Assembly: GCF_030704535.1 (NCBI RefSeq)
Contig: NC_081823.1
Location: 342,501 to 406,500 of the forward strand
Length of the DNA stretch: 64,000 nucleotides
From: Vitis vinifera
Taxonomy: Eukaryota; Streptophyta; Magnoliopsida; Vitales; Vitaceae
Reading direction: 5' to 3'
Position numbers and translations under genes: made by a program. The notes below the pieces were generated by a model. It was not told where the DNA came from and did not search any database. It worked only from the letters and a program-made list of their open reading frames with translations. Shown in pieces: positions 1 to 64,000 of this stretch; the first letter of the stretch is position 1, and every line of letters begins with the position of its first letter.

Positions 1-1011
1 CCCTTTTGTGCAGATTCTTTTTGTCTCAAATGGGGCCATCACATTAAAAAAAAAAAAAAAAATGTTGTCCCTTGACTGTATTTTCATACCAAAATGTGGA
101 AGTGATGAGAATTCAAGAAGGGATTCTTGCAGCCATTGAAACTGTGAACTCCCATACAAGTAAAAGCAACCAAGAAAGGAGATCTTGGAGATTCCGACTG
201 TCTTCTTGATTCCATCAACTAATAGCATATGCTGCTACTAATTCTCACTATCATAATCCATTTTGCCTCCTCAAAGAACCCGTATCTCCAACTTAGCCTC
301 TAGCTTGAGGAAACTGCACTAGAGCTTCTCCTTAAGAGTTTGAAGCCTCTAAATGTTGGTGGGTGTATGGTTACACTGCTTAAACCTAGAGGCTTGTTCG
401 ATACCTAACCAAACAGTTCATACTTTAGAAGATGAACCCAAGTTTAGGTTTCAAACCCGACGACAAAGACTCAAAAACCTGTTCACCTCAATCATTGCTT
501 CCTATAGTTTCTGATAAAACTACCACCTCTATCCATTGGGTTTGGGAAGAACTGATTAATGAAAGGCAAACCGGGATAACTTGTTCATTATTCAACATTG
601 CTGTAGTTCAAGCTGGAAACCTATTGACAGCATAAACAATAGGATTGACCAGGTCAAATCTACTAGATCTTGAGAAGAAATAACTAAATTCGTGACTAGA
701 TTTCCATTTCTGTTGTTGCAGATTCAGTGTATTTCCTCCTAACTTATGGAAAAAATTAAGTAAATACAGATTGACATATACTGCAGATATTAAATGAATT
801 TGAATTCTCAAATTAATTTCTAAACTCTAGAGGGAGCTTGAAGCTTGTGAGACAGCTTTGGTGATTATCATAAGCATCGTTGATTTCTCGAAATGATCAG
901 AAGTGGTAAAGAATCAAAACATTTTTGGAAATTATCTTCTTTGACAAATCTTGAACACTCATTTTATAGTTGCAGATAATTCCAATTATCCTGTGTTTGG
1001 GTTCTAAGAAA
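1..1011. other. No supported gene; low-copy-looking DNA
   Basis: I see no coding region I can support here. The short open frames lack recognisable motifs and splice context. Positions 14-95 resemble 11,004-11,075 (both carry TTCTTTTTGTCTC followed by AAATGGGGCCA or AATGCGGCCA), so this may be part of an old local duplication. Confidence 0.4.
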
Positions 1012-1055
1012 ATGGAGAAAAATGAAAAAGAAGACAGCCCTCTACTCAGCAAGAG
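1012..1055 (+). CDS. Orphan 5' coding exon candidate (partial gene)
   Basis: A start codon opens a 15-residue peptide, MEKNEKEDSPLLSKR, that runs into a strong donor (AAGAG followed by GTAAGTG). A plausible acceptor (TATAGTTGCAG) lies about 37 bases upstream, so this could be an exon holding the end of a 5'UTR and the start of a protein. An acidic N-terminus ending in SPLLS is common in membrane transporters, but that is only a hint. A sense-oriented TTTCTCAGCAACCAAACAG motif follows at 1,090, as in first introns of real genes in this window. I found no downstream exon, so this is either a broken gene start or chance. Confidence 0.22.
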
Positions 1056-4000
1056 GTAAGTGATTATAATTTATTTTCTTTCCTGAAAGTTTCTCAGCAA
1101 CCAAACAGAACATCTGCATAAGTCCTGAGATTGCTTCAAATCATCTACACTTTTATACACACGGTTGAATGGTTCCAAGCTCATCTCCCAGATTTAACAT
1201 TCATTCCTTAGCATCACAAGTTCAGAACAGTTTTCCACAACTACGATTCCAATCAACATTTTCATTTCAAACAAACACAAAACTGCCAAAATCCTAAAAC
1301 TCCACTTCAATTTAGCCCAAAAAAACTGATAATCTGAATATAACACCAATGCAACCCAATCAACAATGCATTGAAGTACAGTAAAAAGCTGTAATCACAG
1401 CAACCTTCATAGTTTTCAAACAACAAACTAAAAAGAGAGAAGACTAACCTGAACTTTTGGCAGCTTATGGGCTTTCTTGGGATAGATTGGGAGAGATTTT
1501 TCTGGGGTTTTTGAGAAAAATTGAGAGGCTGAGATTGAGAGAAACACTGGGTTTTGGCAGACAGGTTATGTATGATTCATCTTTTGGCTGCTCTTTGCCT
1601 TTGGTTGTGCCAATCATTTGGAGGGAATTTGATTCCTTCCCTCTTTTGAATTTAAAATATTATATAGAGTTTCATAACAGTCACATATTGAGTTTGTGGC
1701 CTGGAAAAAGCAGAGGTTCCACTTGAATTAGATCCTAGTCTAAAAAGCATCTTCCACTGAATTAGATTCTATTTAGTAATTCCAGCAAACTCACGCCAAC
1801 ACAAATGTGTGCCACACAATTTCACTTTTCGAGAACATAGTGAATGTAATGCGAGAATATCACAAAATATAAAAAGCGTCATCATCGCTGACAAATGATA
1901 CAAAAAATATGATCAAGATATGAAAAATGTAATCAAAGTATGAAAATTCTGACCAGAACCATTGACGATGTGAGATTGATTATTCAACCCTAATGATGCC
2001 GCTAGAATTTTTATACCGTGATATTTGGAATATTCTAAAACATTATTTAATAATAATATATTATATAAATAAGAAACATTTATGCTTAAAGTCTATTAAA
2101 AAATTAACTAATGATTTTATTATAATCTCCGATATGACTTTTGATGGATTTGAAAATCTTTGAGTTTCAAACTTTGAGTCTTGTAGATATGCTACACAAG
2201 TTTCATGAGGCCAACTTCATGTAATGTGAGGGTGAAAATTTAATGCATTAAATGTGATGCATTAATATGAATTGAGATGAGGTACTTCAAGGAAAAAATA
2301 AATCTTAATAAATGAGAAATAAAAATGTTCCAATTGTATAAAATATTCAATGAAGTTGAGAATAAGTTTCAAATAGCCAACAGTTAGAAAATGAAATTTC
2401 TTTGAAGGAATCTTCATGATAACTTTCAAACTTAAAATTAGTGCAAGGACCTAACAAAGTTTTTGATTGAATACATGAGATGTGGTACAAATAATGGAAG
2501 AAGGAAAGAAAAAATTCAAAGGAAAAGTTTGGTGGGCATGAGTCAGGGATTGATGTTTCAAGGACAAGTTGCACGAGTTCAAAGTATTATATGGGTAAAG
2601 TTTGGCCCAAGTTTGAATGCACAACAAGTTGAATCTATTAGGGAAAAGGGAAAGAAAAACCGGAGTTTGACCAAGAAAAAATTTGGTAGTACTTTTATTT
2701 TTAAAATTAAGATTTGAAAGTGATTTTGAAAATCATATTTGGTGGTTTGTTTTTAAAATTTGATGACAAACACTAAAAAATTAATTTTAAATTAAGGTAT
2801 AAATTTGTAATCCACATCTTATCTTCTTTTTATTTTTTCAAATCAATAATACTATTATCAACATAAAATTTCATTCCAAATTTGTTAGAAAATCTTTAAA
2901 AAGTTTCTTCCTCCTTTTTGTTCTATGGTCGCTAGACATGTTGATGCTTTTTGTTTTTTTTTTTGTTATATAAGAATCAAAAGTAAAATCAAACTTCATA
3001 CTTTGAAATTATTAAAAGTTTTCCATGGTATAAAAATAAAAAAGTTTACATGCATGGAAGAAAGTAGGTAAAAGAAAAGAAAGAAAATAATAAATAAATA
3101 AATAAATAAGAAAAGAAGAAGGAAGGGTTGACTATCTCAAGTCAAAAATTCAACACATTGACTTTGACCCAAGAAAAAATGGAAATCAAACTAATTCACA
3201 AGGTTCACAAGTAGGATTTAGTGAAAACCCAAGTTTGAATTCAAAACATGAAGTAAAGAAAGAAGAAAAAAAAACATGAGTTATATAGATGAAGAGTCAA
3301 AAATCCACGTCAAAAATCCACAAAAGTATGGTATGGAATGCGTTGGTGATATGGAGAATACTTTAAGTCAATTCAAATTAAAAGGTTCACATTAAAATAA
3401 GGAAATACGCGTGGAGTTCTGACCCAATTTCACATGCGTGACATGAAACATAAAACGAAAATTAAATAAATTTTTTTAAGGAAATAGTTGATTGAAAGTT
3501 GAATCATCTTTGACCCAAAGTGCTTGACTAGGATTTGAGTAAATTGATTCAATAAATATGGACTTGAATACATTGGCTCAATACAATAACGAACATGAAT
3601 ACAATGACTCAATGCAATAATGCTGTTAAATATCAATTTTGGTAGGTGGATCTATTCATTTAGTAAAAGAATAATAAAAATGAATAATTTTACTATCCAT
3701 GGATCAAAATTTTGAATATGTCAACTAATTTTTTAAAATTTTCTAAGCTAAATATTTGCATTATGAAAATAAATAAGATCTTACCCTTTTTCTAGATAAA
3801 ATTTATGGTACCAATTCAATATCATAATGAACTTTGAATCTATATCATTCAATCATATGATGAAATATGGGTTGTTAAATAATTATATAAACATATGGAA
3901 TTAATGTACAAATAAATAAGATCAAAATATTAAAAAAAGAAATCCAAACACAAAATAATGAAACCAAGATATAAAACAATTAAATAAGATATAAGTACAA

Positions 4001-4142
4001 AATAATAATAGTTTAAATATAAAGCAATGAGACTCCTGTAAAATTTGAGTGAAACGTGATACTTCAAACCTCTTAATTCACAATACTTTTTAAGTATATC
4101 ATGGTGAAACCCATTTTCTTAATATTAAATAATTAATGTCAA
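1056..4142. other. AT-rich DNA, no gene seen
   Basis: Apart from the intron-like motif at 1,090-1,108, this stretch is AT-rich with short homopolymers and a small TAAA-type run near 3,090. On the minus strand, 1,450-1,600 reads like a pyrimidine-rich plant 5' leader ending in CAG/GTTAG, but no coding exon could be attached to it. Confidence 0.4.
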
Positions 4143-4700
4143 GTTTTGTTCTAAGAAATTACTACAAAAAGAAAAAAATTGTTAAGAAAAAATGTTTTCT
4201 CATATTTAGTTATACAATAAAAATATTAAATATAATTAAAATTATTGAGAAAATTTTATTTTTTTAAATTATTTAATCTTTATATTGAATAGTTAAAATA
4301 AATTTAATGAGTTTGAAGTATAACATAAAAATAATTTATTGACTTATTTTTTTTTTTTTAAATTTACTTTTGCTTTCTTTCTACTTTTTGTCACTATTTT
4401 CTTTCTCACTCATTTTTTTTTCAAACTTTTTAAGAATCAAACGTGGCCTAAAAAAAAAAAAAATTTCATGTTTAGTTTACCATAAAAAAATATATTAAAA
4501 AAAATTAAAATTAGCTAAAACTCATACATTTTTAAATTATATAATTTATGTATATATAATTTTTTTTTTAAAGAGCATATAAAGACAATTTATTAAATTT
4601 AAAACCATTTTTCATTCTTTCTTTTCTTTCATCTTTCCTGCCTTTTTTCTTTTTCTTTTTTTATATTTTCCCTCAAAATTTCCAAAAAGCTAAACGAAGG
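4143..4700. repeat. Decayed MITE-like repeats (two adjacent partial copies)
   Basis: Two adjacent AT-rich segments end in AATCAAACGTGGCCTAA and in AAGCTAAACGAAGG and contain the same TTAAATTATTTAATCTTTATATTG-like core as the better preserved elements at 9,909 and 39,021. I read them as degraded members of that family. Boundaries are approximate. Confidence 0.4.
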
Positions 4701-4764
4701 TAAAGTTGAGCTTTAATTCAAAATGTTAACTTTATTCTCATTTCCCTCATTATTATTATCATTA

Positions 4765-5075
4765 TCATTTTCTCAGCAAACAAACAGAATAATAATCAGA
4801 AAGACTCTGGCAAAAACACATCCAAAAGGTTGCATTTCCTAGAAGGGTATGGTGGGATCTTTGTTGATTCTGGTCAGTACTGTTGGCAGCCAAGCATAAT
4901 GACACCTTTATGTCTTTACAAAAGCTTGTTTCTTTCGCTTTGGCCACTACCAAGTACCAACTTGCAAACACCACTGCATTTGGTTCTTCAATCGATTTGA
5001 AAGTGAAGCAAAAGATTCTTGTGTCACACTGCATTATGCATTCCCTTTATCAATATTTTATATGATTCTTTTAGG
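4765..5075 (+). repeat. Local three-copy repeat, copy A
   Basis: This is one of three diverged copies (others near 7,700 and 11,790) in the same orientation. Shared landmarks are a start like TCTCAGCAAACAAACAG, then CACCTTTATGTCTTTACAAAAG, CTTTGGCCAC, GATTTGAAAGTGAA, and an end like ATGCATTCCCTTTATCAATA. The start matches the intron motif found in real genes here, so the copies may be relics of a duplicated 5' gene region. There is no conserved open frame. Confidence 0.55.
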
Positions 5076-7699
5076 TTATATTATAAAATATTATATTTTA
5101 AAAAATTACAATAAAATTATTTCCTTTTTGAGATTTCATTAAAACTCATTCATTTGAGTTTCATCTCTTCTCATCTTTTCTCTATAGTCCATTTTTAGCC
5201 ATACACTTCAATTTTGATACATGTTTAATACCTTAGTATTTTTTTTTTTTTGGTTATAAACATGTCTCATGTTGATTCCCTAACACAAGTTTTCAAATAT
5301 CGCAACACAATGCAAGGTTGGAATTTAATAGCTAAACTGAAATCTCAAAACTTTTAATTTAGCTAACAAATATAATGTGAAGAACAAAGTTTGAATTCAT
5401 AACATCGGGCACAAACATGAAAAAACAAAAGAGAAACATGAGATCTACTAAAAAATTGTTTCATAATTAAGAAATTGAAATTATATAGTGCATAGACCAA
5501 AGACTGAATGCATAAGATACATCAATTCAAAAAACAATACCATTAGCATCCACATAAAATCCATGTCTCAAATACCCTAGTTGAATCGAAATTTTTGTGA
5601 GTTGAATTTAGTAAAGAACAAATCACATTAAGCATTCTAAACATTTAATAACTATTCATAATGGTCAATCAAAATTCAACTTTTTATAAACTTTCATTTT
5701 TAAGGCTTGTCTAGTACCAACTCTTTAAGTTTCTTTGAGTATACATTTTTATAGTATCTATTAGAGAAAAAGAGAAGGTGAAACATGAGATTGGCCACCT
5801 AGAGTTAAAAAATTGAGAAAAATATGGCATGCAAGATGTTTGTGATTTAGCACTAAAGTTTCAAGGAGCTTGTAATCATACACTTTCCTTAACTCCTTGG
5901 TTTTTTCCTTTATGGATGTGGTGAGCATGATTCTTTTCAATGTGCGCCATGTCAATTTAATTAAACAACTTTCACCAAAGTGAGGAAATAAGTAGGCATT
6001 GGGACAATTTCTGATAGTGTCGTATATGTAACAAGTAATAAAAGATAAAATGAAAAGTTAGGAGAAAAAAATGATTGAAAAGTTGATTATGTCATTAGAG
6101 TGCTAGACTAGGACATAAGTAAATTGACTATATAAAACTTTATGTATAAAGATTCGATGGCTTTCCCTTTCTTTTGAGTTTTCTTGATGGCTTCCAAAAT
6201 TTCTATCAAAATTTTGACTAAGCTTTTTTGTTGCCATATTAGCAAGCAGATTCCATATTAATGTTTATTTGCCTCCATACAATTGGTTGAATCTCTTGAA
6301 ATAATTTCATAGAAGTTTATTAATATCTTCTTTTTATAAAGCAAATCAACTTTGATTCTTAAATAATTCATATTGTTTACTATAATTAAAGACACAAACA
6401 CTTTCTAAAAGATGAGAGAAAAAAAACAATCTCTTTAATTATAAGAAGGAAAATTCAATTATTTTGGTTAATTTTTTATGGAATCACAAAATCAAGATAA
6501 TAAAGATGTCTCCTCTTTGATTGAGATAACGGCATCTTAACAACTAATTAAGAGAATTTACATTATTTTGAATTATTTTAGAACCCTTGGACCAGACTAT
6601 GATTTGAGCTAACATCAAACTATTAACATTAAGTATCAAAGAGCATGACTATGGTCTATACTAGAGATATAGTAGTATTTACTTACAAGAAAAAAGTTGA
6701 ACCCCCAATTTAAATAAGATGTCATCTCCGAGTTTTCAAAATGAAACCCATTTTTCAATAAGGGATACTTTGAGTGTGTTTGACAATGATTCTAAAAAGT
6801 GTTTTTAGTTTTTCTAACACTTGAAAATTTTTATTTTTCAAATATTAGAAATGCTGGAAATACTTTTCAAATCACCTACCAAACACAGTTTTTTTTTTTT
6901 TATCTCTTTCAACTACTTTGTAAGATTTTTAGAAAACTAAAATCCATATCAGATGCTCATTTAGTATAAAAAAAAAAATTGCTTAATTAACCTTTTTATT
7001 ATACAAAGAACTTGGCCTAGCGTGTCAAGAACCATGAATGGCCTCTTGGACCGATTCCCTCAACCGTAATAACCCTACCCAAAGGTCAAATTGACTCATT
7101 TTTCTATATGAACTAACCCATAAGACACTCCTTAAGACAAGACCTAAAGGAAGAGGATGACACATCTCAAAGAATTTACCCTAATGGAACTCCGCAAGAG
7201 ATATCTAAGGGTGAGGTCTAAGAATTAACTTACGATGAATCATGGTTAATAACATCAACTAGTCATAAATAGGTGATGAAAGTGCTCTTGCAAGTCACAA
7301 CATTAATCACTCATACTCAATTCTTCTTCTTCTTATCATTCATTTTATTCTTCTATTAATTGACTTCATTACAAAGGAGTTGTTATGTTATGTATAAATA
7401 ATTAGGTAAATAAATATAAATATATCATATAGAAGATAAATATTATTAAATTAAAGATTAATTACTTAAAAAAGGCCCATTAAATTATAGATTAATTGCA
7501 TAAAAAAGGTCCACTTTATATTCTAGAAGAACTTTTCTATATTCTTTAAAGAAAACTCTAATTCTACCCATCTATTTTACACCAAACATGGAGTAGATAT
7601 AGAAAGCAATTACAAGGGGCAACTGCCACCAATTCCGTTCGAATTTGAAGGCTTGCTCAACCTTTTTAAGCATCAAAGTATATATATATATAAATAATT
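5076..7699. other. AT-rich intergenic DNA, nothing recognised
   Basis: No coding exon, RNA gene or bounded repeat was recognised. The composition is AT-rich with poly-A and poly-T runs. Confidence 0.4.
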
Positions 7700-7960
7700 T
7701 TTTTTTTTTTGGTAAACAAAGAGGAAAATAATTAAAATAACAATCATTCTCCTAGAAGTTTGTGGTAGGATCAGTCTTGATAAAGGACAGTGTAGGCAGG
7801 CAAGCACAATCACAACTTTATGCCTTTATGACTTTATAAAAAGCTTGTCTTTCTCACTTTACCCACAAACATCTTCCAACCTTTTGATTTGAAAAGATTC
7901 TTTTGTCACCCTTTCATAATGCTTTCCATTTATCAATATTTTTTAGGTTTACACATGGTA
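7700..7960 (+). repeat. Local three-copy repeat, copy B
   Basis: Second copy of the family at 4,765 and 11,790. It keeps GGTAAACAAAGAGG at the start, CTTTATGCCTTTATGACTTT, GATTTGAAAAGATTCTT and ATGCTTTCCATTTATCAATA at the end. It is shorter than copy A through internal losses. Confidence 0.5.
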
Positions 7961-8439
7961 CCTTTTATCATTTATTATAAACTATTAAATTTTATACATA
8001 CATATATATATATATATATATAAGTTTTGAAATTTAAAGAGAAATTTCAATGTAAAAGTTGATATTAAAAAAGAGCAAAGGTCATCTTAATGTAAAAGCA
8101 ATAAAGAGGCTCATGGACAGCAAGGTGCCTGTGACCCAAAAGGAGATTACCAAGAAACTTCTTATAATACTTACCAAAAGACATTGCAAGAACCTTGTGA
8201 AACTTTCAAATAATAATAATGTAATGTCTATAAACACCATTTATTTAATTCATGGATGGGTTGTGATATGTGGATAAAATTTAATAAATTCCCTTATTTA
8301 AATTTGGTTTTTTAACTAATCGATTAAGAAATTTCATGTAAAATTTTTATTAATGTACTTAAAAAATTATTGGGTTAAGATATAGCTTAAAAATAGGGAC
8401 TCAAGAGTATTTAGAAATGTTAGGCTAGAGGTGTCTTTG

Positions 8440-8482
<43 letters not shown>

Positions 8483-9908
8483 CATGTTTAAATCAACATT
8501 ACATGCAAAGGAATTTGTTATCATAAGAAGAGACACATGAAAATGAATTTGTTATGATAAATCATGTTATTTTCATCTTTTTATGATTATAAAAATATTT
8601 CAAAACTTTGAAGACGCATTTATAATTAGAGTTCATAGCAAAAATTTTACTTAGAGGTATTGGAGAAAACTAAAACAGAAAATTATCAAATATTAAAGAT
8701 TTATAAAGATGTTTGAGATTGAATGTGTATAGGAGGTATATATTGTCATTCTAAAGTTTTTGACTAAAAGAATCTCTATATCACCGTATAAGAAAATTAT
8801 AGATAGAGGTATGAGAACAATTTGAAAAGTATCTATTTGATTAAGAGGATAGTTTTTGAGTGTTGTCAAGGATTTTGACTTGCTAATAATAAGTTGTATT
8901 TATTTTCATGATATTATTTAATTGCTAATAATTGCATAAATTAAATTGCTTTTATTTTCATGATCTTATTTAAAATGAGACAGTATATTAGTTTCAAACC
9001 TTCCTTAATACATTTTAGTTTGAAATCTTTTATTTCATAATCACCATTTTTATATTTTTGTGTGTAATCCAACTTTCATTCTCCATCTTGTCTCAAGTCA
9101 TCAATCCTTAGTTATTTAATTTTATACTTAAAATAGCATGTTCAAAGGTCAAATTTAATGAATTAATAAAGTAAATATTTATCACCATTTATATAGCTAA
9201 TTACATAGGTCATATTTCTTATTCAAAATGTAGATTTTAATTATTATTTTTATGGAATAAACTACTAAGCTTTTGTGTTCTTACTTATGAACATTTTGCA
9301 TGATTTTACCATGAAAGCGAATTTTATTTTCAATTTTCCTTGCTATAAAATCTTTTGCGTCCCTCTTAAAAGGTTAGAACTCTTGACAAATATAATGATT
9401 ACATCTAAAATTTAATATTAATGTGATGTATGGTAGAAAACTATAACAATAATTTTAATCGATAGTAACATTCTTTGGTTAGTCATTAAATATCTCTTTG
9501 CAACTGCAAGTAAGTTTTCTAAGTAAAAGCCAATATCCAAGTTAATAATTAGGTATAACATATTAAAATTATCCTTTGAGAGAGCAAGCTTACTCTAAAA
9601 TTAGATGCATGTATTAGTAAAAGGAGTCAACTTGAACTAATTTTCAATTTGCATGCATGTAGAAATTGATTTCTCACAATTTATATATAATTTTGATTAA
9701 AAAAAAAATGTTAAACAAGTAAAAGCTAATCATGGGAGTAGACACAAATGTTAAGAAGTTAACCTTTAAGAGCCTCTTCTATTATCCTATCTTCTTGCCT
9801 CTCTATCCGATACTTTGAGTATCCTATATTGAGTAGATGCAAAAGTTAAGATGCAAGCTTGGGATTATTAGTAAAAATACCATTTTCTGTATATTAATCA
9901 AATATTAA
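7961..9908. other. AT-rich intergenic DNA, no gene
   Basis: There is a TA-rich run near 7,990-8,020 and another at 8,441-8,476. The weak open frame at 8,059-8,277 has no motif and no splice context. Nothing else was recognised. Confidence 0.4.
8441..8476. repeat. (TA)n microsatellite
   Basis: About 18 uninterrupted TA dinucleotides, visible directly in the sequence. Confidence 0.9.
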
Positions 9909-10228
9909 TTATGTTTGATTCCTGGAAAATACTAAGAAAAGAAAAAAAATGTAAAGAAAAATGATTTTTTTATATTTGGTTGTCCTATAAAAAATATCAA
10001 AGAAAATCAAATATAATTAAAACTAATTAAAAACTTATATATTTTTAAATTATTTAATCTTTATATTGATGAATTAAAATAAATAAAATGAGTTTGAAGT
10101 AACAAAAAAATAATTTATCGACTTTTAATCTATTTTTTATTTTCCTTTACTTTTTATTTCTTTCTACTTTCCTTTGTATTTTCTTTCCCTTGCACTTTTC
10201 TTCAAATTTTCTGGAACCAAACATAACC
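9909..10228. mobile_element. Harbinger/Tourist-like MITE
   Basis: A roughly 320-bp AT-rich element with inverted ends: TTATGTTTGATTCCTGG on the left, and GGTTATGTTTGGTTCC on the right when read in reverse. TAA flanks both sides (9,906-9,908 and 10,229-10,231), which fits the 3-bp target duplication of PIF/Harbinger MITEs. It has no coding capacity. A better preserved relative lies in NADK3 intron 3 at 39,021. Confidence 0.6.
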
Positions 10229-11063
10229 TAAGAATCATAGATTCTGACATAGAAGTCAATAACACATGTGAGTAAAAAAATACAAATTTATCTGAAGCCA
10301 TAAAATAATTGCATGAGCAAGTGAAGCCAAGTACAATTTCGGGGTTTAACCATTTTAGGATGAAATTGGAATGAAACATGCTTAATATGGGAGTCTTGGC
10401 TTATGACTTAAAAAGGCAAAATTTTTATTAAAGGTTCTTCAAGAATTTATTTTAAAAAAAAATATGAAGAATGTTTTTTTGAAATAAATGAAAATATGAA
10501 GAATAGAGATAAGAAACTTTTATGTTGCAGATAAATACTTATCATTTTAACTTAGAAAAAGAGGAGAAAATTGTTTTCCGTATATGATCTCCTAAACAAA
10601 CAAATTTTTTGTTGACAACTGTTTTAAATAACATATTTGTGAAAACGCTATAAACAATTTTACTTTTCGAGAGATCATAGGTTTAACCCAAGAAAAGGGA
10701 CGCCCATTTTAAGGATGCGTGCACTAAGAATAAATTTCATACTAAACAAGTTTTGCTTTCATTCATGAGTCCATTGCACGATCTAAGGACCAGCGTTTAT
10801 GATGTTCACACAGATGAAACAACTAGACAACACCATAATCACAAAGTCAGCAGACAGGTATCATGTTGCTTAGCCAATGTTTTAGCACCTTTTTTTTTTT
10901 TTTAGTGTCATCCAACAATGCATTCTTGTAGCTGACTTCAAGGGTGGATTTTGTTGGGCATTTTTCTCCAATTCCTTGCTTTATGAGGATTCCTCTCCGA
11001 GTGAAAGTTCTTTTTGTCTCGAATGCGGCCACCATATGAAAGAAAAATCTGCCTCTTAACCCT
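10229..11063. other. Intergenic DNA, no gene
   Basis: No coding region supported. The open frame on the minus strand at 10,847-11,071 has no recognisable motif. Positions 11,004-11,075 are related to 14-95 at the start of the window. Confidence 0.4.
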
Positions 11064-11314
11064 ATTTTCATGCTAATAATTCATCCATGTCGGTTTTCAA
11101 TCAATGGAAAAGTTCAATATTTGAATGCACTATGAAAAGCATGAAGCTTAGAGGCATACAAAGAAAAGACATAAAATGCACTCTACGTGATTTTCATACT
11201 AATAATTCATCCATGTCGGTTTTCAATTAATGGAAAAGTTCGATATTTGAATCCACTATAAGAAATACGAAACTTAGGAATATACAAAGAAAAGGCATAA
11301 AATACACTCTACAT
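11064..11314 (+). repeat. 126-bp tandem duplication
   Basis: Two head-to-tail copies with a period of 126 bp, starting at 11,064 and 11,190. Both carry AATAATTCATCCATGTCGG, TCAAT or TTCAATTAATGG, and a CATAAAATGCACTCTAC-type end. The copies differ at scattered positions, so the duplication is moderately old. Confidence 0.8.
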
Positions 11315-11789
11315 GATTTATTTGATATTTGTAGACACTATTTAGACCATTAGGTTCGGTCATCCATTGGACCCCATATACGATAACAAGGACGCATATG
11401 TGGATAAGTATCCATGGAAATGATGGGCTATGACTTGATCACAATATCATGTTTGTGAATTATAAGATTGATGACATCCTTGAAAAAGTTCATAATGTGG
11501 AGAAGGTCTAGGCATTTATAAGAGGTGATGATTTCTTGGGAGAAGTTCTCAACTCAAAGCAAATAGCATCTACACCAATAATTTGTTAAGTTCAAATTAG
11601 ATAATATCTATATAAAATATGATATTCCCGGATTCATAAATTCTGAAATTAAAAGACATAATTTCAGGTTCTAGAAATCAATCCATCTTTTAATCTTAAC
11701 TTGGGTATATTTTCTGCAAGAATTACACAATATTACCCCTGCGGATTGATTTCAAAGAGAACTAAAATGAAGTGACTACAATGTACACC

Positions 11790-12065
11790 AACCCCTTTTT
11801 TTTTTTCCTGGGAAACAAACAGGAAAGTAAAAACAACAGTTGCAAAAATGTATGGGAAAGACATGATGGAGCAGGGTATTGGCATTCCAACACAATTCCT
11901 TCTTTATGCCTTTATGTCTTTGGAAAAGCCTGTCCTTTTGGCTTTGGCCACAACCAACTAGCAGACGATTCTCTAATTGATTTGAAAGTGAATAAGAGAT
12001 TCTTGTCTCTCATACTTCATGATGCATTCCATTTATTACTACTTTGTAGGCTGCCCCTGGTTTCT
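11790..12065 (+). repeat. Local three-copy repeat, copy C
   Basis: Third copy of the family at 4,765 and 7,700. It starts TCCTGGGAAACAAACAGG and keeps CTTTATGCCTTTATGTCTTT, CTTTGGCCAC, GATTTGAAAGTGAATAAG and ATGCATTCCATTTATTA. The open frame across it is not conserved in the other copies, so it is unlikely to be a gene. Confidence 0.5.
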
Positions 12066-13650
12066 TCTGACCAAACTTGAGCTTTAATGAGTGATTGTGG
12101 AATTGTAACCCTAATTGCTTCTACTCTATATTTTATTTTCTTCACAAAATAAAAATGGAGGTTGAGTTATTAAATTCCTAACCTAAAACAAGGTAGGCTC
12201 AAGAGCCCGGTCCAAAGCAGAGCTAGATTTGGGCCTCAAAGTGGAAATAGAATTCGCTGTCCGGCTTCAGCCAAGCTTGAAGGCCCATTAGGAAGTGAGC
12301 CTGACCCTAACTTAACACAGCCTGAGTCCGACTTGGCCCAATCCATTTACATTTTCAAAAGTATGTGGTTTGTCAAGATGCTTGTTTATTATTATTTTGC
12401 TTTTTATTTAATTATTAGGTTTGTTCCACGTAAGTCAGGTAGAAAAGATAAGTAATAAAGTTGATATTACATATATATATTTTAATTATTTAATAAAAAA
12501 TTATAAAAATTATTTTAATAAAAAATAAAACAAACTTATTAAACTTTTAAGAATTTTTAGGTAGTTATGTTTAAAAAAATATTATAGCATTATGATACCA
12601 CTATGCATATATTTATTCTATAATAAAAAAATCTAGATATCAAATTAAAAGCAATTAATTATTTTTAATTATTATTTATTATTTTATTATTTAATAAACA
12701 AGCTAGTGAGTATGACTTCAAATTTCCTAAAATTTTAAAATTATTACGTTATTATTTATTTGATAATATTCTTATAAAAATTTCAAAAAATAAAAAAATT
12801 ATTAATTCTATTTAAATAAAATTTCATAAACTTTTTAAAAGACAAAATAATAATTTCTAACTTTTATAAAATTAAAAAAAAAATTATACTTCAATCACAA
12901 TTTTTTTTTAAAAAAATATTAAATTTATGTATGAAAATGAGAGCATTTATAAACATAAAAAAGGGATAGACCCCAATTTTATGACACATGCTATAATTAA
13001 AAAATAACTAATTTTTAAATTTAAAAATAAAAACTTAAAATTTAAATTCAAATAATTATTTGAATTTTAAAATCAATCTATCTTTATCTATAATTCTATG
13101 TAGATAAAGAAATTATTTACAAAAAATGAGAAAATAATTAAGTAAAATTTTCATTTTCTTGTTTCTCTTAAAAGAATATGTCTATTTTTTTTTCTTTTAA
13201 ATATAAATTTATTGATATATTTTTATTATTTAATTTCATAAATAGAAATTTGTATGCGGCATCATACTTACAAAAATCATCAAAATAATTATAATTAATA
13301 AAAATCACAAAACTTTTTTTATTTAGCCGGACAATGGAGTCTGAAATAGAGCAACTTTAGAGAGAGAAAGAGAGCTTGGTGATTGAGCACCATAGATGAA
13401 CCTCTTTTTTTTTCTTATTCTCATCCTATATGCTTTTTTCCCGTAGATCTCCATCATTTCTCATTCTCACCGTTTTTTCTTTCCATTTTCCTTGGGTTTT
13501 TTGCCTTCAAGCTTGGATTTTCCTGGAAATGAGTGCTGAGGTTTGGTTATGAGTTTCTTCTTTTTTTGGTAAAGATTTATTTTTTATTTGTTTCTAGTTC
13601 TTGTTGTTGTTTTTATTTATTTATTTTTTCTTCCTATTTTTCTTTTTGGT
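12066..13650. other. AT-rich intergenic DNA, no gene
   Basis: Positions 12,190-12,350 are relatively GC-rich (GGCCC and CCGACTT motifs), like part of an old transposable element. The rest is very AT-rich. A pyrimidine-rich segment near 13,400-13,520 resembles a plant 5' leader, but no exon follows it. Confidence 0.35.
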
Positions 13651-16640
13651 AAAAGTGGGTTATGAATCACTAATTTGAAAAAATATAGAAATAAAAACCT
13701 CAACTTTTATAAATTAGTTTTATCTTCTTTTATTAAAAAATATTTTGAAATACATGTATTTTTTTTATAAATTAGATGATTATTTATTAAAATGACTCTT
13801 TTACTTACCATGCCAGTAATATCAATTAACATAGATGTGTGAGTGTTCAATTGTAAAAATAATCAATCTCCTTTTTAGTTTTGGACAAAAATAAGAATTT
13901 TTTTTTAAATATAATTAAAACTAAGGGGAAAGTTGGTATTGACTTACTAATTTGAAAAAACATATATATATATATATAAACCTCAAATTTATAAATCAAT
14001 TTTATCTTCATCAATTTAAAAATATTTTAAAATATATTCACTTTTTCATAAATCAAATAATTATTTCCTAAAATATATTTTTACTTGATAATATTAAATA
14101 AAATTATCAAAAAATTAATTTATCATTTTAATTTGATAAAAGTGCCTTATAAATAAATATATTATATTTTTTTTATTATATAATGTAAGATACAAATCAC
14201 TGTGTAAAAATTCTCCATGATCCTTAATTCATACATAAATTTTTTCTAATTTCCTGATTAATAATTGTTAGCCCAAGGGTTCTCCTAATCGGGTTTTGAT
14301 GATAACAAACCATGGTTAAGTAACTAATTAGTTTGAATGGTAAACAATCTTAGGTATAAATTCGGAAATTCATCAAAGGATCAAATGGATACAAGAATGA
14401 GACTTTCGAAAGACTTTTAATCATAGGAAACAAATGTAAGATGAATGCATGTGTGCACTTAGGGTTTACATATCTTTTTATGCATTATTGGAAAACTCGG
14501 TTTGTTATTTAAAGTTGCAATTTCATTAAAACCCGAGTTTTATCAAATGTATTTCAAAATTGACATATTAATTTACCTAAAGACCTTGCTTAAGTGTTAG
14601 AAAAGAAAAGAAGTGAAAAAAAAAATGTTTTCGAGACCAAAATGCTGAACCGATCGAGGCTCTGGCCAACCGGCTCAACCGGTTGGGGAACCGGTCAACC
14701 GGTTGGGGAACCGGTCAACCGGTTGCCCTTGTCCGGTCAAAAACTGGTCGAGGAGTATCAAAAACACTCTCTCTCTTCCAGTAGCCTTCCCTTCTTGGTT
14801 GAGGTTCCCTCCTTCCCAGTCGACATCCGGTCGAAGCAACGATAACCTGCCAAAACATTAAATGCTCCAATAGCTAGTGAATCGATCGATCCCCAGCTCG
14901 ACCGATTGAGGCTGCTTTTTGTTGTTCTTGGCTCCCAAGCTTAAAAACCTATAAATTGAGAGCTCTACTTCATTTATGATATAAAAAACACTTGCAATCA
15001 ATTGTCTACCCACTTGTTCTTGCTTTAAAAGCTCTCATTTCTTTCTTAGTGCATTAAATCATCACTTACATATCTTTTAGTGCACCCTTGTGAGTCATTC
15101 TAACTTTGTTTTGTATTTGAACTATCATTGAGATAGGTTGAGGGATTCATTCTTGTAAAAACTGAGTGTTAAAGCCTTTAAGAAGTTTGAATTTTGAAGA
15201 GATTGTGTAATAGCCCATTAAAGTCAGAATCTAAGTATAAGAAGATTAGAAGCTTGGTTGAAACTTCAAGTTAGTGGAACCCTTACTCGGTTAGGAAATT
15301 GAATAAAGTGAACGTAGGCAAGGAAGTGTCAAACCACTATAAAATCCGAGTTTGAATTCTCTAACTCTATCTCTTTATTTTTTTTATTATATTGTGCTTG
15401 AATTTATTGTGTTGAAAAAGTTTTTTAAAAACCCAATTCACCCCCCTCTTGGGTGTTTTTATCTTTTAAGCATAGCATTTATTTTCTTAATAATTAATAA
15501 TGATTTTATATAATGTATTATATAAACTCATTTATCTTCTCATTTTTTTTAATAAAATTGAATAACAACTTTTTAGTTGTCATCAACAATAAAATAAGAA
15601 ATTTTAAAAAACTTTCAAACTAAAAATATAAAATAAAATATTGGTTTTCACTTTGCTTGTAAAGCACACTAGTTAAAGATATAAATATTGAGATGGCGAA
15701 ATACAACAAGAGTCAATATTTTTTTAAAAAAAGATTTTTGGTTTTAATTGTATTTAATTTTTAAGTATTTTAATTTTAGGAAAAAGTGAGTTTTGACTCA
15801 CTCATTTTTAAAAATATAGAAATAAAAACCTTAAATTTTATAAATCAGTTTTTTCTTTATCCATTTGAAAATATTTTAAAATATATGCATTTTTTATAAG
15901 TCAATAATTATTTTTTTAAATGATTCTTTTACTTGTTAGGTTAATAACACCAATTGACAATTTTTTTCTTTAAAAAATTAAAAATATAGTTAAAATTAAA
16001 AAAACTAAAAAAAAATTAAAATAAAATATTAATTTCACTTCGCTAAAACATGCTAATAGAAAATATAAATATAAAAAAAGAATTGAAAATATAATGGAAG
16101 TCAATATTTTATTTCTTTAATTTAAAATTTTTTAATTTTTGTTATATTTTTAGTTTTAAGTATTTTAGTTTTAATTGTATTTTTAATTTTTAAAATTTCT
16201 TATTTTATTGTTGATGTCAACTAACATAAATTTTATTCAAATTTATTAGAAAAGATAAGAAGGTGAAAGGATTTATATAATATAAAATATAAAATATAAA
16301 ATCATTATTAATAAGAGGATTAGAAAAGATTTTATTTATCATTTTAAGGATCTTGTAGATTTTTTCACAATGATTTATACCCCATATTGTATAATAAAAA
16401 TTTATAATACATTTATTTTTAAGATATTTTTATTAATTTAAAATAATATCTTCATTTTTTGATAATTTTATTTAATATTATCTAGTAAAAGGTCATTTCA
16501 TGAAATAATTATTTGATTTATTAAAAAGTGCTCATATTTTGAAGTAGTTTTAAATTGATGAAAATAAATTTGATTTATTAAATTTAGGGTTTTTTTTCTA
16601 TATATTTTTAAATTAATGAGGGAAAACCCACTTTTCCCTT
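13651..16640. repeat. Cluster of nested terminal-inverted-repeat elements
   Basis: An arm starting GGTAAAAGTGGGTTATGAA with AATATAGAAATAAAAACC is present near 13,651, again near 13,922 and 15,777 in the same direction, and in inverted form ending near 16,640 (reverse reading GGGAAAAGTGGGTTTTCCC). The sequences beside 14,270 and 15,480 also pair with 16,260-16,400 in reverse. I read this as one or more non-coding DNA-transposon derivatives split by the insertion at 14,271-15,465. Class and target duplication could not be settled. Confidence 0.45.
14271..15465 (+). mobile_element. Non-autonomous element rich in CCGGTT palindromes
   Basis: It begins near TTAGCCCAAGGGTTCTCC, followed by GGTTTTGATGATAACAAACC, and ends near CACCCCCCTCTTGGGTG. 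At 14,665-14,740 a GGGGAACCGGTCAACCGGTT unit is repeated about three times, and further GACCGATTGAGG-like copies follow. A relative lies in the opposite orientation at 24,095-25,510. No long open frame was found. It may be a non-autonomous LTR-type relic, but I could not define flanking repeats. Confidence 0.4.
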
Positions 16641-17258
16641 TCTTTTTAATGTGTTTTTGTAGATGAAACTTAAAACAAGTGTCAAGTAATATTTTTTTTT
16701 CAAAAAAAATAAATTTGTTTGAAGTGTTTTTTTTCTTTTGCTTGTTGTTTTATCAGGTCCGTAAATGAAGTGTTGAAGAAGTTTTATGGTGTGTTTTGTT
16801 GTAAAGGAAAATAAGAGTTAGCATATTTCCTAATACAAGAAAAACAAAAGCAGTTGGATTGTGGTTTTGGGGAATTACTTGTATGAATTGAGTTGTTTTT
16901 AACTACACAAATATTGAAGTTAAAATTTGTTTTGGGTAAATGGGCATGGAGTTGGGATGAAATTACAGAAATGTCATTCTTAATTGGTCAAATAACATCA
17001 TTGATAATGACTTTTGGTTAAAGTTATTTTAATAGTTGTGAGCTCTTTCAACAAAAATATACATAAACTATAGAGATTAAAGAAAATATAGTGAAGATGA
17101 GAAAACAAGATAAAAAAAGATTCATAATTAGTTGGTGATCATTAAGCCTTTAATCATTTATATTATCATAACTTTTCTTTGGGTGTTCAAACTTCAATTC
17201 ACCTTTTATTTAATAAGAAAGAAGTCCTTAATAAATTTGAATATTCAAAATCACAAAT
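16641..17258. other. Intergenic DNA, nothing recognised
   Basis: No gene or bounded repeat recognised between the inverted-repeat cluster and the tandem duplication upstream of the MADS-box gene. Confidence 0.4.
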
Positions 17259-17985
17259 GAATGCATTTTATGATGTTATATATACGACAAATTTTGACTT
17301 TCGAAAACTTAATCGATTTTAAAACCTTTGTACCATTATACGACAAACGTAAGATATAACAAATATAACATTTTTTACAACACCAAAAATGTCAACATTT
17401 AAAATTAGTCAAATTATTCCATTGTTCGACAAAGTAAGACTTTTTGTAAACGTCGTCCATCCCATATTTGACAAATTAATTAAAATGTTTTATTTTGTAT
17501 AATTGAGTTATGTATACGCACTCACACTTAAGTTTGCCCTAATTAGACTAATTAGGGTGGTCTTTCAATAATATAATTAATTAAACTATCGACTTCAAGT
17601 TAAGAATGTATTTTATGATGTTATATATACGACAAATTTTAACTTTCAAGAACTTTATCAATTTTAAAACCTTTGTACCACTATACCATAAACGTAACTT
17701 TTAGAAAAGGCGATAAGTCAAAATTAGAACTTGCTAAAGTTTGTATCCAACAAATAAAACATTTTTTACAACACCAAAAATGTCAACATTTAAAATTAGT
17801 CAATTTATTCCATTGTTCAACAAAGTAAGACTTTTTGTAAACGCCATCCATCCCATATTTGACAAATTAATTAAAATATTTCATTTTGTATAATTGAGTT
17901 ATGTATATGCACTCACACTTAAATTTGCCATAATTAGACTAAGTAGGGTTCAATAATACAATTAATTAAACCGCCGACCTCAAGT
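17259..17985 (+). repeat. ~345-bp tandem duplication upstream of the MADS-box gene
   Basis: Two head-to-tail copies start at 17,259 and 17,604. Shared landmarks are TTTTATGATGTTATATATAC, TTTTTTACAACACCAAAAAT, AAGTAAGACTTTTTGTAAAC and CCATCCCATATTTGACAAAT. The second copy carries an extra segment of about 45 bp near its middle. The pair ends about 330 bp upstream of the MADS start codon, so it may have duplicated part of that promoter region. Confidence 0.8.
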
Positions 17986-18218
17986 TAATTTTAATTTTCT
18001 AAGTTCAAATTTGAATTTAAGTACTTCTGCACTACAGCTCATATTACACCTGGATTGTTAATTGAGTTGCCTCTTTAGGAGAGTGAGGAATTATATTTAA
18101 TGAACAGATAAGCATCTTTAGGCCTTTTTGGAGCTTATTCTTACCTTCTAAAGCCTTATCTAATAAAAGGTCAAGTCATCGCCATGAGCTCATAATTAAT
18201 ACACAAACAATGAATGGC

Positions 18219-18226
18219 TTATAAAT
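18219..18226 (+). promoter_or_regulatory. TATA-like box, MADS-box gene
   Basis: TTATAAAT lies 89 bp upstream of the MADS start codon, a reasonable place for a TATA box if the leader is short. Position and sequence are the only support. Confidence 0.3.
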
Positions 18227-18314
18227 GGGTTTCGTGAGTTACAAATGCAAAGTACTTAGCCAAATGATCTTCAAAACTTGAGTTTTGTCCTCAAATTTTT
18301 TTTTTTCACGCCTA

Positions 18315-21300
18315 ATGGGTCGAAAGATTGAAATGAGGAAGATAGAGAATACTACTAGACGTCAAATCACATTCTCTAAGCGCAAAAGTAGTCTGATAAG
18401 AAAGGCCAATGAAATCTCAATCTTATGTGATGTAGATGTCGCCTTGCTTACCTATTCACCATCTGGTCGTCTTAATAAGTTTTGCAATAGAGATAGGTAT
18501 TTTCTTCCTTATTTAATTTACTTGTATTTCTTTTCCTTTTAATACTCATTTGCTAATAAATTTTTTTTTTTTTACTAGGATGGAGGATGTGATAAAAAGT
18601 TACATCAATCTAAGTCCTGCAAAAAGATATTAGTAGGAGATTATTCTCAATATTTTACTTTACTTACTTCAAGTGTTTTTTAGGAGCCAAAAATACCAAA
18701 ACTAGTTAATTTTGAAAAATAAATTTGTTCTGAGTAAATGTTAGCATATCTAAGTTTTCCCTCTCTTTAATATTTCTTGGATTTAAATCGAGCTTGAATG
18801 TTCTTTTGGGTTTCTTTTTTAACAATTTGATGGTGCAATCAATGGTGAAGCAGTCAAACAAAGAACCTTAAGGTAAATGAGTTTTGTGAATAGATTCTTA
18901 TTAGGCAATTTTGTCTTTTGTAATTAAAAAGAACACATAGCATTAATTGCAGGCTAAGTTGGAGAAATTGCAAATGTTGGACTTCATTGGGGATGATGAC
19001 AACAAATTGGACTATCTCAATGACCGGTATGATTCTCCATCAATTTAAATTTTACCAAAAAGATAAAAGAATATTATTTGCTTCCTTTTGATCATTACCA
19101 AAAAGAAAAAAAAAAAGGTTACTAATGTCAACTTTTTATTTTAGTCATGATAACACTTATATTAGAGAATTTCATTTCTTACTAACACTCAAATTTAGGT
19201 AAATTTTACTTGTTTTGATTAAATTATATTTCTTATAAATTATATAATGATCATCAGTTGATACTGATTCTCTTTGTTTGTGATGTCATGCTACATTCCG
19301 CGTAATTACAACAATTTGTATCTACAAATGATAGAATTAAGGTAAGACACACACCTGAAAAGAGAGATATAAGAAAAATTATAAACTTCTCTTAGTCCAA
19401 GTGTTATATTTGATTATTTATTAAAATTAACCCTTGGAAAAAAATGATGGATTAGTGTTGAAGATTTGACACTCTTAAAAAAAATATTAGAGTACTTTAT
19501 ACATAATTATATGTTTAAACTAGTTATTTTCTATACATTCAAATGTTAATTTTACGTGTGATTACTACAGTATTTGGAGTTGCAAGAGAAAACAAGCAAA
19601 ACAAAAGTTCAACTACTAGAAGCCAAATTCAAGTAACTCTATCATTATAATGCTTTATTTATGTAACTTTGGTTATCTCATACTTTGTAATTTTTCATAT
19701 ATCGATTTGATCTTTCTTTGTAGGGAATATGATATAAGATCATATATGGAGCCTTCTTTGGATCAACTCTTGAAGTGTGAGAAGAATTTGAAAAATTCTC
19801 TACGCTTGGTCATGGATAGAAAAGTGAGCTTCACTCTCTCCATATATTTTTATTTTTTTGAAAAAAAAAATTTGAAGAATGGTTGCCAAAAACACAACAA
19901 TTCTTATTTATCTTTGTCATCTCATATTCGATTGTTTTTTTTTTTTTTTTTTCTAATTTTCTTCACCAGACAGAATTGCTTAGAGAGTTAATACACCCTA
20001 ATGGGCAATCCAATGCTAACAAAACCCAGGTACAAAATCTTAAGAAATAAGATAATTGAAGGAAAAAAAATTGAAAAAAAAAATCCTTTTAATTGTCATT
20101 ACTTTTTTCTATATGGTTTGATGATATAGCATGAAGTACAGGTGGGGATGGAAACTACAAACTGTGGCCAACAATTTGAGAACACCTTTGACAAGAAAGA
20201 GCTGAATTACCAAATACAAAAGTCGACCGATGGCCAACTTATAATGCAACTTGATCCTCAAAATATTACAAATCGGTGTGTGCTTGTATTTATTTATACC
20301 TATATATGAATATGTAATTGTTCCTAAAGTATTATTCTATTTTTTGTATAGTTTGAAGATTAGTGAGAGCGGTTTCCAAGACATAATAAATGGAGCTATG
20401 AACCAACTGGGAGCTTCACAATTCGAAATCCATCCAACTTATACCTCTCAATCCAAGTAAGTACGTATATACACTTATACATTAAGTGATTACATAATAA
20501 GATTAAAGTCATTTTTCTATTCCTTGCAATAGGTCCAAGGTTAGTGAGAACATTTTTCAAAACACAATAGATGGATTCATTAACCAATTGGAAGCTTCAG
20601 CATCAACTTCAAACCTCCAAATTCGTCCAAGTTATACCCTTCAATCTAAGTAAGTTTACATAAGAAGATTAAAACCATTATCCTTTAAATAAGAAGATTA
20701 AAAAATCGATATTTTATCCCTTTCAACAGGTCCAAGGCTAGCGAGAGTATTTTTCACAACACAGTGGATGGATCCATGGGTCAACTTGGTGCTTCAACAT
20801 CAACTTCACAATTTCAAATTCATCCAACCATGTATTTACTATTTACATTTATATGCATATATCTATATATATACATACATGGTTCTATGATTACTAAGAA
20901 GTTTCAAACTATTATTTCTTTATAACAGTTCCGAGGTTAGTGAGCATACTTTTCAAAACACAATAAATGGATCCATGAGCCAATTGGGAGCTTCAACATC
21001 ATTTTCACAATTCCAAATTCATCCATCTTATGCCCCTCTATCCATGTAAGTATGTACAAATATACATATCACATACATGCATATAGTATATTAACCATTA
21101 TTATATTCCTTGCAATAGTTCCAAGGTTAGTGAGAGCAATTTTCAGAATACAACAAATGGATCCATGAGTCAGTTGGGAGCTTCAACACCCATGTCACAG
21201 TTCCAAATTCCTCGACCAACTTATACCCCTTCATCCATGTAAGTAATGCATACATATATGCATGTTACAATTATACATAACTATACACTCGTACACTTAA

Positions 21301-22962
21301 GTGATTAAAATCATTATCCTATTTATTGCAACAGTTCCAAGGCTAGTGAGAGCATCTTTCAAGACACAATTGATGGATGCATGAGCCAATTGGGTGCTTC
21401 AGCATCAACTTTACAGGCTCGAATTCCTCCAACTTATGTCCCTCCATCCATGTAAGTACATACATACATACATATACTCATTGAATGATTGCATCAAAGG
21501 ACTAAAATGGTTATTATTTACATAAGAAGATTAAAATCATTACTCGTTCTATTCCTTGCGAAAGTTCCAAGGTCCATGAGAACATTTTTCAAGACCCAAT
21601 CGATGGATTAATGAGCCAATTGGGAGCTTCGACATCAACTTCAAACTTCCTACTTCCTCTAGCTAGTGCCTCTCCATCCATGTACCAGTTGGAAGCTCCA
21701 TCACCAACTCCACAATTTCAAATATCACCAGCTTATACTCCTATGCAGGTACCCCATTTTCTAATAGATATATTTTGGTTGAAGATTTGTTTCTTACAAG
21801 CTTCTGACTACTCTTAACTTAACATTGGGAAAATGGTAGCAGCAAACTATGGTGAGGAATCAAATTGTACAAAGACCCCAAAATCAGCAAGTGGGAGTGT
21901 TGAATAACTCATCCATGGTATGAAGTCACACTATATACAAACTGGAAATATATCGATTCAAGTAAAAAGTTAGAAAGGGCAAAGTTCTTCATTGTAGTTA
22001 TAGAGATTGTGAAATTTCAAGGGCTGTTAAACATAGTTTTCGAAAATAATTTTTAAAAATTAATTTTTAAAAACAGTTCTCGTTTGGGTTTAAGAATAAA
22101 ATTCAAAGTTTTCTTGAGTTATTCTTTGGAAAGGTATTGCGTACTTATATACAATACATGCTTTCAGTTGTTTTCTCAAGCCACTTTATAATACCTAAAA
22201 CTTGTCCTCAAAATTCACCTGATTGTTTAAAAAGTTTATCAAATTGTTTTGCTGTTTGGGAAACTTTTCAGATTTTAACCTTCTGATTGGATTTAGGGAC
22301 AGTTTGGGCATGATGCATCTTATGGGATTCAGCAACAATATTCAACACCAACATTAGGCAATCATGAGGTACTATATCTCGGAATCAAACAACATTTTTA
22401 CAATCATCCTTTCTTTTTTTCAGTCTAATATTCTAAGAAATTGTAAAATGTTTTATTAACTAAGTGTTTTGAATTTTTTTTTTTTCATTTCAGAACAATC
22501 CAAACAGGCAAGATGGTGTAATATCAACTTTTCAGTTCAATACAAACATGGGGAAGGTTAATGAGTTCAACATTAGTATTAATCACTATCCATCCCTGAA
22601 TTCAAATGTTGGGGTACCTTCAACTTCTCAAAGGTATGTTATTATACTAAGGAAAAAGAGTAGGAAAGAATTCAAAATCTTGCTTAGTTTAAATCTATTA
22701 TTTATTTATTTTTAATTTTCTTTTCCATAACCTTTTCATTTATAATTCCATGTCTACTCCAAAATTGTCTATCTCTCATTTTATTACAAATTTACAACAC
22801 TTTTTCAGGATTTGTTCATCCATGGTTTGTGATCCTTCATTCACCACCACCACCATTGCAAACTTGAGCAATGACAATGGCTGTTTTGATGCAAATGAGA
22901 AATATCCAGGCATTGCTGATGAAGTTGATACCAACTTTACCACCTACAAATGGCAGTTTTGA
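18315..22962 (+). CDS. MIKC*-type MADS-box factor with seven tandem-duplicated exons
   Basis: Nuclear DNA-binding regulator of the AGL30/65/66/94/104 type; that family acts mainly in pollen. Exons by eye: 18315-18496, 18579-18632, 18854-18872, 18953-19026, 19335-19341, 19571-19632, 19724-19823, 19970-20029, 20130-20275, 20352-20456, 20533-20649, 20730-20831, 20929-21045, 21119-21238, 21335-21451, 21565-21748, 21843-21917, 22297-22368, 22494-22633, 22809-22962. All junctions are GT-AG and give one open frame of 668 codons. Residues 1-60 are a MADS domain (MGRKIEMRKIEN, ITFSKRKSSLIRKANEIS). The K-like part carries YLELQEKTSKTKVQLLE and LLKCEKNLKNSLRLVMDRK, typical of MIKC*. Seven repeated modules (KVSE, FQ, QLGAS) then precede a Gln/Asn-rich tail. 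The first ATG of the MADS domain is used. Exons 2-3 and the 7-nt exon 5 are the least certain. No symbol is given because the exact orthologue is unclear. Confidence 0.82.
20352..21748 (+). repeat. Tandem exon-plus-intron repeats inside the MADS-box gene
   Basis: Seven exons start at 20,352, 20,533, 20,730, 20,929, 21,119, 21,335 and 21,565, spaced 181-230 bp apart. They are 105, 117, 102, 117, 120, 117 and 184 nt long. Each codes for a variant of SKVSE, then FQ, then GSMSQLGAS, then a Ser/Thr-rich stretch, then a PTYTP-like end. The first six begin and end in the same codon phase; the seventh carries an extra segment with a second QLEAPS-like half-unit. The introns between them also resemble each other (GTAAGTA near the start, TTGCAATAG near the end), so the duplicated unit was genomic and included the intron. 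Confidence 0.92.
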
Positions 22963-24094
22963 TGGGAATGTGAAGCCTCTAAGACATCAGAATTAGGTGG
23001 GTAATAACTTCAGCATCACATATAGCAATAATATCGGTGCTTATGGTAATAATTAAGAATATGTTTGTTGATAGCTAATTATATATTTTTTCTAATGTTG
23101 ATAGGCTGTGAAGGTGACTCCAGCAAATGAAGATGACTGTTGAAATTAATGGAGAAATTTATCCGAGTTTCAAATTATTGTCTTAGAAATTAGCAATAAA
23201 TTTGCGAGTTTTATGTTTTAAGAGTCATTTTAGGAGTATTTTATAAGTGGAATATGGTCCTTTGTTTTAAGAGATGTTTTATAACATGTTTGTATGTTAA
23301 TGCTTTGGTGGGGTGGTTTATTTAAGTGCAAATCATTTTAGTAAATAAAACCGAGACATTGTTTGACTGAGAAAGAGTATAATGGTGAAGCTCTCATTTT
23401 CTTTTCAATTGCGGCTAAAAGAAAAAAAAAATCTTAAGGGTTAAATCTACGATGGGGGTAAACCTATCATTCATCAAATAAACAAAAAAATATTTTATAA
23501 AACATCAAAAACAATTTTCCTCTATGAAATGCAACAAAATTGGTTTCTGAATTCAATAATTTTCATTTATTTTTAAAATAATTATACAAACATAAAAAAT
23601 AATTAAAAATAAAATGCTACAAATAAAAAAAATTAATACATTTAAAAATACATAAACCAAATTAAAAATATTTCAAAGTTTTCAAATATATCTTTGTTCT
23701 ATAAAACATAAAAAATGACTTTCAAAAACTATTTGTAGAAATATTTTCAAAAGTATTTCCTAAAGAGAGGCTTAAATACAAAGTTCTTGAAAATATCTAA
23801 AATCTATTGCAACTTAGGATAATAATTTAACAAAAAAAACATACAAAGCATCCTAATGTAAGGCCCTTATTAGAAATTATTCCTGAAAATAGTTTTCCAT
23901 TTTTTAAAATAAAAAATAGTTTTCTAACTTAATTAGAAAACAAGTTTAATAAACTTTTGACAAAAAATAGTTTTACCAAATTTTATTATCAAAACATATT
24001 ATTTTTAGAATGAACATGAGATATTTTTAATTGTTGTTATTAAAGTGTTATGAACAATAATTAAAAATATAGAAAATACTTTGAAAACTTTTGT
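22963..24094. other. 3' flank of the MADS-box gene; AT-rich
   Basis: AATAAA-like signals occur near 23,191 and 23,343. A possible 3'UTR intron lies at about 23,000-23,105 (GTGGGTAATAAC to TTGATAG). The rest is AT-rich and MITE-like, with many AAAATA and TTTTAAAA runs, and no gene. Confidence 0.4.
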
Positions 24095-25510
24095 TAGAAA
24101 AATTAGGCTAATCCAATCTATGATAATCACCCTAGAGGAGGGATGAAAAGGGTAATGATTTCTTTTTGTAAATTTAAACTAAGTGAATAGAAGAGACAAA
24201 TATATGCAAATATATAATAAAACAATATAAAGACAATTTGTATATAAAACAAAAGAGTAGGGAAGAGAGAATGCAAACACAAGATTTTGTAGTGGTTCGA
24301 CGCAACTCGGCCTACATCCACTTTCCTTTAGCTTCAATCCCAAGCTTGAGGTTCCACTAATTCAAGGCTTCCAAATCAAGTCTTTAAGCAATACAATTGG
24401 ATTATGGTTCCAATCCACCCTCTTGGACTTTTGGTTTCAAGCACCCTTTACAAACCTCAAGAGGTATCTCACTCTTGAATAACCCCTCAAGTGATACCCC
24501 ACACTTGAGAATATTTCTCTCAAAGATATACAAATAATTAGTCTCACAAAATCCTAGTACAAAAATTTTAAGTTCAAATTATACAAGAAAACCAGGATTG
24601 AATGGTGCATTAAAGATATGCAAGTTTTAAAACAATGGTGCACTAAAAAACACTCTTCCAAGACTCAAATATATTCAAGAAAGATTTGAGAAGGTTAAGC
24701 TTATGAAATAATAAATATTAGAGCCTTTTTATAGAAGAAAAAAAGTCAAATTAGCCGTTGGGGGTTCGACCGGTCGAGTTAGGGTTCGACCGATCGAGTT
24801 GGGAGTCGACCGGTTGACTAGCCGTTAGCATTTAATGCTTGACAGGTGACTGTTGGACCTCAACTGAACCTCAATCGAACATCGACCAAACCTCAACCGA
24901 TTGAGGTTCAACCTTAACCGGTTGAATAACCGTTCTGGAAGAAAGAGAAAGTTTTTTGCACCCTCAATCGGTTGAGTTAGGGGTCGATCGATTACTGTTC
25001 ATACCCTTAACCGATTGAGCTGGGAGTCGACCCGGACCTCGATCGGTTGAGCTGGCCGTCGACCGGTTCCTCATCAGGTTCAACCGATTGAGCCGTTTTT
25101 TACTAAAAAAAAACCAACTTTTTCAACTTAAAACCTTTTAAACAAGTTGGAAAAACATTTAACACAAGGTTTTAGTTGAAAACATGAAATCATTCAATTT
25201 TAAAATATTTAAAACAAAATAACTCTTGAATGATTTTGCTGCATAAGTAAAAAATGTAATGCATGAAAATCCTAGTGTACCAACAACCTTACAAAAAGAT
25301 CTTTTAAAGCTTGGGTCTTTGAAAAACACTTCTCTTAGAGGTGATCTTCTTCTTCATTATTTCTCCTTGACTTGATTTGTCTTTATAATTGCCACTTTGG
25401 AAATTGTCTTACCTAATCACACTTGAAATATAATCATTAGTTATAAATCTTGTTTTATTATTATCAAAACTGAGATTAACTAAACTTTGGTTTCACAACT
25501 TTTATATCAT
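24095..25510 (-). mobile_element. Second CCGGTT/CCGATTGAG-rich element, reversed
   Basis: Read on the minus strand it begins near GTTAATCTCAGTTTTGATAA and ends near CATCCCTCCTCTAGGGTG, matching the layout of the element at 14,271-15,465. Positions 24,760-25,100 hold about ten degenerate copies of a CGACCGGTTGA / CAACCGATTGAG unit. There is no coding capacity. It is a decayed non-autonomous element; family and exact ends are unsettled. Confidence 0.4.
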
Positions 25511-25860
25511 GCGTATATATGCAACACCTCGATAGAAAATAAGTAGGAAAAAATTATTTTCCATATTTAAGCTTTAAAACAAAATTTTGTTCCTCAAAAT
25601 AATTAAAAAATACTTTTAAATATTATTTTCAAAAAAAAATTATTAACAATAATTGAAAAGGTATAAAATAATTTGAAAACTTTTATATCACACATATGTA
25701 TACAACACCTTTATGGAAAATAGTTTGAAAATTTTATTTTCCATATTTAATTTTTTAAAACAAAATTTTGTTCCTCAAAATAATTAAAAATAAATAAATG
25801 TTATTCTAAAAAAATTGACAATAGTTCTCGAAAACATTGAAAAAAATCTCCTGTTTTTTA
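25498..25860 (+). repeat. 181-bp tandem duplication in AT-rich DNA
   Basis: ACTTTTATATCA followed by a TATGCAACACCTCGAT or TATACAACACCTTTAT segment and AAACAAAATTTTGTTCCTC occurs twice, at 25,498 and 25,679. The copies are clearly diverged. Confidence 0.65.
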
Positions 25861-27073
25861 AAATAATTTTTTATTCTAAAAAAAAATCGAAAAACATGTT
25901 TGACAATTAGAAAATAGAAAATATTTTATATTCTTAAAAATTAAAAAAAATGTTTTTAGAGAATATTTTTTTAGTTGTTTTAAGTTATTTTCACTAGTTT
26001 ATTGAGAATTGCTTTAGAAAATAATTTTATAACGATTTTAAAAACAATTTTTGTTCTTTAAAACATAAAATAGTATCCAATTTAAAAAACATATCAAGAT
26101 GGATTTCAATTTAAAAAACATATTTTGTAAATTTAGGATTGAAAATAGTTTTTAAAATTATTTTATAAAAATAGACAGATTTTCTAAAATAAATTGTGAG
26201 AAATGATGAAAACAAAGATAATATTGTTGGAATGTTATATTCATAAAGAATTAAGGGATAAAGATATCTTATCAACATGCTTATTAAATTTTAAAAAATT
26301 ATATAAGTATAGTGATTTTTTAAAGTGAATGATGAAAAATAGCAACATTATCAGACAACATTTTATTCCTTAGGAACAAAGTTACTGTTTTTATAAGGAT
26401 GGATCTTAAAAACAAACATTTTAAAACTATTTTAAAAAAAATTGTTAAAAAAAACCCTAAATTTTTTGTGTCTGTTTTTTAGTCAGCATCATAATCATAC
26501 ATGTGAGGTTAAATCCATTATTTCAAGATTAAAATTCACTTGACTTGTTGGGAGGCAACTATAAAACGAATTTATTGGGCCTCCCCCACCACTAATAAAA
26601 TTATAAATCATATTAAAAAAAAATTATTAACAAAAAAAAAAAAAAAAAAAGGAAAACTAAAAGATGACAGCTTGTTTGTTCATTTAAAAAATAATATTAA
26701 TATTATAAAATTTTCATTAAATAAAATAAACTCACAAATTAGGGCTAATAATAGTACCCTGTAATTAAGTGGTGTAAAGGTAGAAGAATGGACTCATTTG
26801 GATGAGTGTGTGACTGTGGGAAATTCGAAAAATAATATAAATAAATAAAAGCAATGCCCATTGTCTGAAAAGTGAACATTCCTTCCATTTACGCATAAAA
26901 TGTGAACATATGATCACAAGTCTAAAATTTACAATTAATTTATTCTACTTGATACACAAAGGGTAAGGTAAGCAATTAGCCATTTAGTCTCATTGTAATA
27001 TGAACATTCCAAGTAAAGGTAAGTCTTTTTAAGTCTTCAGCTAACAACCCTAAACCCTCCATGAAGCCAGAAG
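25861..27073. other. AT-rich intergenic DNA, no gene
   Basis: Runs of AAAATATTTT-like sequence suggest old MITE material. Nothing coding was found. This is the 3' flank of the minus-strand hAT-derived gene. Confidence 0.4.
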
Positions 27074-29352
27074 TTACATGCCATCAGACGCTATCACATG
27101 AACCAATGGTCCACCTGCAAACCTCGCATTAACAAAAACCCAAAAACAACTAAGTACATTGGCGACATAACATTATCAGTGGATTAGAGAACCGCTTAAC
27201 CTCATTAAGAACATACCATGTACGTGAATTAGTTTGCTAATTTGCTTCGATTGCAAGAGGGATAGCAGGGTGGGGTGAGGTTTGGTGGGGTGAGGATTGG
27301 TTGGGTTCTGAAACAAAAGCATTAGGAAAAATAGTAAGGGAAGAAGATTAGAAATAGAAGTAAAAAAACCAAAAAAGCAATGCATATACCTTCTAATCCG
27401 GTCTGCAACCAGTCTTGTGTGCAGATCAACGCTTGTCGGGTATCTGGGTTGAGGGAACTACGATAATGATCTAGAACCCTAGCTCCTGTGCTGAACACAA
27501 CCTCAGGGGCAACAGTGGACATGGGAATCCCCAGAACGTCGCGTACCATCATAGATAAGATAGGGTACCTTGGCTTCTGGACTTTCCACCAATTTAGTAT
27601 GTGGAAATCACAGTTGCGGGGAAATACTGGCTCCTCCAAATATTTGTCCAGATCAGATACTATGTTTTGATTCTGGGAAGTTTCGTGGATGAATTTGTCA
27701 AAGCCCTTTAGTCGATCCCTTGAATCATTACTAGTACTAGGCAAGCTGCTGCCAGGGAGAGCTACACCTTGATGCAGTGAAGCAGAGGTGGAGCAGTATA
27801 CATTGAAAAGTTCCTTGATCCCATCAGAAACATCCTTGATCCGATCTGCAGCATCAGTACCATAGATCTGTGGATAGTAATACTCCACCAGTTTCATCTT
27901 GAATCGGGGATCTAAGATTACGGCTACTGCCAAAGCTAAACTACACTTGCTCCAATATTTATCAAACTTGGCTTTCATCTTCAGTGCCAAAGAACTAATA
28001 AAATCATCAGGACTCTTGCACCATTCGATCAATTGGATGTGAATGTCACAAATCTCAGGAAAATATATATTTGCAGTTGGGCATTTGTTGCTGGACAAGA
28101 CGGCGATAATTTCAAGAAGAAGTTTCATATAGCTAGTAATGGAACTTGCCCATTCCCACTCTGTATCAGATAGAGCAACTGTGTAGCCTGGGTCATGCTC
28201 TTGCAAGAGAGAAAATGCCCCCTTGTATTCTAACACTCTGTCAAGCATGAGATATGTTGAGTTCCATTGAGTTGGACAATCAAGAAACAAGTTTTGCTGA
28301 CTATTGATTCCAACTTGTTGGGCAATCTCATTGAATTTTCCTAATGTTGCCTGTGAGGTTTTGACATACCGAACACTTTCTCGGATCTTGTGGGTTACCT
28401 CCCTAAGTGCTTCAATGCAATCTTGAACAATCAAATTTAGAACATGACCTACACAGCGCACATCAAGTAATTGACCACTGCCCAAGAGAGGCCTGTCCTG
28501 GGAGAAGTGCTCTTTAACTCTTAGGGCGACGTCATCGTTCGTGGCACAATCATGAAATGTCATGGAAAACAACTTATGGCCAACCTCCCACTCCATCAGA
28601 CACTTAATAATAACTTCAGAGAGCATGTCTTCAGTATGAGAAGGATCGAGGGAGACAAAATTCAGTATCTTCTTTTGTAATTTCCAATCCTCGTCAATAT
28701 AGTGTGCTGTCAAACACAAATATTCAGCCTGTTCAGGGGAAGTCCACATATCGACAGCAAGATTAATTCTGCCATGCGATCTGCTCATAACCTCATACAC
28801 TTTCTGTTTCTCTTTCCCATAAATTTCCATGCAATCAAGCTCAATGGCACTATTGACTTCAAACAGTGGCTGCAGATCCTTAACAAATACTTTGAACCCA
28901 ACATGGTTGACCATGGCCAGGGGATAACCATGTAATATGATCATGCGGGCAAGATCCAGCCGACTCCGTTCCTGATCAAATCTAATACTTCCAAGGTTGA
29001 TGGGCTCATCTTTTTTTTGCTCTTGATCAAACTTCAGAATTGTAGGCTTTATATTCTCCTCTTTTCTTTGCCCTTCGTCATAATTGATAGCTGTAAGGCT
29101 AAGAGCACCTTCTTTTTTCCTTCTCTTTGCCGCAAGTAGTTGGGACACATCATAATTAGACCTTTTCAGACAACGCATTAAATGATTTCTCAGATGTGTA
29201 GTTCCACTATTACTTGATCCACTAAGCCTTTTGTTACAGTGTATGCAAACAGCATAACAGATGTCTGCCTTCCTAACCCTTTCAAAATGATTCCATACAA
29301 CAGATGTTAGCCTCTTCGGTTTCTTAATAGCTGACTCATTCGATATCTCCAT
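27074..29352 (-). CDS. Domesticated hAT transposase, BED zinc finger, DAYSLEEPER/RICESLEEPER type
   Basis: Probably a nuclear DNA-binding protein derived from a hAT transposase; relatives DAYSLEEPER and RICESLEEPER are needed for normal plant growth. Coding exons are 29352-27390 and 27114-27074, joined at GAAG/GTATATG and TTTGCAG, giving 667 residues that end in GGPLVHVIASDGM. A BED finger lies at about residues 14-65 (WNHF, CIHC, HLRNH). Next come the hAT core (NLAVDMWTS, HDCATND, RCVGHVLNLIV, PTQWNSTYLML) and the C-terminal dimer region (WWKVQKPRYPILS, RSSLNPDTRQAL). Asp, Asp and Glu are present near the three family catalytic places (DMWTS, HDC, PEVVFS), so loss of activity is not obvious from these. 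The frame is intact and I see no transposon ends, which favours a host gene. A 5'UTR acceptor (CCTGTAG) lies one base before the ATG. Confidence 0.88.
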
Positions 29353-32300
29353 CCTACAGGTTTGAGATTAACCAAATCCTGCACTCCACATAGAACTGCA
29401 AATAAATAGCCTTAAAAAACAAAGCAGAATAGAATATCTAGCCAAATAAAACATAAGATGAAAATTAAATAACAATGAAACAACATTAACCAAAAAGAAT
29501 ATGAAATAAATATAAAAAAATATTAAGAATTATCAATAAATAAATAAGAGGATGTGATTACATGCCAGAAGTCTCCTTCAGAGCTCAAACATCAATAATA
29601 AAACAAAATTCTTAAAAATCCTCAGCCAAAAATGCGATCAACAAACTAATTTCATGTCATTAAGTCTCCACTCTCAACATCATGAACAAATCTTGCTCAG
29701 AAGTTGCTTAATCAAACACAATCAAGTAAACATAATTTCAAAGAGAAGTGTGATTCCCTGAAAGCAATTCTTGTGCAAACAGCCTTCACTCTCTTAGAAT
29801 CAAAATAATCTAATATAAGTCAGTCATCAATAAAACGGAAACAGTTTAAAGTTGAGTTGATGGGAAAGATGATATCAACAATTTAAGGCCGAAATGGAGA
29901 GTATGTAAAGGGTCATGAAGTGAGAGACAACTAGGGAGTAGGTCCTCTCAGAGAATTTCTAGAGTCAGCAGTACAAGCCCCACAGCACTGTCTGAAGTCA
30001 TCCTACATAGCCAAGTAATGATAAGATGCTCAAATCTCACGTACAAGCCTTACTAGTCAAGGGGTTCTATGATAACCAAGAACATAACCACATCCTTCAA
30101 ACAAAGACTTAATAATAATGAAAACGCCAGATATCCAATCTTTCGGGTTTGAAGAAGGCTCCTAGTGGTTTTATTTTTCGTATAAAAAATGCTCAGGATT
30201 CCTTATTCTAGCCACTCTCCTCTTGAAAAAAAACCTGATCTCCTATCAGCATGCTTGAGATCATAAAGCAACCTAAACAAGTTCACTGTACAAGAGAAAT
30301 TTCAACAAAAAGGGATGACAGTCTGATCCATCAAAGTTTGATCAGGAACAAACATAGGTCCTCTGATGCATCCTCTAGAGAAGGACATAGGAATACCTTG
30401 ACTCTCTTTGCACCAATGTTACGACCAAATTCATGATTCTTTGGTCAAGGAGATGCCCAAACACAATACAGATAGAGTGGAAGCCCGAAACACTAGGAAC
30501 TCTCTATGCCTTTATCCCTAGTGATTCCCTGGGAATTTTGTTCTATCCTTTGGCGCTCTCCGAGATAAGAGCCTTCCTGCTCATATTATGATATAGAACA
30601 TTCCAATCTTCTAGCAGAGGAGGAGGTTTCGACAACTCAGCCACTTATGCAGACCACAATCCAAGAACAATCCTTCTATCCCTCAGTGTCACAAAATCTT
30701 AATTTACAGGATATGTTTAAAAAAATCAAAGGGCCACACCAAGTACAGGGGACACCACCACTGTAAAACTGAGATAAATGCTGGAAAAGAAGATTATGTT
30801 GATGAAGATGTAGGTTAGACTTTTTGAGAAGAAGATGTATGTGGCAACCCTTATACAATTGGGGAACAGAGCTAACAAGCCATTTTCAACTTTCAGTGCG
30901 TTTGAGCATGTGCTTGCATGCAAGTTTAGCAAACAAATTAATAGAATAGAGGATAAAGGATGGAAAAGAAAAGGAGATCTTCAATAAAGAGAAAAGCACA
31001 AAACAAAGCAAAGCATCCCAAAGATCAAAAGATCAATGATACAAAGCAACGCTAAGATGGAATGGAAGCTCCCAGTAGGTGACTAGCATTTGCCTCTAAG
31101 AGACCAAAATGCGAGCAGCGCTAAAAGTGAGTTCAGGTGCAGGAGCATTCACCCTTAGAAGCTTTCAAAGGCCCAAAACAAGCATATATGCATAAATTCT
31201 GGCCATAATTCAACCCTAAAAAGGACCAAGGAGAAACCCACCAAGTATAGACCAAAATACATTGAGATCATTAAAGTTCCCCAAATACTAAACAACCATG
31301 TAACTTTGCACTTCATTAGAAGAATGCGTATTCAAAAGATTCAAGTAAACAGAATTTTGATCTTCAACCTCAGAATACTCTTAAAACAAAATGCTTCTCC
31401 CCCTTCATTGACATGGGTAAATAAATCAAATCAAGCTCAAGCCATAAATATTCCTTTTGTAATAAAACACTATAGACCCATCAAGAGCTATTTTCTAGAT
31501 CCAATACACCTGTACAAGATTCAAATGCTAAACCTCTATGAAACTTAACATCTTTAAATTAAAAATAAACCAATCAAAAAGTTCAACTTGAATATCAAAG
31601 TCTTCCAAAATAGAAGTTCTCCATGATCAACCATACAAATTCTGATGATAACTAAACCCCAACATTCCGATCTAGAGCATCATCATCAGATAGGGAACAA
31701 GTTTGCCTACCAACTAAACTACAGTATACAGCATGCACTTGCATCTAGAATAATTTAAAGACCAAAACCTGGTAAGCATGATTATACTATATCAGAGGCA
31801 ATTATAAAGTCCATCAGTCAAATCAAGAGTAATAATCATAAAGCCCATTGGTCAAATTGATTCAACAGCAAAAACCCTACTAAAAACATCAGAACCTTAA
31901 CCCAGCTGATTTTTTCGTTCCTGAACAACCACAGACAAGTACCCCATATAGAAAATTTTCAAATGTTCATTAAAAATGAAAAAAAATAAAAAATCATCAC
32001 CACTTTGGGTAATACAAATCAATGTCTACTAATTTCAGATTCAACTCTTCCACAACCACAAAATAAAGATATGTAGCAAAGATTAGAAATGCAAATACCA
32101 GTCACCCAGAACCCAGTAACATGCTTATACTCAAACAAAGGTCATTGTGAAAGCAAACAGGTCTGCCTGGCTGATCTGCAATGACAATAGGAAATGGGTC
32201 AACCATAACTGTACAACATAGAGACACATAAGCACAATTCCTCAGTTGCATGGATTGCAAACAAAGTCTAGATCAAAATTTCAGATTTTCGGCAACAAAT

Positions 32301-33450
32301 GGTACACATCATGAATTTCAATAAAACAGATCTAATATCTACAATTCTGATTTCACTTTCAAGCTTCTTATAACCATAAATCCAATATGTACAAATATAA
32401 AAAGATGTGGATCCCACCAAATACAAAATCACAGATGATCACCGATCTAAAGGATCAAGCTAAGTTGACCCATTTGCCAAAACCCCTTAGAAAATGGATC
32501 AGAATGAGTACAATACAATCTTTCAGCTTCATGAACCAAAAACAAACAACCCAAGATTGCAATAAAAATATTGCGGCCAAAAAGAAACAAAATCACAAGT
32601 CTAAATCTCATTTCCATAACACTGATTTCAAATTTAATCTCCTATATAACCATAAATTCAACAGACCTATCACGAACTAAACATCCAGGTCAATCAATCT
32701 ATCAACAATTAATACAAAATTATAAGAACAAAAAAGCAACATAAGTTCACCTGTTTGGTTCCTAAGAAAACATGAATTTCCCATCAAGACCCAACAAAAC
32801 CCAGCTCAATTAAGGCAAAGTTTCACATTTAAAAAAAAAAAAAAAAAAAGCCCAAAACCAAAACCAATTCACAATTCAGATTATGCAGCCAGAAGCCAAT
32901 AACAATCACGGCCTCGGACCATGCAAATCTCATTTCCAAAACACAAACTTCGAACCCAACCTCCATATAACCATAAAATTCAACCCATACATCAAAAATC
33001 AAGCACCTGGGTCAATCAATCCACAGAAACCCAACACAAATATAAGAAAAACAAATTAAAAGAAGCCAAACACCCCCCGTTTTGACGAGAAAATCCCAAC
33101 TTCTCCATCATGACCCGACAAGATACCAGATTTCCCATCATGACCCGAAAAACTCGAGCTCAATTACAAGAAAGTATCAAACTTTTGAACACTAAATCCA
33201 ATCCAAAACCCCCACATCCCCGTAAGTTCCCGGAAACCAAAGAGACGATGAGATGAACCAAAAATTTGGAAACAGCAATTCACAACAACTGAAAGCTCAA
33301 TTGGGCCCTGGCCTTACAGTGATTGTTGCAGAACCTTTCCCTTTTTTTCCCTCTCTTTCTTGGAGAGAGTCCGATCGGAGGGTCCGGTGGAGCTAGGGTT
33401 TGTGGTCTGGAGAACAGATCTGAACCCGAAACATGTGGTTTTGATTTCAA
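29353..33450 (-). other. 5'UTR intron and leader region of the hAT-derived gene
   Basis: No coding sequence was found over about 4 kb. The acceptor next to the ATG implies an upstream untranslated exon. On the minus strand, about 33,300-33,420 looks like a plant leader (AAACCCTAGC, pyrimidine-rich, then CACT/GTAAGG). A sense-oriented copy of the first-intron motif (TTTTCTTAGGAACCAAACAG) lies at 32,751-32,770. The transcription start was not determined. Confidence 0.5.
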
Positions 33451-36400
33451 AGCGATTCGGGTCGTGCCCGAAAAGACTGAACCGGGTCGAAAGGTGGAGA
33501 CTCGAGAAATGGGCAAGTGGTGTGTGTGGCGAAGACTAATGAAATACACAAATAGTAGTAGATGGGGGTGGATCCACTATCCGACCCGAGTAGACATCGG
33601 ATCTGGGTGTGTTAGGTTTGGGTTACGTGTGGGAGGTGTGGTGGGTTGACCATTGTGGGAAGTGGGTGCAGACTTTGGGTTAGGTTTTGTGTTTGGTAAG
33701 TGGGGCCCACATATTTTACACTCTGATCAATAATATTGCACCACCTCATGTTAATTTTTTCAAAAACTTAAATAAAAGTATAATTAAAAATATAAATATA
33801 AAATAAAATATTAATTCTCACTACAACTTAATTTTTTTCTTTTTAAATTATTCTTATATTATGCATTTTTTTTCTATTTCTAACACTCAACATTTCCATT
33901 GGTATAAAATTTTGAATTGGTTAAAGAAAAAGTCAAAAAGAATATAACCAAACTCGAATACTTCATCACTCAAAGCATTTCAATTTTTTTTAAAATAATT
34001 TCTTTTTAAAAAAAATATCAAAATTAAAAGAAAAACCTAAAAAATTATATTTAATTTTAGTCCTAACTTAAAACGATCACTTCTCCATTCTTATCTACCA
34101 TTGGGAGAGATAAAATTAAGATAACAAATTCATAAAAATACAAAAAAAGATATATTGAGTGAAGATTAAGCCTTAAAATTTCAATTAAAGGCTTACATAT
34201 AAAAAACTATAGAGTTTAATATAAAAATATATATACAATATAAAAAAAAAAAAACAAAAGAAAGAGAGATCAGATCGTGATGAGAATTAATATTTTATTT
34301 TTATATATTTATTTTTAATTATGCTTTTGAAAATTTAAAAGGAGAGTTAAATATTATAATGAACCATTCGACCCAAAGTTCATCTTTATCTATTATCATT
34401 AATTTTTTTTTTTTATTCAATGTGGGATGTCACGTCTACTTTGAACTCAAATGGGCTTTCATAGCTTTAAAACACGTTTATAGGATTAAAAAGAATTCAT
34501 ATTTATATAATGTCAAAAACTTTCTTCTTTGCGGTTGACTTTAGGCTTATATATATTTAGACGTTCAACAATAGAACATATATAAAATTATCTTTTCAAT
34601 ACTAGCTTTTGTCGTATGGTATAAGAGTGTAAAGGTCACACGATCTTGTTGTCTAATTCGGTATCAAACCAAATTGTCAACTTTTTTCCTTTTTTATATT
34701 TTCAATTACTAGTTCTACTGATATTTGGCATAGACATGACATTTGTCTTCCAAGACTTCAAATTTATCATCTTCATCTATGTCTAGAATAAGCACTTCAC
34801 ATTTTCATAATTCTATCTTCCAAGTTTATTAATTGTGATATTTTAATAGTGCAAAATGCAAAACTCCTATAAGATGTTATTTTTATTTATTTATGAGAAA
34901 TCATTTTTTTTTAAATTCAATAAAATATTTTATACATATTTAAAATATATATTTAATTAATTTATCAAAAAAGCTTATTCTTAATCAATAAATTAATATA
35001 AAAATAAGGAAATTTGGTTAAAAACAATTTGTTTTTAAATTTTAGGTTTTTTTTTTTTACTTTTTTATGACTTATTATAAATTTTTGATTGAATAAAATT
35101 TAACTTTTTCTAAATAGAAAAATTAACATATTGATTTTTATTTTATTTTTTACTTTTTAATACTTAATATAAATAAAATATTATAAAAACAAACAATTTA
35201 ATATTTAACACTATTACATATTATTTAGTTTTAAGTTCTATTTACAATTAAGTAAAAAAAACAAACACTATATTAATAAAAAATTAAGAAAAGTTGTTTG
35301 GTCTTCCAAGCTTCTAGTTTCACTATATATTTAATTAAAATTTATAATTTTGATATTATTTTTTGAAAAACTAAAATAATATCAAGCCAAAATTACTTTT
35401 TAAGTAAATTCAAGAATATTCATCCAATGGTATTTTTCTTATAAGTATAAAAAGAGACCACTAATGGGATGATACCATGTTATCTTAGTTGATTTATATC
35501 GTACACTTAGTGATGAAAATTTCAAATTTTATGGCGCGAAATTTCGCAAAATCAGAGCATGAGGGACACACCTGTCAAGACGAGGACAACGAGAAAAAAT
35601 AAGAGATATATCCGCGATTTATTGGATATATCAATTATTTATCGTGAAATATCGACAATTTTTTTAAACATTTATTATTTTTTTAATTATTCATTTTTTA
35701 TTTATCTTTTATTTTAATGTTATATTATTATTTTATTTTATATTGTCCTTTTATTTTAACTATTTTTTATATTCATCTTTTTAATGCTATTTTAAAAAAT
35801 TACTATCATTTTACTTTTAATTTTTTTAATTTATCCATTTAATTTTATTTAATTTTAAATGTTTTTATTTAAAAATATAAAAAATATATTTTTACTCAAA
35901 AATTGCTACAATATAAAAAAATTAATGAAGTCCTAATATTTTATAAAATAAAATTAATTTAATAAAATAAATTATTAAGAATTTTAATTATTTAAATAAA
36001 TTAATGTTAATAGAAAATTTGTCACCCTGTATTTGTAATAAATTTTTAGAAATCAAATCTCAAATAAAATATTTTACATAAACCAATTTAATTTTTTTAT
36101 TTAAAATGTAATAAAACATGTTTTAACAAAAATATTTTTTTAATTTTTAAAATAAATGAATATAAATATATTAAAAGAATTTAAACTAATTTTTTTATAA
36201 AAATTTGATAAATATTATCTTTAATCGTATTAGTTACACTTGCAAAATAACTTTAATATATATATATATATTCTTAATTATTTTATCATTTTTTTAGTTT
36301 TTTCAAGCATTTTTTGTCTTAATATTTTTGTAAAAATATTTACTGATATTTTTCTAATATTTTTGATATGTCACTAAAATTCAAGTAACAATATATCCAT

Positions 36401-36597
36401 ATTTACGGATATTTTAAACATTACGTCCTTTTATTTTGGACTACTGTTCGTTTGTACCATTTTATTCCTAATCTTATGGAATGATGTAGATTTTGTCAAA
36501 CAGATGGTCCAAATTATTTTCCAATAAATACATATGTATACTCCAGAAGCATGAAAGGGAGGGAAACTTGTATTGAATATTTGGCATTTTCTGAAAG
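33451..36597. other. Intergenic region between the hAT-derived gene and NADK3
   Basis: Positions 33,450-33,700 are GC-rich and likely the promoter of the minus-strand gene. From 33,750 to 35,500 the DNA is AT-rich without genes. From about 35,500 to 36,420 there is a repeat-like stretch with many ATATCG, GATATAT and ATATTTT words, starting beside a GCGAAATTTCGC palindrome; it is probably an old transposable element but unclassified. Confidence 0.4.
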
Positions 36598-39500
36598 ATG
36601 GCGAAAAGGCGATTGCTGCTGATGTTGAAATCCTTGGATATACACCCATATTCCCAGTTGGACCTCCTCTCCCGCACCACCACACCACGGGTACTCTTCT
36701 TCTTCTTCGTTTTCATTCGATACCCACCAAAAATTTGGAAATTTTTGGCTGAATGTGCACTTCTCCTTCCTGGGGTTTTCTCGTTTTGGTCTCTTAATGC
36801 CCTTTTTCATCCGATCAAAACTCAACGCTTTGGTCGTTTTTTTGTCGTTCCGGTACGTGGAAAAGTGCCATTCTGGTGTTTGATGAAATGCCAAAGTGGG
36901 TTATGGCGTTTGGCTCTGAATGCTGAGGTTTTGCCCTGTTTGGTTAATGAGAAAATAAAGGAAAGGGAACTGAATTTTTGGGTCTTGTGTGTTTGTTGTT
37001 CTGCTTTACCAGAAACGAAAGACTGGGCGCTACTGAGTTGAATAGTTAGCTTTGTTTTATGAGCTTGAATTGATGACAAAAAGCTGTTTGGAGGGTTTTA
37101 TTTTCGGGGTTTGAATTCATGTAGAAAAAAGGGTTAAATTTCTCTCTCTCCTGCATTTTCTTAGCAACCAAGCAGTTCTTTAAGGTCTTGAGCTAGTTTT
37201 TTATTATATGTTTGTACAGTTGTACTGCATGGATGCCAGAAACTATAGTAACGTTTCTTTTTCAGAATTTAGCAACTTATTGTCCTCCACCTGTCCTTCA
37301 TTCATAAACCCTGAACCTTAAACCATTCTTCCAACTTCTCAACCACTAGCATAAGTTTCCTAAACCATGGCCTACTAAATTATATGATTGGAGGCATCAT
37401 TTATAAGAGATGTGAAGATGCAGTTGGTATGTGGAAATTGGAGTGGAAATAGTAATGAAAATTGGAATGGAAATAGGACGGGATGGAGGTGAATCAAAAT
37501 CCTGGTGAGTGTGCGATTTGGTTTGTTTATTTTCATTACCATTCTAAACGACAATCCAAACATATTAATGAATGGGAATGGAATTGATTTCCCATTGTGA
37601 TTCTCTATTCCAACATCTAAACATGGCCTAAGTTCCATCCAATCTCACAAGAAATCTTAGAAGCACATGTATGTTAAAAAATGTCCCAATGATCTAGCCC
37701 CCAAGTCCCTATCAAAGTTCAATGATCAAAAATCTCCCTTGTTCCGATCATGGAATAGATGAAATAGATGAAGAAATGGATTTTTGTTTATAGGGACTAT
37801 TGTCCAAAGCCCATAGATGTATCTTAGATCTTTGAGAAGATGGTCGAAAACCCTTAGTCCATAGAATATGGTACATTGCTGCATTCTTATGTGTAGAGTT
37901 TATATCGACATTCTTCACTTAGTATGTAAGCAATCTTTTGTTTCTTCCATATCAACCCTTAGTCCATAGAATATGGTACATTGCTGCATTTTAATGTGTA
38001 GAGTTTCTATCGACATTCTTCACTTAGTATGTAAGCAATCTTTTGTTTCTTCCATATCAACAAATGTTTTCAATTCCATTTCTTCTAGTCTTCTGGTAGG
38101 GATCCATCCATAGGTTAAAGCTGATTGAAAAATGTTCTATTTGGAATTTATGATATAAATTCATTAAAAATCAGCATTAATTCTACTTAGAATCAATGGT
38201 GTTGGGCACTTCATTGCATCTAGGCCTTTGCTCTCAACTTGAACTATGGAAAAATGTGTGCTATCATTGCTTTAGCTGAGAGAACTGTTTTGAGGATATT
38301 AGTCTTATACTGACTTTGGGACGTCCATATATGATTTTAGTCAATCCCTTTTCCCTCTGTTTTTTTTTTTTTTCAAAATTTCACCCTATTGATTCATTTT
38401 CTCTTGGAAACGTTGCAGGTTTTGGGTTATCTGGAGAACAGGCGAAAGGTTCACGAGGATGCCATAAACTTTTGTCAGGATGTTTTGCGGAAAAAGGTGG
38501 TTGATTGGCAAGCCATTTGTGGTAACAATCTATCACAAGATTCACAACCAATTCATAATGTGGATTTGGTTGTTACCATTGGTGGCGATGGGACTCTTTT
38601 GCAGGCCAGCCATTTCATGGACGATTCTATTCCTGTCCTGGGGGTGAATTCAGACCCCACTCAAGTCCAAGAGGTGGTTTTATATATGTGCTTCTGTGGT
38701 TTCTCCTGATTATTTCCCGGAACCAATACAACTTTGCTGGGGGAAGTTAGCTTTACCCTATTTTCGTTGCTGCAGGTTGAAGAGTTCAGTGAAGAATTCG
38801 ATGCTTCTAGAAGCACTGGTCATCTATGTGCTGCAACAATTGGGAACTTCGAACAAGTAAGACTGCCTCACTGGTTTTAGAAAAGGGTGCTGATAGCTAC
38901 CTGGTGTTTTAACGAATCCGTCTTAGGGTGTGCTTGGAAGCACTGCAAGAGAGAAAAAAAGAAAAAAACTGCTAACTTCAATAAGAAGTTTATATATTAA
39001 GGTTTGATGACCAAGTTTAAGGCTATATTTGGTTCTTGGAAAGTTTGAATGAAAAAAATAGAGAGGAAAAGTAAAAGAAAAAAACAAAGTGAAAGAAAAT
39101 AAAAACTAGATTTAAAGTTAATAAATTATTTTTATATATACTATTTTTTTTTACTTATTTAACTTGTCTATATAAAGATTAAATAATTTAAAAATATACA
39201 ATTTTTATTTATAAATTTTGATTATATTTAACTTTCTTTCACATTTTCCATAGTAAAATCAAACATAAAAAATAAAAAAATATTTTACTTCGCATTTTTT
39301 TCTTTCCTTAATACTTTATGGGAGCCAAACATAGCCTAAATAATTTTGAAAAACTGTCATTTTTACGTAGTTTTGTATTGCTGCAAGCTATAAACTGAAC
39401 CTATGTGCCTCTACTGAAAATTTCACTTCAACCTTTTTCCTAGAAAAGAATCTTATAGATTATTGCATTTGAAGCGAATTTTATTTGGATAGTCCTTTTT

Positions 39501-40164
39501 TTTTCCAGCAAGGAAACTTCTGGCTTAACTCTTCGAAAATGGGCTTTCTTTCAGGTGCTAGATGACATTCTTGACGACCGAAGAACCCCTTCCAATTTAT
39601 CAAGAATGTCAATATGTCTGAATTCGCAACTGCTGCCAACCTATGCTCTTAATGATGCTTTACTTGCACACCCTTGTCCAGCAACAGTTTCTCGGTGCTC
39701 ATTCAAGTAAGGGGTTTTCCATGAAGCATTAGCATATAGCAACTTATGTAGAATATCAGGATTATCAGTTCTCAAACTTTGTCCTGTTTGTTTACAGAAT
39801 TAAGAGGGAAGGCCACCCCTGTTCTCCTCTAGTGCACTGTCGATCAAGTGGTCTTAGAGTCTCAACGGCTGCTGGATCTACAGCTGCAATGCTCTCTGCA
39901 GGCGGATTTGCAATGCCCATTTTGTCTCAGGATCTTCAGTACATGGTACGAGAACCCATTTCACCTGGAGCAGCCTACTCAAGCTTAATGCATGGATTAC
40001 TAAAACCTGATCAGTCTATGGTTGCATCATGGTTTAGTAAAGATGGTGTAATATATATTGATGGTTCTGATGTTTCCTACTCCATCAAATATGGGGATAC
40101 TATTGAAATGTCTTCCAAAGCCCCGGTTTTGAAAGTTTTCCTGCCTCACCACTTGTTATCATAG
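36598..40164 (+). CDS. NADK3: NADH/NAD kinase, NADK3 type
   Basis: Phosphorylates NADH (or NAD+) with ATP to give NADPH (NADP+), supplying reducing power. Five exons: 36598-36690, 38419-38673, 38776-38856, 39555-39706 and 39798-40164, with GT-AG junctions in one frame of 315 residues, close to Arabidopsis NADK3 (about 317). The nucleotide-binding motif VVTIGGDGTLLQAS lies near residue 86, followed by LGVNSDPTQ and the second glycine-rich motif STAAMLSAGGFAMP. The start MAKRRLLLMLKSLD matches the Arabidopsis N-terminus in pattern; there is no plastid transit peptide. The C-terminus is HHLLS and lacks the SRY-type peroxisomal end I recall for the Arabidopsis protein. Intron 1 carries a 105-bp duplication and intron 3 a MITE. 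The gene converges on HEI10. Confidence 0.93.
37849..38058 (+). repeat. 105-bp tandem duplication in NADK3 intron 1
   Basis: Two head-to-tail copies start at 37,849 and 37,954, each beginning AACCCTTAGTCCATAGAATA. They differ at only a few positions (for example CATTCTTATG against CATTTTAATG), which points to a recent event. Confidence 0.9.
39021..39336. mobile_element. Harbinger/Tourist-like MITE in NADK3 intron 3
   Basis: A 316-bp AT-rich palindromic element. It begins GGCTATATTTGGTTCTTGG and ends GGGAGCCAAACATAGCC, which are inverted copies of each other. TAA flanks both ends (39,018-39,020 and 39,037+300, i.e. 39,337-39,339), matching a PIF/Harbinger 3-bp target duplication. It is non-coding and belongs to the same family as the element at 9,909. 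It does not touch the splice sites. Confidence 0.78.
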
Positions 40165-41210
40165 AGTAGATGTGCAGAACAGAATAAAGAAATGTTGGTG
40201 TGAGCAGTGTGTGAAATGTACATATGAGGAGCTCTCATAAATATACAAATGACAGCATACTAGAGGTTACTTCCTGTTCCTACTGCTTTTCCTTTATTTT
40301 TTTGGCCCCTTGTTATCAGGAGAGCGTCTAAATTATAATGTGAATATGGTTTTTCTTCTCAATCTCAACTCTGGATTTTTACTACTATGTTTATGTCTGA
40401 TTCCTGCCTGTTTAACACCATTTTGCTTTTTCCTCAAGGTGTGTTTAACCATCCACTATCTGTGAAACCTGAAAGCTATGAGAATTTAACATATATAAAC
40501 TGAAGAATTTTAAAAACATGAACAGTAGGTGCCAAAGGAAGGATGCATTAAGTTGGTTTTGCATGTAAAATATAAAGGCACAGCATGGAATGATGTGGTA
40601 GGTTTACAACAAACAAATTGGAGACATTAGGATTATAAGTCTATGATAATGTGTCCTCTCCTTCTTTCTTCTTTCTTTTGTGTTTAATCCTGAAGACAGG
40701 TAAAGAATTGCCTGTAGTTAGTATAAAACCCTTTGCAAATCTATCATCTTTTCGTGAAGTGACCAAGAAGCTCCAAAATACAAGTGCAGGCCTGCTCTTA
40801 GGGTGTCTTTAGACAGTGTCAAACTATCCTACTCTCTTTTCCCTTGTCCTTTTAATGATTTTGTCACAATGTAAAAGTAATATTTTTGCCTATTCTGGTT
40901 TGTGTTTGTCTCAACTGAATGCTACTTACGGGAAAAGTTCAGGTTATATTTCTCCAATCACAGTAACAGAAATGTACAATTGAAAAACATCAGTACTACG
41001 GTCCATTGTTTTGTTTCACCTTTTCCTCTTCCTGATCTTTTTCTATCCTAGTTTTCAGACAGGAAAATAATTGCTTACAGATTGTGTAGTACTGTCTGGC
41101 GTGACTAGCGGTGCAAGCCCTCCAATGCCAAGCCTACAACCTGAACACCAAAATGCCATTACATTCTGGAAATAGACAGCAAAGCATTGAAAATTTGTTA
41201 AGTCTGTGGC
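40165..41210. other. Intergenic region between convergent NADK3 and HEI10
   Basis: Holds the 3' ends of both genes. No coding exon, RNA gene or bounded repeat was recognised. Confidence 0.5.
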
Positions 41211-43206
41211 TTACGTGAACATGTTAGGGCGGCCACGGGAGAGCTGGGGCCGTTTTATTGGTGAAAGTATTAGGTTCCTTATGGTCATTGAGGGGTTTCC
41301 AGCTCCAGTTCCAAAAGCACCAGCCCTTCTGTTCCCAGCATCAACTGAGATTCGCGCTTGTTTCATTGGTGAGCCACCAGAGACCTCAAAAGGGCCACCA
41401 GAATTAGAGCTATTCTGTCTTGCAGTCCATATATCCTCTTTAGGTCCTGGAGTTTCAGGAGTGAAAACCGACCAATCTGCGACAAATAAGTCAACTGGTT
41501 TTGCTTGGAAAAATTTAACCAAAAACTGATTTACTCTATCAAACTAATAATCATAATAGGAATGGAAAGTAGTATACTATTATCCATGATAAAAGAAACA
41601 GGGTTACCTTTTCTGATTGTATCTCTGTTATCCATGATATTGGGTTGGTTAGAGAACAAATCAGGCTCAGGTCTTGAATAGAAATTGGTTGTGGGTTGGA
41701 TAGCTGATCTTTTCATTGACTCATATTCACTTCTTAACTGATCATACATTTCATCAAGTTTTCTCTTTTGCCTGTTAATGAAAAATAATGGTTAGTATCA
41801 GGGATCCAAGCACCAAAGCTGAATTTCAGGGAACAGAAATAATCAAGGTAACAAGTTACCTGGATTTTTCAGAAAATTTTTCTTGGAGTTCTTGCTTGTC
41901 CTTGGACATGGTCTCAATCTCTTGCTCCATCATCTGGCACCTCTTGGCCATTTTCTGGTATGCTGTATGCACCTGCTCCAGTTTTTCTGTGAATTTTTCT
42001 TGCATCATTTCACATTTCTGCCGGCACTGGGCTACTATTCTGTTCATCTTGTATTGCATCTCCAGTTCCTTTTGTCCAATGTAGAACATTACACTCCTAT
42101 ATGCACTTTTCATTACTAGGCTCGTTCAAGGAAAGATGCATGCATCAATGACTCTTTACAGAATTTTTCTTGGAAAAAATTCTTAGTCCCTTTCACATTT
42201 AAGTTTGGTCACACTACCATGTAGAACAAGAAACAGGATAATGGTCCAGAATATTTTGCAGTTTTCTAGTGTAAAATTTTTGGAGGAAACTTATCAGTTA
42301 AGAAGTATAATATAAAGGATACATATCTGGGGAGATACTCCTGCCATGGCCATCTGCAGTAAAAGTTAAAATCTAAGGATGCAGCCAAATCATTAGGAGA
42401 AATGCAAGACTAGGAGGTGTAGGTGCGTTGTATTACAATATCATGGTGCAAGGAAAAGAGAGTTGCATCCAGGAAAGAAATTCTTAAATGAGTGATTGCT
42501 TACATTTATCCATTCATCATTTGGATTGACGTCCACAGGTTTCATGAGACTGACAAGTGAAAATCCATAATAAAGTAAGAGGAAATCAAAAGCATTCAAA
42601 TGCTATAACATGAGTCAAGACAATAATAAAAAGTCCAACCTTCTCCTACCTGCCACTGCCAGCCAAAGTGTTCAAGATCAATATTAACCCCCCAAGAAAA
42701 TGGAAGTGTTTTGAAAACAATCAAAGCATGTCTCTTATGGTACTCCTGGGGGGAAGGAAATTTTGTGGAAAGCAAACAATTGATGGGAGAGTGGAAACTC
42801 CTTTTAATAAGTAAAGATTCTATATGATCCAAAATCCAAATTTGGTTTACTATTTTCTGTTTGTCGACGCCTTGATACCCATGCCAATAGTGCTATTGTT
42901 GCTTAAGGAGTAGAAAAACACAATAATTCCAATCAATCAACCATTTGAAGCCTCATACCTCTTAGAGAGCACTTGATCACAAATGGGACATGCTGCATCA
43001 CTACTAAGGATTTTGCTAGCATCTTCCGAGCCTTTTTCTGCGGTCAAGGAAACTACATGCAAAGCACTGCACCCCTTTATTTCTATAATAAAGTAAATGT
43101 ATAAAATGTAGAAAGCAGGACTAGGCACCAGGATACACAAGAGGTGGCCACAGGTGGTCGAGATGGCTCGCCCTTCCAATTCCCGCCAGCACGCATTGCA
43201 TCTCAT
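41211..43206 (-). CDS. HEI10: HEI10, meiotic crossover RING protein (CCNB1IP1 family)
   Basis: RING-type SUMO/ubiquitin E3-like protein of the Zip3/HEI10 family. It collects on the synaptonemal complex in meiosis and marks class I crossover sites. Seven coding exons: 43206-43137, 43031-42959, 42549-42504, 42354-42324, 42115-41860, 41771-41608 and 41476-41211, all GT-AG and in frame, 301 residues against about 304 in Arabidopsis. The RING at residues 3-41 keeps CNAC, CGHLLC and CPIC. A coiled coil follows (MQYKMNRIVAQCRQKCEMM to EKFSEKSRQKRK), then a low-complexity tail with TPGPKEDIW and the conserved end RNLILSPIKRPQLSRGRP. The start is the ATG of MRCNACW, as in other plants. A leader exon with donor at 44,393 and a 5'UTR acceptor at 43,226 are inferred. 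The gene is divergent from BBX22. Confidence 0.95.
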
Positions 43207-44480
43207 TTCAGCAGTCACAAATGATCTTCAAGTTTATGGTGTGTTTGAGGCTTTATAACGCCATGAATCGCGGCCAGGCGCAGAGCTTAGTTCCCTACAA
43301 GTCTCAGTCTGCTGCAGCAAACTTAATATGAGAGCCTTATGACGCTTACTAAATGAATAAGGGCAAGTGGCAAGATCAAAGTTTCCATGGCTTCAAACTG
43401 AAAACTGGGTACCAAAGCAGCTTAGTTTATAGATTTTTATCTAGGATGGGAGAGATTATGGGTATTGGGAAGCGCTTACTCCATTATGCAGCATATTATG
43501 ACTTTGGGAGTTTGGAGCAAAAGGATTTATTTATTTATTTAAACCTTCTTAGAGGGAATATTTTAATGTCTGACAACTAGCCATGACCGCAAGTTATGAT
43601 TGTCAAGTCATCGGCTGGCGATTAGAATTGAATTAAAATAAATAAGGAAAAAAAAGGGATGGTCAGAATCAGATTAAGATATTTAAAGAAATTTGGGGAA
43701 ATTCAGGGAAATAATTCGGAAAAATAAGCCATTTAAGCATTTATTTACTATTTCTAAAGTTTTGACTGATGATTCAGAAGATTCAGTAATATTCAGCTCG
43801 GTAATGAGGTTGAAACTTTCGGCTTGCACTAACTGGTTCAAAGAATTTAGCAATTCAGACACAGTAGGATTTGAGTAGCAAAAGGTTTATGCCCATGAAT
43901 TCACAGATCAGAAACCACGAGAATGGATTTAGTTGACAAACGAAGTAAAATAGTGCATGAAAATTAAAAAAGCTTGAAAAAACTATCTGTTTGGTTTCCG
44001 AGAAAAAGTAGTAAAACCAGATAAACTGATAACAAAAACGCAACTCAGTTATTTCGCTCCAAATACAATATTATTACTTAGAATCCAAACTTTTACTTTC
44101 TTTTCTTTTCCTCCCTTTTCTCAGGCCTTGGCAACTAAACCAAGTGTTAAATTCGTACCCTGAAAAACACCAGAAATTCGGCAAAATCTCTGGATTCTCA
44201 AAAAATCCTGAAACCAAAAGAAAAACGGATTCTCACCGGATCAAAAAAAAAAGCATAACTTCGGAAATTTAAGCTCAATCATTCAAAAAGGGAAAAAGAA
44301 AATCAAATTGAGAATCTAAGGAAGAATAAAAAATACGAAAATTCTGAAAACAATAACAGGAAAAAAAAAAAAAAGGAAATTAGAGAAAATACCTCGCAGG
44401 ATTGGTAATGCGTCATGAAACTTGACTATGGAGAAAATGTGTGATGCGAAACCCTAGAAATTGAAGATGAAATTGGCGCG
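43207..44480 (-). other. 5' leader and 5'UTR intron of HEI10
   Basis: On the minus strand a leader with CTAGGGTTTCGC runs to a good donor (TGCGAG/GTATTTT) at 44,393. A likely acceptor (CTTGAAG) lies 19 bases before the coding ATG. If spliced so, a 13-codon upstream frame starts at 44,416 and stops one base before the main ATG. The intron holds a sense copy of the first-intron motif (TTTTTCTCGGAAACCAAACA) at 43,987-44,007. There is no other coding content. Confidence 0.5.
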
Positions 44481-44483
44481 AAA
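44475..44483 (-). promoter_or_regulatory. E2F-type site at the HEI10 promoter
   Basis: TTTCGCGCC on the minus strand matches the E2F consensus (TTTSSCGC). It lies just upstream of, or at the start of, the inferred HEI10 leader. E2F control fits a gene used in dividing or meiotic cells, but it is inferred from sequence alone. Confidence 0.45.
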
Positions 44484-44597
44484 ATGCTCGTTTGTGACTC
44501 TACTCTTGAAGAGTGGAGGTCAAATTTGGAAACTACATTAACGGAACAAAAGAAATGTCGTTGGCTGTGGCTTCAGTCGTGTATTAAAAAAAATTGC

Positions 44598-44603
44598 CAC
44601 GTG
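44598..44603. promoter_or_regulatory. G-box (HEI10 side of the divergent promoter)
   Basis: A perfect CACGTG core within GCCACGTGGA, the context favoured by bZIP factors such as HY5. It lies about 120 bp upstream of the E2F-type site and about 1 kb from BBX22. Confidence 0.45.
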
Positions 44604-45407
44604 GAAATAAATAATTTAAATCAAAGGGATTTCTTATCGGAGATATTACTTGAAAAATGATTAATAATAGAATAATTCTTTTTTAGGAACTTAAGAAGCA
44701 CTTTTTAAAAACACCTTTTTTACTCAATTTTTCGCAAATTGATTTTAATCCTTCAAAGTTATTGCTAGGTTATTTTGTCTAAAAATAATTATTTTCATTA
44801 TTTAAGATGTTATCAAAACAATCAAATCAATTTCTTTTAGCTTAAAGATAATATAATATCAAAATTAAGAAAATTACAATTTTTTTAATAGATTTTATTT
44901 CTCTAAAAAATTAAAATAAAACTTAAATAAAAATTTATTAATATTTCTTATTATTAAAATGAAAAAAAAATAAAAATTAGCTTTATATTCTAATAGTCAA
45001 ATGAATACAGACTTCATCCATCCTTCAATTTATAGTGCTTGTTTAGGGTCTTCATTGCACTTCAATTATCTTCATCAACACTGTCCTATTAAAATATTTT
45101 ATGGAAAATATATTAAAATTAGTTTAATTATAAATATTTATATACTAGAGGATTATTCTATATAATCCTTTTATTTATTGGATTATAGTTAAAATTTTAT
45201 TTTTTTATTTAAAAATTATAATTTTTTATTCAACTATATTTGTTAATACTTCAAAATTATAAAAAGATAAAAAAAAAAAAAAAAAAAAGAAGAAGAAGAG
45301 AGAGAGAGAAGAGTAGAAGAGTGAGTAAAAACTTTCTACCCTTCCAAAGGGACACATGGCCCAGGCGGTCGCCAGTGTACGGACACCAACACTCTACTAA
45401 AAACTGC
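44604..45407. other. HEI10-BBX22 divergent intergenic region
   Basis: AT-rich with a poly-A/GAAGA run at about 45,268-45,312. No gene was found. With the flanking G-boxes this region probably contains the promoters of both genes. Confidence 0.45.
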
Positions 45408-45413
45408 CACGTG
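45408..45413. promoter_or_regulatory. G-box in the BBX22 promoter
   Basis: A CACGTG core in TGCCACGTGTAC, about 200 bp upstream of the BBX22 start codon. In Arabidopsis the BBX22 promoter is bound by the bZIP factor HY5 through ACGT elements (known from that species), so this is a likely light-response element. Confidence 0.6.
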
Positions 45414-45609
45414 TACAAAAGACGGCACACCCTTCAAGGGGAAAAATGAAAATATCAGTAGTTGCCTCCGGTTTCCACAACCACCTCAGATCTTTCTTCA
45501 CTCTCAAGTTTCTTCTCTCAACCCTAGGCGGTGGTGAAGTGGTAGTTGAAACGTAATCGGCAGCGTCGGCGTCGGATTTCTACAGTTAGTGAGGTGAGAA
45601 TTCGCGGTG

Positions 45610-48600
45610 ATGAAGATTCAGTGCAACGTGTGCGAGGCGGCGGAGGCCAACGTGCTGTGCTGCGCCGACGAAGCGGCGCTCTGCTGGGCCTGCGACGAGA
45701 AGGTTCACGCGGCGAACAAGCTCGCGAGCAAGCACCAGAGGGTTCCTCTCTCCACCTCGTCTTCTCAGATGCCCAAGTGCGACATCTGCCAGGTCTGCTT
45801 CTCAGTTTCGCTTCATGTTCTTTTGTTTGGTTCGGAAGAAAACAGAGGTGAGAGAAGAAAATAGAGAACTGTTCCTCAGCTTAGGGAAGTGAAATAGGCG
45901 TGTTAGGGGTGAATTGAGAGGAATTGGTCTGTAGGTGGAAAATTGGACGCTGGAGCTGTGCCTTTTGGATAGTGATAGGTTTTAAAATTTTTAGAGATTT
46001 ATCGATTCAGAATACACAATGAATATTGATAATATGTTTCTCAAATCTATTTAGTTGGAAAGTGAACTGAGGTAGGAAAGAAAATATAGATGTGTGTATT
46101 GCTTAGCTTAGATGTGCAATTAGATATGCTAGGTCTTCTGTTGAATGGATGAATTAGTTTTGTAGGTTGACATAAGAGATTTGTTTGTTTATTTTATTTC
46201 CCTATGCTTTCTCGGCAGCCAAATGGAGAGCTAGCAGAGAATGAAATTATTATTGGTTTTGTGTGTGTCAATGATACATAGGTCTAAGGAATTTTAGAGG
46301 CTTGTTAATTTTGGAATTCACAATGAATTTGGAAATATGGATATGTTGTTTTTCTGTGTCAAATTGATCATAGGCTTGATTGCCGAATAGAAGTGTCAAT
46401 ATGGATGTTCTCAGTTAGGTGGAGGGATAAGTTCTGTAGCATAGCGGATTGTATTTATTTTCCAATGTTTTCTTAGCAATCAAATATAAAATTAATGAAA
46501 GATGGATATATGCTGTTTGTGTTTGTGTGCATGATGGATAGGTTTGAGAAAAATTTATAGATTCATCATTCTCAGAATTTATAATGAATCTGAATAAGAC
46601 ATATGTTTGTTTATTTATTGTGAGTGAATATGATGGATAGCTTTGCTTTTGATTGCTCTGTTTGGTTCAAAAGCAAATCATGTTATATTCAACCTCAAAT
46701 AAGTTGAATAGATGTAATAGGTGCTGAGTTGAGTGGAGGATTTACTTTTATAAGTTAATTATGTCATAAAAAGTTATTCAGAGGTGTTTTGTTTGTTTAT
46801 CTTATTTCCTTACATTTTCTCCACGGCCAAACAGAAATGTAGAGAACATTGATGGTATGTTCTTGTGCACGTGTGTGTGTGTAAATGGTGAATATGTTTA
46901 TGGAATTTTAAATGCTTATCAATTTCAGATCCTAGGATGAATGTGGAAGGCAAAGACATGCTTTGTTGTGTATGAAACAATGCAAAGGCTTGATAAGTGC
47001 TCTATTTGGTCAGAAAGAAAAACAAAAGTGCAAATATTGTTGAGCTCAAATAAGTCAAATAAATGTATTAAGTGCTCTATTGAATGGATTCGAGGAATTA
47101 GTTTTATAGGTTAGTAATCATGTTCTCTTACTTTCTTTCTGCAGCCAATTAGTTTTATGGATTAATAAAGGAGATTTGTTTGTTTATTTATTTTATTTGT
47201 GTAGAAACTGAGAATCTTTCTAATATTCATTCAAAATTGTATTTTTTACATAAACGGATCCCTATTTAATATTTACACAGAGAGCAAACAAAAAAGGAAA
47301 AAATAAAAATATGGAAAAATTAAAATCACACAAATTACCCACAATTGGGGCCTCAATCTTTCCCTCAATATCCTACAAATCACCATTCAAATTATACCGG
47401 GTTTCCACACTCCCCCTCAAGTTGGATCATAGATATTAATCATGTCTAACTTGCAAATAAAATCTTCAAAGCTTGATTTCTGCAACCCCTTGGTGAAAAT
47501 ATCTGTCAATTGTTCCCTTATAGGGATATAAGTCATGCAAATAATTCTTTTCTTAATTTTTTCCTTTATAAAGTGTCTGTCCACTTCTATATGTTTGGTA
47601 TTGTTGTGCTGAACAGGATTATGAGAAATACTAATGACAACTTTGTTGTCACAATAGAGTTTAATGGGGAGCTCTATTGTAATGCGTAGTTCTTCCAACA
47701 GTTTCTGCACCCACAGTCCTTCACACATACCTTGTGCAACTGCTCTGAATTCAGCTTCGACATTGCTTCTGGCTGTTACACTCTGTTTCTTACTTCTCCA
47801 TGTTACTAAATTCCCCTAGACATAGGTACAGTAGCCTGTAGTAGGCCTTCTATCATCTGTTGATCATGCCCAATCTGCATCTGTATAGATCTCTACCTTC
47901 TTACTATCACTCTTCTTAAAGAATAATCCTCTCCCTGGAGAACCCTTTAGATATTTGAGGATCTTATACACTGCTTCTAGATGACTTTCCTTTGGTGAAT
48001 GCATGCACTGACTAACCACGCTTACGGCGAAAGCAATGTCAGGTCTAGTGTGAGAAAGGTAGATCAGTCTACCTACTAGTCGCTGATATTTCTCTCTATC
48101 CACGGGTTTTCCATCGCTTTCCGTCCTTTTTCTTGCCTTGATAGGGGTATCGCTTGGCTTGCATCCGAGCATGCCAGTCTCAATCAACAAGTCATGTACA
48201 TACTTTTTTTGGGAAATACTAATTCCCTTCCTTGATCTAGCGACCTCCATTCCTAGAAAATACTGCATTTGACCCAGATCTTTTACCTCAAATTTTGTGG
48301 CTAAGACCTTCTTCAACCTTTCCACTTCTCTTGTGTCATCTCCAGTGAGAATGATGTCATCAACATACACGATTAGAACGGTCATCCTTCCATCGTTGGA
48401 CTATTTGAAGAACATAGTATGATCCGACTGTCCCTGTTGGTATCCTTGGTTCTTAATCACCTTTGCAAATCTATCAAACCATGCTTTGGGTGATTGCTTG
48501 AGACCATAAAGAGATTTCTTCAATTTGCATACCCTGGTTTCTTCTTCTTTCTTACAAAACCTTGGTGGTAGCATCATAAACACTTCTTCTTCCAACTCAC

Positions 48601-51600
48601 CATTCAGAAAGGCATTCTTGATATCAAATTGATGGAATGGCCAGTTGAGGTTTGTTGCCAAGGATAAAAGAAGTCGTATAGTGTTCAGCTTTGTTATTGG
48701 TGCAAATGTCTCGGTATAGTCGATGCCATAGGCCTGAGTGAACTCCTTTGCAACCAAGCAGGCTTTGTATCGTTCTATTGTGCCATCCGTCTTCGATTTC
48801 ACTGTGAATACCCATTTACAGCTCACTGGTTTCTTCCCTCTTGGCAAATTCATCACTTCCCAACTCCCATTTTTTTCCAATGCCCTTATTTCTTCCATCA
48901 CTGCCTCTTTCCATTTTGGAATCTCCAAGGCTTCTTGAATATTTTTAGGAATCTGGATTCTATCAAGGTTAGTTGTAAAAGCACAACATTTTGCAGAAAG
49001 AGCATTATAAGACACAAATTTCGAGATAGGATGGAGAGTACATGAACGAGGTTGTTTCCTAAGAGCAATGAGTAAGTCATCTGTTACCTAATCATAAGTG
49101 TCCTTCTATATTAAGCGAAGGGGTAGATATAAGGCATGAGTGGATTCAAACACAACAACATTGAGATAGTCAAAGGTTAAGGGTGGTCTAGTTTCACTCA
49201 TGGACTTTCCCTGAAGCGAGTAGTAGGGTGTATGCTAAAAAAATGTGACATCTAGACTAACATATAGCTTATGTGAAATTGGGTCATAGCATTTGTAGCC
49301 CTTTTGTGTGGAAGAGTAGCCAAGAAAGACACATTTAAGCGCTTTGGGATCAAATTTGTTCTGCTTAGGTCCGTGAGTGTGGACAAACACAGTTGACCCA
49401 AAGACACGAAGTGGAAGATGTGCATCGAGTCTAGAACGAGGAAAAAACTCTTGGAATTTCTGGAAGGGTGTGACAAAAGATAGGACCCGACTAGGCATTC
49501 GGTTAATAAGGTATGTGGTTGTCAAAATGGAGCCACCCCAAAATTGTGAGGGCATGTGAGATGTAAACAACAAAGCACGAGCAACTTCAAGAATATGTCT
49601 ATTTTTCCGTTCTGCAACCCCGTTTTGCTAAGGGGTGTCAACACAAGAACTTTGATGTATAAAACCATTTTCTTGTAGATAAGTGCTCAAGGAGTGATTG
49701 AAGTACTCAGTACCATTATCAGTACAGAGAATTTGAATTTTGATGTGAAACTAAGTTTGTATCATAGAGTGAAAGTTCATGAAGACTGATCGAACCTCAG
49801 TTTTATCAGTCAACAAATATACCCAACATAGACGAGTATGATCATCAATAAAAGTAATGAACCATTTTTTATGGGTCCTATTAGGGGTACGTGAGGGTAT
49901 TCATAGATCACTATGAATTAGAGTAAATGGTATGGATGGTTTATACTTAGATTTAGGAAAAGACGCCCAATGATGTTTGATAAGTTCAAACACTTCACAC
50001 TGAAAATCCAATGAAGTTTTATTTGAACATAGTGAAGGAAATAAATGTTTTTAAGTATTGAAAACTAGGATGACCCATCCTTTTGTGCCATAACAAAAGT
50101 GCACTATCCTTAGGATGAGATGCAGAATTACAAACAATAGGACACTGTCCACGCACATCAGTTTCGTCAAAGTAATATAGATCCTCACGTTCCTTAGCAC
50201 TGCCAATTGTCTTCCCCGATGATAGGAATTTAGCTAAGCAATTAGACTTTTTGGTTAACTAGCTAATAGACAGCAAATTGCAAGATAAATTAGGTACATG
50301 TAGGACAAGGTTGAGAGTAATAGACTCAGAAATACGAATACTCCATTTGCCAGCAACTGGGGATAAAGTACCATTTGCAATTTTTAATTTTAAATTGCCG
50401 GCACAGGAAGAGTATGTAGAAAATAAATGATGAGCATCAGTCATATGATTAGATGCACCAGAGTCGATAATCCAGGGAGTAATATGAGACATGGTGCTAA
50501 GTGCTGTTAGAAAGGTACCTTTTTGGGCCAAAGAACCATAGGACAAAGTGTTAGAAGACTGACCAGAGGCTTGGAAATTAGAAAAAAAACTCATATAATT
50601 TCACAAGCTGGTCGGAATTAAACCTCACACTAGAAGTTGACTGACAAATTTCTGTGGGGGTGTGTTGTTTGCCTGGGTTTCGGTGGAGGCTTGATGACTA
50701 TGGGCTTTATTGGGCTGTCTGGGCTTCCAATCTACAGGCTTGCCATGTAAAGTCCAACAAGTGTCTTTAGTGTGGCCTAACTTCTTTCAATGCTCACAAT
50801 AAGCCCTCTTGGACTGTCTTGGGCTTGGCCCGCTAGATCCAGCAACATGAGGCCCACTAGATCCAGCATGAGGCCCACATCCAGCAGTAGCATGAGGCCC
50901 ATGGGTTAAAAGGGCTGAAGCCTCAGGCCCAAATGAGAGATCCAACATCACTCTCCTTCTGCTTTCCTCTCGTTGCACCTTAGAGAAGACTTCTTGGATG
51001 GAGGGCAATGGCCGACGACTGAGAACTCTGCTCCTGACGTCGTCAAGCTCGCAGTTCAGCCTCGCTAGGAACTGGAAGACCCTCTTGTTCTCCATCTTCT
51101 TAAAGCGCACACTGTCACCCGTGCACTCCCGCTCCTCTTCACAGTTGAGATCGAGATCTTGCCACAAACCCAGCATCTCAGTGTAGTATTCCGTGACTTC
51201 CCTATCTTCTTGCTTCATTTGCCAGAGCCGCGTCTTGATTTCAAAGATTTGGGAAGCATTCTTGGCATCGGAATACGTTTCCTGTATCGCATCCCACACA
51301 TCCTTTGCCGTCGGGAGGAACATGTAAGTCTTGCCAATGGCTGGCTTCATGGAGTTAATCAAGCATGAGGTGATAAAGGAGTTTTCGAACCGCCATTTCT
51401 AGGATGTTGCTACATCGGTCGGAGGTGGTCGCCGAGTCTCGCCGGTAAGAAGCCCTAACTTTCCCTTTCTGTCAATAACGAGGTTGATTGCTTGCGCCCA
51501 CTCTCTGTAATTCTTATCGTTAAATTTTTCAATGGTAAGATGGAGTGGGGAGTTGTCGAATGCACCGACAGGGCCCATTGAGGAGTGTATCTCCGACACT

Positions 51601-54600
51601 CTTTCATGGGTTGCCGACTGACTGGACTCATGGTTGTTTCCTCTTTGGGCAGCCATGGACTGATTAGGGTTTTAGAGCAAACACGGCTTTGATACCATGT
51701 AGAAATTGAGAATCTTTCTAATATTAATTCAAAATTGTATTTTTTACATAAACGGATCCCTATTTAACATATACATAGAGAGCAAACAAAAAAGGAAAAA
51801 ATACAAATATGGAAAAATTAAAATCACACAAATTACCCACAATTGGGGTCTCAATCTTTCCCTCAATATCCTACAAATCACCATTCAAATTATACCGAAT
51901 TTCCACAGTTTGCTTATGTTCTCTCAACAGGCAAACAAAAAGCTAGTAGGAATTGAAGATATGTTGGTTTTTCTATGAATTCTGAGTAGGTTTATGCTTT
52001 AGAGGAATTTAAGTTTGTAGTGTCAAAATACTAAAAAAAACTCCACAGAAACCGAGAACTCTAAGAACTTTGATCAGTTTATTGTCTTCCCATCCATCTA
52101 TATACATATATATACATATATCCTATACACAGAGTCTAAATTCCTAAATTTTATATGGTAACATTAACAAATACATGGTAAGCCAATTTGTCAATCTTTT
52201 CCTATATGTACAACCAATTTGATTCCTAATTTGTATATGGTAACATTAACATTTCTTATATGCATAGCCAATTTCATTCCTAATTTGTACATGGTAACAT
52301 TAACATCCCCCCTCAAATTGATGTTGGTAAGTCAACCAGCAACAATTTGCCAACAAGAAATTGATGTCGCTGTCGAGTCAAAGCTTTGGTGAAGATATCA
52401 GCCACTTGGAGATCAGAAGAGATGTGAGGAAGAGATATCACCCGACTTTCCAAGGTGTCTCGAATAGAATGACAATCAACCTCAATGTGCTTGGTACGTT
52501 CATGAAAAACGGGATTGGTGGCAATTTGAATAGCACTAGTGTTATCAACATGAAGAGGTGTAGAAGTAGTCTAAGGAAACCCAAGCTCCTCAAGAAGACG
52601 GCACAACCATACAATTTCAGAACAAGCAGTAGACATGGCACGATACTCGGCCTCAGTAGAGGATTTAGAAACATGATCTTGTTTCTTACATCTCCAAGAA
52701 ATTAAGGCATCACCTAAAAACATACACCAACCCATAGTAGATCGACGTGTATTTAGACACCCACCCCAATCATCCATCAAACTGCAGCAAGATGGAGATG
52801 TCGAGGAGAAGTCATAAACTGACTGGTCTGATGAACAGCATAGGAGATATTAGGTCGAGTAGTGGTCAAGTAGATAAGACTCCCAACCAAGCACCGATAG
52901 AGAGTAGGATCATCCAGAAGGTCCCCTTCATCTTTCCTGTATTTGACATTTACCTCCATAGGAGTATCAACAGAAGAAGTGTCCTCCAAACCAGCCAAAG
53001 TGATAAGATCTTGAATATACCTATGTTGGTTCACGAAAATACCACTAGCCCGATGATGAACTTCCAATCCTAAGAAGTATGTGAGTTGTCCAAAATCTTT
53101 CATATGGAAAGTTGTATGTAACAACTGCTAAAGCTTAGTAATCAAACTACAGTTAGTGCCAGTAATGATAATATCATCCACATAAACCAAGAGAAGGACT
53201 ATACCCAACGCAGACGTGTGGAAGAAGAGGGAATAATCATATTGACTTTGGGTAAAGCTGAAGGAAAGAGTTGTACTGTGAAACTTCTCAAACCAAGCCT
53301 AGGGCGCCTGCTTGAGCCCATACAAAGAACGTTTTAGCTTACAAACATCATGAGGAAAAGAATTAGTCATACCAGAGGGAAGCTTCATGTAAATCTCTTC
53401 TTGGAGATCACCATGAAGAGAAGCATTCTTCACATCCATCTGATGTAGTTGCCATGACTGTGAAGCGGCAATAGCTAAGATGGTTCGAACCGTGGTCATT
53501 TTGGTAGTAGGAGCAAATGTCTCCTCATAATCAACCCCATATTCCTGCTTGTTACCCAAAGCTACGATGCGAGCTTTGTACCGGTCCAAAGAGCCATCAA
53601 AACAAAGTTTTACAGAGAAAACCCATTTACTTCCAATAGGTTTGACTGTAGGAGGACAAGGAACAATATCCCAAGTATGATTCTCCTCAAGTGCTTGAAG
53701 TTCTGCTTGCATTGCATTTTGCCAACACTCATGTTCCATGGCCTGTTTGTAGCAAGAGGGAATAGAAATACTGGATAAAGTAGCAACAAGAGAGACAGGA
53801 GAGAAGAATCCATACCAATCAGGGGGTTGAGAAAGACGAGTAGACCGACGAAGAGTGGTGGAAGTAGGAGCAGGATCAGGCGCCGAGTCAAGATTGGAAG
53901 GGGCCACAGAGGAAGTGGAATTGGACTCATGTCGACTACATCTTTCATACCCAAAACCAGGTTTGAACCCTTCCACAATTGTTAGGGATTCGGAAAAACT
54001 AGGTAGAAGAGATACAAATGCAGATGGTAGCTCAACATGAGATGGAAAGAAATATTGATTTTCAAAGAAAATTACATTCCGGGAAACTCGTATACGACGA
54101 GCAAGGGGATCATAACAAACATAACCCTTGTGAGGGATAGCATAACCAAGAAAAGCACACTTAATAGACTGAGCAGTAAGTTTATGTCGTTCATGAGTAG
54201 GTAGATGCACAAAACAAACACAACCAAATGTACGAAGATCAGAATATAAAGGAGAATGACCAAACAACTTAGAGAAAGGAGAAACATGATTTAACATAGG
54301 AGAGGGTAAGCAATTGATCAAATGAATTGCAGTAGAAAGTGCTTCACACCAAAAACGAGGAGGAACCGATGAGTCAAGTAAAAGAGTTCTTACCACATCA
54401 AGAAGGTGGCGATTTTTCCTCTCAGCAACACCGTTTTGTTGTGGTGTCGAAGGACAAGAACGCTGAGAGATGATCCCTTTGCTTTGAAGAAATTCCTGAA
54501 ACTCATTAGACATGTATTCTCCGCCAGAATCAGAGCACAAGACCTTGATGTTGGCATAGAATTGAGTCTTAATAAGTGCAAGAAATCGCTTAAAAGACTG

Positions 54601-56547
54601 AAAAAACTTCAGCCTTAGCCCGGAGAAAGTAAACCCAAGTAAAGCGACTAAAGTCATCAATGAAAGTAACAAAGTACTTGTAATGTGCATGATAAACAAT
54701 AGGTGCAATCCCCCAAACATCACTATGTATAATATCAAAACATTGTAAGGCACAAGATGCAGAATGAGGAAAAGGTAGAACTTTACTTTTGCCAAGTTTG
54801 TGTAATGTACAATCGAAAGAAAGATCAAGAGAAGAACATTCATTCCCAATAATCCAGAATTAAACAAAGTACGAAGTACATCAGAGTTTGGGTGGCCAAG
54901 ACGTCTATGCCACATCTTATGTCCAAAACCAACAACATTACATGCAAAGGAAAACTAGGAATAATAGTGGAAGGAGAAACATGAAGAGGAAAGAGTCATC
55001 CCACTTTAGGCCCCTTCATGATCATCTTCCCGGACACTTGATCCTGCACAATGCAACTAGAACGGGAGAAATTGACATTACAATTATTATCAACCAATTG
55101 GCCAACAGAAAGAAGATTTTTGGAGAGGTTAGGAGACACAAAAACATTAGTTAAGGAAGAGGAAAGATCACCAACAACACTGATAGGCAGAGAACTACCA
55201 TCAGTAGTGTTAATTTTCAAATTTCCATCATAATTTCTGACATTGGAAAGAGAAAGAACAATATTCGTCATATGGTTAGAAGCTTCAGAGTCAAAATAAC
55301 ATGGCTTAGAAGAAATCGTATGATTACCTGAGAGCCCAAAAGTAGAAATGATCATTTGTTGTACCATTTCAGGAGTGAGTGTGTTCGGGTTTGCTAAGGC
55401 TGTAGGAGCAAGAATAGGAACAACCGAAGAGGCAGCAGGCAATGCAGTAGAACTAGAGGCACCAGTGGAGGCATGATAAGCAGTACCCTGCTTCCTTTCA
55501 GGCCGAATGGGACAAGCAAAGATGATATGACCTTGTTTCTTGTAGTAGTTACAGAACTTCTTGGGACAATCCCAAGCAATGTGACCAAAATCTTTACAAC
55601 TAAAGCATTAGACAGCCCGCATATCTCGACCCTTATTATGCCCCTGTGCTGCATAAGCTACAGAAATGGGTGCACTAACATTAGCCCGATGTTCCATGGT
55701 AGCTTGAGTTACAATACGCTGCTCCTCACGCAAAAGTTCACTCAAGCAGGCATCCAGAGATGGTACAGGATGATGATTCATCAGATTAGATCATGCAATT
55801 TCAAAGTCGGGTTGTAGCTTCATCAAGAATTGATCTTGCTTGCTGGTTGCATGCACTGCTTGGACAACAGAGAGAGCTGCAGCGGGAACATTAGCATAAA
55901 CAATGTCAGAATAATCAGTCCAAAGAGTTTGAAAACCAGAAAAATATTCCTCAATTGAGAGACTTCCTTGTGTGAAATTAGTCATCTCATACTCTAATTG
56001 AAAACGCCTAGCAAAGTTGTCTTGATTGTAAACTGTGTGGAGATAATTCCACATAGCAGCAGCAGTTTTATAAGGCCTCAGATTGAGAACAAGGTGAGGT
56101 TCAACCGAGCTAAGGATCCAGGTCATAACCCGAGCATCCTTAATTTCCCACTTAGACAAAGCCTCGGCATCATGAGGTGCAGATTACTCCCATCAATTTG
56201 ACCCCATAATGCTTTTCCTTTGACAAATAATTTAAATTGAAACTCCCAAGCACAATAATTTTTGCCAGTAAATCTAATAGGAAACGATTCCAACTTATCT
56301 GATGACATGATGCAACCGAGAAACAAAGGAAATAGCCCACCAGAAAATTGTAATAGAAACGGCCAAGAACCAGGTCGCGATGAACTCGATCAACACTGTT
56401 TTCGATGCCAAGCATTTGATTGGTAGAAGATCACGAACTCCACTTAGAAGGTGCCGAAACCTTGCTCTGATACCATGTCAAAATACTAAAAAAAACTCCA
56501 CAGAAACCGAGAACTCTGATCAGTTTATTGTCTTCCCATCCATCTAT

Positions 56548-56583
<36 letters not shown>

Positions 56584-59500
56584 CCTATACACGGAGTCTA
56601 AATTCCTAAATTGTATATGGTAACATTAACAAATACATGGTAAGCCAATTTGTCAATCTTTTCCTATATGTACAACCAATTTCATTCCTAATTTGTATAT
56701 GGTAACATTAACATGTAGTTCACATAGAGATCTGTTTGTCTATATTATTTTCCAGCAGTTTCTCAGCAGCCACATAAAGCTACTGAAATTGAATTTTTTT
56801 TTTTTTTTTTTGCATGTATGTGTTTAATATGTTTTTAGTGTGTGTGTGTGGAGTGTTGGTGCTGGTGTTTCTTATATATAATGAATTTAGTCTTTTGTTT
56901 TCCTCTCCCCCTCTAGTTGCCAGTTTCAACATCAAATGTATACATCATGTGTGCCTCATTGCATCATTTGTTTAGGCAGTATTAATGTATATTTACTTTT
57001 TGCTTGTCAATTTTTTTTTTTTTTTAAAAATAATTAAAATAATGAATTTAGTCAAACCATGCCCAGAGAGTAACTAAGATAACTTTTATGTTCTTGTAAT
57101 GGAACATTCTGGAACTCATTGAGTTTTATATAAGTTATATTCTCTTTTTCTATTAACTAGTAATGACAAAAGAATTGTCATCCCTTTCAGGAGACAGTTG
57201 GCTATTTCTTCTGCCTAGAAGACAGAGCTTTACTCTGCAGGAAATGTGATGTTTCCATACACACGGCGAATACATATGTTTCAGCTCACCAGAGGTTTCT
57301 GCTGACTGGAGTGAAAGTAGGGCTTGAACCTACACAACCCGGTTCATCCTCTTCCATGGGGAAATCAAATCTTGTTGGGAAGCACTCAGAAACTGAATCT
57401 CCTTCTGCGTCCAGGAGAGGTGCCCCTATGCCATTGACCTGTGATTACAACAAAACGTTATCCATCCAAGCTGGTGGAGCTGGGGATTTTGTGCCAACTA
57501 AGGTTTCATTTGCTGGGGGTTCTGGATCAACTGAAAGCATTCCACAGTGGCATATAGATGAACTTTTTGGACTAAATGAATTCAATCAGACCTATGACTG
57601 CATGGATAATGGAACATCCAAGGTATGTTCATCGTTAGCAGAATTTCTTATGATGTTTTCATGCCCATGCTTATCATATGTTGGCCTTTTATATTTAAGT
57701 ATCCCAAGATCAAGTTGTTTAATTGGGATAACCATCAGAGTGCTGCACAAAAATGTGCACTAATCTCCAAAGTGTATATATTGTGGACCAATCCTCCTGG
57801 TAACTTTTTATGCTACACATATTTTGGATATCTCCCTCTCATGCATGCCGAAAATCACATTGATTGGAGAGTTGAAGCTATGGAATCCCTAAAGTTTGCA
57901 TTTATTTAAAATGAGAAAAGGGAAAGAAGAAAGGAGAAGGGTGTAGTTTTGGTGGGGGATTTGGAAAAACTTTTTTTTTTATAGGTAAATAAGAGCATGT
58001 ATTAGAAACACCTAGAAGCGGCGAGAACAACACACACGAAATATACAAACATCACCCAAGAAACTAGACAAAAAGAAAGACAAAAAACTTTTCCCCAACT
58101 AGACAAATAATCTTTCTATAAAATCAAGCATGGACGAAGTATGATCCTCTAAATACACCCTAGCCCAATTCACAAAAGTATACAAAAAAGAATGTCTTAT
58201 AGCTTGGTCAAACCGTTCATTATCATTGAACACTCTTTCATTTCTTTCCATCCATAAGGTCCACATTAAGCATAGGGAGGCAGTCCTCCATGCTTTCTCT
58301 CTTCTTTTGCTCACAAAGGCTCCATACCAACCAAGCAAATTCCTTTTAATTGAGCAGTGCAAGACCCATTGCACACCAAAAAGAGAGAGAATCAAACTTC
58401 ATAGCATCGTAGCCTTCTTACAAAAAAGGATTAGGTGGTCGCTAGTTTCCTCTTTCTTTTTATACAAGTAACACATATTCGGCATATTCCATCCCCTTCT
58501 TTTGAGCTGATCAATAATGGTCAAGCTTCTGTTCCAAGACACTTCCCAACCAAAAAAGCTTACCTTCATTGGAGCCCAAGATCTCCAAATAAGACTCCAA
58601 GGAAAAGTGTCACGAAAGGCTCTTGTGAAAGAGCGGTAGAGGGAGCTAATGGAAAAAATGTCATTCTTACTTTCTTTCAAGACATCCTCCACATTTTTTT
58701 TCACGACCAAAGGATGCAGTTTCCGAAACAAGCCCTCCACCTCTTCCATCTCCCAATCATTAAAGTGTCTTGAGAAGCAAGGATTCAAGTTGCCCACCTC
58801 CCCGCCCTACTCCCAAGCATCTAAAACCCACTCATCCTTGTTAACCGCCAATGGGAATAAATTGGGGAAAGCTTTTTTCAACGTTTGGTCTTGACACCAC
58901 AAATCCTTCCAAAATTTGACATTTCTTCCATTTCTTACCATAAAGTGGGATCTATAACGAACACCTTCCCATTCCTACAATAAATTGGAGCTTAGGGCAC
59001 AATATGGGTTGAGGTAGCTCTTTTTGGGTCAACATGATATTTGGCTAGCATGATAGGCATGAGGGTGATATTATTACCTAAAGGTATGTTCCATGGTATA
59101 TGGACCCTGCAAAAGGTTTTTGAGGGGGTAAGAATAAGTTCCACACTGAGGGCATGATCCTTTTGTATGTCTGGGTAAGAATTAAGTTCCATACCAGCTT
59201 TAGATTTTCTCCTGCTATGCCACAAAATTTTTTGACCAAAAGTGGGCTTTGTTTTGAGTGTCATTGATACGTGACTAATTTCTGGTGGTAGTTTTCCATT
59301 TTAAATTAGTTGACATGCAAGTAGATTCTACTCCTGCTACTTGATGAAACCTGTTAAATTTATTTGGTTAGCTTGAATGCCACTTTGGTGGATACCTTCT
59401 TCTGGAGTAGTGGGGATTCTAGAATAACAAGAAACGCTACTATGTTGTGAAAAGCTCTCTGCTTTTAAGTTCTTAACCATTGATAGGAATTAATATTTTC

Positions 59501-59951
59501 AAGAACCCTGCTTGCAGGTAATTTTACTTCCACCAGGTGGGCTGTCACTGACAAACTGATTTTTCATTTATGGTTATAACTCTGTTGGTATTTAGGTGGT
59601 TGATGGGAGTATTATGCTTGATTTTTTTGCCATATAGCCAACAGTGTCAATGACATGTATGTTCTTGGTTATGAATCCTTCTAGGCTGATATTGGTAAGC
59701 TCGGTGACTCTGATTGCTCACCAACTTTAAGAGCTGCTGATGAAGAGCTGAACTTCGATGATTGCTTAGGTCAGGTGCCAGAGACAACTTGGATGGTGCC
59801 TCAGATCTCGTCACCACCTACAGCCTCAGGACTATACTGGCCTAAAAGTTCTCAAATTTCATCCGATACTTCTGTTTTTGTGCCTGACATATGCTATTCA
59901 CCTGTGCAAATGCAAAATGAATCTGCCACCAAATGTCGGAGGCAATTCTGA
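45610..59951 (+). CDS. BBX22: BBX22/LZF1-type double B-box zinc-finger protein
   Basis: Nuclear co-regulator that works with HY5 in seedling light responses and is targeted by COP1 in Arabidopsis. Three exons: 45610-45792, 57191-57622 and 59685-59951, joined in frame to 293 residues. B-box 1 covers about residues 5-47 ([20 protein letters not shown]) and B-box 2 about 57-100 ([20 protein letters not shown]), followed by [16 protein letters not shown]. Other conserved blocks are [19 protein letters not shown] and [11 protein letters not shown], and the tail carries [11 protein letters not shown], which resembles a COP1-binding Val-Pro motif. The start is the ATG after an out-of-family GTG. Intron 1 is about 11.4 kb because two Ty1/copia elements sit in it on the opposite strand; intron 2 (about 2.1 kb) contains a LINE fragment. 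All splice sites look intact. Confidence 0.94.
45793..47199 (+). repeat. Degenerate ~300-bp tandem repeats in BBX22 intron 1
   Basis: The intron is built from several diverged units. Recurring blocks are TTTGTTTATTTTATTTCCCT, TTTCTCGGCAGCCAAA, GATAGGTTTTAAAATTTTTA-like, ATTCACAATGAAT and TTGAATGGATGAATTAGTTT. Starts lie roughly at 45,830, 46,185, 46,450, 46,790 and 47,120, with more pieces at 51,908-52,015 and after 56,720. The copia insertions therefore landed inside this array. Confidence 0.65.
47200..47409 (-). repeat. 3' LTR of the first copia fossil
   Basis: 210 bp, bounded by TGTAGAAA and TTTCCACA on the plus strand and next to the polypurine tract. It pairs with 51,698-51,907. Confidence 0.93.
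51698..51907 (-). repeat. 5' LTR of the first copia fossil
   Basis: 210 bp, same ends as its partner. The initiator-Met tRNA primer site lies directly inside it on the minus strand. Confidence 0.93.
51908..52020 (+). other. Host spacer between the two copia fossils
   Basis: About 113 bp of BBX22 intron repeat (GTTTGCTTATGTTCTCTCAA and so on) separates the two insertions, showing that they are independent events and not nested. Confidence 0.75.
52021..52305 (-). repeat. 3' LTR of the second copia fossil
   Basis: 285 bp. It contains an additional unit of about 54 bp (ending CATGGTAACATTAACA) relative to the partner LTR, so its distal part reads as a two-unit tandem repeat. Confidence 0.9.
56476..56713 (-). 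repeat. 5' LTR of the second copia fossil
   Basis: 238 bp, with the same ends (TGTCAAAATAC to GTAACATTAACA) as its partner. It carries a (CA)n(TA)n microsatellite at about 56,548-56,582 that is not expanded in the same way in the other LTR. Confidence 0.9.
56714..57190 (+). other. Remaining part of BBX22 intron 1
   Basis: Contains further degenerate intron-repeat pieces (GTTTGTCTATATTATTTTCC, GTTTCTCAGCAGCCACA), poly-T runs and the acceptor CCCTTTCAG before exon 2. Confidence 0.6.
57970..58985 (-). mobile_element. 5'-truncated L1-type LINE fragment in BBX22 intron 2
   Basis: On the minus strand the translation shows [12 protein letters not shown], then a zf-RVT-type domain ([38 protein letters not shown]) and a tail with [17 protein letters not shown] and [14 protein letters not shown], typical of the 3' end of plant L1 ORF2. 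The frame is interrupted at least twice, near 58,400 and 58,800. The 3' end has a short A-run (plus-strand T-run at about 57,972). Reverse transcriptase and everything upstream are missing. No clear target duplication was found. Confidence 0.8.
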
Positions 59952-61397
59952 TCTCATCTTCTCTTCTCGCAGCAGGGATGGTGTGCGCCATGTTTTTATG
60001 TTCGTCCTCTTTCCAGAGTACAAGGAGGTTGATTTCTTGGTTTGTGGTTGTCCTCTGTGATTATATCCCCCTCATTCACGCCAGTCCTACATAAAAAATG
60101 AGGGGGGTTAGAATATAAGGGGACAATAGCTTAAAGATTTAACCAAACGATCACCTTGTAGTCTGAAAAGGAGAAAGTAGATGTATTTTTTTGGGAATCT
60201 TGAAAGTTGTGTTCGCTTGGTAGCTTCTTATTTTTGAGTCTCCTTCCTGTAGGAGCAGGGCTTTGATTTACTTAGATATAATGCTATGGATTCGATCATT
60301 TTGGATCTTATTAGCTGTCTTTGTGTATATCATGTATCCGAGGCCCCGGGGCATACGCTTAGCATACTAGGGACTGGTTTCTATCCATGGTCGTAAGTGG
60401 ATGGATGATGCATGCTGAGGTTTGATCAGAGTTACCCAAATTGGTAGTAATCAAATTTCAGTATTTCCATTATGCAAAGATGGTTGAATACAGTTTATTT
60501 TACTGATGTAAGAATCCTTGGCATTTTTTTATTCCATTAAACCATTAGCGTCGAACTCAACTAAACATATATAAAAAAGGGTTATTTGATCAAAAAGTTG
60601 GATGAAAACTCAAATTAGGAAAATCTTATTCCACGTGTTTTATTGGTCGCTTTTTGATAAAGATGTTCTTATTTTTTTTCTTGTAAAAATAATTTATTTT
60701 TTAAACCAATGGTGAAGATTACTTATGTTAAAAATGGGTTAGGGGTTGGATTTATAAATAAAAATTAGAGAAGTCATGATTGGTTCAGCATTTAGAATTC
60801 AAATATAACTTCCTTTTCCTTAGGTAAAGCGCATGGGGTAATTTCTAGGGTGCATCTTGGGCAGCTCGGTTTGGGTGATGGTCAAACCTATTTCATCCCA
60901 AGAATAAAATAGGTCTACCCAAAACCTAATTGGACCCGAGTTATCGAATTCGGTTCGACCTAAACCTTTTCAAGGCCTGTCAAGTTGGTTAAAACTCATT
61001 GAATTAGTTGAATTGTAACAATAAAATAAAATAAAAAAATTGTATAAGATATATATATACACATATGATGCATTAATCTGATATAATAATTTAACACAAG
61101 ATAATTAATTTAATTTTAATAGATAAAAAGTTACTCTGTTTATTTTTATATAAGATAAACTGTTTAAAGTATCATCCGAAATTCCGAGTGAGATATCATT
61201 TTTCTGAGGCTTTTACAATCTATACTTCGGAACCAAATTCAATATCGAATTCCAACCCTTTCCCTCACACATACGGAAGGTGGGTCCAGAGAAGGAAACC
61301 ATCAAATACTAGTTTGGCTTTTTTTTATTTATTTATTTATTCTTTTTTTGGATTTTATTCATTCATTCCACCATATAGTCTCATCATGACAAGAAAC
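59952..61397. other. Intergenic region between BBX22 and RID3
   Basis: Holds the BBX22 3' UTR and the 3' flank of the minus-strand WD40 gene. Positions 60,830-61,020 contain ACCCGAGTT and CGGTTCGACC words reminiscent of an old repeat. No gene was found. Confidence 0.45.
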
Positions 61398-62633
61398 TCA
61401 CATACTTTCTTTCTCTTTTCCTCCACTCTTGTTGCCAGTGCCTCCCTTGGCTTCCTTGAGAATGAGTTCCAACAGCCTTTCATATGCTCCAATGGCTGAT
61501 TCAAGTATATCAATGGCTCTACTCCTGTCCTTCACTGCCACCCCCAGCTTCTCTTTCATTTCTTCCATCTTCCTCACTGGCCTGCTAAGCTCCCTTGCTG
61601 CTAATCCTGACTTCTCCCTCCATTCTTCCATGTTTATTCCCAGATTGGAACTGCTCCCTCTACTATTAGCCACCCCCCTGGCCATCACCAGGTCGCTGAT
61701 GCTCACCATCTCATTGCCCAGCACCGTCATCACCTGCCCTTTCTCCACCTCCCAGATCCAGACATTCCCGTCTTCCGATCCTGACACCAGGTTCCGCCCC
61801 TGATTCAGCATTGCCAATGATACTACTGGCCCACCATGCTTCTCACGCCATTTGATCACTTGCAGGTTTCGTTTGGTCAGTTGTCGGGTTGGGGACTTTG
61901 TTGCTCCAATGTAGATTGAGCCATCTGACCCTGCAGCGTAGAAATGGGACTCGGTTGGGTCGATTGCCAGGCCTGCCATGGGACACGGGAGAGCCACCGT
62001 GCGCAGCAGGAGCCCTTGGGGGAGGCTCCAGAACTTGCATGTGCCATCTGCAGAGCATGAGATCATAGTAGAGTTGCAGGGCCCAATTCTAATGGTGGTC
62101 ACAGAAGAGGCATGCCCAACAAAGCAATGTGACGCAAAATTGCCTGGGTTTTTACCTGGTGAGGTCGCCACAAGCTGGAAGATTGGGGCTACTACAATGG
62201 AGCCATCGTCACTACCAGATATGAGGAGAGACCCATCATCGTTGATTTCAAGGCAGGAGACAGACTTGGAATGTGCAGGAAACGTTTGAATTGTCTTCCC
62301 TGAGGGCAGTGAGATGGAATAAATGTGGCCAGAAAGTCCCCCAGCAAAGAGGTATGCACCGTCAAGAGTGGCAGCAAGCGGAGCCACTGGTTCAGGGAGA
62401 GGGAGGTGGTTGAAGACCGCAGAAGACCACCAGTTATAGAGGTTGATTGAGCCTGCACCGGTGGCTGAGATATGGGAGGCCGCAATGAGGCCCTTTCCAG
62501 CAAGGGTGAGGCCTTTCGGGGGTGATCGGCTTCCAGTGAAGTGAGCTATGATGGCACCTGAGTAAGGATCATACGCAATAATGGGGCCATCAGGGGAGCT
62601 AGTCAGGACAATTTCCGGCAAAAAGGATGCCAT
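61398..62633 (-). CDS. RID3: WD40 protein, ROOT INITIATION DEFECTIVE 3 / IPI3 / WDR18 type
   Basis: WD-repeat protein of the Rix1-complex subunit family (yeast Ipi3, animal WDR18), which acts in pre-60S ribosome maturation in the nucleus; Arabidopsis RID3 is needed for root and shoot meristem formation. One uninterrupted exon of 411 codons. It starts MASFLPEIVLTSSPDGPIIA and carries the family block TGSRSPPKGLTLAGKGLIAA. WD units are visible at AHSKSVSCLEINDDGSLLIS, GHASSVTTIRIG, AIDPTESHFYAAGSDGS and SGSEDGNVWIWEVEKGQV. A C-terminal helix (MEEMKEKLGV, AIDILESAIGAYERLLELIL) and a Lys/Gly/Glu tail follow. An open frame reaches further upstream only through non-ATG codons, so the ATG at 62,633 is chosen. 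I did not see introns. Confidence 0.88.
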   Translation of the reverse strand: MASFLPEIVLTSSPDGPIIAYDPYSGAIIAHFTGSRSPPKGLTLAGKGLIAASHISATGAGSINLYNWWSSAVFNHLPLPEPVAPLAATLDGAYLFAGGLSGHIYSISLPSGKTIQTFPAHSKSVSCLEINDDGSLLISGSDDGSIVVAPIFQLVATSPGKNPGNFASHCFVGHASSVTTIRIGPCNSTMISCSADGTCKFWSLPQGLLLRTVALPCPMAGLAIDPTESHFYAAGSDGSIYIGATKSPTRQLTKRNLQVIKWREKHGGPVVSLAMLNQGRNLVSGSEDGNVWIWEVEKGQVMTVLGNEMVSISDLVMARGVANSRGSSSNLGINMEEWREKSGLAARELSRPVRKMEEMKEKLGVAVKDRSRAIDILESAIGAYERLLELILKEAKGGTGNKSGGKEKESM

Positions 62634-63885
62634 TTTCAGGTAGTACAACAACTAACATGGAATAAAAGGAAGGGTCACGAGAAGATGATTTCGAGACCTT
62701 GAAAACAAGGTGCTTGCAGTCATCTAACTTGGCTGCTTATCCTTTATTACAAGCTGGTTGGTTATAAATTTGTTATGGTTTTATTTCCATAAAATATATG
62801 ATACTAATTAATGATCTTGGTAGCCTTATCTTGGAGTTCTAAGAGACTCGAGTACCTGCCGATTTCACTGCCCTTTAGCTTCCTCAAGCAATGTTGCTCT
62901 TCCTTCTGCAAGTCTGCTGACCAATATCACTTCCATGAAAAACTCACCGGTCATCACAAACCCAGATCAGGGTTTACAAGCATGGTGTAAGTGAAAAAGT
63001 ACTCCAGTCCAATGCCTTTGTTAGTTTCTGAGAAGAGTGACAGCAAAAAGTTTTCCTCAGAAAATGCTTCTATGAGTTGTAAACAACTTGCCATTTAAGA
63101 AGGAATGGGACAACTTTCTATACCTCTTGTAGATCACATGTCAAGTGTGGATACTCCCAGCTTGTTCAGATTCTTCTTCTGCATGAATCATGTGAACTAG
63201 GATTTGCGGTCTGAGCTCTGACAGGGCAGCAAGTAAAAAGCAGGAATCCCTGAGCTGAAGTCTGAGTTAATCACCTGGCTAAAGAGGTTCTATTACAATC
63301 ACTCGCTAGGGTTTCGATCAAAACCGTTATCATATTCATCAGCCACCATATATTTAAGTGTTAAAAGACAAATTTGGCTGGACATACCTGGAATGGAAGG
63401 TCCCAAGTTCAAATCCTGGCCATAATCTGAGACGCAATTCTTAACACAATTTTTGAACCCTTGTTTTGATTCAAAACTATTACCATTCATATTCAAGACC
63501 TGGCAACCATACTACTTTTTTAAGAAATAATAAAGGAAGAAAGTCTACAATCAATCATAAAAAGGAAATCAAACTCAAGTCATTTCAAGTCCTGTGATCA
63601 CAAGAACTTGAATGTGCCAAGGCTCGAATTTACCTACTATGGCTCTGTTTTGTTGCTGAGACACTAGTGGAGAAGAAAAAAAAGCAAACACTGGAAGTTA
63701 CATGGAGGAGAATCATATCTTCATCATATGAAGTCAACAAGAAGAATGATATCTGTTTTAGATCCATCCCCAATGTGGAGCTACATTCATTTCTTTGGTG
63801 TATAATGTTCCAAGTACTGATTGAATTTGAAGGAAAGTACACAAAATTGATTACAAATATCCTAGAAGAAACCATATCTGGGTGA
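62634..63885. other. Upstream region of RID3; no gene seen
   Basis: Leader and promoter of RID3 are expected here. An AGTTCAAATCC box near 63,408 resembles a tRNA/SINE B-box but has no partner. At 63,644-63,663 the minus strand carries GTGTCTCAGCAACAAAACAG, the first-intron motif. Confidence 0.4.
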
Positions 63886-64000
63886 GATACTGAATTTACA
63901 AAACCCAGTTTCGATGCACAATTTTCTGAATCAAGAATGCTGCTAAGGCTTCCTCCCAATGGGTATGTTGATGACATTGCAGCATCATTGTTGAGTTGAA
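63860..64000 (-). CDS. Possible partial exon at the window edge
   Basis: On the minus strand an open frame enters from outside the window and reads LNNDAAMSSTYPLGGSLSSI, then LDSENCASKLGFVNSVSHPD, before a possible donor (ATATG/GTTTCT). Downstream lies intron-like sequence with the first-intron motif. I do not recognise the protein. It could be the 5' coding exon of a gene lying mostly outside, or chance. Confidence 0.25.

Follow-up and report, generated by a model that had tools for sequence, protein, structure and literature searches.

The window analysed is a stretch of 64,000 nt of the Vitis vinifera genome, and on its forward strand it carries a divergent MIKC*-type MADS-box gene whose C-terminal part includes a tandem array of repeated exons. 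The exons found upstream of the array were assigned as follows:

18315..18496 (+): E1, MADS-box exon of 182 nt with the start ATG (Pfam SRF-TF, E 1.2e-20)
18579..18632 (+): E2, 54 nt, phase 2-2 (length and phase of paralogue exon 2)
18854..18872 (+): E3, micro-exon of 19 nt, phase 2-0 (length and phase of paralogue exon 3)
18953..19026 (+): E4, 74 nt, phase 0-2 (paralogue exon 4 has 62 nt)
19335..19341 (+): 7-nt micro-exon that might stand in for exon 5, a weak, deduced candidate
19571..19632 (+): E6, 62 nt, phase 0-2, coiled-coil-like, K region (paralogue comparison)
19724..19823 (+): E7, 100 nt, phase 2-0 (homologous in sequence to exon 7 of the paralogue)
19970..20029 (+): E8, 60 nt
20130..20275 (+): E9, 146 nt, phase 0-2, the last exon before the array (paralogue comparison)

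Alternative exon choices also exist for E3.

The MADS domain matched SRF-TF over 48/48 positions. Judged by position and span, the gene appears to be Vitvi19g00027/MADSD3a, two names that we take to designate one gene: window positions 18315-18633, from the ATG to a TAG (18631-18633) directly after E2, make up 319 bp, the same span as the published Vitvi19g00027 model, which covers E1-E2 only (Grimplet et al., 2016, PMC4729134 Table 1). According to this source, in which RNA-seq was used to curate grapevine gene models, MADSD3a belongs to the MIKC* group but to neither the S nor the P clade, is expressed in berry and seed, and has a truncated protein consisting of the MADS box and five residues; the array and the 4.3 kb of downstream exons go unmentioned in the parts of that account consulted. 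A Pfam search with the version of the protein lacking E5 and E6 returned SRF-TF and no K domain. Since the K box is undetectable in four of the six grapevine MIKC* genes (PMC4729134), this absence is compatible with MIKC* membership.

The gene resembles its grapevine MIKC* paralogues in the order and phases of its exons and in most of their lengths. The resemblance is confined to exons 1-4 for the paralogue at C18:4.01 Mb; for the one at C7:27.90 Mb, which spans 2868 bp, as Vitvi07g01792 does, and which by its likeness is putatively of the S-clade type, it extends over E1-E9 and to the sequence of E7. Exons 1-9 of the C7 paralogue measure 185/54/19/62/28/62/100/51/122 nt and its exon 10 has 190 nt and phase 2-0; in the same order, the array gene has exons of 182/54/19/74/-/62/100/60/146 nt, and the last repeat exon (R7) has 184 nt and phase 2-0. 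Lengths are thus identical for E2, E3, E6 and E7, E4 is 12 nt longer, and the phases agree at all eight exons found upstream of the array. The alignment of E7 with paralogue exon 7 beat all of 1000 shuffles and R7 showed a weak likeness to paralogue exon 10 (13/1000 shuffles as good), while the likeness of E4, E6 and E9 to their counterparts was not significant (345, 165 and 315 of 1000 shuffles as good), so that these three were matched by length and phase. Since the exons upstream of the array have the order and phases of the MIKC* paralogue, the array occupies the place of exon 10 of that gene, which in the paralogue is a single exon without an array. Another locus, L045 (C17:1.33 Mb), was first taken as a MIKC* gene and then left unused, its K region looking MIKC-C-type by eye.

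The array occupies window positions 20352-21748 and consists of seven tandem exons with GT-AG sites and related introns, as had been claimed in the preliminary description:

20352..20456 (+): R1, 105 nt
20533..20649 (+): R2, 117 nt
20730..20831 (+): R3, 102 nt, donor GTATTT
20929..21045 (+): R4, 117 nt
21119..21238 (+): R5, 120 nt
21335..21451 (+): R6, 117 nt
21565..21748 (+): R7, 184 nt, phase 2-0

All seven belong to the repeat family and are bounded by an AG acceptor and a GT donor, all 14 splice dinucleotides being present. The family comprises seven copies over 86 nt, with 60-73% identity to the reference copy and a start-to-start spacing of 181-230 nt; a second family comprises six copies over 155 nt (66-79% identity). 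Matched without gaps to the rest of the array, the R1 segment reached 73% at best, against a best of 53% in 200 shuffles of the region. R1-R6 are each a multiple of three long and, from their lengths and the open frame, of phase 2-2, whereas the terminal R7 is of phase 2-0 and so not symmetric; after one full module it reads through the site equivalent to a donor (CATGTACCAG) and continues into part of an eighth module (MYQLEAPSPTPQFQISPAYTPMQ). Across the seven modules, 6 of 39 columns are invariant, mean column identity is 71%, and S/T/Q/N/G make up 49% of the residues. In this genome all scored matches of the module consensus (18/18) lay in this gene or in its transposon copies. The earlier proposal that an exon-intron unit had multiplied and diverged in a MIKC*-type gene, with frame and splice sites kept, was borne out.

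Tandem exon duplication follows a symmetric-phase rule. The process, which gives adjacent homologous exons, was reportedly treated by Kondrashov and Koonin in 2001 and by Letunic et al. in 2002. Adjacent homologous exons with homologous introns, and symmetric phase in R1-R6, are what was found here; the array is set apart from tandem exon duplication in general by its seven copies and by its place in the tail of a plant transcription factor. Searches of open-licence PMC papers brought up no description of it, which agrees with the earlier statement that the architecture was undescribed; the name of the gene turned up in one paper.

Since R1-R6 combine phase 2-2 with lengths divisible by three, a unit can be added, dropped or skipped with the frame left intact. 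The array might therefore be an alternative-splicing device, in which a varied number or choice of R exons would yield tails differing in length or sequence, the frame surviving any subset of R1-R6. Its introns, which are partly alignable, measure 73-113 nt, a length sufficient for splicing in plants. Among MADS genes, MAF1/FLM is known to have mutually exclusive exons, with neighbouring exons acting as alternatives (PMC3266260); however, that case involves two I-domain exons whose splicing has been demonstrated, whereas the present array is known from genomic sequence. The phases, moreover, do not require strict mutual exclusion, and we consider such a device unlikely.

Four coding exons follow the array, and they are also open:

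21840..21917 (+): C1, 78 nt
22297..22368 (+): C2, 72 nt
22494..22633 (+): C3, 140 nt
22809..22962 (+): C4, the last coding exon, ending in TGA

The single frame of 668 codons reported previously could not be reproduced: the frame has 647 codons including the stop when E5 and E6 are skipped, and 670 when the 7-nt micro-exon is included. For want of an acceptor at exon 5, the threaded frame is also not clean. The usual 28-nt form of exon 5 has no AG acceptor here, no in-frame GT-AG route to E6 was found through an exon of at least 10 nt ending at the exon-5 donor, and the frames of E4 and E6 clash without exon 5. The 7-nt micro-exon would bridge E4 and E6 in frame, and five cryptic single exons elsewhere could do so; these candidates were unsupported.

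Pooled NG86 w among the units was 0.67, where 400 neutral simulations gave 0.70 (sd 0.18; P=0.485), and amino-acid change among the units fits neutral drift. The preliminary description had named a dN/dS near 1 across the repeats beforehand as refuting it, and a w this near to neutral is roughly that outcome. R1-R6 shared 78% identity over codon positions 1+2, 75% over position 3 and 63% over the introns. The seven modules contain no stops, against 5.1 expected (1000 neutral simulations, P=0.007), and the intact splice dinucleotides (7 AG and 6 GT, R7 donor excluded) are unlikely under neutrality (P=0.022), both P values having been obtained on an array chosen for its open look and with a root sequence derived from copies free of stops. 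The claim that the repeats are constrained was accordingly half right: it holds for openness and splicing only, and not for the amino acids.

These data bear on whether the gene is decaying, with a short MADS-only E1-E2 product and with the array and tail as neutrally drifting relics that are still open by chance. Such decay would agree with the published 319-bp model ending at the TAG after E2 and its berry and seed expression (PMC4729134), with the missing exon-5 acceptor and the E4/E6 frame clash, and with replacement ratios that are neutral both among the units and between the gene and its transposon copies (see below). It has to be set against an array free of the roughly five stops that neutrality predicts, the full set of R1-R7 splice dinucleotides, and the open frame of C1-C4. 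We give decay some credence, short of thinking it probable.

Two segments of the gene were also found elsewhere in the genome:

20823..22649 (+): copies in Mutator-like transposons on C16, C7 and, with one unit missing, C10
22645..22982 (+): copies at two sites on C9, with 97% identity

The first places 1.8 kb of the array and downstream exons in transposons on three chromosomes. The terminal inverted repeats are identical at 59/59 nt on C16 and C7, and the 9-nt target-site duplication matches at 9/9 positions on C7 and 8/9 on C16; the C16 element encodes DBD_Tnp_Mut, MULE and SWIM domains, and the C10 element has the left inverted repeat only. Transduplicating grapevine MULEs of the MuDR type, with a 9-nt target-site duplication, are described as carrying host intron-exon fragments (Benjak et al., 2008, PMC2528002), and the copies found here resemble them in all three respects; the main text of that paper, in which 'mads' occurs 0 times, reports no MADS fragment in them. 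The C10 copy lacks window positions 20970-21159, a stretch of 190 nt that equals the distance from R4 to R5 exactly; the join falls within the exon and in register. Since exactly one unit is missing, this copy shows how units are lost.

The presence of the same units in the elements on C16, C7 and C10 raises the question of whether the repeats came from a transposon that gave its array to the MADS gene. The element copies, however, hold only R4-C3 and no MADS part, R5 carries a stop in both copies having that part (2/2), the R7 donor is replaced by CT in 3/3 copies, and the gene had no match at four further places where a transposon end is matched at 100%. On these grounds we reject an origin of the array in the transposon as highly improbable.

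We favour, with a probability of about one half, the reading that a divergent MIKC* gene underwent tandem exon duplication where exon 10 lies, the tail being kept open while its residues drift. Counted against this reading were a published model covering E1-E2 only, the missing exon-5 acceptor, a Pfam result without K box, the neutral amino-acid change, the weak likeness of R7 to exon 10 and the non-significant likeness of E4, E6 and E9. A partial duplication of exon 10 would have come first, and unequal recombination between misaligned intron-exon units may then have added further units; the reverse of such a gain is seen in the transposon copy that lost exactly one. The polar, Ser/Thr/Gln/Asn/Gly-rich modules of about 39 residues would form a disordered C-terminal tail, in which length or composition, rather than exact sequence, may matter, perhaps in activating transcription or in contacting partners. 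Selection would keep the array open and spliceable while the amino acids drift.

As a tentative and less probable extension of the duplication reading, the tail could behave as an exon-level minisatellite, in which unequal recombination adds and removes frame-neutral exon-intron units, so that its length varies between cultivars and species and tunes activation; selection would then act on openness and splicing only and not on residues. Exon duplication has also shaped MADS proteins in the K-box exon duplications of MIKC genes (Rumpler et al., 2023, as cited in PMC13293092), although those are ancient and lie in the K box, whereas here a tail exon is present seven times in one gene. If the long form is expressed, a grapevine MADS gene known from its annotation as a stub would have a part that was overlooked, and this part would offer a natural test of whether exon copy number tunes the tail length of a transcription factor.

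Besides giving direct evidence of the loss of one unit, the transposon copies serve as an outgroup. Fixed changes between the gene and the transposon copies comprised 10 replacement and 3 silent, the neutral expectation being 71% replacement. Fixed differences affected 13/837 exon and 28/982 intron positions (Fisher P=0.080), which is suggestive at most; as a control, sites varying among the transposon copies numbered 15/837 in exons and 12/982 in introns (P=0.34). By majority rule the counts were 16/837 in exons and 33/982 in introns, with 12 replacement and 3 silent codons.

The seven consecutive repeat exons (R1-R7) of this divergent MIKC*-type MADS-box gene are a tandem exon duplication, a known kind of event, and the tail of the gene has been spread by a Mutator-like element, also a known kind of event. 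For the combination, a stub-annotated transcription factor with seven frame-neutral tail exons, the open-licence literature searched gave no description. The array boundaries of the preliminary description were exact, R1 starting at 20352 and R7 ending at 21748. R1-R6 measure 105, 117, 102, 117, 120, and 117 nt, each in phase 2-2, and R7 184 nt in phase 2-0. Each of their 14 splice dinucleotides is an AG or a GT. Elsewhere in the array the R1 segment is matched at up to 73%, against 53% for the best of 200 shuffles, and the array introns (73-113 nt) are alignable in part. The donor site of R4-R6 is TCCAT/GTAAGT; the equivalent place in R7 is TCCATGTACCAG, beyond which the open frame of R7 runs on into part of an eighth module.

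For the paralogue at C7:27.90 Mb, exons were read by hand and then compared by script. They measure 185, 54, 19, 62, 28, 62, 100, 51, 122, 190, and 144 nt, and those preceding the array (E1-E9) 182, 54, 19, 74, (exon 5 not found), 62, 100, 60, and 146 nt, with the same phases at all eight exons found. R7 occupies the place of paralogue exon 10 (190 nt, 2-0). In a second paralogue (C18:4.01 Mb), the first four exons measure 185, 54, 19, and 62 nt. E7 is clearly homologous to its C7 counterpart (none of 1000 shuffles as good) and R7 weakly so to exon 10 (13 of 1000); likeness of E4, E6, and E9 to their counterparts was not significant (345, 165, and 315 of 1000, respectively), and Pfam found the MADS domain alone in the protein of the array gene. 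For the expected 28-nt exon 5 an AG acceptor was not found, and the E4-to-E6 join is out of frame. The frame lacking exon 5 and E6 is open throughout its 647 codons (stop included), and a candidate 7-nt micro-exon (19335-19341) would give 670 codons. Judged from sequence, the gene may be partly broken.

The window covers C19:342501-406500. From ATG to the TAG after E2, positions 18315-18633 span 319 bp, as does Vitvi19g00027 (chr19:329777..330095) in the grapevine table of PMC4729134, where Vitvi07g01792 spans 2868 bp, as does the C7 paralogue. Since the MADS gene spans agree with this table, we take the array-bearing gene to be MADSD3a, described in that paper as a MIKC* protein truncated to the MADS box and five further residues, placed outside both the S and P clades and expressed in berry and seed. 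The E1-E2 reading has 78 residues and no obvious fit with those "five residues", and therefore the gene is identified by its position and span.

The repeats had been proposed to be under constraint. In 1000 neutral simulations along a seven-module HKY tree of length 1.02, stops averaged 5.1 and were absent in 0.7% of runs, as they are from the array; the neutral probability of seven AG and six GT all being intact was 0.022. Pooled NG86 w over R1-R7 was 0.67, versus 0.70 (sd 0.18) in 400 neutral simulations (P=0.485), and pairwise w ranged from 0.19 to 3.22 on few sites. Based on these simulations, openness and splicing look held and the residues do not. Among R1-R6, codon positions 1+2 were 78% identical, third positions 75%, and introns 63% (gappy alignment).

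A DNA search of the genome (495.6 Mb, 21 contigs) with 18300-23200 gave 19 matches. Segment 20823-22649 was matched on C16 (96%), C7 (95%), and C10 (95%, one intron-exon unit fewer), and 22645-22982 twice on C9 (97%); the remainder were the gene itself and 13 short matches (12 in introns, one in the MADS box). All 18 scored matches to the module consensus lay in the gene (7) or its copies (C16 4, C7 4, C10 3). Two copies are enclosed in these elements:

C16:6647780-6673396, Mutator-like element, 25.6 kb
C7:20650363-20675638, Mutator-like element, 25.3 kb

Both have perfect 59-nt terminal inverted repeats (TIRs) and 9-nt target duplications (9/9 on C7, 8/9 on C16). The C16 element carries a 606-residue MuDR-type transposase frame; a PF20167 "Transposase_32" frame also lies there. 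The C10 copy has the left TIR and lacks 20970-21159 (190 nt, the R4-R5 spacing). The TIR has at least four further matches with 100% identity, out of 40 candidates scored among 702, and at these four places the search with 18300-23200 gave no match to the gene. The main pieces of L039, L040, and L041, regions holding copies of gene parts, are ~98% alike.

Because R5 carries a TGA in both transposon copies having that part, and CT replaces the R7 donor in all three, we read them as broken copies of the gene. Since they hold several units, the array would be older than its capture. Fixed gene-transposon differences fell at 13/837 exon and 28/982 intron sites (Fisher P=0.080), the exonic changes (10 replacement, three silent) matching expectation without selection; sites variable among transposon copies, as a control, numbered 15/837 and 12/982 (P=0.34). 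This divergence tells little about the gene today, because part of the history is transposon history.

The two C9 matches lie in ~10-kb stretches, 97% alike (L042, C9:16.84 Mb; L043, C9:17.10 Mb), which are perhaps another gene-capturing element; the L042 copy of 22645-22982 has ENTH-like and weakly EF-hand-like frames nearby. The C16/C7/C10 segment ends on its right, and the C9 segment on its left, within the same few bases (22645-22649), which may reflect either a single old capture that was later split or a preferred break point. The intron between the first two coding exons after the array holds, at 22012-22158, a short dispersed repeat that has 10 further matches in the genome. Upstream of the gene, a ~80-nt direct repeat was seen by eye at 17500-17585 and about 17890-17970, ~390 nt apart. 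The motif ACCGGTCGA occurs in repeats at 24762-24814 and at L039:7214-7401.
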